Translations under genes and position numbers: made by a program
NCBI GenBank assembly: GCA_003008705.1
Contig: PDUO01000007.1
Location: 30,123 to 94,122 of the forward strand
DNA from: Pezicula radicicola
Lineage: Eukaryota; Ascomycota; Leotiomycetes; Helotiales; Dermateaceae
DNA: 64,000 nt
Reading direction: 5' to 3'
Shown here: piece by piece, positions 1 through 64,000 of the stretch
How positions within the stretch are numbered: the stretch's first letter is position 1
How the letters are laid out: each line of letters starts with the position of its first letter
The notes under the pieces: model-generated
Databases searched by the model: none
The model's input: only the letters and a program-made list of their open reading frames with translations
Told to the model about the DNA's origin: nothing

Positions 1-1400
1 AGTTATACACGAAAGTAGTAAATATTATTACAGGGCTTTAGCGACCACTAAAGATCACTATAGCTATAGGGTAATTATAGTGTATAATTATATTATATAA
101 TACAATATAAAACACTAGTAAAATAATATAAAATAAAATACTATATAAAATAAAATATAATATATATTATAAGTATATAGTTATATAGATTATCTAAATA
201 GTAAACTTATATAAATTACCTTATTTAGTCTACTTAATTAAACCTTACTATTCCTACTTAATCTTCTTAAACTAGAAAACTACTAGTTTAGTTTTCTCCT
301 TCCCTATTTATTTAATTTAGTTAGTTTAACGTCTTATATATACTATTCCTAATAAGGAAGTATATAATATAGAAACTAATATTATATAAGGAGTTATATA
401 CAAAAGTAGTAAGGTTACTATAGCTATAGGGTATTATAGTATATAATTATAAAATACAATAGATCCTAAGGTTATATTAGAATCTAATAAAGGATAAGCC
501 TTTAAAATAAATATTAAATACTATTAAAGTATTATATATTAGAAGTATATTATATAATATTAGACTTCTAACTACCCTCTTTTATATATTAGAAGCTCTC
601 CTTTACCTTTCTCTACTAGATAACTAACTTAATATTATAATTATTAACCTTATATTTTATTAGGTTATAAGTCTAGAATTCTATATTAGGGCCTTATACT
701 AGTTATCTATCTATTCTTTATAAAATAATCTATATAAGTTTATATTCTATACTAGCTAAGTTTCTAATATTATAAATAAATATAAGGTATATCCTAATTA
801 CTTAATATAAGTAAAAATAACCTCTCCTTATTACTAAGGGGGGTATAATAGTAGATAGCTAGTACTTAATAAGATAGCCTATATATAATCTAACTATTAG
901 AAGTATATTATATAATATATATATTATATAATATTATACTTCTAGCTACCCTCTTTTATATATTAACCCTATAGTAACTAGTTAGTCTAAGTAATAATAC
1001 CTACCACTTATACTTAATTAAGTATAACCCTAGTTTTACACCTACCTAGGTAGGTACGTTTAATACTCAAGTTTAATCAAAGCTATAACCTAGTGTAAAG
1101 TAAGGGTTATCTAAGAATAGGTTTATATTACCTCTGGTTAATAAGTAGTAAGTTAGGTTACAAGTTTAGTATTCTTATATTAAGACTAGGCTTGTATAAA
1201 AGAGCGCTCTAGTAGACAAGGGTATACAAAATAGTATCTAATAACACAGGGGTTAAGGAATTAGTATAATTTATAATGTTCCTCAATTAACTTATAATAT
1301 ATATCTAACCTATCTAATATATCACTAATTCTAAAACTTTTATTTAAGCTGTACTACCCATGTATCTATCTACTGTATCAAATTATTTTACTCTTGTATA
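1..1400. repeat. AT-rich degenerate repeat island
   Basis: This stretch is strikingly TA-rich, full of stops in every frame and holds no gene. It contains internal duplications. Positions 538-560 recur at 896-918, and 564-591 recur at 938-965 with one G/A difference. The segment near 1-95 is partly repeated near 393-460, and its motif CTTTAGCGACCACTAA (36-51) has a near copy around 46513-46528. I infer an old transposable element degraded by RIP-like C-to-T mutation; the family is not recognisable. Confidence 0.7.
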
Positions 1401-3224
1401 TTATCGAGGAGCATCCTCATCTTTAGCTTCTATTATAGGCTCTGGAGTTTCTTCCGCTGTGGGTTTAGTATCGCTACTCGATCTCATTTCCTCTAAAACT
1501 GCCGCAGCTTCGGCAGCATATTTGCACTTTAACCGGATGGCTTCTCCGTACTTGTAGAAAATAAATGGGAACGGGACACACATTAATGCGAGGAATGCCG
1601 GAACTGACGAAGCCCAATGAATGCCAAGGTTTTCGTACATGTCTGGATTTCATTAGTTTGTGTCCAAAGTGGCCGAGAGACCTGACTCACAGGTTGTAAA
1701 CAGAGGAAATGCGGCTCCGAATAGCGAGCGCAAGACGCTGTTTGCTGCTAGAACCGATGCTGCGTAGACGACATAAGAGTCAATGAGATAGTTCAAAATA
1801 CTCAAGAATACGAGCACCATCCCAAATCCAAAAGGTGCTGTCCCAATAATGCTAACACTCCAGTGTATCGTGGGGTAATTGGTCCAGGCGAACCAGAACA
1901 AGCCAGCAGGAAGGAACAAGCTTGCAAGCATGCTAGGAGGCAATCTTGCTTCGGGAGGAGCCTTGCCGTCACATGCACTTGATATTTTCGCATATCTTTT
2001 GTTGTCCCAGATAGAATAGATGACGGCAAACATCATGCCGACTGCGACGCCTATAAACGCGAGACCCCCAATTCCAGGGGACCAGCCACGGTCTTCTTGG
2101 TAGACAATCGGGAAGGCGCCGAACATCATATATAGTGTACCATATATGATGGCCATGTAGATACTCAACAGGAGCACAATGGGCTCAAGGAACAACAAAG
2201 CCCACGGTCGTGAGAGGGCGGTTTTGAATTGTTGGCCGACAGTTTTCGAGCCAAAGTCGACCTCCATCTTGGACTTGTACACCTTGCCGGTTATCTGTGA
2301 CATCTTTTGTGCGCGGCGGCGTAGGATCACAGGTGTGTATGTTTCTGGAATAGTAAGGGAACCGATAATCCAAAGAGCACCGGTAAAGATGGCCATCAAG
2401 CCCTCCACCCATCTCCAGCCTTCAGTCTGGCCCAAGAAACCTCCTACGATGGGCCCAATGGTGGGACCAAGGAAAGGAGCGGCGGCAAAAAGAGAGGTAG
2501 CGAGGCCTCTCTCTGATGCAGAGAACATGTCTGCAATGACACCACCCGCGTTCGTTAGGGGTGAAGAACCAAAAGCGCCTGCGAAGAATCGCATCACGAG
2601 GAGGGTTTGGATATTCTTCGCACCGGCTGCACCGGCGTTGAAGGCTGTGAGCATAGCGTAAGTTCCAACGTAGAGAACTTGTCGACCATAGAGTTCCGAA
2701 AGTGGTGCCCAGAGCAGTGGGCCAATTGCGAAACCAAGGACAAAGAGAGAGATACCGAGAGTTGCGACTTCTTGACTGATATTGAAGTCAATGATAATCT
2801 CTTCAACGCCGCCCGAGTAGGCGGAACTAACAAAAGCTACGGCCAAAGTTGCCTGTTGGACCTCTTAGCCAACCGTGATTTAATAACAAGCAGCCGCACA
2901 AAGTTGGATGGTACTTACGACGGCGACGAGGATTGTGATTACCCATTTCTTCCATTTGGAGAAGAGCATGGGATTTCTCCGATCGTGTGGGATATATTCA
3001 ACAACATAGGGATCTTCCTCCGTACCCGAACCACGATATTTATGATTCAAGACCTCTGGTGTAACATGAGTCTGGTCCAAGACTAGCTGCCAATGCGACG
3101 GGCGGTTTGGCTTGGCTTTTTGAGCTTCAACATCGTTCTCTGCCAGCGTTATGGACGATGAGGAGGATTCAACTTCGGGCATGACAGGTAGGCTGGTGGC
3201 TATGTAATATCGTGTGCTTTTCAC
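1401..3224 (-). CDS. MFS multidrug/polyamine-type exporter (DHA1 family)
   Basis: Three exons on the minus strand: 2919-3224, 1691-2852 and 1401-1642, encoding 569 residues. Introns have GTAAGT and GTGAGT donors and CAG acceptors, and the joints restore family sequence across both breaks. The polar N-terminal tail leads into about 12 hydrophobic segments. Just after the second transmembrane segment sits the DHA1 hallmark [15 protein letters not shown], and [20 protein letters not shown] precedes the last helices. Members of this family are plasma-membrane proton antiporters exporting drugs, toxins or polyamines (known for the family); the substrate here cannot be told. A second in-frame Met at 3182 is an alternative start. 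It borders the AT-rich island, so it is the outermost intact gene on this side. Confidence 0.9.
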
Positions 3225-4737
3225 TAAGTATGCCTAAGGTGGGAAAAGGGTTCCCCGGCGACAAAAGATCAAGATGACCAAGCTTGAAGGGCGGATAAAA
3301 ATGACGTATCTGATATGATGATATGGACGTAGCCAGTACAAAGGGTCTGCTGAGAATGAAAAAGGGCAGCGCACACCGTCAGTTAAGAAGGCTGAGAAGG
3401 ATGAGAAATCCAGAGAAGAAGAGGAGGGAAAGATGGAAGCATGACAGAAGTTGCACGTCAATGGGCATCTATTATTAAGATATGAAAAAAAAAAAAAGGT
3501 ACGAGTAGGGGCCTGTACTGTATGGAAAAAGACGACGACCTGGGTGGATTCTGCATTAAGTCCGCATCAGGTCCGTATAAGAGTGCCCACCTCTGCATAT
3601 ATTTGTATATATTTGCACATATTTGCACAACTGTGCATAAAGAGGTACGAATCTGTCTCTTTGAATGGGTATTCCCGTCCAGGCGGATGGAATTTATTGA
3701 TGAAATTGCCGAGGTCCATGTTTTGTTCTGATGGGGGGTCCCAGGGGCCCCAGGGGCTCTACTTCTGATTCGATATTTCGGCGTCCAAGGCTCCAAGGTG
3801 GGCTCGGTAGTGGTTTGGGTGGGTTTGGAAACAGTTGAGTACGGAGATAGTGACGTTGGATCGGAACCCGGCACAACGGCACCACGTTGTCTTGACTCTT
3901 GAGAAGGAAAAAGTTGAGTCCTGACCGAGCGCTTGGACCAAGAGCTAGAACTTTCCAAATACCTTCCTAGATTCTTGACCTTCCGGGAAGAACTTGCACG
4001 ACAACTGTATCATAGCACAGAAAGCCCACGGCCAAGACGGCACACAAGCTTTCTGCGCGACGCTGCGATACGAACCCTAGCTACTTTAGCCTAGGGCAGA
4101 TATACTTATGATAGCAGTACTGATACGGCACAGTACTACGAGTCTATGAGATGAATGCACAAAATATACAAGTCAAGAGGTGGCGTCCCGAAGCCCGACG
4201 GAGATGAAAAGAGCTCTGGCCATGCATCCACTACGATGACCCGACAGGCTGACATAAACAAGTGGAGATGACCCCAAGTTGCGCTGTAAATAACATTATA
4301 ACATAAATGCAAACAAAGCCTATGACCCAGGTCAGGCCCAAATGCTTACAAGTCAAATTCCCTCTAAGATCTCTTCAAAACAAAATTGGGGACGGCTACC
4401 GTCGATCCAGAAATCCCGTCACGCATAGAGATTGCTTTGCGCCTTGGAGCTGAGAGACTGCTATGAAAGAAAACAGCGCTACAAAATCACAACGCAATAT
4501 TGCCTGCATAACTATCACCGAAGGACCTGGCATATTCAATCAACAGACACAGTGTGAAAAGTGACCCGTGACTGAATGTACATCTTGTACATCCTGTAGG
4601 GCAGAGTAGACGGGATATTATATTACCCTTCTGAGTGTAAACATACCTACAGCCGCCTCGTTGGATGGTTGGTAATCTCAAATCAATGGCAGTCCACGGG
4701 CTTCCTCCGTGGGGACCCCGTAAGTCGCTTGCACTGT
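3225..4737. other. Gene-free intergenic region
   Basis: No conserved coding or RNA signal was seen between the MFS gene start and the 3' end of the rRNA methyltransferase. It holds an A-run near 3484 and a TTTGYAYATA-like low-complexity stretch at about 3595-3640. Short ORFs here overlap on both strands and look random. Confidence 0.6.
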
Positions 4738-6671
4738 CTAGTCGCTGGCTTTGCCCTGGGATCGCTTTTGCTTCTTCCCCACCAAGCCATGTTTCTTCAT
4801 GCCTGGCTTATAAGAATGCTTGCTGACAGAATGTGTAGCATATTTAGCTTTCTTTTCCTTGTGTGTAACATCTCGAGCGTCATTCTTTGCTATCGGTGCG
4901 GCTTCTGGCCCAAAACCACCCCATTCCTCAGCCGCTGAATCTTCCTTTCCCTCAACGGGTTGAGGTTGAATAAGTGCTCCAGAAACGGTTTTGGTGTCTT
5001 TAAAGATTGGGATTGCCTTGTCTCCTGTCATATCTTCATGGGGGATATCATAATTGCCAGCAAGAAGCGCTGTATCCCGTACAAAGGCTGCGACGAAGAA
5101 ACCCATGGTGCCGTGTTCATCTCCTTTGTTTGCTCGTATACAGGCTTCCCTTAGAACTTCATTCCCTTCACTTGCTTCTAGAGATCCTCGGACAGGCCAT
5201 TTTTTCATGCCGCTAACTTGGCGGTCGCGAGTGAGAATCTGCCACCCCTGCTTCTTTGCAATATCTGATTCGAGGGCCCTTCGTACAACGGACTCGTTCT
5301 CCTCGGCATGTATAGAGCAAGTCGAATATGTGATCTTCTTAGCCGCCGGGAATCTGAAAGCATGGAGCAAAAGTTCTAGCTGAAAGCTTGAAAGTGCTTC
5401 TAGTCGAGCTTTGAGCTCGTCATCCGTATTAACAGCAGTGACCTCTCCATCATCATCGACCATGACATCCAATAAATCTTCCTTGCCTTCACGCTTGCGT
5501 TTCCGTGTTTCCTTGCTTACATCGGGTCCCTTGCTCGGCCCTTTTACGCCTTTGGCATTTTTGGGGGCTGGATTAGTACTCTTCTTGAGAATCGGGAGGC
5601 AGAGCTCTGGCATGTCGTCCCTTCCAACAATACCACTTCCGGAGCAGCTGGGATCCAGAAGTAAAGCGCCAACATGTTTATAAGCTGCAGCATTGGGGTC
5701 TGTTCTTAGGAAATCTTGCCCGGGATGGAGGGTAGTGAACTCGTGTGATCCGGCCAAGTTGACCATCTTTTCCAGAGTCTCCGCGCGTCCTTTGTTCTTT
5801 TCAAAAGCATGAATAATACGAGTATCTTCCTCAAGCTCCGAGGTGTGAGAAAGGAGGATTGCTGCAACATGGGTGGTTTTGTTTCCGGGGGCTGAACATG
5901 TATCGATAATGTCGCCGTCCTCAGGAAGTGGGTTAAGAAGATAAGCTGGAAAACATGAGGCTTTGTCTTGAAAAATTATGGCTCCTGATTTGTAGGCACC
6001 GTCCTTCGAAAGATCGACGTTTGGGGACACAGCAAGCAGGTTTGGTATATTCTCATCAATGAATATACGCTTAGAGCCCCGCTGCCTCACATCATCCACA
6101 GTGGTTGTGCGGTCGTATCCGGAGAAGGTCGTCATAAGTTGGTCTTCCAAAGTAGTTTTCAGACTATTGATTCTCACCCAGCGTGGGTAGGGAGCCTCGG
6201 AACCATCTGCACCATTTTCGTGACCTGCCTCAATGTACGCCTTCAGAGCTTCGATGGAGCTCAATTTTCTCCGTATCCGTGCCTTGGTTAATTCTGCCTG
6301 GAGTCTGCCCTTGTGTCGCTCAATAGCTGTCCTAAGCCCATGGGTAGCCGGAAGTGCAATGCCCTTTTTGGCCAAGAGGAGGTCGTGAACGAGGAGCAGC
6401 GACAGTATGGGTGTGACCTGGATAGCACCGAGTTAGGCCAAGCTATTTAAATGACAAGAGTTCCATTTACCTTCCTCTCGAGACGCAAAATGTCGGCATG
6501 CTCAATAACCTCCTTCAGTATTGGACTCCATTTACATGTCTCGACAGCAATGGCATAAATTTGCGCCGGCTGCGATTTTAAATCCTTCTTACTGAAGATT
6601 CTGGATTTTAAGCTACCCCCAGCATTGGTAGATGCAGTAAGAACTTCAGCTGCTTCATAGTAGAGGGACAT
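4738..6671 (-). CDS. rcm1: NOL1/NOP2/Sun-family 25S rRNA cytosine-C5 methyltransferase (Rcm1/NSUN5 type)
   Basis: Two exons, 6471-6671 and 4738-6417 (626 residues), joined across a 53-nt intron with a CCTAAC branch site. The start is the Met of MSLYYEAAEV, which matches the short N-terminus of this family; an upstream ORF extension is not needed. SAM-binding motif I reads DTCSAPGNKT (about residue 239). Motif IV reads LLLDPSCSGSG with Cys near 325, and motif VI reads TYSTCSIHAEENE with the catalytic Cys near 434. The two-cysteine arrangement is that of an active RNA m5C methyltransferase. A lysine-rich tail at the C-terminus suits nucleolar targeting. Yeast Rcm1 modifies one cytosine of 25S rRNA; the same job is inferred here. 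Confidence 0.92.
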
Positions 6672-7411
6672 GATGCTGATATCCAGCAACTTGCTGCAAT
6701 TTGACAAGCTGTGGCAGCTGCAGACTTCCGCGAAACGAGAAAACCTAAATGTTAGACAGAGCCTTGCCGCTAATGGGTACTTCACCGCAATCTTAGGATT
6801 ATTTCCAAACCCGCCGAGGAACGAATTTGGGGTTTTAGCTTGCTTAAATAACCAGACCACTCTTGGAGGAGCAGTTGTCTGTCGGTGTAGAATTATTCAT
6901 TGTATCATCATATGTTCTGTTAGGAAAGCTCGGAAAGGTAAATAAATTTACATAGCCGGTGAGAGGCGAGGCTATCGTCGGTCATGTCGTAGGTGATTTC
7001 CGATGCGACGCGACGTGACCAAAGGAGATCCATAGCACAAGGATATCTTCATCATGCCACCCGACTTATGGCTCTTAGCCTTGTAATGTTGTGGTTTGGC
7101 CCAAGATTAGCTTGACTCGCTGTTGAGCGAAGCAAGTGACTGTCTAAGGGAACTAAGAAACATGTGGCAATAATGTTGAGATATGTGAAGATGGAGGTGG
7201 AGGTAATGCGATAATGTTGGTTCTACATTAGAACTAGTTGCCTTACCTCGGAGCTCGAAACTTCTGGTCAAGTGTAGTTCTTGCTAATACTATTTCACAG
7301 TGCTACAAGCAAACAGTAAGTGCGGCAGAGCATTGGATCACCTACAAATATGAAAACCAGAGACTTTTGTTGGTATTGCGTTCGATTTGAGATTTCTTTG
7401 AAGATAGACGT
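6672..7411. other. Intergenic region between convergently spaced minus-strand genes
   Basis: It contains the promoter side of the rRNA methyltransferase and the 3' flank of PRP18. No further gene, RNA or repeat was recognised. Confidence 0.55.
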
Positions 7412-8493
7412 CTAACCCATGAGCTGTCTAATGTCTTCCGGAGGCCACCTCACCTGAGCGAAGCTAAGACACCTCTTTATACTCTGTAAAAATTTCCTTG
7501 TGACTTCGTCGCCCATAACATGTCCCTTGTCGCTTTCATGTAGCTTCTCTCGAGCACTACGCTCGTGAATACCAACCATAGTGACTCCAATGGGCCAAGC
7601 TGCCTTGCCGATACTCAGTCTGAGATACCCGTCGTTTGCATCAACATATCGCCGTTCCTGGGCTGCTTTCACAATCTCAACGATAGGTTCCAAGACACCT
7701 TCATCAATGTCTGCCTTTTCAAATTTCCGGAAGAGCTTGTCATCATTAGTATAGAGCTAGAAATGACCATGGTGAAGATAGTACTTACTGGTGTCATGTT
7801 CTCCTTGCTGGAGACCATAGCATTATACGCAGCTTTGCTAGCAAACGTGTCCCTCTTCTCCTTCTGTAAAGCAGACTCCCATTCTGTCAAGACCATAGTG
7901 AAGTATGACGCCAGCTGCCTGAAGAGGTATTTTCTTCCTTCCGAATCCTTGGGCACGGTGTCAACCTTCATATCCTTCTCATCCACAAGCTCCAAAGAGG
8001 TAGGTATGGGCCCCTTGGTCATAACCACACCCAATTTCTTAAACCTCCTCACTCTCTGCTTGTGGTTTTCTCCGAACAGCTTCACTGGGTGTCCCATCGC
8101 CCTCAATTTTTCAGTCAAAGCGTCGTCAGGAATATCATCCTCATCTAATTCAACACTCTCCTCTTTGACCAGATCTGGTAGCCCCAACCGCTTCCTTCTC
8201 ACTTTCTCCTCCTCAGCTTCCTGTTCTTCCCTCTTCTTTCTAGACTCCTCGGCGAATCTTCTCTTCTTTTCTTCACGCTCACGAGCTGCATTCGCTTCCT
8301 CCTCCTCTCTTTTCCGTTTCTGCGCTGCCTTGGATTCCTTTTCTTCTTCGATACCGCGTTGTTCAGCGAGGTATTTGGCCCTTCGTTCAGCCTCAACATC
8401 AAAGCGTTTCATATATTTCTTTGACGGCTCAGTGGTAGGTGACGTCGGCCGCTTTTTAGAGATCTCCTTTGACATTAGAGACGCGAAATCCAT
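7412..8493 (-). CDS. prp18: Pre-mRNA splicing factor Prp18
   Basis: Two exons, 7789-8493 and 7412-7735 (342 residues), with a 53-nt intron that has a perfect TACTAAT branch sequence and an AAG acceptor. The start is MDFASLMSKE, the usual N-terminus. The N-terminal third is a highly charged coiled-coil-like Glu/Lys/Arg region. It is followed by the PRP4-like small segment with LTEKLRAMGHPVKLFGE and by the C-terminal Prp18 helical domain containing RRYVDANDGYLRLSIGKAAW and WPIGVTMVGIHER. Prp18 acts with Slu7 in the second step of splicing in the U5 snRNP (known for the family). It is transcribed divergently from SAP18. Confidence 0.95.
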
Positions 8494-8879
8494 GATTCCG
8501 ATGAGCTGTACGTATACAACGTGGTGGGCGTGCGCGAGGAAGGTTGAGAGCTCGATGAGATTTAGGATCAGTAGAATACCGACGTTTGTAGTTTGTAGCT
8601 TGCTGTACCAAAATCGAGTGCGTAGAGAGCGCAATATGAGCAGATGTGACACCGCAATTTTTACACTTGATATTGTAAGTTCTAAGCGTGAATTTGTATC
8701 TACAGTATGCAAAAAGAAGTACACTCAATTGCGATGATGAAATCTTGGCGAGCTGTCTGTTTGGCGCGACTTGGAGCTTCAATGGCGAACCACCTGTGCG
8801 CCGGAGCCTCAACTAACTCTCCACCACCATACTTTGTTTTACCAATGATTTATCGAAGATCTTAAACATCTCGTTCAAA
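8494..8879. promoter_or_regulatory. Shared divergent promoter of prp18 and sap18
   Basis: The two start codons lie 386 bp apart and point away from each other, so this gap must carry both promoters. No specific factor site was identified. Confidence 0.6.
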
Positions 8880-9689
8880 ATGGCTTTATTACCGGACAAA
8901 GTCGACCGTCACACAACAACTCCCTTCCACTTAAAGCTCTTCTACAGAAGTGGTTCATTTCACAGGTTTGTACAAGCAGCTTCCAATACTTCAAGTGCAA
9001 CCACTTACTTTTGTAGACTTGAAGAATTCAATCCCCTCCACGAACTGCCGCCTCACCTCCAGATCTACACATGGCAAACGTGCACTCTTCGCGAATTGTC
9101 CCATCTCCTCACCACAGCGCTTCCATCTCTTCTCCCTTCCCCAGCGATTGGTACTCGACTCTCCTTCCGCCTCATATTCCCAGACACAAGAAGTTCAGCA
9201 CAAAACTCCTCGTCGCCTGCTCGATATCTCACAAAGGATCTTGGTAGCATAGTAATTGGTGATGGGGGTCCAGGTATCCTGCCCGATGAAGACGAGGCTG
9301 CGATTGTCGCGGGCGGTCAGATGGCAGGCAGGTTAGAGGGTGATGCAGAAAGGAGTTTACAAGATGTTAAATTTGTGATTGGAGATTACGTTTCGTGCGC
9401 TATTATACCACCGTTGGCCAACGGAGCTGTTGCGCCACCAATAAGTGGGAGGGGTGGTTTTGGAGGTGGCAGGGCTATGAATGACTTTGGTGGCAGAGGA
9501 GACTTTAATAGAGGGTCAAGGGAAAATGGATTTGGTGGTGCATTTAGAGGAAGAGGAGGTCGAGGAGGATTTGGACAGGGTATCGGAAGTGTCCCCAGTG
9601 GGGAATGGCGGAGAGGAGAGAGAGTCCCAGAAGGTCCGTCAGGTAGAGGAAGAGGTTATGGAGGCGGCGGAGGGCGAGGAAGGTGGTGA
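8880..9689 (+). CDS. sap18: SAP18 (Sin3-associated polypeptide) with RGG tail
   Basis: Exons 8880-8965 and 9017-9689 give 252 residues. The SAP18 ubiquitin-like fold is clear from DRHTTTPFHLKLFYRSGSFH, LQIYTWQTCTLRELSHLL and the RLSFRLIFPD segment. The intron (51 nt, GTTTGT donor, TTGTAG acceptor) is placed because its removal joins FHR to LEEFNPLHELPP as in the family. It is a multiple of three and free of in-frame stops, so a retained form would add 17 residues. The last ~75 residues are Gly/Arg-rich with many RGG/FGG units, typical of RNA-binding tails. SAP18 is part of the Sin3-HDAC corepressor and, in other eukaryotes, of the splicing-linked ASAP complex. Confidence 0.85.
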   Translation: MALLPDKVDRHTTTPFHLKLFYRSGSFHRFVQAASNTSSATTYFCRLEEFNPLHELPPHLQIYTWQTCTLRELSHLLTTALPSLLPSPAIGTRLSFRLIFPDTRSSAQNSSSPARYLTKDLGSIVIGDGGPGILPDEDEAAIVAGGQMAGRLEGDAERSLQDVKFVIGDYVSCAIIPPLANGAVAPPISGRGGFGGGRAMNDFGGRGDFNRGSRENGFGGAFRGRGGRGGFGQGIGSVPSGEWRRGERVPEGPSGRGRGYGGGGGRGRW

Positions 9690-9970
9690 TTTTATGTGAT
9701 TTTATGTGAGATTAATAAAGATACCATTCCAGCGTCTATTCCACCCCATGTAATTCAAGAGGTAGGTTTACCTTTATTTACTCACCTGCCTAGCTTTCAC
9801 ATTTTGGAGAACTTGCCCTTTTTGCGGACAATGCACTGCTATCTGCCTATCAATATCAGGTATGAGAAGCTGAGCGTAATTCTTCCCATGGTCGATTTTG
9901 GTTTATTGAAATTGCTCCCTGCTATGTACAGATTGACTCCGGCTGCTTGTCCTTCTGCAAACCCCATAGT

Positions 9971-10367
9971 TTAATACTCAACAATTGTATCACCTCTCCG
10001 CTTTCCCCTCATGTCCCACTTGCCCTGTTCTTATATCAGTATCAGCATTCCAATCATAGCCACAACGGACTTACATCTGTGGTGTAAGCCAAGTATCCGA
10101 TGATCGCTGGAACAGCAACGACGTATGCGAAGGTGATTCCGGCTGTCCGGCGAGTCCATCTGAAGTACTTGTGGCGGTTGACGCTCATGTCTTCACTTGC
10201 ATTAGCCTTCAATGGCTCCATGGTTGAGGGATAGTATCGGCGTACTGGCATATTTGACCAACGCCGGGTCCATCGCGAGGGCTGTCGATTTATCTGTTAG
10301 TATGACCTGGCTCCAATTGGCACAAAGATCGGGACACGGAAGACCTACAGTGGTTGTGGCCCGCCAT
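9971..10367 (-). CDS. Small complex I accessory subunit (NDUFB4/B15-like, fungal 6.6-kDa type)
   Basis: This gene of four exons encodes only 74 residues: 10349-10367, 10246-10281, 10075-10190 and 9971-10024. The introns begin GTAGGT, GTACGC and GTAAGT and end CAG, AAG and CAG. The translation runs from MAGHNHSLAMDPALVKYA through SVNRHKYFRWTRRTAG, a single transmembrane segment (TFAYVVAVPAIIGYLAY) and a basic tail ending GKRRGDTIVEY. The HKYFRWT motif before one membrane helix is what I know from fungal NADH:ubiquinone oxidoreductase 6.6-kDa subunits of the inner mitochondrial membrane. A contiguous ORF view would miss exons 1, 2 and 4. Confidence 0.8.
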
Positions 10368-10814
10368 GCTGAGTTTGGTGGGGTGAAATTGAAGGTATGT
10401 CTGGTGAGGTCGTTGTCGCTAGAGCTTTGAGGTTCATAGGCGCATCGTTAAATTGGCTCTATAGCCACCCAAATATCACTCCACACCCACCTTACCAACT
10501 CTTTTGTGTCTGATATCAAGGAAGTGTTTCTGTAAAGAGCTCACTCCAATTCCTAGCCTAGGCTCCTTTAGTTAGGTTGATACCTAACTCAAGCCGTAAG
10601 CGCGAGCATCGAGCAGCTCTGTCATCACTGTTGTTCCGCTTTTATTGTCCACGGAAAGGCAGGATGCCGAGGTTCGACGTAATTGTTCCAGTGCCAGTCC
10701 GATGGTCTCTTTTGCCTCCTAATGGCCTTCTCGATTTGCTCCGCTTTTCTCTTGTCCTTTGGTAGTAAATTCAACTTCGAAGTCAAGGCAAGATTTAATT
10801 GATATCCGACAACC

Positions 10815-11703
10815 ATGGCATCAACACCAACACTTCCGAGCGAGCAACCAAAAGTGAAGCTCTTCTGGTACCACCACCCTTCTCACTTTCAAATGAGAAT
10901 AGACTAACATACGCAGGCTTGAGAAATCTCGTTCGCAGAGAATCTTATGGCTTTTGGAGGAGTTAAAGATCCCATATGATCTTCAGATCTTCCATCGGAA
11001 TCCCAAAACACAACTGGCTCCTCCAGAGTTGAAAGAAGTGCACGCCCTTGGCAAGAGTCCTGTCATATCAGTCACTACGCCTGGATCCACTGAGCCTGTG
11101 ATAATTGCTGAGAGTGCGTTTATCATTGAGTACTTGCTGGATCATTTTGCCCAAGGGAGCACGCTGTTGCCCAAAAGGTATAAGGAAGGCCTGGAGGGGA
11201 AGGTCGGTGGAGAGACAGAGAGTTGGTTAAGGTTCAGATACTTTATGCACTATGCCGAAGGAAGTCTAATGAGCCTGTTGTTGATTAGTCTTATAGCTCT
11301 TCGTATGTCTGTCTTCTGCTTTTCCTCTATGGTACTATTGACACCCTTGTAGAAATCAAAAACTCCCCTGTTCCATTCTTTATTAAGCCTATAACCTCGA
11401 TTGTGGCTGGGAAGATTTCGTCTGGCTACTTAGAGCCTAAATTTCCTTGCTCACTTCGGTTTCTTAGAAGCTCAACTTGCCTCTTCCCCTGAAGATGGTC
11501 AATATCTCTGCGGCAAAATCCTTACTGGTGCAGACATTCTGCTCAGTTTCCCATTGATTGCTGCACGTGGAAGAGCAGGCTTAACGAAAGATAAATATCC
11601 AAAAGTATGGGCTTACGTCGAGAGACTAGGGAATGAGACTGGGTATAAAAAGGCTGTGGAGAAGATTGTGGAGATTGATGGGAAGTTTGAGGCTTCCATT
11701 TAA
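10815..11703 (+). CDS. Glutathione S-transferase, frameshifted by one base
   Basis: Exons are 10815-10867, 10917-11302 and 11353-11703. Introns of 49 and 50 nt have GTACCA/GTATGT donors and a CTAAC branch in the first. The N-terminal thioredoxin-like domain (VKLFWLEKSRSQRILWLLEE) and the helical C-terminal domain (QIKNSPVPFFIKPI, then YLCGKILTGADILLSFPLIA) are both well kept. In exon 3 the frame breaks at the A-run 11439-11441. Reading on without one A gives the family sequence EPNFLAHFGFLEAQL; as written the frame ends early near 11490. This is either a recent null mutation or an assembly error. No other damage is visible, and the codons on both sides look intact. Confidence 0.85.
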
Positions 11704-13202
11704 ATGGTCGGTCCCCAATAATGAAGACGGTGCGGGCATGTGAGATATCCTGGAAGTTTAATACCACTGATTAGAGACCCAGAAGATCAACCGAGAGAGT
11801 AAGACGTTCGAAGGCTGTATTGATTTGAAGTAATTGAGACTTTTCGGCTGGGTGATCTTTAGTACGTGGAAGAAATGCCATCACTCTATCATAGCTGTGG
11901 ATTTTTTTTTGTGTGTTTTTTTGCTCGTAGTTTCCCAACTTGTCTTGAGCTGCTGCTTTTGAGTATATTGTTAATAAACTGTGTGCGGGATGCCCCCTCT
12001 AGTCAGCATCTCCATCGCAAGATGTGTTGTTGATGTTCGAAGCACACGGTCATGACTTACCACACTAATGTAACGACTTATATTCGGAATATAATATAGC
12101 TTGGGCCGTGAAATGACCCGATGGTTTTCAAGTAAACCGATACAATATAGTAGTGTCTTTACCGTCTTTGCTAATTATAAAACTTTGTCCAATCCTTGTG
12201 TTTTTCAACTCCCAAATTTTTGGCTGTCATAATAATTGTAGTTTTGGCCGGGCCATCAAGGCAAAGTAGTATATAGTCAGAAGCAGTGCTGTAGATTTCC
12301 ACACTATGAGGCACACTTCTCTGATTACCTCCTGCGCCAAATTGACCGAGCTTGCACAGGTGTTCAAAACACATAACAAAGTTAAGAGCATTGTAAAAGG
12401 CGGCAATGAGAATAGTTTGATCACGGAGGTTCTTGACATGACGAGTATTGAAAACAGCGTTCGCTAAAGTAGAAAAATAGCTGAGGCGGTACTTCGTAGC
12501 ATATCGGATATACCACCTGCCGATCTAATAACCTAGACTCGAACAATCATAGCATTTTTCTTGGCTTGCTATCCCAACTCTGCATACTATGTACAGCCTC
12601 CTTTGACACCTGTTTTGAGGTGTCCGGTCTGCTAATTCTACATGAAAGTAGGGGTATAGCTGCGTAGATGCTATTTCCAAGGATGTCGGTATGGATACAG
12701 CTTCCCAAGTCTATATCCCATTAGAATATGGCTCTATAATAGAAGAGTATTGTCTAACATAAACGTTAGACATTATCAGTTAATCCCTTGACTCCATATA
12801 ATAGGTTGTTGAACAAAGAAAGTCGCAGCGAAATCACTGATTTTGGCTTTAGTCACATTGGAAATTAAGGTAGTTTAATAACTTTTTCCTCAGGTCTGAA
12901 CTGAACGGGAATAAATAGAAATACCAGATTTTGAAAAGACTTGTGCCAATTCAAAGCATACGGGGCGTAATACGTCGAAGGGTTGTTTCCAAAGATAATA
13001 TGCGAATATTTTAAAAACCTACACTGAATAAAATGGGCAATGCGCATTCCAACTAGTCTCTGGGTAAAATGTAATCTAAAAGTCTGCTAAGAAGCACTAC
13101 AGTTGCAGGTTTCGATGTCGCCACAGTCCTCTCTAGCATGTTTCTTCTAAGTTATTATTATTACCGCAAACATCTATATTCTGTTCGTTCGCATCATTTA
13201 TA
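11704..13202. other. Gene-free intergenic region
   Basis: This 1.5-kb stretch is somewhat AT-rich between the GST gene and the convergent 3' end of the Scs3-like gene. Small ORFs at 12171-12439 overlap in two frames and have no recognisable features. A TGTAACGACTTATATTCGGA motif near 12068 resembles the start of a decayed LTR but has no partner that I could find. Confidence 0.5.
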
Positions 13203-14277
13203 CTAGACGCCTGGCAAACCCACCACACTTCTCATCGTGGGTATAGCACGTGGTAGGAAGTAGACAACGAATACACCAGCCAGAGCTACTAGAAGCCCAG
13301 TAAACTAAGAGCAAAATTAGCTTTGGATACACAGACCCCCTAGAGCGGGGACATACCTTTTCCAACCAAGTATGAAAATAGGCTGCTGTCATTAACAGCA
13401 TCCACCAACTAAGAAGTGCAACACCGAGTACAGCCTTGACTCCTAGGTTCCATTCGACGTAGTCGGGTGAAGCGTCGCTACCCGCCTGAATCTCAATCTC
13501 AGCACTCTTGATAGCGCCGTCGCTCATAAGTATAGTCCTTTCCTCCGTTGCCTTCGCGGACCTTTGGACCACGTGGAGTACTTCCTCGAAAAGGAACATG
13601 CTGCCCAATACCAACAAGAACACATGGCCACTGATATCGTGCCCGCCCTTCCACTTCCCCCCTACAGCCTTACATGCTGTGCCTGTGAATAGCTGTTGCG
13701 TTTTGCCCATATCGATATTTCCAGCTTCTGCCTGGGCCACCAATTCGCATGCTCCTCCGGTGAGACGAAAACCTCGGTCAATGATAGCAGGGCCAAAGAA
13801 CCACTGAGTGATAAATACCCACCACGTAGTGACCATCGCCCATCGTAACCCCGCGCGAATTCGTCTGGGGGTTGCAATCAGGGACGCAGGGGGCCCAGTC
13901 GAGGGATGTGTGAATAGGAAAAAGAAAAAGCTCGCTGTGACCCAGGCCCACCCTTGCTTTACAAATAGTTGATTGAAGACATTACTCTTTTTCGCGAAGT
14001 ATGAGGGCGCAGAGCTGGCGACATGTGCCTGCGCCGAAGTGCTGTAGGGAGCAGCTCGCGCAGAGGGATCGAGAAGGGAGAATATCGAGCCGACAACAAG
14101 AGTCGCAGGGTAAAGCACGAGCAAGACTGTTTCTAGAGAAGTCGGAAGGAATGGCGACCTTCGTGCTGCCATCCTGGAGCCTTTGGAAGGTGTCCCGTTG
14201 GCTCTGGTTGGGTTCGAGGGCGGAGAGAGGTCTTGAACTCGTTGTGAATGTCGAGGCGCTGCGGATGGCGAATCCAT
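13203..14277 (-). CDS. scs3: FIT2/Scs3-family ER membrane protein (lipid droplet biogenesis, inositol phospholipid synthesis)
   Basis: Exons 13357-14277 and 13203-13304 give 340 residues. The intron has a GTATGT donor, GCTAAT branch and TAG acceptor. Its removal restores the conserved tail FTGLLVALAGVFVVYFLPR, whereas reading through gives an unrelated end. The protein has about six hydrophobic helices. The signature GHDISGH lies at residues 212-218, with a second conserved His at about 302 in YFHTW. Two such histidines are the catalytic pair of FIT2, an ER acyl-CoA diphosphatase (family knowledge). The Ser/Pro/Arg-rich N-terminus of about 45 residues is presumably cytosolic. It is head-to-head with another membrane-protein gene. 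Confidence 0.9.
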
Positions 14278-14740
14278 TCTCTTATTACCACAACATGAAT
14301 GTGGCAAAACGTGGAAGATTCGAGCTTGACTTGCCAATCGAGAGCAAATTGACACGGTGATTACGTGGAGGACGGATGGCCGAAAGAGGGCGACAGAGAG
14401 GCAGAGAGGCAGAGAGGGAGAAAGAGAAGTAATAATTATTTCCTGCGGCGTTTTTGATGGATTTGAGCGATGACGTTGATTTGACTTTTGCGGAACAACT
14501 GGCGCCGACAAGCTGGGAGAGATCAACAAGAGGTCAGAACGCCGAGGGGGGTTTCATTGTTTCGTTGCACGGGAGAGAGCAAGTGTCCTTAGGTACGGAG
14601 GCATCATACTAGTAACTCTAACGCGTTTATATATTTCGTGCAATGCTCACAGCCAGTACAATAATTACATACCCTCTTCCAACTCGTACAAGTACATATA
14701 CTTAAGCCCTCATTTTCTATACTACATCCATCCCGCAATC
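14278..14740. promoter_or_regulatory. Shared divergent promoter region
   Basis: A 463-bp gap separates two diverging start codons. It includes a purine/pyrimidine-rich AGAGAGGCAGAGAGG stretch near 14395-14425 on the plus strand and a TATATA at about 14627. Confidence 0.5.
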
Positions 14741-15565
14741 ATGGTCTCCACTCGGTCCCATCCTAAAGAGTTCCCTGAACCAGACCTCACCCCTACCCGA
14801 ACCGCCGCGTCGCGCCCTCGCAAAGGGAAATGGGCTCATACTCTGTCGAATGCCACACTCATTTGGCTCGCCATTTCTCTACCTCTCGTGTGCTGGGATG
14901 CGGGATATGTAATGTTGCGACCGCATAGCATGCCTGGGGGCTCTCTGCACTGGCCCATCTGGTCTCCCTACGAGCTCTACGGCAAGGTCGACTACATATA
15001 TGGATGGAAAGCATGGAACGAACACAATGGCTTTACTGCCGCGCAGACTATGATGAATATTGTCGAGACTGCCATGTATTTTTACTACTTGTACGTGCTG
15101 TATGTGCATGGAAAGCCATCTACGGCTCCAGGACGAGGAGCACCAAACCCAGCAAAGGTCGGCTTCCTGGGAGAACAGCGATATGTAGATGGCCAAGAGG
15201 GTGCTTTGGCCGTATTGGTTGTATTTAGTGCTGCTCTCATGACTTTGAGTAAAACGGCCTTATACTGTAAGAACTATCTAGAATTCGTTAAAGTCATGGC
15301 TAATGATTGCAAGGGTTGAATGAATACTACAGTGGCTTTGATAATATCGGCCATAATAGTGTCGTTGATCTCATATTCATGTGGATTATTCCTAAGTAAG
15401 TTCATTCTTACAATGGCTCATAGTAATTCTAACTATATCAGTGGTGCATGGCTCGTCCTCCCCTCTTACATAATCTATATCACTGGCAGCGAGATCCTCC
15501 AGGGCTTGTCAATTGCCAGTGGCAAGACGGTTTCTCCCGAAGATCCATTTGTGAAGAGCGAGTAA
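14741..15565 (+). CDS. Multi-pass membrane protein, EXPERA-like, function unknown
   Basis: Exons 14741-15266, 15314-15395 and 15442-15565 give 243 residues. Introns are 47 and 46 nt (GTAAGA and GTAAGT donors, AAG and CAG acceptors), and both joints keep frame. A polar N-terminus (RPRKGKW) is followed by four to five hydrophobic helices. Conserved-looking blocks include WDAGYVMLRPHSMPGG, YELYGKVDYIYGWKAWN and NIVETAMYFYYLYVLY, with NGAWLVLPSYIIYITGSEI at the C-terminal helix. The layout resembles EXPERA/emopamil-binding-type proteins of the ER, but I cannot confirm membership and assign no reaction. It shares its promoter region with scs3. Confidence 0.8.
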
Positions 15566-16031
15566 AGGAGTATAGGTTGTTATGTGGAAAGAGCGAACGA
15601 ACGGATCTGCTTCAGAGAAGTGATGCTGGATGGTCTAGCTCCTGATTTTAAGCTTGTTGATTCAAGCCGAGTGACTGAATATCTAATCTTGTAATAACAT
15701 CCTTCCTTCAAACCCCCGGTTTGACTAGAATGCATTTACGACTTGATGCTTGGTTCATATCGTGTAGGTTATGTGATATTAAAAACTAGAATTCTGTTCA
15801 TGAGGAAGCAACCCGCTACATAATCTCTGGAAGAAAATCAGGAGAAGATCAAAAATAAAATACAGTGGCTCTCCTGCTTTTGTGGTTGGTAAACTACCTC
15901 TAGTACCTACCTATATAGGTGACATGTGAAGAGGTGCAAACCCTAAAAGACGTGACTACCTCCCTGTTATGTAGAAGACTTCCATATATTTAGGTAGATA
16001 AGAAAATTTCCTTCAACAAACACTATCATTT
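15566..16031. other. Intergenic region upstream of the tRNA gene
   Basis: No protein-coding signal was seen. It ends immediately before the first base of the interrupted tRNA-Thr gene. Confidence 0.5.
15985..15992 (+). promoter_or_regulatory. Possible upstream TATA element of the tRNA gene
   Basis: TATATTTA lies 40-47 bases before position 1 of the tRNA. Upstream TATA boxes help Pol III recruitment in some fungi. It could matter here because the internal box A is split by an intron. Position alone supports this. Confidence 0.3.
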
Positions 16032-16043
16032 GCCGGAATGGCG

Positions 16044-16096
16044 GTATGTGGACACTTACACCTCAGTCATTGAACCTTGAACTAACGTCCTTGTAG
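16044..16096 (+). other. Spliceosomal-type intron A in the tRNA D stem (after position 12)
   Basis: 53 nt, donor GTATGT, branch ACTAAC at 16081-16086, acceptor TTGTAG. It splits Pol III box A between TGGCG and CAGTGG. Its length and signals equal those of the protein-gene introns in this window. Confidence 0.85.
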
Positions 16097-16109
16097 CAGT
16101 GGTAACGCG

Positions 16110-16164
16110 GTTAGTACCAACCAAATATTATCTATTTCTCCTTCACAGTCTAATAATTTCTCAG
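16110..16164 (+). other. Spliceosomal-type intron B after tRNA position 26
   Basis: 55 nt, donor GTTAGT, branch TCTAAT at 16149-16154, acceptor CTCAG. Removing it brings G26 next to the first anticodon-stem base. Confidence 0.82.
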
Positions 16165-16175
16165 TCGCACTTGTA

Positions 16176-16205
16176 TCAAGTTGTGTACACCACTCTTAGC
16201 ACTCA
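16176..16205 (+). other. Canonical-position tRNA intron (between 37 and 38)
   Basis: 30 nt, lying one base 3' of the anticodon, where tRNA splicing endonuclease introns occur. It contains TACA (16189-16192), complementary to the anticodon-loop bases TGTA, as expected for the bulge-helix-bulge fold. It does not follow a GT-AG rule at these ends. Confidence 0.8.
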
Positions 16206-16210
16206 ATGCG

Positions 16211-16265
16211 GTAAGACTTGCAAACGCGTTACTCTCTCAAAATCATCCACTTATTCTGCTTATAG
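16211..16265 (+). other. Spliceosomal-type intron C after tRNA position 42
   Basis: 55 nt, donor GTAAGA, CTTAT as likely branch near 16249-16253, acceptor TATAG. Its removal supplies A43, which pairs with T27 to close the anticodon stem. Confidence 0.82.
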
Positions 16266-16302
16266 AAGATCCCTAGTTCAATTCTGGGTTTCGGCACTCA
16301 AG

Positions 16303-16312
16303 TTTTTTTTTT
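16303..16312 (+). terminator. Pol III terminator of the tRNA-Thr gene
   Basis: A run of ten T begins six bases after the discriminator base. Confidence 0.85.
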
Positions 16313-16977
16313 CGTCCCTGAAGAACCTACTTAGCTGTGGTTTGTGGGGAGAATAACCGAAGACAGAGCCGAGCCCTCAGAGGTTATTACAAAATCAGGT
16401 ACATACCAGTTGAGGTGGATATTCGTCTTCTTTTGCAACTGTTGAAAAGAATAAGATTATTTCTTGAATACCAGGATTTCCTGACACAGAGTACAAGGTA
16501 ATGCAGATAGGCTCATTTGCTTTTGTTCCCTTGCTACATCAAAAATCCCTGGTGGTTTAGAAACTCATATGCAGTGGAATCGACTTCTTACATGCACTTG
16601 TCAACAAATTTATCAAAGTGTAGTCAGGGTCCCAGCAACGAAATCTCGTAGATTTGACTCGAAATATCCGAATTTATGATCTATCACTTGCTGCTCTTCA
16701 GCTATAGCTGCTTAGACAATTGAAGCACAGTCTCTGGGCTTTCCCAGACTCCCTTAGAACTACATAAACGGAAATGTACGTAGCCATCCAGTACCAAAAA
16801 GAAAACCTCATCCAGCGACTACCATGCTCAGCGACTTAGGATGGTGGGTAATCGTGTAGAACAATTAGTGTACTCATACAACCTCATCACCAATTTGATT
16901 CCCGCCCCAACTCCAGACCGCTCCAAAATTAATACGCCATATCATGATACACATCGATTTCCCTTACCAGGCTCGAA
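16313..16977. other. Intergenic region between the tRNA and the ING gene 3' end
   Basis: No gene or RNA was recognised here. Confidence 0.5.
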
Positions 16978-19393
16978 TTACTTCTTTTTTCCTCTAGCAG
17001 TAATCTCGCCCTTCTCCCCAAGACCTAGCCTAACTCTACAATCAGGACAGTACCATTTGGTTGTGCGTGAGGGGATGTCGGTGAGGCCAACACATTCGAG
17101 ATGGAACCATTCCTTCTCACACTATCATATAAACCTGTTAGAAACCATATCTCAAGGGTATGGTTCATAGAAGCAACTGGGATTTACTCACATCGGCACT
17201 TTCACAACCAATCATTGTCCCAAAGCTAACACGATTGCAAACACAATACCGTGGCTCATCAGGGTCAATGACATTACCCTCATCATCAACCTCAACCTGG
17301 TCTTCTTCAACGACACCACTCTTATCGTCTTTCCGCTTTTTCGAATTTTTCTTCTTTGGTGCTGCAGCTCGCTTGCTAATTGCCTTTGGACCTTCAATGC
17401 CTGCCCCCCCTGTGACAATACCGGGAGCAGGGCGCTTCGTCCGGCGATTTGCTGGTGCACGAATTTCTGGTGCGGGTGTATTGTGGGCCGTACTAGCACG
17501 ACGGGGTCGATCCTTTGCAACAGTGGAAGCTGGTTCAACACTTGCTGCCTTTCCCCGTGAAGTTGGTCTGCTGACAGCAGCTCGAGCGGATGTTGGACGC
17601 TTTGCTGGGAGTGGTTCTGGGGCTGGTGTTGGGGTTGGCGCGGCTGAAGACTGCCTGTTTGATGTTCTGATGGGCTGTGGCTTCTTCACTTCTTTCTTGG
17701 CATCCTTCTTAATTGTGCCGGGGGGTAGGATTGGCGTTGAGGATTTCTTGGGTGACGAAGGCGTTGGAGGAATATGTGTTGAATCTGTGACTGAAGGCGG
17801 GGCAGTCTCAGAAGACGTGGATGGCGCAGACTCCAGAGCTGCGATAATAGGCTGTGGTGCTGGAATAGGGGTTTCGGTTTTATTTCTCTTAGCATGTGGA
17901 ATCACGGGCTTTGGAGTGTCTGCCTCAATTTTCTCGACATGACTTTCAGCCTCTGCTTCTCGCTTCCTTTTTTTTGGAGCTGCCTTCTTCGGTGTCTTGG
18001 CTGATGTTTTCTTCTCCTCTGCTGGCTCTGCGTTACTAAACAAGTCTTTGACAGCTTGAGCAGCTTTTGCCATCTTATGAGCGGATTCTTCAGCCTCTTC
18101 TGCTGCCTGCTTAGCGAGCTCCTTTGCTTGGTTCTCTCGCTTCAGCTTTTTGGCTTCATTGAGTTTCATACCACGATTGCTAAGCTGGACTTCCTCCTTT
18201 TCCAAAGCTTCAGTGCTGATAGCCCCTTCCTGATAAACCCGTGTTCCGTCATCCCCATCAACGAGTGGTTGAATTGAGTGCGTAATTGGCTCTCCTGCGG
18301 CGTCAGCCTTAATTTTTGCAGCTCTATAAGCTTCGATTCCACGTCCTAGATTTTTCAACTCGCGAGATATCATTGTATCACTTGGGCTCCACACGGCATT
18401 CTTCTTCATCCTCTTTCTCAGCTTCGCCAGTTCGTATGCCGTCAACTGAAGCCACGGCGCATCAGAGCTGCCCAAGACTGCATTCTCCGGAGGTGGCTTG
18501 AGTTTTGCCAAAGCATTGCTTGTTGAAATACCTGCAACTGCACTGTGGACATTGGTGCCCATTCCAAGTGGACGTGGCGGTCGAGGGGGTTTGGGTATTT
18601 TCTGCTTAGGAGCTTTGTCTTTGTTGATTTTGAGCTTAATCGTTCCGCTAACCAGATTTCGACCCGGAGTCGCCCTCGAGGATAAACGGTCATCATCTGA
18701 TGATTCTCCGGTCTCAGAGCCATACGATTCGTAGTCCAATTCATAGGGTGCTAGAACCTCTCCTGGAACTGTAATACGCGGCGCGCGGTGATGGCGTACC
18801 CTCGGTACGTTCTGGTCGGCGACAGGCCGAGCACTTCCGTCAAGGCGTAGAGTGATTTTTGGTTTGGGGGCTCGACTCAGCTGTGGGGACTTGGATCCTT
18901 TCTGGAGATCCGGGCTGAGTTCTCGAGATGTGGGGTAATGATCACGAATTTCTTGCAACTTTGCGTATATATTCCTTGCGCGGGCAAGATGGCGGTCGGC
19001 ATTCTCTGCCATGCGAGATGCCTCTGCAGTAGCTAGAGACCGAGCTCGGACAGACTCGTTGACGGTGGACGATATGTCGGCGCGGAGCTTCAGAGGCTCT
19101 GGTTTCCCGTCGGCAGGCAGGCTTGGGAGCTGACCATAAGTCTTGGTGAGCTCGTTGAGGGAGATACAAGCTTCACGGTGTGTCTGATCAAGGTTTCCAA
19201 CAAGTGTAAGGGAGCGAATCGTGTCGGAAGGGAGGTAATCTGTAAAGTCAAGAAAGTCGGACACGGTGGCTTGCGCATCGGGATCAAGAGGCGCATCAAG
19301 AGCGTCTATGTGATGATTCATGCTGGACATCTTCTGGAGAGCATCTGTGATATTGTTGCGCCTGGGGCTGGTAGTCTCGAGTGGAAGGTCCAT
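16978..19393 (-). CDS. ING-family PHD-finger protein (histone acetyltransferase/deacetylase complex subunit)
   Basis: Exons 17192-19393 and 16978-17121 give 781 residues from the first clear Met. The N-terminal ING domain reads NNITDALQKMSSMNHHIDAL, then LTLVGNLDQTHREACISLNE. A long low-complexity Lys/Pro/Ser linker with several basic clusters follows. The PHD finger spans the intron: CVCNRVSFGTMIGCESAD before it, CEKEWFHLECVGLTD and WYCPDCR after it (GTGAGT donor, TAG acceptor). PHD fingers of this family read H3K4 methylation in NuA4, NuA3 or Rpd3L complexes; which one is not decidable here. The frame stays open upstream to an acceptor-like CACAG ending at 19515, so about 40 more residues and an unseen first exon are likely. 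The true start is uncertain. Confidence 0.9.
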
Positions 19394-20346
19394 GACAGGT
19401 GCACTGCCGGTTGGGCAGCTCTCGTCGTCGTTGGCGATGCTTGCCGGTTGCTGTCTATTCGCTTGCGGCTGGGGCAGTTTGATGCGACAACTCCATACGC
19501 CGCCGTCGAGCCATCTGTGTTGTGAAGAGAGAGGTCGAGGTCAGTAAATGTACGCAGTTATGAAGGGAGACGCGGTGCTGAATCATGAATGTTCGAAATG
19601 TCGCGCCGCTTAGCGTCCAGCGGATCCCTGCTTAGCGCATTGTACTGGGGGCCTTGAGAGCGCTCTCAGAGGAAGTGGGAACCTGAGAAGTGGGCGAGGG
19701 GAGGGATAAGGGTACAGGAGAGATAGAGTAGTCCGTAATGTGGAGAACGCGAGCAAACGTACCGCCTTTCAGGTTCAACCATATCTGCGATAAGGTATGC
19801 ATGTATATGTGTATATGTGTATAAGGTATGGGTGTGTAAAAGTAGGTGAGGTAGGTATATAAATGCGGATGGTTTTTGGAAGATGTCATGTGTATGTATG
19901 TTTATTTGCTGTAAGTTAAAGGTAGGTAATCTTAAAACGCCCGCTCTAACTTGTGTCAGTGGTCCTTCCCTTCGGTGGTGCTACACCGGCTCGGACAGCC
20001 ATACAAATCGCTCCATGCTCCAATGTCATTCCTGGCCTCCATTTGATGATCTGACAGGTGTGTGAGATGGCTGCAACGCTTTTAGCCGGCTGTGTGCTAA
20101 GATTTCCATCTGACGCTTCCGTGTCAATGGAAGCATGCATTTGCAGCCATGTTGGCAACATAAACACCAACGTGATCTCTACACTCTCTAATCTAATCAT
20201 AGATTATTTCTCGCTCATAATTTCGTTTAGCACTATAAAGTCCCCATGAACGCCGTGCGAGACCAAAGGGAACCTCCATCCTGTATTCAATGCAAGCGAC
20301 CTACAGATTTCAACTGTACACCTCTTCCCTTATCCACCTGCTCACT
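19394..20346. other. Intergenic region
   Basis: It includes the probable missing 5' exon and promoter of the ING gene and a TATGTGTATATGTGTATAAG low-complexity stretch near 19805. No further gene was recognised. Confidence 0.5.
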
Positions 20347-21382
20347 TTAAACATCGGTAATGATTCCATAAGCAGCTCCGGTCAGTAGAGAGGCAACCAC
20401 CCAGACACTTGAATATGCTGCGGCACCCTTGGCCTCCACACCAGCAATAGTGACCAATGTCTGAATGAAAGTATTCATACCAGATGCCAGCATTAATGTC
20501 AACGTTCTCTTCATAACCACCTTGGTTTTTGCGCTGTATCCCCATAAATTGTGAACGACAGTATCCCATAGTGTTGCAGTCTGAGGGTTGACGGCCTTGC
20601 GTTTAATATCTCTCAAGTTTAGCCTCGTCGCAGCGGCAGGTGTGAATATAAAACTCTTAGAAGCAAGGCCCATGATCAACATCACCGGGAACAAAGTTTC
20701 AGGTTTAGCCGCATGCGCTGGGGCAATGGTCGGGATGCCTTCGAAATATGTGACTAGAGACGTGGGTAGGAAGCTCGTGTATGCGCCGAAGAGCGTCGTC
20801 GAGTAGATAACGGTGCCAAGAATAGTCGTGAGTGCTTGAATAGATATGGAGCTTATAACATCTTTCTGTTCAGTTGGGAGCTGTGATTCTGATGAGTGTT
20901 CGGGGGATAGTGGGCGCAAAAGATGCATCGGCAGAGCGGTCGTCAGAGTATCGATCAGCAAAGAGGAGATGATCGTGGTAGCCCTAACACCATAGAAGGT
21001 GCCAAGTAGATAAGCTGGCTATGCAATGTCAGTCAAATGATTGCAGTAGACTGTCGTTTTCAAAGAGTATCCATACAGGACCATGGCTTAATGCGTTCAA
21101 TGCCGCAAGGTCAATTCCATCATATCCACCCCACCATCCTAGAGCCAATTCGCAAGTCCTCCATCCTAGAAGCGCGCTCACTTCCCACCACTGATCCAGC
21201 TTCCTGCTCACAGCAGCCAAATCGCCTTCTGTGCCCAAGATTTGGGAGCTGAGAGAGTATAGCAGCGAGCTGAATGTAAAACTGAGAAGAACGAGTAGCG
21301 GAAAGCGCAAGGCTGGAGCGAGTTTGGAGACGCGCTCTGGCGTTTTTATAACGACAGCTTTTTCTGAGCGGGTTGGAGGCAT
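20347..21382 (-). CDS. Fungal multi-pass membrane protein of unknown function
   Basis: Exons 21077-21382 and 20347-21018 (325 residues) are joined across a 55-57-nt-class intron with GTATGG donor, CTGAC branch and TAG acceptor. The joint links LNALSHGP to AYLLGTFYG in frame. A basic N-terminus is followed by about six hydrophobic segments, for example FPLLVLLSFTFSSLLYSL, SISIQALTTILGTVIYSTTL and SSVWVVASLLTGAAYGIITD. I do not recognise a characterised family. The length, intron and uniform codon pattern make it a real gene. Confidence 0.8.
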
Positions 21383-22120
21383 TCTGACAAAACGAAGTTA
21401 CTACCTGAGATTGGAGATTGGACAAGAGAGAAGGGGGGGCAGAGAGAGAGAGAGAGGGAAGGTTGTTGACGCGCGAAGGTGGGCAGGCCGATTGTTTACT
21501 ATGACGTGCATTCTCCTTGTTTCGTTTGCAGCCGGCGCATCGACCCTCACTGCTTTTTCTCTTAGACCGCTTGTTGCATGCTCTAAAAACTCTGCCTCCG
21601 TCTCTGCAAATCTTTTTAGGTCAAGGGAGATCCAAAATCCACGGTTTTTATTTTTCTCTTTCAAATGTCTGCCGCCTACTACCATGGATGTCATATTGTT
21701 GTACTCGCTCTTAAGTTATGAACGAGCCCCCTTCTTTGCAAGTGGAAGCTTAGGACGCACTGGAGACAGCAATGACGTCCTACTATAGAAGATACCGTAC
21801 AATACACTAGGAGCAAAACCGTTACATCACACGTAGAGGAAGTCATTCAATCTAGACATTTCATACATCGGTAAGCACTCCATTATATGACATGCCGAAG
21901 TCCTCCATCCACCGACTCCCGAAAATGCTCATGGCGTTTGCTCGACGCATCGAGAAGCTCTAAAATTCGACTTTAACCTCATGGACTCTCGCCATCATAC
22001 TTGCTTTCCATCCACTCTTTGGTGTCGAAATTTGGCTACCGTGCGGACCAATCTCGCCGCATATACACATGGCGATCAAAAACTAAAAGAAGGAAATTCG
22101 AAGAGTGTTGTCGTTGGAAA
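21383..22120. other. Intergenic region
   Basis: Upstream side of the membrane protein and 3' flank of the zinc-finger gene. An AGAGAGAGAGAGAG tract lies near 21440-21456. No gene seen. Confidence 0.5.
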
Positions 22121-23670
22121 CTACTCTTCCATACGACCAAAAACGCCTTCGTCATCTTCGTCACTGCGACCTCTGGAATGTCGGTCATAATCCTCATCAT
22201 CTGCGATACTCTGGTCGCTCTCTTCCATCTTAACATCCTCATCGTGATGGATTCGGTGGCGGGTGTAACTCTCCGTCTGGCGTGGGTGATGCGAAGAAGG
22301 GAGAGTGGTAGAGAAATGGGTCCCGCTTAGGAACTTCTCAGGAATAGTAGGCACTGGTGGCGCATCCTCTGGAAGAGTTACTGGGATGGTTCGTGGCGTC
22401 CGTGGCATGCTACCATAGCTTCCGTGGCTGCAAGAGAGAAGATCAAATGCCGCCGCGATTTGATCGTCTTCCTGGCCAATGCGATTATAGCCAGAAGAAG
22501 GCGGGCGACGTTCGTAGCTTGGTTGACGATGATGACCTGGACCATTCTCACCCGGAACACTGCTAACATACAACGGATTGGCAGCTGAGGCAGATTGGTA
22601 GGATCGAGAAAAGCCGCCACTGCCGCTGCTGTGCCTTTTTGCTCTATCGGAGTATGACCCGCTGCTATAGGTGTTGAACGTGTCTCCTTGAGGAGGTGGT
22701 GTGGTATCAGCAGAACTTGCACGATCGTTCTCTGACGAGCCCGAGGCAGCCGGAGATGCAGATTCTTGGTCACTTTGGAAATCTTTGGCAGAATCGGGCG
22801 GGGTAGTCCCGTCCTGGTTCATAGCCACAAGGACAGATGCTGCTTCCAGCAATTGTACCTGTTGGTGCTTAGAAATAAGCAATTTCGATGTGTACGACCA
22901 TTCTGGTGTATGTTCCCATCTGCTCATATGTCAACATTATTCTTTAATTTGCCAATCTGCGCAGCATTATGGCCAGCGCAGAAGATAGGCACACTGCGAA
23001 GTCGCAGGAAAGGAAGATGGGCACCAACAAATGCTTGGTCAAGCAACTGCTGTGCTTGTATCCCTTCCCACACTTTTCACACTTTAGATCATTCATATGG
23101 ATCTTCTTGCTACCTGAGAGCTGCTGACCCTCGCTCGCCCTCCTGATGCGCGCTTTAGAAAAGGCATTATCTTCGTCATCCTCCATATCCTCATCATCCT
23201 CGATGGCATTCTCTTCCCGGTCTGCAGCCTTACGATTTGACGTCAGATTCATCCTGTGTCCCGGAAGGCTCGCTGGGGGAGAAGGAAGGCTACCAAGAGC
23301 GGCAGACCTAGCAGATGCGGTCTTGGACGTGGTATTTCTGCGGACCGAGATTGGCATTACGATGTCTCCGTTCTCCCTCACCACAGCTGCCATTGCCGCG
23401 ACAGTATTGGCGTTTGAAGATATGCTCTTCCGACGAGTCACTCTATGGCTGGGGATAAGGGAGCCCGATGACACTGAGTGTGAATGACCTCGAGAATGCG
23501 ATTGTCGGACATTCGGAAGACTCGAGCCCGTATTTGTAGACATAGAAAGGCGGTGTTGACTGGGCCTGGAAGAATGCGGGAGTTCCTGGACAAATGTCAT
23601 AATCAGCGGCTGATCTATAAATACATCAATGGTATGCTGGGTAGAAATATTTTACTTTGGAAGAAGCCAT
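22121..23670 (-). CDS. Single C2H2 zinc-finger protein, probable transcription factor
   Basis: Exons 23656-23670, 23029-23585 and 22121-22919 give 456 residues. The first exon encodes only MASSK and joins to ELPHSSRP through a 70-nt intron. The second intron (109 nt, GTTGGT donor) falls inside the zinc finger and its removal completes it: Cys174, Cys177, His190 and His194 in CEKCGKGYKHSSCLTKHLWE. An acidic stretch (EDDEDMEDDEDN, about 134-145) precedes the finger. Low-complexity Ser/Pro-rich tails flank it, and the C-terminus is acidic. One finger of this kind with an adjacent EHTPEW is seen in fungal regulators whose targets I cannot name. Confidence 0.82.
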
Positions 23671-26600
23671 AATAGCGAGAGAAAAATGTATACGTGTAAA
23701 AGCCAGACGGCCCTCAATCCTCGAAGCTCTGAGAAGCTACAATATGAGGGCCGATAAATTATTCGGACGCAATGTTGGTGCCGTTTCGGATGGGAGATTG
23801 AAGCTCAAGTTATCAGTGCGTCGAGACGCGGGTAAGATTTGTGGAGAAAAGTGCCAGTACTGTGTATCTTGGGTGTTTAATTTCTCTCGATGATGAATGG
23901 TGATGAGATGTTTGGCAGCAGTAGCAAAAAAAAAAAGATTTGAACAGGACGGTTGCAACCTAGGAATTCGGCTGGAAATATTGTTTCTGGTGCAGGCTGG
24001 AATGTGTAGTATGTCAAAGACAGACAAGGACAGGCAGCTGACTGGAGGATGCGAGGAAACTGGCGAGGTGAGACGCGGCAGCGGGCGCGGGGTCTCAGAA
24101 TCAGAGCCCGGTGTGTCTGAGGCAGAGAGAGGGAATATTCTGGAGATTGAGTGTTCTGGGAGATTCTTTGTTGTTGACCGAGCCGGAGTAGAAAGTAATA
24201 ATAATTGGAGGGGATGAAAGGGACTGGCTGTTTTCGTCCCTGAACCACAGGCCAAAAAAAGATAAATAAGTTCAGCGAAGGGGTGGTGGGAAATAGGTGG
24301 AAGGAGCATCGAAGTGTTAAGAATTATTGGGAAGCACCAGAACGAGGGGAAAGGTGCATTTAGCTAGAGTTGGTCGTTGTTCTAGCAGGTAATAAACAGG
24401 CCAAGATGAGAGATTACCAAGGGACCGACTGAGCTTGGGTCACAGTGAACGATATCGGAAGTCAGTTTCACAGACGAGATCCTACATCATAATCAGGATA
24501 TGTAGGCTACCAATTAACTATAAACATCATCTACTACTACTTACTGAACAATAATGTCAGTGAGAAAGAAAAAAAAGTCCTCTGAGGAGCCACAGTCTTT
24601 ACTTTGGTGGTCTGACAATCCGCCCAGTATCCGAATTTAACAACTCCCTTTTCCTCACACACCTGGTGCACCCTCTAGAAACGAAGACCACACTAATAAA
24701 GCACCCACGCTTCTCCCAGGAACCAATGGTCATGAGGACACAAGCCCTCGCCATCAGCATCGCCTCTCATTAGGCAGGTCCTGCGCATTTGATTGGGAAG
24801 CTTACAGCTCCAATAATCTCCTGCCCCGCCTGCCTCGCCTGCTTCCCTTCCCTCAGCAGACACATTATTGCACCAGACAGTGTGCAGCCACAGCCTGAGA
24901 GTGGAGAAGCGCAATCGCAACTCGCAAAGATGTCGCCATTACTGTATCGCTGGATGAAAGATAAAGGCTGGGTGACACATGGTTTACTGAAGATAACAGA
25001 CTTTTCTTTTCTTCTTTTCTATCTTTCGCCGACGAGTAAGTACAGAGGCTTATACGTGTACTCCGAGCTGTGCTGTACCTGTCATCCTACGCCCTACAGT
25101 ATCTTTTGGGACTTGACTGTGCCACGATACGATACGATACAAGAGATCCATCAACCGCAGGAACTCGGGCTTTTGGCCTGTAAGGTACGGGAGTACCTAC
25201 GGAGGTACCTTTCTGCGCAATGCGAAAGCTTGCTTTGCAAAGTCAGCGCTCACAACAGAAAGGCTGATGAGGGAACTCCCTGTATGCTAGCGGAGTCTAG
25301 GCCTTCGGTCCTCACCACTTTCAGATGGTTTCATCAGTCCAATTAATTTCTTGATCAGCGCTCAGCAGAACCAGCAGAGTAGTCTAGACAAGCGCGGCCG
25401 GCGCATAGAATTCGAAGAGCAGTGTCGATCTGCCTCGATTGAGATCCGGTTGAGTGTGCGAGGAGGATTGTACGGTACTTTAGTGTATCACTCTCTGCAG
25501 CCAGTGTGGAAGGCTTGGGTGCTCAACTTGCTCAAGATGGAACAACTCGGTCGACTCTTTTTTTTTTTTTTGGCTTTTGGTTTGGGTTTTGCTCGGGGGG
25601 CGTCGCTGATCTTCTCATGCAGAAAAAAAAGCATCAATTGGCAGTCTTCCCACGATGCACCTAGGTGGCTAGGTCTTGTGAAGGCAGCCGGGCCCGAAGG
25701 AGGGGGCGGGGGGTTATCTTTCGCGGCCCTGCATTAGTTATCACAAAAATCTCCAATTTCTGATCCTCTGCATGCAGTGATGCAAAAGCAGCGAGTTTGC
25801 CCCCGCAAGCTTGCTTAAACAGAAAGTTCACATTAGGAAAGATCTTCGTAACAGTATCATGAGCTGCCCTTTTGGTTTTGGACGCAGCGAGCCAATGCTG
25901 TTCCAGTAGTACTACTGTACTTTGGTTGTACTGGAGAAGAAAGAGATCAGCCGAAATGCGGAGATTTATAATAAGCTTCTTTCTGATCAGCGGTGCCACA
26001 AAAGTTAAGGTACCCCAGCAAGCAACATATTATCCAAAGAATCAACGAAGCAAGTTAGGAAATGCTGTTTTCTAAGAAGAATGGTGCTCGGGAGAGTACA
26101 ACAACAAAAAAGTAATGCGAGATCCTGCTTGTCACGCGGCTATTAATAAGGTAGGACAAAACACCACCTCGGAGCACTGCCTGTCAGGCTCACTCCCCTC
26201 TGTCGAGATAAATATAGCTTATTAGATACGAATATGGCCATTAAGAACCAAAGGGCTTAACAATTGACTTGGTGCGAGTGACTCGAACATTATCACCCTA
26301 GAGTCTCAATAGAACAGCACCCAAGTGGAACAGGAATGAGGCCAAAAAAAAAACCACCTGTCGTAGCAAGTTTGCTACTCTAGGAGATCAAGCAACGTTT
26401 ATGCCATCCACGATATGCGAGGAATAGTCACCTGCAGCCACCGCGAGATGTTTTCTGACGTTTTTTTTTCCTTTCCGGAATCATCGGCGCCTCGATTGAT
26501 TATCTGGAAAGACGTCAGTCAGCACTAGATAGGTACAGTAACTTACTACTGTAAATAAGTTATACCTGACCAGATCTAGACGCCCTCGGGTACCTGAAGC

Positions 26601-27240
26601 GGCGGGAAGCTTCACCCTAACTGAAATGCAAAGGTATACGTTTCGATGCATTTGAGTTCGCCTACTTGACGGAATGCCACGGTGAAGCTTTCTTCTTCTT
26701 CTTTTCCCATTTGAATTTAGGACAATAAGTCATCGTGTTGACGCCGTCTGCGCGCAGTTGAGCATAAGAACGAAGTCAGCTGAGCTGAGCTACTGGAAGC
26801 GAGAATGGCGACGGGATGACCTTTCTCACAATCTACGTTCAATGGGTAGGTATTGTGGTGGCAATATATACTGGTACACTTCACGTACCGGAGACATTGC
26901 ATGTTTCTCGCATTTTTATTGACAGTTGCCAAAGTCGGCGGCTGAGGGAACTTTCAGACTCCCTTCCAAATCTTCAATACTGTCCAAAAGATAAGAACCC
27001 CTCACTCCTGCCAAGACCATGCAGGTATCGCTCCTTTCCTCCATCCCACGTTCTGGAGAGGCAGGTAGATTTCTCACATTTCGGGAGAAGTAAGCAACCA
27101 GGTAAAACTCTACTAAAAGTTATAGCGTTGTTACCCCCACTTGTACATACCAAGTATCTCACTGTACTCTACAAATTCAATTCAAACCCGACGGGCTACA
27201 GCAACAACAGTGTCGTTGGGCCCGGATACCAGTAACAAAG
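23671..27240. other. Gene-poor stretch
   Basis: 3.6 kb without a supportable gene. It contains poly-purine and poly-T tracts (for example near 23928 and 25559-25571) and a CGATACGATACGATAC repeat near 25124-25140. The ORFs at 24789-25346 and 26816-27235 lack domains and overlap opposite-strand ORFs. The last part is the promoter of the Par32-like gene. Confidence 0.5.
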
Positions 27241-27953
27241 ATGGCATCAGCAGCAGAACCGTACAAGAAGGTTGGCCGAGGTGGAGCGGGGAACTTTTAC
27301 AGCAAGAAAGACATTGAGGATGTGAAAGGAAAGGGGAAGGCTTCTGTTCGTCGTCCCGTCTCCTTCTCACCTCATATCTAAGACCAACGATACAGGATGT
27401 TGAAGCGCAACCATCCAGAACCTTGACCAGAGACCTCTCCGCCGCACTAGCTTCCTCACAACAAGCACCAGAATACCTCCACACTGGACGCGGAGGAGCA
27501 GGCAATTGGATCCAACCCAACGAGCTTGTCTCTCAAAGCGTCTCACAAAATGCCCCACGAGATCAAAACCCTACAGCGGAAACACCAATATCTTCTCTTC
27601 CCACGCCAACCTCCTCAAGTGCAAGACAAAATCGCCCCCACGCACAACAGAGACCCGTTCTTCCTACAAAGACTTCGTCGGGTGCAAATAGTAATGTTCC
27701 GAGATACCGAGGTGGAAGAGGTGGCGCGGGAAACTATTCAGTGCCTGATACAGAGGCTTTGAGGAAGGAGAGGGAGAGAAAGGAACGGGTGGAGGAGGAA
27801 GCTGCTATCAGGGCGGTAGAGGAGAGAATAAGGTTGGATGTTGAGAAGGGGCTTGCGAAACCCGCGAAGGCGTATGGGGGGATCGGAGGTGCATGGGAGA
27901 TGGGACCGATAGGGAGTACAGACGGAAGTGGTAGTAGCAGTAGTAGGGTTTGA
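27241..27953 (+). CDS. Par32-like protein (DUF3602, GRGGAGN repeats)
   Basis: Exons 27241-27345 and 27396-27953 give 220 residues. The 50-nt intron has a GTTCGT donor, CTAAG branch and CAG acceptor. Three copies of the signature repeat are visible: VGRGGAGNFYSKKD near the N-terminus, TGRGGAGNWIQPNE in the middle and RGGRGGAGNYSVPD further on. A charged helical Glu/Arg-rich segment and a Ser/Gly tail follow. In yeast, Par32 is phosphorylated after rapamycin and tunes the ammonium transporters downstream of TORC1 and Npr1; a related role is inferred. The protein is otherwise predicted to be disordered. Confidence 0.85.
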
Positions 27954-30855
27954 GGGTCTTGTCTGATTGTGGGTTGTAGCGCGGGTTTGACTTCGGCTGA
28001 GTCGGAAGTCTTGGGATGGAACGGGGATGCCTTCGAGACTTATACTAGATCGACATACTGCTGTCATGATGATACGATGTTTAATTCGCATTCGCATTAA
28101 GTCCAAGTAGAGTGTATGGACTCCTTGTATGTTATTCAGGCACGAGAAGGAGTGATGCGTTAGGAAGCCCGCGGAGAGCCGCGCAGCTCTTTGGTGCCTC
28201 GTTTTCATATGCGAACCGTCTATAGAATCATATTTCGGGTAGGAATAATATAGTTTGAGCAATTGAGAAGGTCAAGGTGATGTCTCAACCGGAGGCTTCA
28301 AGGCCGGTGTTGGAAAGAACGAGGAAATATTAGAATCAAGTGAGCTACTCAGCCATTTCGCGTAAGTTATTATACTCCTGTGTGACTATTGTTTTGGTCT
28401 CTTAAATATATCCACTTAGTAGGGACTGCGTTTTACGGAAGAAAGTACAGTATATATAGAGTACTCAGATTCTCCGCTTCTGTACATGTAGTCTGATCAT
28501 ATGTCCAGTGACACATATCTAAACTTAACCACATGCCCCAACAAATGAACCACAATACCAACCCTTTCCATGAATCCAAGGCTACTCCTCCCCCCCCCCC
28601 CTCACCAATCAACTCCCTTTGCTCGAAAATCTTTTCGTATAAAACAACAGCCTGTAATTTTCTAATGCATTGAGCAATGTGTACCTGCCAGTAATCTCAT
28701 CGAGGCAATATATCTATATCCCAACGCCAACTAAAATAGCTATCCCCACCAATATAAAAATCAAAGGAGTTGGTATCCAAGGTTCTACCATCGTGTCACG
28801 GACAGCAAGGTAAGACATCGCTATGTCTGAGAGAAAATTTGAGGGGATCACAGTGTGGTATGATGGTTTGTTACGGCGTGGCTATTTTAAGATCATGGTT
28901 GCCGTTCGAGGTTGATTGATGTCAAGGGAGTGAAGTATGGATAACTCAAGGCTTCCTCTTAGAGTGGTGACTAGATAGATAAACAGGTGATGAATTCAAT
29001 ACTTCACTGACAGACTGATCTGATATGCAATCCGTGGACTATGGGCTAAGTGGGTGGAAAACGAGTACCTTGAACACACTTTAAAAGGGTAGGTCGTGTT
29101 TGAAAAGACTTGTAAATAACCGCATCTTAATCTCAATCTCGCAACTGAATTATCATTCCATTAGTACTATGGCGGGAAAAGTTGTCTTGGAGCAAACCGA
29201 CTAGCCGATTTTGAGTATCTACCTACTTAGCTCGCTTAACCCTCGCCAAAACGCACTGGTGGCACAACGAATCAAAGCCTTTTCCCCTTGAAAAGGATAG
29301 CGATGTTCCATTCGTCTGTTCGTAGGAATCTGGAAAACTATTTGATAGATTAATTTTCTAGTATCTTGCTCAACCTATACTCTGTCAAAACGGGGGCTAT
29401 GATATAATTACGGCAGTATGCTCGAGGCGTCACATCTGTTGCATGGCCTGTGTTAAACATCCGTTTGAGTGCTGTACATGTATTATGACTATGTAACATG
29501 ATAAGCAAGAGGACATCAGGTTACAACCTAGGCTGAGCCTCGCAATGAGAAACTATAAATTTGGTTCAAACAATGGCCAATAGAACACAAAATAAGTATT
29601 TCGAAGACTTCAAGGACCACAGTAGTGAGTAAACTATATTACCAACCTCAACACTCATGGTAGATTATACTACAAGCCCAGACTTTATTAATTAACGAAA
29701 TAGCTCAAGCGAGACGTCTTTCCAAACTCCAAAGCGGCATTGTCTAAACTAGGGATGTAATAGAAAGTTATATTAGAATTAGACTATAATAAATAGTAGA
29801 GTATTTATCACGCTGTTCCTTGAGACATCGTGGTCCCCAAGTACTTCTTGTTTGAGGTCTGTAAATGCCATTTCAAGTCAAGAAGGAAGAAGAGGAAGAA
29901 GAGGCAAAGCATAGGTAGAGATTAGAGCCCTCGGTTAAGCTAGACTCAATGTGCACACTATTTGAAGAGTCTTCTTGCCTTTCTCCTCTTTTTTCATTGC
30001 GTTCACTTTTTTTTTATAACGTGCAAGGCAACAAAGAAGATGACTGGATGAATTATTAGAGAGACTGTCAAATCACAGTCAATGAGCGGAAGGATTGTAG
30101 ACCACTAGATATTGTAGATCTCGTGTTAGGGCTTGGACCTTTTGAATTTATGATGATAATGAACATAGTATGTTGATAGTATCCTCCTACTGACTTCCTA
30201 GACCAATAATACTTTTATTTCACCAACAAGACAGTTAGCTGAATATATCTACTGCGGTAGAACGACGATGCACGAAGACGTACACTAATAAGCGGTGACG
30301 TTGTACGAGCCGAGGACGCATAAAGACGAGTAGGATAGTATGGAGGGTGCGCACCGATATTGGACGGAAACTGAGTAGAAGAGGTAATCTAATTCGATGA
30401 AAAGATAATCTAACAAACCGAGTCCAAATACAGAATTCCAAAGCCTCTGTATCTCTTTCCCCAATTATGCAGTCACGTGTGCACTGATCTAGGAGTTCAA
30501 TGCTCCTTCGCTTGCTAGCGCATCTCACCGATCACCTCATGCTTTGAGTAACTCACGAAGCATTTGCGATGATCATGCTGTTTGTGAAAATGGCCACTGA
30601 CCAAAGGTTACTTTGCTGCTGCTGCGTTGCCATATGGCCGCTTCCTCAATATGAGGTGAAATAACCCAATGGTCTGCAGAAGAGCGTCCGTTTGGGACTA
30701 GCCCGATTCTTGAATTGCTTTTCTAAGGTTTGCCTTCGCTTCCTGCAGAAAACACACAAACACACCCAAACACAATACATGTTGTGTAACCTGAGTAACC
30801 ACTTGTCTTGTTGATCACCACATCCATCTTCTTTCGTACCTCTAAAGACGCAAAC
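27954..30855. other. Gene-poor stretch
   Basis: 2.9 kb with no supportable gene. A C-run (about 28590-28600) and an AT-rich patch near 29650-29820 stand out. The 97-residue minus-strand ORF at 30235-30528 has no recognisable features. Confidence 0.5.
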
Positions 30856-33726
30856 ATGGCTGAAGCAGAAGATGATATGGTCTCTAGACTTCAGGCCTTG
30901 CTTGGCGAGGAGGACAAGGAAGATGTCTATGAGACACCGTACAACCCTACACCCTTCAGCTTTGAGCCGACGCCCGCACCAGAAGAACCATACTTCACGG
31001 ACTCAGATGAATATGAAAGTCTGACGCGCGACGCGGGCCCAAAGTCGAGGGGACATTTCAATCCCGAGCCTATTACTGCCGAGGAGAGTTCGACTCAGGA
31101 GGAGACTGTCAAACCTGGTGAGTGCTTTGGTCTGGCCAAATGATAAGCTGGTCTCAGCAACCCAAGGTGTGGCGCTCTAATACTGTATCCAGATGAACAT
31201 ACCAACTGGGACGAATACAAGCTTGAGCTGGGAATGCTTGCTACAGATCAGGAGGAGAGCTTCTGTCCCTGGCAGACCCTCAAGAAGTATCCATACTTTT
31301 ACATTGGCAATGCCAACAGAGAGAAGGTCTATCCCTAGCCTGCTAAATCCAATGATCCATCATTGACATCATGGACAGGTTGTGAAAAAATTCTTTGATA
31401 AAGGAAAGCTGGAGCAACGCACGTGGGATTTGTAGGTGATCTCACAGCTTCCCTCATTCACCGGCTGTTTCCTTGCTCCTTCCCCCCATCCCTTCCTTCC
31501 ATTTCTATCTTTGATCTTTATTTTTCTTTCACTCTTATTCCCATTCCTATCCTTACTCTCCATCTTATCTTTCGTTAACCATCTGCAACTCTAGCTTCTA
31601 TCTTCATCGTCTGGATGCAGCCAACTCAAACCCAATCCTTCTGGTGCCAACGAGTCAATTCGAGCACTTCTTGGGTGTCATCAATAAGAAGTTGCAGATA
31701 TCTCTAACTATACCACTTGGCAACTCTAACGGTGACTTTTACATCACTTTTGAGAACGACGGTACGCCACGACCCAGATACCTTGGTAGATCTACGACAC
31801 CGGACATGGCGAGCGAAATCAGATTTGCTGCTCCTCCAAAGGGCTATCTCCCAAAGGGCGAAGCGCCATCCCAAATTGAGCCTACCGATCGCTCTCTGGA
31901 AGCTTTCAAGGCTAAGCTTGAGAAGATCAACCGAGCCTCCAAAGGAAGGAGAAATGCTTTGAAGGGTAAGGCTAAAGCCAACCGCCTCATCAAGCAACAG
32001 GAGTGGCGCCAGGCAATCAAGCGAGTCCAGAGATACTTAGGACTTCGAGATATTAGCCGAGACCACAAACCTGAGATCAGCAACAGACTTCTAAGTGAAA
32101 GTCAAGACTGGGTAGCTTACGGTGAGGCTGTGAAAGCTGAGCTTGGCAATATTCCCCCTTCCGCATGGTTTGACCCAGAGAAGCCAGCTTCCTTCGAGGC
32201 CGAGGATAATGTGGTATTCGTCTGCGTCGATGTTGAAGCATATGAACGCGATATCAAGAAGGTTACTGAGATTGGTATCGCAACCCTGGACATGGAAGAT
32301 ATCAAGAACGTAGCACCCGGTGTTGGAGGAGAAAACTGGTTCAAGTTCATTCGCGGTCGTCACTTTAGAATCAATGAGTACAAGCATCTCGAGAACTCGG
32401 AGTTTGTTCAGGGTTGCGCTGATAGGTTTGAGTTTGGGTAAGTACCATACCAGGAAGACTACCGGGCGCTTACTAAAGATAATGTAGGGAGAGCGAGTTT
32501 ATCAGTATCAAGGATGCTGCTGCTGTTGTTGCAACGTGCTTCAGATCACCGTATTCAAAGCCAGGAGAAGTAGCCTCCGAGGATGCTCCTAAGCGCAACC
32601 TGGTCTTAGTTGGCCACGACGTCGATGCAGATATCAATTTCCTCCGTGGGATTGGTTATGATATCCTCAATCTGAATCTCAAGGAGAAACATGATACGGC
32701 CTCCCTGTACCGCTATCTTCGGCGTGAGCAGAATCCTCGCAACCTGGGCCATATCCTTGGGGAGCTCAAAATCATCGGCTGGTGTCTCCATAATGCCGGT
32801 AATGATGTAACTAGCCTTGCTCTCTAAATAATTCTTGTTCTAACCATTTGTTTAGGCTGTCTACACACTCCAAGCGATGATCGGAATTTCCGTCGCGCAC
32901 ATCGTCGAGAGGGCGGCTAAGGATGCCGAGTTGGAGAAGAAGAAGCAGTTGCAAGGGAAGATTGATGAGTAAGTCCATCCTAAGTGCCCATGGGACGAGA
33001 AATTGGTGCACAGTTGTATCCTGGATATTTAATCTCTCAATCATGCCATCATTCTTTGTAGTGGAGACTATAGAACTGTGATAAGGACTAGGCTAGGCCA
33101 TGGCTTTGCATTCGAAGCATTTCCGGTCGCTTATCTCAGTTCAATAATTAGATATATGGATCTGGTAGCGATGCCTGAATGTGCAGTTTCTCTTTTTAAC
33201 AGCCTTAGCCTCGTGTGAACCCTTACTTACGAGCAACAGGGCTGTGAAAGAAGCAAAGGAACGAACGCTAGAACTGAATGAAGGTTGGAGCTCTGGAGGT
33301 GAAGATAGTGATGGAGGAGCACCAGTTGCTTTAGAGGAACCTGATCGAGGACAAAAGAAGCTAGGTCCTGGAACTCGCTCTTCGTCTCAACCAAAAGGAA
33401 ACCGAAATAGCAACTCCGACAATGTATCCCGAGAAAACGATGGTAGCTTCACCTGGGAGGCTGATCAACCACAAACGAGAGGAAGAGGTCCCTATTCTGG
33501 CAGACAGGGTGGCCGTGGCCATAGAGGTGGTCGCGGTAATAGAGGTTATATGGACACTCCGTGGCGAGGTGGTGGTCGTCCTAGGACTGTACCTCATTCT
33601 ACGAAGACATCTCTCCCCAACAGCTACTTAAACAACAAGAATAACGGCAAGATAAACGGCAAGACCAACGACAAGAATAACAATAAGCCATCGGCTGAGG
33701 AAGAAAACTTCGATGGCTGGTGGTGA
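30856..33726 (+). CDS. Gfd2/YDR514C-like DEDD-fold (RNase H-like) protein with RG-rich tail
   Basis: Seven exons: 30856-31117, 31193-31326, 31379-31431, 31595-32437, 32488-32806, 32856-32968 and 33240-33726 (736 residues, in frame throughout). Start at MAEAEDDMVS. The C-terminal nuclease-like domain shows the DEDDh pattern: VCVDVEAYE (Asp362, Glu364), VGHDVDADINF (about 474-484) and HNAGNDAVYTLQAM (about 532). All acidic positions are present, so it could be catalytic. The tail is Gly/Arg-rich then Asn/Lys-rich. Yeast Gfd2 is a genetic partner of the mRNA-export helicase Dbp5; a role in RNA metabolism is inferred. The last intron is long (271 nt) for this region and the second has a weak GTCTAT donor, so those two joints are the least certain. 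Confidence 0.85.
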
Positions 33727-34281
33727 GACATGGGCGTTCTTCCTTGAGGCCAACCGAAACCGGTGACTAGGTCTGAACTCAAACTCAAAGACAAACGCCA
33801 TTGGAACTAACTTAGTCACTGATACTGGCGTATTCCACCCTGTGGACATCGAAATAAACTTGCAGAGACATTTTGGACTGGCGGAAAGGGCGGACTGGCG
33901 GAAAGGGCGGACTGGCGGAAAGGGCGGACTGTCGGATTGTCAGCACGTATTTTACTCTGCTCCTCAATCAAGCTTAGACTTGATCATAGCTGAGCGGTGC
34001 AATCGTCCATAGAGATAAGAAATCATTTTCACCCAAGCATCTCGCTTGATTCCCAATGCTGCTCCGAACTTCATAATGAATTTGTTAATTCCGTGCAAAG
34101 AAGAGAGTATCTGACTTTCCATGAGCTCCCATAGCCATGGCCTCCAGTAAATGCAAACCCACAAACTCCCTCGCTGAATGCATCAATTATATCATACAAA
34201 ATATTACAAGGGCATTTTAGCCATCCGACCCATTGTTACAGGAGAGCAAAATCATAGTCGAAAAGAGGGTAGAAAAAAATC
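33727..34281. other. Intergenic region between convergent genes
   Basis: 3' flanks of the Gfd2-like gene and PAM18, containing a 17-bp minisatellite (listed separately). Confidence 0.5.
33875..33935. repeat. 17-bp minisatellite
   Basis: Three perfect tandem copies of GGACTGGCGGAAAGGGC (33875-33891, 33892-33908, 33909-33925) are followed by a partial, diverged copy to 33935. Confidence 0.95.
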
Positions 34282-34725
34282 TTAACCGTTCCTCTCAAGG
34301 AACTCCTTTGCTTCATTCACTTTCGTGGCGAGGTATGGAGATCCGCCGCGATCAGGGTGGTTCAACATCATGAGAGTTCGGTGGTTCTTGCGGATACGCT
34401 CTTTGGTAAGTTGTCGTTCCCTGTTGCGAGTTAGAAAGTGGGATCGGAATGAAGAGAGGGCGTGAGACGTACGAAAGTTGCAAGATCAAGGCCGCTTCCC
34501 GCTTGTTCATCTTTGGCTCAAATCCTCCTTTGTAGAATGCTTTACCTAATGCGCCAACTGCTTCGCCTCTGCTTCGACGGAGAGCTACAAGACCCGCACG
34601 TCCCTATGAAGCACAGAGAAGTTAGCAACCAACTCCCATTGTGCATAGACTCGCAGGAATGAGTAAAATCGTACCAAGAAAGCAGCAGCAGCTACGCCGA
34701 CACCAACTGCAAGAACCGACGCCAT
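34282..34725 (-). CDS. pam18: Pam18/Tim14, J-protein of the mitochondrial import motor
   Basis: Exons 34675-34725, 34473-34603 and 34282-34420 give 106 residues. Introns have GTACGA and GTACGT donors and TAG and CAG acceptors, with GCTAAC/CTAAC branch sites. A short N-terminal hydrophobic segment ([16 protein letters not shown]) anchors the protein in the inner membrane. After [19 protein letters not shown] comes the J domain with the essential HPD in [20 protein letters not shown]. Pam18 stimulates mtHsp70 at the TIM23 complex (family knowledge). It diverges from RLP24. Confidence 0.95.
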
Positions 34726-35093
34726 ATCTCTCTAATCTTCTTTCCTAACGATTTCTTCCAAGTACCCTTTGGCTTTCCCTTCGCTCCTGTATCGTCCTCG
34801 TCCTGGTGCCCTTGCGAAGAGATAACAGTCTTAGTATTAGCCTGATATGGAGAGTAATCGAGGACTTCAAATGGCTCCGAGGTGGTTACGCTGTATTCGG
34901 TGGTCTTGACGATCAGGTAGTGACCTGGAGGACAAAAGCCTGCGGTTGAGTTGGTTTTGGAGTCGTTGATGCGGGTAGACTTGGTGGCGCTGGAGGTGAG
35001 ATTATCTTTCTCGTGGGAATTGGCCTTGTTGTCGCACGTCTTTGGAGGTGAAGAGACGTCGGCGAGTTCATGGTTTTCTACGGCAGCCTTCAT
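34692..35093 (-). CDS. Doubtful 133-residue ORF upstream of pam18
   Basis: An open frame on the same strand as pam18 whose last 34 bases overlap pam18 exon 1 in another frame. It is Ser/Thr/Lys-rich with a basic C-terminus ([18 protein letters not shown]) and no known domain. It may be a small lineage-specific gene or chance; if real, it would sit in the pam18 promoter. Confidence 0.2.
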   Translation of the reverse strand: MKAAVENHELADVSSPPKTCDNKANSHEKDNLTSSATKSTRINDSKTNSTAGFCPPGHYLIVKTTEYSVTTSEPFEVLDYSPYQANTKTVISSQGHQDEDDTGAKGKPKGTWKKSLGKKIREIWRRFLQLVSA

Positions 35094-35449
35094 TTTTCTT
35101 GCTGTGGCTGGTGCTTGAGGTGTGGCGTTCTAGTGTGGCGCTAGTTTCCTCTTGAATTGAAGTCGTTGAAGTCGTTGAAGTCGTTGAGCACAAACAACTT
35201 TTAAGTTTTGAAGGTGAATTCATCTTGAGACTTCTGTCGGATCTTGCATTCTTGTCAAATCTCCAAACTCGAGCTCCTATCAAAATTCTGTGCTGGATTA
35301 AAATTCACATCAGCTTTCAATTCGACCTCCTACCGGAATCCCGTGATCTCCACTAGCGCGAACTTCTTATCCAAAATTTCCAAAAGCCTCAATCAAAAGA
35401 TTATCAAAACCGAGAAGCCCACCACAACGTCGAACAATCCACCGCCGCC
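34726..35449. promoter_or_regulatory. Divergent promoter region of pam18 and rlp24
   Basis: 724 bp separate the two starts. It includes a threefold GAAGTCGTT tandem at about 35160-35187. No factor site was identified. Confidence 0.5.
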
Positions 35450-36349
35450 ATGAGGTATGTTAGAACTACTGTTCATGAAGTTTTGCGCTAATAGCGCCAT
35501 CTACAGGATTGAGACTTGTTATTTCTGCTCGCAGCCGTGCTACCCATCGAGTTAGTTTGTCGAGAGATAGATGTTGGATGAGAGGCTAACAGCTTGTGCA
35601 GAGGGTATTACTTTCGTGCGTAACGATGCCAGACTCTTTAGATTCTGTCGTTCAAAGGTATTTATTTTCCTACTCTATATTATTTTAGGATCTGGGGTGT
35701 ACTTGCAGCTCTTAGACTACACCCTGAATACTTTCTTGAGGAAGAATGCTAACAGCTAACTTTGAATAGTGTCATAAAAATGTTTGGAGCCTCCACCTCG
35801 ACCTGTAACCTTATCCTAACAAATTCTCCAGTTCAAGATGAAGCGTAACCCAAGGAAGCTCAAATGGACAAAAGCCTTTAGGGTTTGTTTTCCCATCTTA
35901 TCAACTTTCGCCACCCGAAAACATCGTTTGCTAACCAAATTACCTCTATTTAGAAATCTGCCGGCAAAGAAATGGTCGTCGACAGCACCCTCACCTTCGC
36001 AGCCCGCCGCAACGTTCCTGTCCGCTACAACCGCGACTTAGTTGCCACAACACTCAAGGCCATGCAACGAGTCAGCGAGATCAGACAGCGTCGCGAGCGT
36101 GTGTTCTATAAGAAGCGTATGGAAGGAAATAAGGAACGCGAAAGAGCGGCGAACAGGAAGTTGGTAGCTGAGAACGCACACTTACTGCCAAGAATTAGAG
36201 GTAGTGAGAAGAAGGCTATGGAGGAGGCTGGTGAGGAGGAGGTTGAGTTGGAGACAACGAATAAGAAAGAGTTGTTTGGTAAGATGAAGGTTAGGAGGAA
36301 GGCACTTGTTGGTGGTGGGGTGGAGGATGAGATGATGGATATGGATTAG
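35450..36349 (+). CDS. rlp24: Ribosome biogenesis protein Rlp24
   Basis: Six exons: 35450-35454, 35507-35550, 35602-35657, 35770-35781, 35832-35882 and 35954-36349 (187 residues). The first coding exon has only five bases and the fourth only twelve (Cys-His-Lys-Asn). The zinc-binding eL24-like head is [18 protein letters not shown] with further cysteines at 32 and 36 in FCRSKCHKNF. Then follow [17 protein letters not shown] and the Rlp24-specific C-terminal extension with [20 protein letters not shown]. Rlp24 holds the place of eL24 on pre-60S particles and recruits the AAA-ATPase Drg1 (family knowledge). The acidic-basic tail distinguishes it from ribosomal eL24. Confidence 0.95.
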
Positions 36350-36731
36350 ATGCGCGGTGGGATGAGATATGCATCTTGAATCACGGGGTGCTTCTGCAAG
36401 ACACAGAACATGAATTCTCTGTGGCCACTTTGATAAATGATTTGGCTTGCTCGCAGCCGATGAAGTCATGAGTGTTGAAATCGGGATGTAAAGGCGTTAT
36501 GGGCTTTTCAAAAGAGGAGTTCGGGTCTGGGTACATAACGCTTGCCTCTCTTTTTCTGATGTGTGCTGATAGAGCCAGAATGAATGAACATCTGCCTCAA
36601 GTAATAATGTGCACATAAATTTTCTATAGCTATACACTTTCAGGAAACATGTCTCACGACTACCGACTAAGCGCCTTTACACAAATTTCAAACCACTCTT
36701 ATACGGCTCCCTATACCTTGCAAACCCTTAT
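36350..36731. other. Short intergenic region between convergent genes
   Basis: 3' flanks of rlp24 and the NTF2-like gene; nothing else seen. Confidence 0.5.
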
Positions 36732-37765
36732 TTACTTAGCATTTGACATGGCAGCAGTATCCTACAACCAATATTAGCAATTTTACTTCTCACTATCAAA
36801 TTCCCTCTGCTTCTCCCATCTTCGGTTCCTTGTCTCCCAACGAATACGAAGGATTTACTCACCAAATAAACCTGATAAAAGCCCATCTTCCACTTTCCAG
36901 GGTCCCCTCTAACCATCAACGCTCTCGCAGCCCACCTTTACACACCCTCGTTAGCATCTATTGCTCCATACAATCCCAAATCGCACAACCAAGCCAACTT
37001 GAACGCCAAACCTAAGCTCTACAGCCACATAAATTCCCGCCCTAGAAAGACCGACACCAGAAATAAGGAAAGAGGCGAGAGGAAAGAGGGAGGAGACAAG
37101 AAGAGTTAAAACTCACTCAACATCAGCTTTTCTCCCATCCTTTAACGTATACGCCACCTTCCCATAAATCATAACCTCATTTGCGCCAGCGCCAAATGGG
37201 AAGATCTTGATAGGCGTATGTAGACGCTCTGCAACAGCTGCCCACATACCTCTACGGAGATCTAAGATTTCTATTTTCGTTCCATCAGCTTTCTTCTTTC
37301 TTTTCTCGTTCTATAAAACATTCTCAATCCAGTCGACTCAAACTCCAGACTCCCCACTCTCATGTTTCCCAAGCAAGAAATACAATTCGAAAGGAAAAAG
37401 GGAAAGAAATGAACCCAGAGAAGGAGAACTTTAATACAGCCATTCGAAATTGAAACAACAAAGTAAAAGACACAAATCCCTCTGATACTCATCCCCAAAT
37501 CCCACCTCAAACCAACTTCCCCTAAGAAACCCCCAAGTAGAAAAGCAAATCAAAAATCAAAAATCTACAGCTTACCCCCCCTTCCAACAACCCTCTTACT
37601 AGCCATAACAATAGTAGCATCCGGCGTAAACTGATCCGCATAAACCTCGTGCGCCTCAGGAGTTCCCGTATCAGAGATCTTGTAGAATTCTTCAAAGAAC
37701 TTCTTGATGCCCGCTTCAACCGGTACGTCGGCTGGGTAGGTTGACGAGTACGTGTGTTTCTCCAT
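36732..37765 (-). CDS. NTF2-fold (SnoaL-like) fungal protein, 154 aa
   Basis: Four exons: 37576-37765, 37117-37288, 36863-36935 and 36732-36761. The 287-nt first intron starts GTAAGC; the others start GTGAGT. Splicing joins KRVVGRG to ADGTKIEILDLRRGMW, KADVE to WAARALMVRG and FYQVYL to DTAAMSNAK. The pattern of an N-terminal helix (GIKKFFEEFYKISDT), FTPDATIVM, a central GMWAAVAERLHTPIKIFPFG and closing strands with GKWKMGFYQVYL is that of small NTF2-like proteins. Many are enzymes or binding proteins of unknown substrate; no reaction can be assigned. Only exon 1 would be visible without splicing. Confidence 0.82.
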
Positions 37766-38321
37766 CTTGTTTTCGCCCTTTTGCGATGCACGGGAAAACT
37801 TCTAGGGAGATCAAGGGAGATATGAAGGAGCTAAGCAGTCCAATAGACAGAGTATGTATATTGAAGGCTTGGCTTTTGAAGTGAGGGAGGTGAACTTTTT
37901 GCGTTGGTCATCACTTATTGTAGCGGAAGTGCCGCGGGGCATAGCGGGGCAAATAAAGTTATGGCCGTCGGAAATTGCTCAATGACATCAGGAAGACAGG
38001 ACCAAGAGCGGAAGTTGGGCTGTCATTCTCCTGTCATGTTTCACAGCAAGGGGACAGGACGTTTCATTGATATCGTATCTTGAATTTTGAAGCTCAATTA
38101 AAAGCCAATAGCCTAGAGCATACCAACGTATCAGAGCCATAAAGGTTGAACGAACCTTGTAACTATCATAAACAATCCTCTTTGAAGAGACATTGACAGC
38201 TGTGACAAAACAAAACATTCCATAAGTCATGTACAACGCAAGTTGCGGAAAGGTATACTCGTCAAAGTCATAAAATCAAACAACGCCTTTCATATCCCCA
38301 ACACCAATCACCAATAGAATT
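37766..38321. other. Intergenic region
   Basis: Promoter of the NTF2-like gene and 3' flank of pacC. No gene was seen. Confidence 0.5.
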
Positions 38322-40348
38322 TTAATTGTCCGAACCTGGGAGACTTGGGTACAAACCTTCCGACGAGGGAATGGTCTGGGGTTCAGGCTTTGGTGACTTG
38401 ATATCCAGACCAGACATACCAACGTCTTCAACATCATCGTCGTACAACTTGCTCTCGAGACGCTCTTTGATGAGCTTTCGGAGTGCTTCAATGACGCGGA
38501 TGTTGCCAACCCAGACGGTATCAGCTTGGTCAGCCGCGCTATCACCACTATCCGATTGCACGCTTGGGGAGCTGATACCAGAGAGAGCTGGGTCGATGTT
38601 GTTTGTAACTTCGGTCTTGATGGTCTCAGCGCGTGGGGTAGTTTCTCTAGGAGCGAGCTTTGGTGAAGGAGTAGCTGAATCATCAGAAACATCCATCTCC
38701 GAATTTGGCATAGCACTTCGCTGAAGCATTCCACCAGAGTAACGACGACGAGGATCGCTATCGAAGTTTGTTCCCAGAGTTGAGGCGGGTGCAGTGGTGG
38801 AGTGTGGTGAGTATCCGTGAGTGACAGCTGGCAGGCTCGGGTATGCAGCAGAAGATGTGGAGCCGTGGCGTGATGCAGGCGACATTCCATGTTGCGTGAT
38901 TGGGGAATGACCTGAGGTGTAAGAGGCAGGTGATTGACCAGAAGTGTACGAAACCGAGCTGGATGGAGGAGTCAAGGCTGGAGTGCCAGAGGTATCAGAT
39001 TGAGCAGAGTGACTTTGCATCATAGGGGTGATGTGAGACGAGTTGTAATGGGCACCTGGCATATGATGAATGTTGGTCTGTGGGGGAGAGTGGCTCTGGC
39101 GGAAGTTGAGGCCGGAGTGAGTGTAGTGAGAACCTGGCTGTTGGACTCCAGCGGCGGCAGCGGCGTTGGGGTTCTCGTAAACAGTTGACTGCATCTGCTC
39201 CAAGAATTGATCAATGTTCATTAGATCGTTCTTTGTCCTCAAGTTTGGCATTGGTGGGAGAGCGTATTGATGCTGGGGTTGATGCATGTGGTGGCTTCCT
39301 TGGTGACCACCGTGGCCTCCTCCAACTGCAACCATTTGAGGTCCAGCTGGAATGTACTCTTGAATTGCACCACTGTGGAGTGGAAGTCCTTGGAGAGCCA
39401 TCAATCTCTGGCCAACTTGAGCATAAGAAGTTGGGTCAATTTGACGACGCTTGGCATCGCCAAAGAATTCGTTCAAGGCATCAAATCCACGCTTACGGCT
39501 ATCATAGGCAGCATGCTGGCCCATATCGCCTCCATGGTTGACTGGATAGTAGACTGGGGCATAACTTGAAGCTTGTTGCTGAGGAGCATAGTATCCAGCA
39601 TGTCCGTTATGATGAGCATTGCCGTAGTTAGGAGCACTTCCTGGATGCATTTGAGTGTGGTCATAATAACCTCCTGTGGCTAAAAGAGATTGGAAATCAG
39701 TTACCACTATCTTCAAGAGTCAGTCCACAAGGGATCTGATTTGGATGGGTTCACACACGTTTACCTCCTTGTCTGTAGCCTCCATTCTGGCCTTGGTGTT
39801 GTTCGGGGGAGCGAAGAAGGACAGAATCATCGGCATGGGTCTAGGAGTGTTAGAATGTGATTGCTCATTGTTGAGAAGCTGTTGCACATACCTTGACATG
39901 CTTCTTCAAGTCCTGGGGGCGCTTGAAAGCCTTTCCACAGAAGTCGCACTTGTGAGGCTTGAGAGGGACATGGACGCGGATGTGCGAAGTGATGTGGTCA
40001 CGCTTCACTGTGGTGGTGCGGCAGGAGTTCCATCCACAGGTGAGGTTGAGGTTGTTAGTCGACTTGCGACCGACATGTTTCTCGCAGATGTGCTCCTGGA
40101 GGGGTAGAGGGGTCAGTTTGTGCACATTACAAAAGAGAAGAATGTTGCAAAACGCCGGGATGTTTGTAGTTTGTGATTGAGGGGAGTTTTTTGCATGGGT
40201 AACACTTACAAAGAGAGCCTCTGGAGAAGCGCATTTCTCAGAGCATTTGTCCCATTGGCACGAGAGGTTGTCGTCGCCAGTGGTAATTACTTGACGAGGT
40301 ACATCGGCAGCTTGCGGGGCAGGAAGCTGTTGTTGCGGCTGATTCTGA

Positions 40349-40383
<35 letters not shown>

Positions 40384-40425
40384 CTGCTGCACCGCCTGTT
40401 GGTTTTGGTCCTGATTGCTGGACAT
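38322..40425 (-). CDS. pacC: PacC/Rim101 pH-response transcription factor
   Basis: Four exons: 40210-40425, 39892-40095, 39765-39840 and 38322-39673 (615 residues). The start is [10 protein letters not shown], chosen over an upstream in-frame Met because the latter lies 34 codons away in unlikely sequence. Three C2H2 fingers are seen: the first split by intron 1 (from Cys56), the second at about 92-114 (CGWNSC...HITSHIRVH), the third at about 122-142 ([21 protein letters not shown]). An N-terminal Gln-Asn alternating tract precedes them. Downstream are [19 protein letters not shown], a nuclear-signal-like segment, and a Ser/Thr/Pro-rich regulatory C-terminus. Alkaline pH triggers Pal-pathway proteolysis of PacC, which then binds GCCARG (family knowledge). 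Many such sites lie upstream of this gene. Confidence 0.95.
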
Positions 40426-40766
40426 CTTCGCGTCGGCACTTGGAATAGGGACAGCAGGCAAGGCTCGGAGTTTGATGTTGCGAGGGACAGCCAATGAGCG
40501 TGCGTTGCGAGAGGCACTAAGGAGCAAAGAGATGTGCTAACGCGTAGTGCGTGGTGTAAGTGCGGGGGGACGTCGTTATCGCTCTCTCTATCAAAGATTG
40601 TTGTTGCGCTTGCTTTTGTCGTTGATGAGCGCAAGTCGTGTCGTGTGAGAGAGAGAAAAATCCAAAGTAAAATCAACAGAGCTCGAAACTGTCCTCAACG
40701 GGGGGAGATACAAGTACTAAAACGAAGGGCGATCGAGTCTGCGCAGCGGAAAGTTGCGCCAACGGT
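40426..40766. promoter_or_regulatory. pacC proximal upstream region
   Basis: Presumed 5' leader and core promoter of pacC. Short opposite-strand ORFs are present without domains. Confidence 0.4.
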
Positions 40767-41164
40767 CTTGGCAGAGTCTCTTAGTGAGTCTTGGCAGTCT
40801 TGGCGTTTTGCACAGCCGCGGCCTCATTGGCCTGGTGAGTGCGGTGTGTGGATCAAAGTTATGCCCGCACCTCATAATCTCACGGAGGGCACGGCGTCGC
40901 AGAGTAGTCACACAAGGCCCTTGCCCGTTGCCATTTGTCACCACGCTTCTGCCTTTTTTCGGGGCTTCGGCCCTTTCTGCCTGCTGCAAACAGCGGGCGG
41001 TCAGATGGATGGAAGGACACCGGGTCCAAAGTCTATCAAATTAGCCACTTTTTTCGTTGTACGCTCGTAGAAACAAGGAGACGACTCTTGGCTACTTGGC
41101 TGCTTGGCTCCCTTGGCACTGTCGGGGCGCATTTGCTTGGAAGAGAGGGACGGATTCACTTGGC
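40767..41164 (-). promoter_or_regulatory. Cluster of eight PacC-type GCCAAG sites upstream of pacC
   Basis: GCCAAG occurs on the pacC coding strand at 40767-40772, 40790-40795, 40799-40804, 41087-41092, 41095-41100, 41103-41108, 41112-41117 and 41159-41164. It matches the Aspergillus PacC core GCCARG. All eight point the same way, and four lie within 31 bp. This suggests direct autoregulation of pacC by its own product; binding is inferred from sequence only. Confidence 0.6.
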
Positions 41165-42289
41165 TGAAGTTCGCCGAGAGTCTGACGCGCTCCTTCAGAG
41201 TTCCCCTCGTGTGGGTTCCCCCTGTGCGGCGTACCCGTACTCTTCCCCCCCCTCCCCATCCCCCCAAGTTCTGTCTCCTCGTTCTACTACTGTACTGTAC
41301 TGTACTGTACTCCTCAGCGCCCTCAGCAATGTTCTGTAGGTACCTTCTACTACAGTACCTACAGTGCCTACAATACCTACCACTCACCTCTTCCTGTTCT
41401 GCTCCCGCCCTTCCTGCTGTTACAAAGACGTCGTGCATTGTTTGATGCAACCCTTCTTGATGCTAATTCAGGCACATGTCTCGCTGACTTTTGCTATTGT
41501 TCCAATTTATGATCATTTACACTTTCTCCCCCCCCCCCCCCCCATGCGACTCGTTACGGCATCATAGCAGTAAATAGCCGTTGGTATCTTATGGATATTA
41601 TGGATTCGGTAACGGCTACATGCTGGGTCCGAGATGAGGGATAAAGGTAAATAATAATGGTGGTTGGTTGTCTGTATGAGTGTACGAGTAGAATGCTCTG
41701 TTTTGTTCAGTTATTACACGAGTTCATGCACTGGATGGCCTGCGTCTTTGGAAGCTGCCGCGATGCCAGAGCACACGCTGCCCAGCCCTTGGCCAGCTCT
41801 TGGTGCGCGGAGAATCTCCGTTCCTCGAGGGAGGAGTCCAAGATTTTCCTCTGTCTCCCAAGCTCCTCGGCATCGCGAGGGTATTTTGGGCACAATCAGC
41901 CTTTCTTCTGCCGTGGCTGTAATTGCAACTGGAAAGTTAACATACGGGTGCTTCGTCATTTGCAGTGTCAAGAGACGTCTGATTACCGCCTATGATGTGG
42001 GCTGTGGCGACTGAGAGTGATAATCTCTATGCCTGAAATCAGGGGCTTTTTTGCTGAGCAGCTTTGACCTGTGTGAGATACAGTAGTACGATATCTGCAA
42101 TCCTTACAAGTTATCTTCAGCACCTACGTACTTTGTATTGTTCTCGTGGGTTTGCTAAGCTTGCCATGCGAAGCTTAGAAACCCATGGGATTCTTAGTAG
42201 CATTTGGATGAACGCAATCTCAATCGTATCCCACAAAATCTAGATGTCAAAGTAGCTTTCTCCACAGGCAAAGACCTTTCCCCAGATGA
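41165..42289. other. Gene-free stretch
   Basis: It contains a TGTAC tandem near 41291-41310, a 16-C run near 41529-41543 and overlapping short ORFs on both strands. No gene is supported. Confidence 0.5.
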
Positions 42290-42930
42290 ATTCCCAAGTT
42301 GAACGCTTGTACAACAAGCATTGGGAAGAGTTCTTTTGTTCTTGTCAACAAGATAGAGAGAGAGGCGCTTGAGGAGGGTGGAGTGCCAAGTCGAGGTGGC
42401 AGTTCCGCTGGCTCCCCAAGAACCTATCTCTGGGCGTTCTCTTCTTACTTGCGCCCGATTTGCCCCGAGATATCTACAACCAAGAGGGTACTGCGTCGAA
42501 AATGTTTCTCAAGACAATTGACAAACATATCCGCAAATGCTTTGAGCCCGTTTCAAACATTTATGGAGACTCTTCTGTGCTGAATCACTCCAAGAATCAC
42601 TCCAAGATCTTGTCGGTGTTTCCGTATCCCAGGTCTTTGGAAGCAACTGGAGCATCATGAAAAAGAGCCCAGATATTGAGGCATGGCACTATCATCGTGC
42701 TTCAAGTGGCGAAGAGAATGGTCCAGTGCGCGATTTCAGTCGGCGTCGATGGCCCCCCTTCACAGCTGCCATTCAAAAAGTAAGTGGTAGTGGTTCTTAG
42801 TCGAAGGCCAGTTTTTGAGCCAGCAAGATCTTTGCCGTGACATTGCTGGCCCAAGATGGGGAAATGTTTGTGGCAGAAAAGGCTGTGGAAATCCTGGCGA
42901 ATTGTCCTGACACTCTGCAGTAAGTCCACC
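42290..42930 (+). pseudogene. Decayed coding remnant, family unknown
   Basis: Protein-like sequence is spread over three frames. VNKIEREALEEGGVPSRGGS is in one, RDIYNQEGTASKMFLKTIDK in a second, and a third holds VFGSNWSIMKKSPDIEAWHY up to a GTAAGT donor at about 42780. A further exon-like piece with QQDLCRDIAGPRWGNVC and more cysteines follows at about 42815-42910. No continuous frame links them, so this is most likely a broken gene or a gene hit by several indels. I do not recognise the family. Confidence 0.5.
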
Positions 42931-44519
42931 TTTCAAAGACTTCCAGCACAAGCCCCAAACTCCAAGTGATTGTACAAGCCAAGTAGCCTTCAAGTGGGCT
43001 TATACATGAGGCTTGTAAACTTGGGTCCAATTTCCAAGATCTGCAGAAGGAAGAGAAGCCTGCTTCGAACAACAGACGTATAAGTCCACTCGCACTGCTC
43101 TCTTGTCGTCTGTGTACATGTACCACTCTAGGGCGTAAAAATAAACTTCTTAATCTGTTATCAAAAGCACTCCCTCTAATTCAAATCCCAGAGGCGACAA
43201 GAATCACGTTGACAATGGTCTTCTTCAACAGCACAATAAGCTCACTCTATTCGCGCTAACCGGTAGAATCAGTAGAACTGGTAGAACCGAACTTCCCAAC
43301 GAACTCATGTGAGAGCAATATCCGATCGGTCTTTTGCACGAGGAACAGACAGCACGACCCGTATATGACTAGTACTCTAGGCTTGATTTGAAATCGTCAA
43401 GATTAGCGTGCAAGTATGCTTTGGAAGCATAGGGTAGCAACAGAAACACTCTTCACGATGACTCCACAGCAAAGGACAACAGCCGTTGCTATGCAGTTAG
43501 TCGACTATACCTCGAAAACTGGCCTTGCACACATCACACAGATTTTGGCATTTCGCCGTTTATAGTGGGCTCGACTTGCTCTTCCCCTCCTTAAGTGTGT
43601 ACCGACTTGATAACAGTCAAAGTCTGCAGGTTCGATTTGCCCTGTACGTATTTAACGCCATCAATAGTTCGACCTCTGCCGAATCCGTTTACTCACCTTT
43701 ACCTTTTTAGTGGCACCCTCAATCTTAGACTAGCGGTGCAAGGTATGCACATCACTAAGCACCCAGCAAGAGACATTCTGCCTGCGAAGCTAAGCCAAAG
43801 ATCGTCACTTTATTCGTAGGTTTCAGGGAAACTTCTTTGGAATATACATAGATAGGTAGACGGTCAAATTTAGGATGAATATCCAAAGGAGATATACACT
43901 CCATCAATTTATCGAGTACAAGTTTGAATCGCTCAAGCAATTGGACAAATGGACATAAGTAGCCAGATTCAGACATAAATTGTGTCATTCGTAATGACGT
44001 ATAATATTATCTCAGGAGGGATAAACCTCACTTCGCAATAGACCATTTGTAAAGAACCTAACCTCAGATGTAACGAGATATTCCCCCCTTAGTGATTCTT
44101 CTAGTGAAAACTTTCCTTGATCCCCACGCCCACGAATCCATTTCCAGCCTATTTACAAAAGAACCAAGAACCAAGAACCAGAACCCATGGCTGCCTTGCA
44201 CCAAAGCTGATTTCGAAAGTCTGCAGGCAGGTGAAGCCGGTGGGAATGAATGGGATGAGATGGATATGCGGTACTATGACCGAAGTACAGAAATAGGCGC
44301 TTGAGCATAACTCGTGCGTTCAGTTACTGGCCAAATCATCAAGGCTATGACCAACCTCGTTCTGTCTGACCTTCGTTTTTTTTGTGTTTCTAGGAATTTA
44401 GCTAAGTGGCTTGTTCCTAATAACCGATGTTATCCTTACAAAGAATATTACACTTGGACACTCTTGGTTTCTTCCTGGGACAAATATCAAGGCTTTATCG
44501 TTCCCTCCCCTTCCATTTA
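42931..44519. other. Gene-free stretch
   Basis: No gene is supported. Small ORFs at 43525-43819 and 44092-44520 lack recognisable features. Confidence 0.45.
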
Positions 44520-46922
44520 ATTATCGATTCACGCACTCCTCGATAAGCTAGGTTTTGTAATATATAGGGACTCACATTTAGCCAAAAGATGTACTTACTT
44601 CAAAAATCGCAACTAACAGGTCGGAATGCCCTTCCAGATACGTTTAAACCTAGTGCCTCTTTACTGCTAGGGTGGGATTGTGTGCAAGGAACGGTTTACA
44701 CAAACTATAAATAAGTTTCTTATAGTATCCTACCTAACTACTTTTCTAGTCTAGAATAACGCTCTTCAAACATTCAAGTAGTATGATTAACTTTGTTGTT
44801 CATTCAACTTCTGCTGTCGAGGAATCAATAAGAAAACCACCTAGAATACCAACCAGAATAAATCACTTAGAAAAGCAGCTTGTTCTGCATTATTAAACGC
44901 TATAGTTCTATATCGTTAGGCTTTTCTTCAATGTCTCTGTAACAACCAGAGGAGGAGGCAAAATTTGTGGCTCGAACTGCGTTATGTTTTCCTAGATATG
45001 CGGCCTTTTCTTCGATATGTTAGGAACTAGCTTAAGGGAAAAAGGGTGCTAGATTGTGTAATTTATGGCCTATACACAGTGATCTAAGCAGACTGGTCAC
45101 TGAGATCACCTATCTGCCTTGCTTCTGGTTCCTGTAGATGGGTCTTTTACTTTAAGTTGTGTGGGCTGTATGCATTTGGGTCGTCAAGGAGTTCTGTGTT
45201 AGCTTCAAGATAAGTGGAGTGAGAAGAGCCAACTGATCCTACGACAACAGACTTTGTAACGCAATCCAGGCTGGGATTTGAGGGAGCTAGGTCTATTTGT
45301 TAGTTTGTACTGTATAGCAGCAAGCCGCTCTGCAACTATCTAGACCTAACGCAGTGAAATATAATCGCGTAACCTGTTATGCGACCTAAAGCACTAGTAA
45401 AGTCGGCGTCAGCGAATTGTGAGAGCAAAGAATCGATAGCTCCGGCGAAAGAAGCTTGGCTACCATAAGTCTTACTTGATCTATGTTGACTGGTTACAAT
45501 TCTAGAGCGCTAGGACTAGGGGGAGTCGATATTTGGTCGTAAAACTACCGGCCTAATAGGTATTCCTAGGTCCAGTTGGCCTAGTATCTACCTAGGAACC
45601 GGTGTTAAATAACGTATTTAGTAGATATTGACCTTGCTTTTTGCTACCTTACACTCTTCTCTATTACTTTGGTTATCATACTGTGGTTGCATCTCTGCCT
45701 TCGTTAATGATCCAGACACCAATGACTGTGTTTGTGGTTACGTTTTCATCAAAAGTAGCCTCATAATATAACGCTTAAAGATATCTTCTTGTCACCTAGA
45801 AAGTCTTCCTAAACTGTACTTACTATACTTGTGCCGGAATTTGTTGTGCTTGTGCTCTTTATAACAAGGGGATAGTAATCTAAGTCCTTTAGACTAGAAA
45901 AAGGGCTAACATAGTTGTAGGGGTTAGACTTCTTATATGCTCTCAGCTTTGTATACTATGGGCTCAATAAGGACATGCAGTTAGCCATGGCTATAATACG
46001 CAAGGGGTAGGATTCGAGTGAACGGATTAAGACCTATAACTCCATTGCTTAATTAACAGTCTATCTATCTCCGTCTTATCATTAGAAGCCCACCTAGAAG
46101 GAACTTTATACACAATATATACTTCTACTATCTAGAAAAGTTCTACTATTCTACCTCCTTCTATTAGACTCTTAGTATCCTAGAAAGTTTCCGCTACAGA
46201 CAGTAAAATTATAAATGGTAACAAATTTAATAGGTTAATTTATAATATATAAGAATTCAGACCTATACTATTATTTATATAGACTTAATAAGTAACCGCA
46301 CTCTAAGAATACTACTGCTAGATGTTAGAACTTGGTATTAGTGTTCTTAGTTTAACCGATCCCTGAACCTATAGCAACTACTAGTTTCTACAACTTAGAA
46401 GCCTTTCTCTATTTATGCAATAAGTTTATATTATATATATATACTGAATATATTTATAGTTACATTTTGTTTAGAAATTATAGCTATACGGTGTTAATGT
46501 AAGCCACTGGAATTTTAGCGACTACTAAGCTCTAGTAAATCACTTACTAATATACCTTGCATATAAGAGTACACTCTACTACGAACTACATATTCTAGCA
46601 ATAAATAACCAGATAATTTCGCCTTTCAGGATATACTATAGATATCGTGATGTGCTACGGTCTATACCTAAGTTGTAGTGCGGAGGGAAAAGGGAGTTTA
46701 CTCGCTTAACCTATGTTTCTTCTCTCGAGTACTAGGCTTTCTATAGAATATCACTTTAGCGTAAACTAAGCAAGGCCAACCATCCCCTAAATGCCATTTT
46801 TGGGCTGTAAAAAGCACTAAGTGACTTTTATTTCTATTTTAAATCTAGGGGTTTACTATCTCATAGAATATAGGTTGTAATTAATGTTAAGAGGACCACC
46901 AATCCGTCGTTAACTTACATCC

Positions 46923-46996
46923 TATTACCCAAGTAGGATATGTTTTATCATTAGTCAAGCATCTAGCCTACTAACCACACGACTACTTGGGTAATA
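46923..46996. repeat. Perfect 14-bp inverted repeat with tRNA-like interior
   Basis: TATTACCCAAGTAG (46923-46936) is the exact reverse complement of 46983-46996, with a 46-nt spacer. On the minus strand the spacer has GTGTGGTTAGTAGGC, which resembles a tRNA D arm, but no T arm is seen. It could be a terminal repeat of a tiny element or a decayed tRNA-derived sequence. Confidence 0.6.
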
Positions 46997-48199
46997 AGTA
47001 GGTAACAGCGAGGCTTCTAGATATTGTTGAGGGGATGGAATTGTTCATGCAATAGGTTTAGAGAATTGGACTTGGTGAGAGTGTTTGGAAGATCCAACTT
47101 GCCGTTTAGTGAATATTCTATAGCCTATTTCTTGTACTTTTCTAACACCTATACCACAACTTCTTAATTATTTCCCAGATCCTTGCTTTTATTCTCTGTT
47201 AATAACTCAGACCAAGACCTATATACAATAGCCCTAGTCTCTGTCAGGAACCTTGTTTAAAATCTATATATTATACACAAGAGCATCAAAATTGTTTCCT
47301 TATCGATTTCACTACTATTCACTTTACTCTAGGTAAGATACGAAAGCATTAATACAACTACCCACTTAAGAAACTAATTATAACTATTGCTCTAATAGAA
47401 ATATCTAAAGTGCGTATGATTGTCATAAGACTACCTACCCTATATCACGTAGACCATCGGTAAGTTTCACATATCTCAATCTCCGCCAATGATTCAAATA
47501 TATTAGTCCTTACTTAAATAGTAACATTACTATAAAGGAAAGTAGACAGCTACATCCATATGAAAGCTCAAGAAATACAAAAAGCAGAAAGGATCTCGTG
47601 TCTGTAACTCTCGGAGGGAGGTTCTGTAGAACTCACAGGAGGCTTAGGGAGCCTTGAGTAGAGGTGTCTATATAGTAAAAGTTAGGGAATTATCGCAAGT
47701 ATGCTAATTCATTTCGGACCTGTTATCTGTGGAATTTTCTCAACATCTAAGTGCTTACTACACCACTCATTGTGCTGAAAATGGACACATCATCCTCGAG
47801 AACAGATAATAATTACTGTTAGTAGGGTGAGTATATTATTGTTTTGTATAACTCTAATCAATTACAGACGTACACGTACAGATATGCCGCGATTAAGATG
47901 GTTTTTTTTAAGTAGAAGTAGCTGATAACCATAATTCTTGACTGTAAAGTTCTTTTCTTGAGAAATCTTATGCGGAGTCCTTTCTTCCCTGAACATCTGA
48001 GGAAGTGTGGGAATAGATATCACACTATTTACCTGCCAATCCACGCCATATTACTATCACTGCCTTTAGACTTGCAAAGGCTTATGGAGTTAGCTCGTAG
48101 GAGTGAGTATTATGCTATATAGTATATGAAACTAATGTGGTGTAAAAGGCGGTAGCGAGTATAAAAATTTCTTATCTCTTGATATATTTGCCTACGTAG

Positions 48200-48715
48200 T
48201 TTTACTTCTGCAATTAGAAGTGGTGTGGGCTGCTGGTTCAATGGATAGGATTCCCTTTCGGCGTACTATCATCATCCCCTGCCTAATTCTCTCTACCTGA
48301 CGTTCTTGGGATACTTCTGGTTGGTCCTTTTTTCATTTCTTTTTAGAGCCTTTTGAGCTCGCTTAGCTTTTTCCATATCCATATTACTGTAACACCATAC
48401 TACATCTTGCCTAGGCACCTACTTACCACTATCCTTCTTTTGTACTTTTTTCTATGGATATTATTTGCCGTTACTACCTTATCTAATAGAATTGCTAATA
48501 TAGAGGCACCGAGGTCTCTACACGTTAAACCATTATTTACGTGTTGCAAAAGCTAATAGTATCCTGATAGTTTAAAACTTCTTACACGTGTAGCTATTTA
48601 AATCGTGTTGATAGATTAAAAACTACTGTGAAGGGCCACTAAGGCAGGTACTCTTTAACAACTTGATAAACATGTTTATGAGATTTTACTTCTGCGGTTA
48701 GGAGTGGTGTGGGCT
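48200..48715. repeat. Two direct 32-bp copies inside the AT-rich island
   Basis: 48200-48231 and 48684-48715 share TTTTACTTCTGC, then RRTTAGRAG, then TGGTGTGGGCT. The only differences are three A/G transitions. This is consistent with a duplicated element mutated by RIP. Confidence 0.75.
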
Positions 48716-49027
48716 CACTTGCATTGTAGTTACATCTCCTGCTAACTGCGACAACCCTTTTTAACACAGGAAACCCCTAGAAGAGTTATTAGTATTTTCT
48801 ACAGTGTGTTCAACATAAGTACCGAAGAGTTCAACAATATTTTCAATCTTAGTTACTGGCTCAAAATGACTCCATAGAGACCAGCCTCCATGCAATTTGT
48901 TTCTTTTGCGAGAAGTGGGACAATATGCGAGGAACTTTTAGGTCCAGGTATCATAAGTGAGGCTACATTTGACTGTCCGTCTTACTCTCCTCAGAAAAGG
49001 TCCGCCTAGAACCATCAAGCTACGCCG

Positions 49028-49294
49028 GTGTCTATTCATGGGCTTGGTGTAACTTGGTCTGTTAACAATTTCCATGGAAACGACAAATGGAGCTGTTCAA
49101 GGACGGTAAGCATGGAAGCAGCAACTAGGACTGTTACACGTTACACAGCAGGAGAAATCTGTTTTTATCACCTGTTCAACGGCTGTTGTACTCGTTTGGA
49201 TTTCTGCCAATTAGTAAGAGATGGTTGGACTTGTGAGCTGATCATTTCCCGCTGTACGGAAGAACGTCTCACAACAGTAAACATTGGTTGCTGA
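49028..49294 (+). CDS. Doubtful cysteine-rich 88-residue ORF
   Basis: An open frame with eight cysteines spread over its length (for example NGCCTRLDFC and DGWTC) but no signal peptide at this start. It might be an exon of a secreted cysteine-rich protein whose first exon is upstream, or chance. It lies at the edge of the AT-rich island. Confidence 0.2.
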   Translation: MSIHGLGVTWSVNNFHGNDKWSCSRTVSMEAATRTVTRYTAGEICFYHLFNGCCTRLDFCQLVRDGWTCELIISRCTEERLTTVNIGC

Positions 49295-52200
49295 GCAAGG
49301 CTATAGTGAGGCTGACTAGATCAAAACACCTACAGACCGCTGATTAGAAGTTAGAGTAAACAAGGAAAAGAAAGCTTCTGTCGACTCTTCCGCAGTGATT
49401 CACAAACATATCTTGGCTGCCGGCGATTGACGGTGTGGAGTAACTATTCTCTTTGTAGTTAAGGTATCGAGGAAGGGCATCCTTGATATATAGCGGTGTT
49501 GGAAGCTCTATGATCATGGAAGGCTGGAAATGGACGTGGGATGATTGGGCAGAAAGAGGAGAGAGCAGGTGGGGCACAAAATGCTCGCGATGTGCCTGAT
49601 CCTCAGGTGCCCAACGAACGACTTGGACGAAAGGGCTAATCAAGACTAAGAACATTTGACAGCGGCTAGAAACGCCATGGTGAAAGTGAAGCCTCTCCAA
49701 CCACCTTCATGTTCAGCGCAGCCCTGCCCGAAGTACAGCCAGTACCTTTACTGTAGAGTACTGAAACTTGACATCCCTGAGCTTCAGCCTCGCTGGGCAT
49801 GTTCCAGCCTTCCACACTATGGGCGGGCGGTACGAGTAAGGACGAGCAGAGTTTACAAAGGACGGAAGCCTTGCATACAGCAGCAGTGGGAGAACTTGAC
49901 AGGGAGAGAGATACCAAAAATACCAAGAAATACGAAAGAAAAAAAAAACCAAGAAATACAAAAATAAGAAAAGTCATGTGTAACTTCGTAGTGCAACGTC
50001 TGGAATACAGTATCGTACGGATGTATGATCCTTGATCATTAATCCTGAACGGTTAATTCTTTGGCGGCCTTCTGGTGGGGTAATTGCTACACGTATACCC
50101 CGCCGACAAGGCTGATGCTCGTACGAAGCACCTTAGCAGACTTGGACGAGAGTTGTACAGAACCTTCCAACAACGTCATTTACTCCACTCGACCACCACT
50201 CTACCACTCGACGTCTCTACCACAAAAACAGAGCTTCTGCTACCCCAATCAATTGGTGGCGCTTAAATTTACCTACCTTTAAATACCGACGCCGGCAAGC
50301 GTTTGGAGCAGGTGACTACTTACTTGGATAGACCCGGGGTATTGTCGTTTCCAGCGACATGAAGCGAGAGTCGTTCTGTGGGGCGGTGAGGGTCCTTCTG
50401 ACCCCTACTCGTACTAGCCTGGCCAACCACAACCCTTCTGAAGATCTCCGTCGCTCCGAAGTCAAAGTACGTACTTGCTCACAATTAGCCGTATATGAAC
50501 CGTACAAGATGGTCGCCATGCCGTCTTCTTGAAATTGATGGTGTCCAACTTCTCGAAATTCCCCAACCGCAGAATATGAAGCGGCATCGGACGATTCGTA
50601 CACTGGTACAGTAGCAGTCGCGCGCATCAAGCGCAGTCGCAGTAGTTGTTTGAGCGTTTTGGTTGCAGTTACAGTTGGGGTGATGTGCATGCTGCATAGA
50701 GTATGGTGCAGAGTGGAGAAGGGCGCTGCTACCAGTCCTTCCTTACTTAAGTGTGTGTTTGACGATAAGATGCGATGGATTAAGGTTCTCGCTTGGCCGA
50801 ATCACTGTTGCAACTTAGGTTGCGAGAAAGAACGCCGCTCCGCTGTCAAGCCTTCCGTCTTCGTCGTTCGTACATTTACAACCAACCAAGAGACCTCGTT
50901 GCTCAGGTTCCTTAAAAGTGGTGTACGGTACACAATAATGGATGCACAAAGTACTCGCCTGCTTCGTACTACTGCATTGCTCACTCCGCATTCCGAATCT
51001 GAGATGTTCTTCTGTTCTATCTTGTGCCCCTCTGGAAGGGTGGGAGAACCACGTTGGTGGAAAGTGATAGATATCATATGTTACTGCAATGCGCTGATCA
51101 GACGTCGTCTCCCCGACTGCACGAAATGCTGAAACTTTCCTGAGGAATCTGAACTCACAAGTATCAATTGGAATAATGCTGCTTGTACCGCACGTTCGTT
51201 CGCGATAGACCCTTAGCGTAGTAGAGCATATGCAGGATGATCCCAAAATGTCCAACGACCGACACGTTAGCGCAGGCTAGTCATTATGTTCTGCTAATTG
51301 TCGAATAGCGACCTCTGAACGAGGGGTCGCGATGCCGTACTTTCGTCATATTGCTTTTTGTGTCACACCGTGACACCGTTCGCTTTGTGGTAAGTGCGCT
51401 ACTACCGCGCTACAGCAATTCGACAGGTCGAGTCATGCGCGGGATACGGACCCATCTCATCGTTGCACAAACAGAGAAAATAGAAGATATACTTCCAAGT
51501 CGATGTGCTGACTTAGAGCAGACTAAACTATTGTACACTACCACGCCCATCTGATAAGCCGCTGCAAATGGGTGTAGCACCAAGGCCATATGATGGGAGC
51601 CGTGACGAACGGGGAGGCGTACCAAATACACCTGACCCTATGAGGCTGAACCCGTGTCTCGTATCACCCCATCATCAGCTGCCTGGTTGTGTGATCTAGA
51701 TTGTAGAACCGCAGGAGTAAGCAATATGATGGCCAGAAGCAGCCATTCTGAAGTTTGGTGTGGGTGGTTTTGCACGCAGAAAATAGTTGCTGAAGAGTCA
51801 ATACAAAATTCAAATGTCGACGAGGCGGTGTAGGCGTCGAATTGAAGCCTGGGTCACTGTCGCTACCCCAGCATTCCTTCGCGGCGACGAGGTGCAAGTT
51901 GGGCGCTGATTGGTCGTAGCGTTGGTGTTTGAATCTTCAGCTGCTAGTGTGTGCATTCCTTCGACCCCTCCACCTTTTTCGAAAGAATCGAGGTGCGATT
52001 TGAGGTTGGTTAGCTGGTATTGGTCGGCCCAGTCGTCGGCTGAGGGTCTCTCTTCTTTGGTGGGGTTCGCTGCATGGACCATGCGATAATCTCGAAGGGT
52101 GAACCTTTTTCGTCCAACTGTTTGAAGGCATTGGTAATTTTTGGCATAGCTTCGAGAAGGACTGGCGGCTCGCACTGGCATGACGGGCAGCGGTGAGCCT

Positions 52201-53221
52201 CGCAGGAAGAAGGAAAACTCACTGGTTGGGTGCAGAAGGACGGTAGCAGTAGTAGCAGCAGATGGAGATGGAGATGTTGATGAATTGCAAAATTGCAAAA
52301 TTACCAAATTTGTACCGTATGGATCGAGTCAGACCATTCTGGTAGATCATGGAAATTTGTTGACGATTATCATACGCGGGCTCTTGGGAAGATGCAACGA
52401 TGGAGCGCTGCAGCAGAGAGGACCCTCAAAAAATGGCATCCTGGTTAGGTTAAGGAAGGCCGCTGAGGGCCGTGCGTATTCATCAGTTAGCGAGATTGCC
52501 GTCGCGATGGCATCAACAAGAACAAAACTTTACTCCCACCCCGTCCTTGCCTGCTTGTTTCCTCTCTTGAGAATAATCATCGCCAAGTGCAGCTTCTGCT
52601 TCTTGCCGCACGCTTCTCTTCTGCATCACGGCCTCGTACATCCATCATGACATGATCTTCCACGGCCGTACTGTACTTCAACATTGCATCGAGTCTAGCA
52701 CTGTAGCGAGCGACTGTTCTCTCCCTGCTCGTCCCGCTATTATATGCACGAACGCCTTCTGCGAGAACCAACCCCACCCACTATTGGTCACGAACGTCTC
52801 AAGTCGGCGGCAGAACTTTTCACGGTACCACGAGAAGATATAGAAAGTGCATCGCGCGCCAGTTTCCTCGTGGAGCCCTCTGTGTGTGTGAGAGGATACC
52901 TTGAGGAGCACTTTCTCGCTCCGGGTGCTCGTGAGCACAACAACCCCCTCAGAGGTACGAGACATGATTTACCTCTAACCCCCTACTCTGCTTGCGAGTT
53001 TTATATTCATTCCCTCTGCGATGAGCCCCTCGCGTTATTTACGGAGCGCCGTCTCGGAATGAGTATTTGGCTGACAGCGTTGCGCAACAGCAGTTCCCCG
53101 TCTCCCAACGTGTGTGGTATTACGCAGTTGCACGAGGCAGCGACGAGGCCTGCCCTTCCACGAGTTTCTTTATCCCCGCAGATAGTCTCCTAATTTCCCC
53201 TACAACCCATATGCATCCTCA
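49295..53221. other. Gene-poor stretch
   Basis: Nearly 4 kb of ordinary base composition without a supportable gene. Overlapping ORFs on both strands at 49656-51260 have no domains. The minus-strand frames at 51810-52307 show some coding-like sequence, but I could not build a spliced gene from them. The last few hundred bases are the promoter of the LRR gene. Confidence 0.45.
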
Positions 53222-55839
53222 ATGATGGATACTGAGGATGGGCAGTTCTTTATAAAGGTATGCGTGCAATCCGGCTTCTTAAGCCCCTGAGAATCGCTGC
53301 TAATTGTTCCCGTCTTCCGCAGAACTTGGCTCACTTTGTGCGAACTCACGAGAAGGCACTGGCAAATGCACTTCAATTACGACGACAAAAGAATTCTAAT
53401 AATGGCTCCAAAAGTGAGGGAACAGTCGGAGGATCTGCAAACCCTTTGTCTCCAACCATCACCAACCAGCCCTCATCTGCATCGTCTTCCACAACGTCGA
53501 GCACCCTCGCTGCCGCCCTCTCCCTCCCATACCTAAGCTTCGCCTCCCATAATATCAAACCTGCCAAACTCGCTCTCACACCCCATCATCTCTTCTATCT
53601 CCTCTCCCGTTTTGAAGACCTGAGCATCCCCGTTGGTCCTATGAATGTGCGGATAGAAAATCTTCATGAAACATCGTCTTCCAACTATGTCTCTTTTCTG
53701 AGTCAATCCCAACGGCCTAAAGGTCGTGGCTCTGACCATGGATCTATCCACTCCGTCTCCAGTGTTCGCAGTGTTATGTCAGGTATGTCTTCGCTGTGGT
53801 CGAACTTCGGACTGGGTTCCGGAGGATCTGCTGCAAAGACCGAGAAACAGAAAGCAGCACTCGAGGCAGACTTGAAATATCTATATTCTGCATTCACCAA
53901 GATTCCCTGTCTAAGACTGGCGCCCGACCGTCGTGCACGCCTAATTGAAGGTTACGAAGAGTTCCCATTTGACACGGCAGTGCCCCTAATTGCTTTCAAG
54001 AACATAAGTGCGCTGGAAATCAGTGATATCGATATTCGACAGTTTTTCGGTTGGGATCGGCTTGCAGAGCAACTGAGATCCTTGACAGTGAAGCGTGCAG
54101 GAGTTGACGACCCGGCAGACCTGTTGATCAATATTGTCCTCGATGACATGGACAAAAGGAGACGGAGATCCTCGAAGGCACAAATGTCACCGACAACTAC
54201 TTGGGCTCCATCTTCAAGCCCCAAACGGAGTCCAACAATGCCACATGCCCAGCTGGTCACATCCTCTTCAGATCCCGGATCTCCTAGTTCTCCAGAACAA
54301 CGAACACACAGCGACGACGATGAAGCGCGACGTCCTTCATTGGCACGGTCTGGTTCCGACCTTGCGAGATCTCCTACTAAGGGAAGACCAAGGAGCAATT
54401 CACCTGTCCGACCAACCAGCTCTCGAACTGGTTCCGCTCATGGACACTTGAGGGGCTCTTACAAAGTCAAGCGATCTGGATCGGGTAGTTCTCAATCAAG
54501 CTTGTCGGACGGCTGGAACAATGCCCGCGGTAGCTCATCAAATCTTCTGTCCATGGGGATATTGCCTTCATCTAAGTGGAGATTTCTTAAGCACCTCAGT
54601 ATTGCTGACAATGGCCTTACCTCTATATCTGCCGCAAGTCTGGCTCCACTAGCCAACACTCTCCACTCTCTTGATTTATCATCGAACCTCTTCGCTCAGA
54701 TCCCCGACTGCCTAGCATCACTTACGGCGTTAAGGGCTCTCAATCTCTCGAATTGCATGATCGATTCCCTGCATTCTCTCACACGCAACCCGCTACCGGC
54801 AATTACGGCGCTGAATCTGAGGTCCAACCGACTGATTTCGATAGCGGGTGTCGAGAGACTTTACCCATTGGAACGACTTGATTTGAGAGACAACAAAATC
54901 ATGGATCCCACGGAATTTGCGAGATTAACCGGGATTCCCGATATTCGAGAGATATGGATAACAGGGAATCCTTTGTGCAAGACGCACAGCAACCATAGAG
55001 TGACCATTTTCAACCTCTTCCGGAAAACGCCTGGTTATACCGAGGATATCTTGATTGACACATATGGCCCAGGTTATACTGAGAGGAGGGTATTGGTTGA
55101 CCGAGTTGCCGAGAGGCCCAACGTCCCTGTAGTCAAACCACCGCCTCCGGATTATGGCTTACCTGCTGTCGATGTAAACAAACCAATCATCGAGTACACA
55201 GCTCCACGCGATACGGCCGTCTTGCGAAAGGAGCGACCAGTTCCCACTGCTACCATGAGTGAAATACACAGAAGCTCTTCTGGGCGAAGGAAACGCACAT
55301 CTAAGCGGAGAATAGTGGATCTCTCAAGTACAGATAATTCACCAAGCAAACCCAAGCCAGCTGTAAGATTCTCTACGGAAGAAGCCAGAGTAGCAGCAGC
55401 AGGGTCAGATAGCGGATACGGCATCAGTCCGGACCCGTCACCTTGTACAATCCCCTCTTATGTTCATTCCGAACCACCACGACAGACACAAAGCACAAAT
55501 GATATACCCCGTATCGACACTTCTGTTGTACCACGTCTTCCGCCCATCGAGGCAGTTTCGAACTATGAACCGCAAGTCGCCAAAGCTCCGTCTAAGGATT
55601 CCCAAGACTGGAATATCAGCGGCGAGATATATAGGAAGAAAATCGAGGCATTGCGGAACGAGGTTGGCAATGGTTGGCTTAGTGTTTTGAGTGAGGAAAA
55701 CTGGGATTCCCAAAAGAATGGAAATACCCAAGGGTACCCAGTGCCGGATTTCAGTCCGGCAAGTACCATACGGCCTAGTCCTACGACACCGAGGGCGAAT
55801 AGTCAACCGACTATACATAGTGGGAGGACATTAGGATGA
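53222..55839 (+). CDS. Leucine-rich-repeat protein
   Basis: Exons 53222-53257 and 53323-55839 give 850 residues. The first exon encodes MMDTEDGQFFIK and joins to NLAHFVRTHEKALANALQL through a 65-nt intron (GTATGC donor, GCTAAT branch, CAG acceptor). A second Met codon at 53225 is an alternative start. A Ser/Arg-rich basic linker spans about 290-425. At least five LRRs follow at about 430-560, including LKHLSIADNGLTSISAASL, LHSLDLSSNLFAQIPDCL, LNLRSNRLISIAGVERL and LERLDLRDNKIMD. An LRR-capping segment (WITGNPLCKTHSNHRV) comes next. A long disordered tail ends the protein. The arrangement resembles nischarin-like fungal proteins; partner and role are unknown. Confidence 0.88.
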
Positions 55840-56847
55840 ATGGATATCTGCGAGCAGAACCGTCCTATCATCGGAAGTGGTGGAAGAAGCCGCTCCAAGA
55901 CATCATGAGAATGTACTTGGTGATTGCTAGTGTCCCAAGGAAGGGAGTTTTTTGATACCCTCATCTACTCTTCAAAAGGTGTGCTGTCTGTTTCGATTAT
56001 GGAGACACTCTATTCAGTTTCGGCATTGCGGTTCGCATTTGCTCTTTTTTTTCCTGCATCTGGTTTAGCATAGCGTGGGGGTCTGCTTTTTTGCCTTTAT
56101 TTCAATTCGTTTCAAAATTGTTCTCTTTATGAACATGTCTCGGTAGATGGTTGGGCATCTGAGGTGTCACATTCTTTCTTTGTAAAATATGGGTTACAAA
56201 GGTGGTCGCCATGGTGGAGGATGGTTTCTTTCGCCTATTCTCTTTTAGGGTATTCACGGAGCGCGGCGTTCTGGCATTTTGTATTTTTTTTTTTGCATCG
56301 CGCGGATATCATGGAATGAAATGCGAGCGAGTCGAGTAGGGATAAATGGAAGAAGGACAGATGGGATTTGGCAAAGTGCGCTGCGAATAATGAAATGAAA
56401 GGAACGCCAGGAAATCTTTCACCTCCTACACCGTTTGACACCTGTGCTTGCTGTGCCTCTCTTTCGCCTTGTACTCGATTCTATGTGCAAAAAACAGAAT
56501 AGGGAATCTCGCAAAACTATTGACTTGAAAAATTAGCTGTGCTGTAAAGATGTTTTGTAGATACTAGTGTCCGTACTTCGTAGTTGTGCAATTTAAGGGG
56601 GGACTATCCGAATACGAGAGCTCCAAACCAACGCAGGGTCTTCCCGATTAGCGAGATCTGGTTAGATTAACGACCTAAATTAATTCTGATCCACTCGAGC
56701 TTTCAAGGGTTCATTGACATCATGATCTAGCCCTGGACTTGAAGCTCGACAAGAGGCATTTCTGTTGCATAGGATTTCCAAAGTCGTTTTGTATCGACCT
56801 CAAATATTCATTATCAGAACTGGAGGCTACATGTCCAAGAAATCAAA
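55840..56847. other. Intergenic region
   Basis: 3' flank of the LRR gene, with T-runs near 56046 and 56284. No gene seen. Confidence 0.5.
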
Positions 56848-58780
56848 ATGCTGCAACAACCTAGGGTGACTTAGTGGTTTCGAACCGACTTACGCCTACA
56901 CGATTCACCTGCTTTCAAGGCGGCTTTAGATCTCAGTCCTGAGGCTTTCTGGCCAATATGGACTTGTGACCCCCCATTATGTTTACAGAGCCAGAGTTGG
57001 GCCAAATAGATGGCAATTCCTGTATGTTTCTGCACTTTCGGGAAAGTCCTACTAAGCTCACGTCAGACTTACACTTTTTTGCAGACTTAATTGCCAGAAT
57101 GATCTCTCGAAATCTATCACTAAGCTCAACAACAAATCAAAACTGTTTCTTATACGAGAGGCTCCACAGACATTATTTCCAAAATTATTCAAAGCATGGA
57201 AGATCACGCATCTTGTTTTTGAAAAGGACACTGATGCTTATGCTCGGGATCGAGATGCCGTGGTCATGAAATCTGCGAAGGAAGCTGGGGTAGAGGTTAT
57301 TATTCGCTCTGGTCGGACCCTGTGGGATAGTGATAGGCTAGTTCAGAAGAACCATGGCAAGCCAACGATGAGCATTAGTCAAGTCCAAGCAGCAGGTCCA
57401 AAAATAGGGCCAATACCACGACCTATTCCAGCACCCAGGTCTATACCAGATCCTGGAGAAACTCATCTTGAATTCCGACAAGAGCCTCCTGATTATAATC
57501 TAGATCTCAACAGCGAGGCTTGAGAACACGCCGATAAAGCTTATGAGAACCTTTCAGGTCCAAATGGAGACTTTGCAGTGCCCACAATGGAAGACCTAGG
57601 TTTCACAGCAACAAGTCGACATAGAGGTTGGGGGGGGGGAACAATTGCTCTAGAGATGCTTGGGAAGATCATCGCGGACAAAAAATACACTGAAACTTCC
57701 GAAAAGTCCTCGACAGCCCCAACAGTATTTGAGCCGCAAGGTACAACTCTCTTATCCCCACACTTACACTTTGGCAGTCTAAGCGTACGAGAATTCTACT
57801 GGCGTGTCCAAGACGTAGTTGACTCGTCCTCTGGAAAGACTTCACAGCCTCCAGTTTCCCTCACTAGACAGCTGCTCTTTCGGGATACGTACTTCGGGGC
57901 CCAGGCCGCAATTGGCCATGCTTTTAGCCAGACGATGTATAATTCTCACCGTCGGTTTATCCCATGGCATCTCCCCTCAAAGGTAGATCATGAGACGAAG
58001 TTAGGGAACCAAGAGTACCACGTCGATTCCCAGGAGGCTGAAGAGTGGTTCCAGAGGTGGAAATGGGGAAGGACTGGTTTCCGTGGATCGATGCCCTGAT
58101 GCGGCAATTGAGACAGGAGGTTTGGATTCATCATCTTGGAAGACATGCCGTAGCCTGTTTTCTAACGCTAGGAGGCCGTTACATAAGCTGGAGCGAGGAG
58201 CTGAAGTCTTCGAAGAAAGGTTAATCGACCACGAAACCGCTTGTAACGCAGGTAATTGGCAATGGTTATCCTGCACTGCCTTCTTCGCTCAATTCTTCCG
58301 CTGTTATTCCCCAATTGCTTTCCCCCAGAAATGGGATAAGGAAGGAGACTTTGTTAGGAGATATGTTCCTGAGTTGGAGAATTTGGATAAGAAGTTTATG
58401 GCGTTAGGATTCACGGTGATGGGAAAGAGGATATGGTGGGTGTGTATCCAAAACGTATGTTTGATTTTGGAAAGAGAAGGACTATCTGTTTAGATGGTAT
58501 GAAGAAGGCGTTTAGGGTTAGGGTTGATCCGAGGGGTATTGATAGGACATGGAGAAAACTGTTTGATGGTGATGCGGAAGGGCCGATAGAAGGATCTGGT
58601 TTTAAAGATGCAATGATGGATCAAAGAGATGATCAGAAAGTAAAGTGTGGTACGGAAGGTGGTGATGATGGTGGAGGAGCAAAGGAGAAGGGAGGTGAGT
58701 TTAAAGGAGGTGACAGGAACAAACCGAAGGAAAGGAAGCTAAGAGAAAGGGTGTTCAAGGAACTCTGGATGGCCTTGTAA
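56848..58780 (+). pseudogene. Broken (6-4)-type photolyase/cryptochrome
   Basis: Family blocks appear in order: WFRTDLRLHDSPAFKAALDL, FWPIW...[118 protein letters not shown] and MFDF near the end. One 63-nt intron (57022-57084) remains recognisable. Damage seen: in-frame TAG at 56872-56874 just before WFRT, an extra C in the C6 run 56970-56975, in-frame TGA at 57521-57523, a missing base near 58078, another near 58190, and loss of sequence around 58400-58440. The gene cannot encode a working flavoprotein as written. Relatives repair UV (6-4) photoproducts or sense blue light. Confidence 0.88.
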
Positions 58781-59510
58781 AGAGACAGAAGAAATGAAAC
58801 TTGCGGTCCTTAGTTAGAGTAACTAAATTAATCCCGGTATTTGATTTAAATCATGCTAAATATACAAAGAAAGCTGTAGCTATTATCTGCAATGAGACAT
58901 GCCGAGCAGATCTGGTGCAACTATGCAACCACAGAATTGCTCAATTTCAAATTTCAAAAAACCTCCAACTTAGAGGCGTGATAATTGGATGCCCCTGAAA
59001 ATGGCATGTGCCTTGCTTGCTGCTGTGCTGTGATAAATTACCAGTCAAAGGTAGGTAAATATACTTATAACCAAGGTAGTAAACCCAAGCATAAGAGAGA
59101 AGAACAAAGGTCAATATAAGCAAGATGGGAATCTCCGTGCAGCTATCCGCGCCTCTTTATCCTGTTAATGGTGGTGAGGTGCACCTCCAAATATTCTTCA
59201 GTAACTGACTTAGTTCGAGTAACTCAAGGATAGCACTGCATATCCGGGATCCTAAGGGTGGGGAAGTAAAAACCTCCCATCAAGCACAAAAATATGTTAA
59301 CTTTATTCCGATGTCAAGCATCACTACCCCGAGGCAAACATCACGAGATAAGTTGTAATAAGTCACAGTCAATGCTTGGAATCATTTGACACCCATAGTA
59401 ATAGACGCCACCCAGAACCCAGAACCCCAGAACCCCAGAAGATGCGCACATCTATCCCAAAGCCCCCTTTCCTCTAACGCCCAAGTCGTACAGACTCACA
59501 AGTGCTTCGT
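58781..59510. other. Intergenic region
   Basis: 3' flanks of the photolyase pseudogene and the MRL1-like gene. A CCCAGAACCCCAGAA repeat lies near 59410-59440. No gene seen. Confidence 0.5.
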
Positions 59511-60865
59511 CTAGTCATCCCATTCCTCATCCAGCTGATCAATCAAGCGATTCTCGTCATCTGCCGTCCTGCCTCTTCCCCGGGAATGGTCGTTCCCGTT
59601 AGCTGAGATGGATAGCGCACTGTAACCACGTTTTCGTGGGATGATGCTGGAGCAGGATGATGTGGCGATGATGAACATATCCTAAGGGCCATTGTCAGCA
59701 TAAATGGTCTCGCGTAAATAAAGAGACAGATTGGGATCAGCATTTCCTATGCTATGCTAAAATTTACAATCAAAGTTCATACAAGGTAGGTAGAAAATGG
59801 TTCTTCTTATGGAGGAAAGGAAGTTCCGTAAGACGATCTGGCTGATCTTGATTTGGATCTTGATCGTGGCCGTTGCTGGATCGTCGGTAGGAGACCGTCT
59901 CTCACTGATTTGACCCGCGGGAAAATTCTTTGCTTCTGCCTACGGAAACAACACTGCCCGCTCACCTTTAAGAAGTTTCCAATGCCCGCCCACATGCTGT
60001 AGTTTGGCAATTGCCTCCATCCTCGCGCATGTGCCACGTTTCGTTGATAGAAAATACCTCCAAGGAAGTAAACCATAATGGCGATGACCCCTATGATCGT
60101 AAAGACTGCTCCTGGTCCAACTCCTTGTTTTGTGGGCTCTGATCCACCACAGGCGTGTGAAGAGCGGATTTCGAAGAAGTATGCGCATTCGTCTGGATCA
60201 GTACCGATGAATGAGGGAGGTGCTTGTACCGCAACCGGATCCCTTTCACAGTGGAATGAGATCAAGGTTGACTTGTGACGGGTAACTTCTTCGTATTTGT
60301 CATCATCATCACCGTCGTCGCCAATTATTCCATTTGAATCTATAATTCCCCTCTTGCGCTTCTCAGTGCCACAAGGCGAGCCATTCGTGTATTGGAGAAC
60401 CAATCTCTTGCCACGGATCGTTAGGTTTGATGACTCTTGCCTGAATGGAGAATATCAGCACCGCTACGAGCTCGGAGTTTCACGTTTTACTGACCCAATG
60501 GAGTAGATTTTCCCACTCTTCTCATAGTATGCGCTCACATTCCCCCATCTCTTCTCGTCTGATATGCCAACAACATCCTTCACTCCTTCAACAACCGGCG
60601 AACAGAAGTTCATCGTAAAATTCAGATTGTAATCGTATCCCTTTGAGTGCCAGCTCTCAGTCTTTGCTCCTTTAGGAGCCTTCTTCCCATCTACCTCCGC
60701 CGGTACACCTGAGAGAGCTCTCAGGTCGTAGAAAGAACCACTCGAAGAGGTAATAGTACATGGTTCCGTGGGCTTCTTAGCTTTGTCGTCCGAGGCAGCT
60801 GCAGCCACTCCGCTTTGAAGCGCAAGTGCAATCAGTACAGCGCCTGGTATCGATAAAAGGAGCAT
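59511..60865 (-). CDS. MRL1-like vacuolar sorting receptor (mannose-6-phosphate receptor homology domain)
   Basis: Exons 60495-60865, 59966-60440 and 59511-59681 give 338 residues. An N-terminal signal peptide (LLLSIPGAVLIALALQSGVA) opens the protein. The lumenal MRH-like domain follows, with PCTITSSSGSFYDLRAL, LNFTMNFCSPV and paired cysteines to SSHACG. A single transmembrane helix lies at about 234-254 (GAVFTIIGVIAIMVYFLGGIF). The last exon gives a cytosolic tail ending LIDQLDEEWDD, an acidic sorting-type motif. Its 284-nt intron is long, but reading past the GTGAGC donor leads to an unrelated basic end. Yeast Mrl1 delivers hydrolases from Golgi to vacuole (family knowledge). Confidence 0.85.
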
Positions 60866-61397
60866 GCTGGAAAATAGAGCGATGTATTGATACAAGAGTT
60901 GAGAAAGCGCCTCGCAGGCGTAATGAAATAAGAAAGGCAAGTCGCTCTGGGCAGCTTTGGGTGAATACAATTGAGATGTGTACAACTTGAAGGCTGGCGT
61001 CGCGCCTTGGCATTGGGCGACCTCGGCAGCATCAATGTTTTTCCCGGTCGCAAATAAAGTGCTTGCGTTGACCTCACTAACTTACATACTTACAAAAGTA
61101 TTTAAAGCATTTTCTTCGTATCAAGGTCCAGAGAGCTGAGTATTGCTAAGTTCAATATGCTTGCTTATATGGGAATACCATGCTAACTATCTACATTCCA
61201 CAAGCTACCGCCATTACTTAACCTGTTCAAACTGTCTTTTGATTATCTAGGCTGAGGTAACCCGCCGGGAAGGCCAGCCTTAGATATTCCCAAGGACCGA
61301 AACACCCAGAGGGGCAAAAAAAGAAAAACACTTCAGTGAAGTGCAATAACTAGGAGAATACTGCTATACTGCTCAAGGTCCTGCCAAAGTTGAACAT
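60866..61397. other. Intergenic region
   Basis: Promoter of the MRL1-like gene and 3' flank of the secreted-protein gene. Nothing else seen. Confidence 0.5.
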
Positions 61398-62138
61398 TTA
61401 TGCGTCGCAGGTGAAATTGCAGCTTGTGGTCGTAGCACCTGATCCATTCCCGGTTCCTCTCGGTATGGTGGTGCAAGCGCTTCCATCATAGCTGTTCCAA
61501 CTTTGAGTGCCCCCTGGAATTGTCAGTCTTGAGATCTGGCTCAATGAGGATATACTGTACTTACAGGAGAAACTCAACTTTCCTGGATCAGTGTCTGGCG
61601 CATTCTTGGAAGGGTTCGCAACGTTTGTAATGCTCAAAGTATTGGAACCGATAGTAGTAGGCGGAAGTCCTTTGCCGTTTGAAAGAGGAATTGACTCCGC
61701 ACTGATGACATACTGTTTTCTGAATCAGTATATCTTTTTCCTGGAGCGGGGAGTGTGCCCAGTCGCTGTTTCTAGAGTATAAGACCCGGAGTACCTACAT
61801 TCCCTATAAATCAGAAACTCGGAGTTAGTTTACTTGTTCTAGCTATTATCGGGAGTAGCTCAAACATGATTCAGGAGCAAAGAGTAAATTTAACCTAGAA
61901 GAGGCAAATTTACTCCGAGAACTTGAGACTTACATGGCTCCGATGCAGAGGGTGTTGGTGCGAAGGCATAATCGTAGATATCGAAAGAGTTATCCGACCA
62001 GCGCTGGATAAAGACTGAGCAAGCATGTGTTGTTTCTGCAGACCGTTGGAGAGACTGAACTGGTATGCCGTGGGCGTAATGGGTTTGGAGGAGCAGAGCA
62101 ACGAGGAATACGGTAATCATTCTCACTGTGGTTGACAT
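61398..62138 (-). CDS. Small secreted protein, 157 aa, with a 5-nt microexon
   Basis: Four exons: 61934-62138, 61799-61803, 61565-61712 and 61398-61513. A signal peptide is clear (MITVFLVALLLQTHYAHG). The mature part is Ser/Thr/Asn/Gly-rich with four cysteines (HACSVF, GSACTT and SCNFTC). The 5-nt exon GGAAT is inferred. Exon 1 ends in phase 1 and exon 3 must begin in phase 0. The only match with proper sites is TTATAG before and GTAGGT after, which also supplies a Trp-Asn pair. No homologous family is recognised. Secretion and size suggest a cell-wall or effector-type protein, which is inference. Confidence 0.7.
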
Positions 62139-63870
62139 TTTTGCTGACAGTTATGAGGAGCGATGTTGGACTTTTTAAGAAGAAGGGTTTGTAAAACGAG
62201 TGTCAGAGTGCCGAAATTTATACTTGGCTCTGAGGAACAGAAAGCGAAGCATGAATGAGCGAACACATTCACACTTTATGCAATTCGAAGTCAATCACAA
62301 CAACAGTCACTTTGTGATCCCTTCAGCTCCTCTTGACACTACTGGAAGGATTCAAGTGAAACTTTCCCCACGCAGCCAATTGGGGAAGTGAATAACCACA
62401 AAATGTTACTCCATTTTTGTTAGGCTTCATTATGCAAACCAACTAGTATCCATTCTTCCTATGATGTGATCATCAGGCACGGTCTTGTTGGAGTTGTCCA
62501 GGGCTTTTCCAGTCAGCAAAAGTGTCGATCTCACTGGCGCTTACATCAGCCAATGAAAACCCGTGTACACAGATTTTTGTGACAAGATCTCAATGGGGCC
62601 AATTGGACAACGAGGCATGTGACAGGTGATGTGATGTGACCAAAGTACAGATGCAGGCGAGTCTCACGATAGTAGAGGACAGTATAGGTTGCGGAATCAC
62701 CGGAGGCACAGAAAGTATTAGTTATGAGAGGTGAGATTTTAAGAAGACACAAGTAGGAGATAGTAGTAAGAGTAGGCGTGTATGGCTACAAAGAGCCCCA
62801 AAATTGAAGACATGTGTAAAAGGAAGTTTTGATCATGTTTCTGACTTTCTATACATGCGTATTTGAAGTGACAGCCGGAAAGTCGAAAGAGGTTGTCTTG
62901 AGGATATTATAATCACGTGATTATCGGTTAACGAGACCCGCCTCCTTTACGATGCATGAACGAGCTCAGGAATCGGTTATTCAAACCAAGTACATCATTC
63001 AAGTCATGGTACCCGGAAAGTAAGGTGTAAGAATCAAATGAGTTGTCCAGCATTTAACTGAAAAGTTAAGCGATTTATAAGCTTGTTAACATAAACTTTG
63101 AAGTACCTAGATCTAGGACTTAAGTGTTCTATCCTAATTCCTTTCTTTAAGCTCTGATGTATTCATATATAGCAAAATATTAAACAGTTATCTATACTAC
63201 ACTTTGTTTAACTCACTTGGATTATCTATCTATACGTTGCTTAGTGGAGGATGAATACTGACTGTGTGGCCCCTTCCTTAGCTTACGGAGGCCTTGTATA
63301 GTTAGAAAATTTGTAAAGTTTTAGCCTGCTGCCAAACACAAGTATGTATGTAGGAGTTAAAAACATTTATATGACATCTCTCTTTCATCAGTTACATTGA
63401 CTAAAAGGGCTACAACTAGCTCTCAGCGGTCTACTCAATGGCTTGTCACCAAAGCTCATTGAACCAATCCATACTGAGCATTGCTTTGAATATCTTCGCT
63501 CAAGTATTGTATGTTTAGGAGATATATTTCTAGAAGGTCCGCATGAGCACTCGATGCGAGGACAAAGTCCACTGAGAAGATATAGTATAACAGAGCTATA
63601 GGAAGTGGAATGAAATTGTGGTTTGGCAGGTAGCGACGAGGATCCCATCCATATCGCAATGCTCTTTTTTACATGGCAGCATAGAATACCTAGCCTTAAT
63701 TCAATTATAAAGTGGTTATATCTTTAGCTTGAGTATCATATCAGACAGCGCGGTAGAGTGATATTAGCTTCCCTGCTCTAGGCCCCTTTAGAGGTAGATC
63801 ACGTATCCAAACAGGGTATGTACAAACCGAGTTCCTTGTTATAAATATGCACTAGAAAAACAATATACAC
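62139..63870. other. Gene-free stretch
   Basis: Promoter of the secreted-protein gene, then increasingly AT-rich sequence (63050-63400). Short overlapping ORFs at 63388-63659 have no features. Confidence 0.45.
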
Positions 63871-64000
63871 CTACCCGTTCCTAGTAGTAACCCATTTCTC
63901 AAGGTCAGCCAACATAGTCTCCGTCATCTCCTTCTGCTCATCCTGATACACCGCATACTTTCCTTTTCCCAAAGCCTCAATCAGCTCAAACACTTTTGCA
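63871..64000 (-). CDS. 3' end of an unidentified gene (partial, runs off the window)
   Basis: An open frame of 42 residues enters from the right edge and ends at TAG 63871-63873. It reads FELIEALGKGKYAVYQDEQK, then MLADLEKWVTTRNG. The helical, charged sequence looks like the last exon of a soluble protein such as a hydrolase, but the family cannot be told from this fragment. Confidence 0.6.
   Translation of the reverse strand, partial: AKVFELIEALGKGKYAVYQDEQKEMTETMLADLEKWVTTRNG

Follow-up and report, generated by a model that had tools for sequence, protein, structure and literature searches.

Canonical eukaryotic tRNA introns are located between positions 37 and 38 and are excised by the Sen endonuclease, the exons being joined by the Trl1 ligase. 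Spliceosomal introns occur in the nuclear rDNA of lichen-forming fungi. An mRNA-type intron in 18S rDNA is named in a title of 1993 that appears in the reference list of PMC11782384, while the introns of fungal U3 genes are described as normal spliceosomal introns on the basis of experiments in S. cerevisiae and N. crassa (PMC5832005), and the U6 gene of fission yeast is reported to carry an mRNA-type intron (PMC10484740). In the account given in PMC5832005, published in 2017, U3 and U6 were the only often-interrupted small structured RNAs then known. Archaeal tRNA genes are described as having several introns per gene and introns at unusual positions (PMC4090602, PMC8450103). No precedent for spliceosomal introns in nuclear tRNA genes was found in the titles and abstract openings searched, which covered few subscription papers and no bioRxiv preprints.

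The window analysed here, a stretch of 64,000 nucleotides of Pezicula radicicola DNA (G000:C109:30123-94122, from a 61.0-Mb assembly made up of 152 contigs), contains at 16032-16296 a gene that resembles each of these systems in part. As in fungal U6 and U3, short GT..AG introns with branch sites interrupt a small structured RNA gene, but the host is a tRNA, the exons are very short, the internal promoter is split, and most of the interrupted tRNA genes found also have an endonuclease-type tRNA intron. The likeness to the fungal rDNA introns, as far as the cited title goes, lies in an mRNA-type intron within a non-coding gene that is not made by Pol II, whereas the rRNA is a Pol I product and a far larger RNA. 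The insert at 16176-16205 sits where canonical tRNA introns do, in contrast to the other inserts, which run from GT to AG and lie in the acceptor stem, at positions 9 to 18, in or after the D stem, and also in the anticodon stem and variable loop. Several introns per gene at unusual positions are a feature shared with the archaeal genes as these have been described; unlike archaeal bulge-helix-bulge introns, the inserts share spliceosomal ends and a branch motif, and just one of 16 formed a bulge-helix-bulge in a poorly discriminating test.

The gene is very probably a nuclear tRNA-Thr(UGU) gene with three introns bearing spliceosomal signals and one canonical intron, the transcript of which would be matured by the spliceosome first and by the tRNA endonuclease second. 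It lies on the plus strand, in the gap between the coding region of an EBP-like gene, which ends at about 15565, and a reverse-strand open reading frame at 17165-19393. The motif CAACAAACA at 16014-16022, common upstream of tRNA genes in this genome, probably marks the Pol III start region. Exon 1 (16032-16043) supplies mature positions 1-12, including the 5′ part of the A box, which is split between positions 12 and 13 by intron 1 (16044-16096, 53 nt, GTATGT..ACTAAC..TAG). The 13 nt of exon 2 (16097-16109) complete the D arm and are followed by intron 2 (16110-16164, 55 nt, GTTAGT..TCTAAT..CAG), inserted after mature nucleotide 25, which corresponds to standard 26/27. Exon 3 (16165-16175) holds the 5′ side of the anticodon stem and the anticodon TGT, the canonical 30-nt intron at 37/38 follows (16176-16205), and exon 4 (16206-16210, 5 nt) gives the 3′ side of the anticodon stem. 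Intron 3 (16211-16265, 55 nt, GTAAGA..ACTTAT..TAG) lies at 42/43, and exon 5 (16266-16296) provides the variable loop, the T arm with an intact B box at 16276-16284, the 3′ acceptor strand and a discriminator A.

The original prediction, that excision of these four inserts leaves a 72-nt tRNA-Thr(UGU), proved exact when the sequence was read directly, as did the predicted intron lengths, the three donors and acceptors, and a run of ten T residues (at 16303-16312) as the probable Pol III terminator. ARAGORN identified the spliced 72 nt as tRNA-Thr(tgt). The product pairs at 7/7 positions of the acceptor stem, 3/4 of the D stem and 5/5 of both the anticodon and the T stem, and carries the invariant U33, TTC and G18-G19. 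The predicted presence of three spliceosomal-type introns next to a canonical one is likewise supported, given that 16176-16205 is the only insert at the canonical position; as regards the predicted branch sites, ACTAAC and TCTAAT bear the claim out, whereas the third, ACTTAT, is present but weak and does not fit YTRAY. When the 30-nt intron was retained ARAGORN still detected the tRNA, with a misplaced anticodon. Neither ARAGORN nor Rfam at its gathering threshold returned any gene or match in the unspliced 64-kb window, and usual annotation would thus miss genes of this kind; the non-canonical intron search of tRNAscan-SE 2.0 is, in the description given in PMC8450103, one for archaea. A chance cloverleaf was considered and rejected: among 5000 random 72-mers from the window, a mean of 7.8 and a maximum of 16 of 21 pairs were formed as compared to 20/21 in the product, where the random 72-mers involved no choice of splice points and the product was built by choosing them, and a second locus yields the identical product with a different set of inserts.

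This second locus, L031 (C73:68253-68409), was the only one besides the window gene to be found in a genome-wide DNA search with the spliced 72 nt, and its product is the same as that of the window gene over 72/72 nt. It carries a single 56-nt intron (GTTAGT..TCTAAT..CACAG) and a 29-nt canonical intron similar to the 30-nt one in the window, with no counterparts of the inserts at 16044-16096 and 16211-16265. Its 56-nt intron agrees with that at 16110-16164 at 40 of 47 aligned bases (0.85, gaps present, as compared to 0.72 with a shuffled interior), and it is placed 2 nt further upstream, so that the dinucleotide CG precedes the intron in one gene and follows it in the other; by plain nucleotide count the two positions are 23/24 and 25/26, equal to standard 24/25 and 26/27. 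Despite this shift the spliced products are the same. A single mobile intron family was rejected as a source of the window inserts, as those at 16044-16096 and 16211-16265 matched nothing else genome-wide at E ≤ 10 in a search that was run for the window locus and skips very common words; the other matches of this locus were to L031 only. Of the second tRNA-Thr(UGU) gene sought as a check on the prediction, an intact form exists (L013) with a different sequence, while the sole near-identical gene found, L031, is itself interrupted. The statement that the spliceosome must process the precursor was therefore too strong, although the reading of the locus as a working gene is itself favoured.

At least 15 interrupted tRNA genes, representing nine anticodons and carrying 17 inserts of 50-63 nt, were found in the same genome: Thr-UGU three times, Lys-UUU, Val-UAC, Trp-CCA and Cys-GCA twice each, and Thr-CGU, Arg-UCU, Asn-GUU and Pro-AGG once each. 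The Rfam search, in which 63 of 2516 first-look candidates were scored, gave 57 matches, with ARAGORN in agreement on 54 of these, and five of them are interrupted genes: both Val-UAC genes (L055 and L058, intron at 47/48), a second type of Thr-UGU (L052, at 4/5, inside the acceptor stem), Arg-UCU (L056, at 10/11) and one Lys-UUU (L057, at 9/10). Pattern searches yielded Asn-GUU (L070, 15/16), Trp-CCA (L102, 10/11), Pro-AGG (L103, 9/10), Cys-GCA (L104, 16/18), the other Lys-UUU (L105, 9/10) and Thr-CGU (L106, on the minus strand of C65, 9/10), and DNA searches a further Cys-GCA (L108, 16/18) and Trp-CCA (L116, 10/11). L106 has the unusual donor GTACGA and a C as discriminator base. The pattern with a branch motif occurred at 189 places, those listed reaching contig C77, as compared to 268 for the reversed control; the CAG version occurred at 80 (control 130) and gained no further gene, and the narrower version at 12 (control 12). 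As these counts are no higher than the controls the patterns alone are no evidence, and a gene was accepted only if its exons form a tRNA. The number of 15 is a lower bound. Six of the genes came from a search that demanded both an intact B box and a branch motif, and the DNA searches for further copies covered three tRNAs, namely Cys, Trp and type 1 of Thr-UGU. Among the 14 interrupted genes tabulated there are 12 canonical anticodon introns. The T arm is free of introns in all genes found, but both the patterns and Rfam require an intact T arm. Exact tRNA patterns had no matches in the viral contigs, bacterial genomes and archaeal genomes searched.

All 17 inserts begin with GTNNG and end with AG, the donors being GTAAG in 12, GTTAG in three and GTATG and GTACG in one each, and the acceptors YAG in 16 and AAG in one. 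A branch-like YTRAY motif is situated 10-22 nt from the 3′ end in 16/17 inserts as compared to a frequency of 0.129 in shuffled inserts, the exception being 16211-16265, and the joint occurrence of donor, acceptor and branch in shuffled inserts had a frequency of 0.00000. The same holds for inserts recovered by searches that are independent of the branch motif (GTNNG 11/11, AG 11/11, YTRAY 10/11). In seven of the 15 genes the insert ends are fixed to about a base by a twin that is intact or has a canonical intron only (L056 by L010, L070 by L061, L104 and L108 by L107, L052 by L013, and L102 and L116 by L118); in the other eight, which have no intact twin, splice points were picked to restore the tRNA. 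The window introns had been likened to the mRNA introns next door, and the signals are indeed of the same type, although the two mRNA introns examined in the EBP-like gene, at 15267-15313 (GTAAGA..GCTAAT..AAG) and 15396-15441 (GTAAGT..TCTAAC..CAG), both on the plus strand and with boundaries placed by hand from an alignment and the sequence, are slightly shorter at 47 and 46 nt.

That gene, which is EBP/EXPERA-like, extends over 14741-15565 on the plus strand with two short introns; its product has 847 matches, those named among the best 120 being largely from Leotiomycetes (Coleophoma, Cudoniella, Mollisia, Cadophora and others), and a best match of 81% identity. Some of its relatives are labelled as C6 transcription factors in databases, a label that is probably wrong.

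The 15 spliced products form 303/315 cloverleaf pairs, with 7/7 pairs in the acceptor stem and 5/5 in the T stem of every one, as compared to 201/210 in ten intact comparison genes, among which the Gln gene was parsed wrongly owing to the assumption of five bases in the variable loop; canonical introns were placed by hand at 37/38, a choice that bears on loop bases only. Four pairs of interrupted genes share every exon base (Thr 72/72, Lys 74/74, Val 73/73, Cys 72/72 nt), but their introns have diverged, with many gaps and agreement at 40/47, 34/50, 43/51 and 43/54 aligned bases, respectively, a similarity that for the Lys pair is no greater than that of shuffles. A third Cys gene, L107, lacks the extra intron, and its exons are identical to those of the interrupted Cys genes. 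Comparison of the intact Trp gene L118 with the interrupted L102 and L116 revealed six differences, which make up the compensated pairs 28:42, 29:41 and 52:62, and the two differences between the intact Thr-UGU type 2 gene L013 and the interrupted L052 make up the compensated pair 6:67, so that all eight differences fall in compensated base pairs. Judged by these comparisons the mature sequence of the interrupted genes is under selection.

A CAAACA-like motif is present within 45 nt upstream of 14/15 interrupted genes, 42/52 other Rfam matches and 76/4000 random stretches, and a T4 run within 40 nt downstream of 14/15, 46/52 and 606/4000, respectively, the interrupted gene lacking the run being L116, which was analysed with a short 3′ flank. 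In 11/15 genes, that of the window included, an insert splits the A box, so that contiguous A and B boxes are not a general property of the set. Preservation of the A box through the AG and GT ends of the introns was considered and dropped, as the near-matches were no better than those from shuffled introns.

The interrupted genes are most likely working tRNA genes whose transcripts would be spliced by the spliceosome. The recurrence of the arrangement in 15 genes speaks for this and against the earlier suggestion that the window gene is a recent casualty of intron insertion, a suggestion also at odds with the identical exons and the compensated changes. The more general view that the introns landed in spare copies, now dead or dying, while intact copies do the work is unlikely. 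It can draw on the existence of intact genes for several of these tRNAs (L013, L010, L061, L107 and L118, with L011 and L001 in addition), owing to which splicing need not be essential, and on the split A box in 11 of the 15. A dead gene would however be expected to gather uncompensated changes, and what is seen instead is identical exons between diverged introns, compensated differences from intact twins in 8/8 cases, and a leader and T run retained as frequently as they are elsewhere among the tRNA genes. Similarity between copies could be maintained by gene conversion, but this would neither create compensated differences nor preserve splice signals.

Some algae have tRNA introns at unusual positions that are removed by the endonuclease. 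Removal of all four window inserts by this enzyme, for which the archaeal introns described at unusual positions (PMC4090602) offer a further parallel, is nevertheless very hard to credit, as introns of the endonuclease type would not be expected to have GTNNG..AG ends in 17/17 and a branch-like motif in 16/17 cases. In its favour the L052 insert passed a strict bulge-helix-bulge test (null frequency 0.0025); the failure of the other 15 of 16 inserts counts against it, but 0/12 canonical introns passed either, and for this reason the test discriminates poorly. Spliceosomal introns normally leave Pol II transcripts, and a split A box may weaken Pol III, so that the tRNA might instead be cut by RNase P and RNase Z out of a Pol II transcript that had undergone mRNA-like splicing. 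This we consider improbable, as the gene lies in an intergenic gap and is flanked by the same kind of leader motif and T run as other tRNA genes, and as U6, normally a Pol III RNA, has such introns in this genome. The U6 match concerned (L115, G000:C3:394362-394523, minus strand) contains two spliceosomal-type inserts, GTGAGT..TCTAAT..ATAG of 63 nt and GTGGGT..TTAAC..TTAG of 53 nt, and joining of its exons gives a U6-like RNA. A second U6 match (L114, G000:C146:17702-17803) is uninterrupted and divergent and scores above L115; local GC is 0.46 around it and 0.39 around L115, and it could be a divergent copy or part of a contig from another organism.

With the genes taken as working and spliced by the spliceosome, Pol III would start in the leader and stop at the T run, the 50-63-nt introns would be recognised by U1 and U2 as in mRNA, and the spliced RNA would fold with its D arm and anticodon stem restored, upon which Sen endonuclease and Trl1 ligase would take out the 30-nt anticodon-loop intron. 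The spliceosome is placed first because what the tRNA endonuclease recognises is the body of the folded tRNA, and because in budding yeast this enzyme works outside the nucleus. The exons of 12 and 13 nt are small for a spliceosome, as is the 46-nt interval between introns 2 and 3 before removal of the canonical one, and both count against this explanation. Reverse splicing has been proposed as the origin of the U6 intron and would fit as the origin of the introns described here.

It is probable that this fungal lineage has a two-machine pathway in which part of the tRNA pool is produced from Pol III precursors by the spliceosome and completed by the endonuclease, which, if true, would cover Thr, Trp, Cys, Val, Lys, Arg, Asn and Pro tRNAs, would tie the supply of some of them to splicing capacity, and would add a further class of tRNA intron to the group I, group II and endonuclease types. 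Splicing of tRNA and of mRNA is taught as two separate subjects. Genes in need of both would show that the spliceosome can handle tRNA precursors whose exons measure about 12 nt, and intron gain in genes that encode no protein could be studied in them as a natural experiment.

Other irregular tRNA loci were encountered in the genome. The tRNA-Trp locus L117 (G000:C71:711374 onward) has the segment from the anticodon intron to the T arm in about three tandem repeats, and the tRNA genes L054 (G000:C77:252794-252942) and L059 (G000:C109:672923-673077) each carry near the anticodon a single insert of ~80 nt that looks structured and not spliceosomal.
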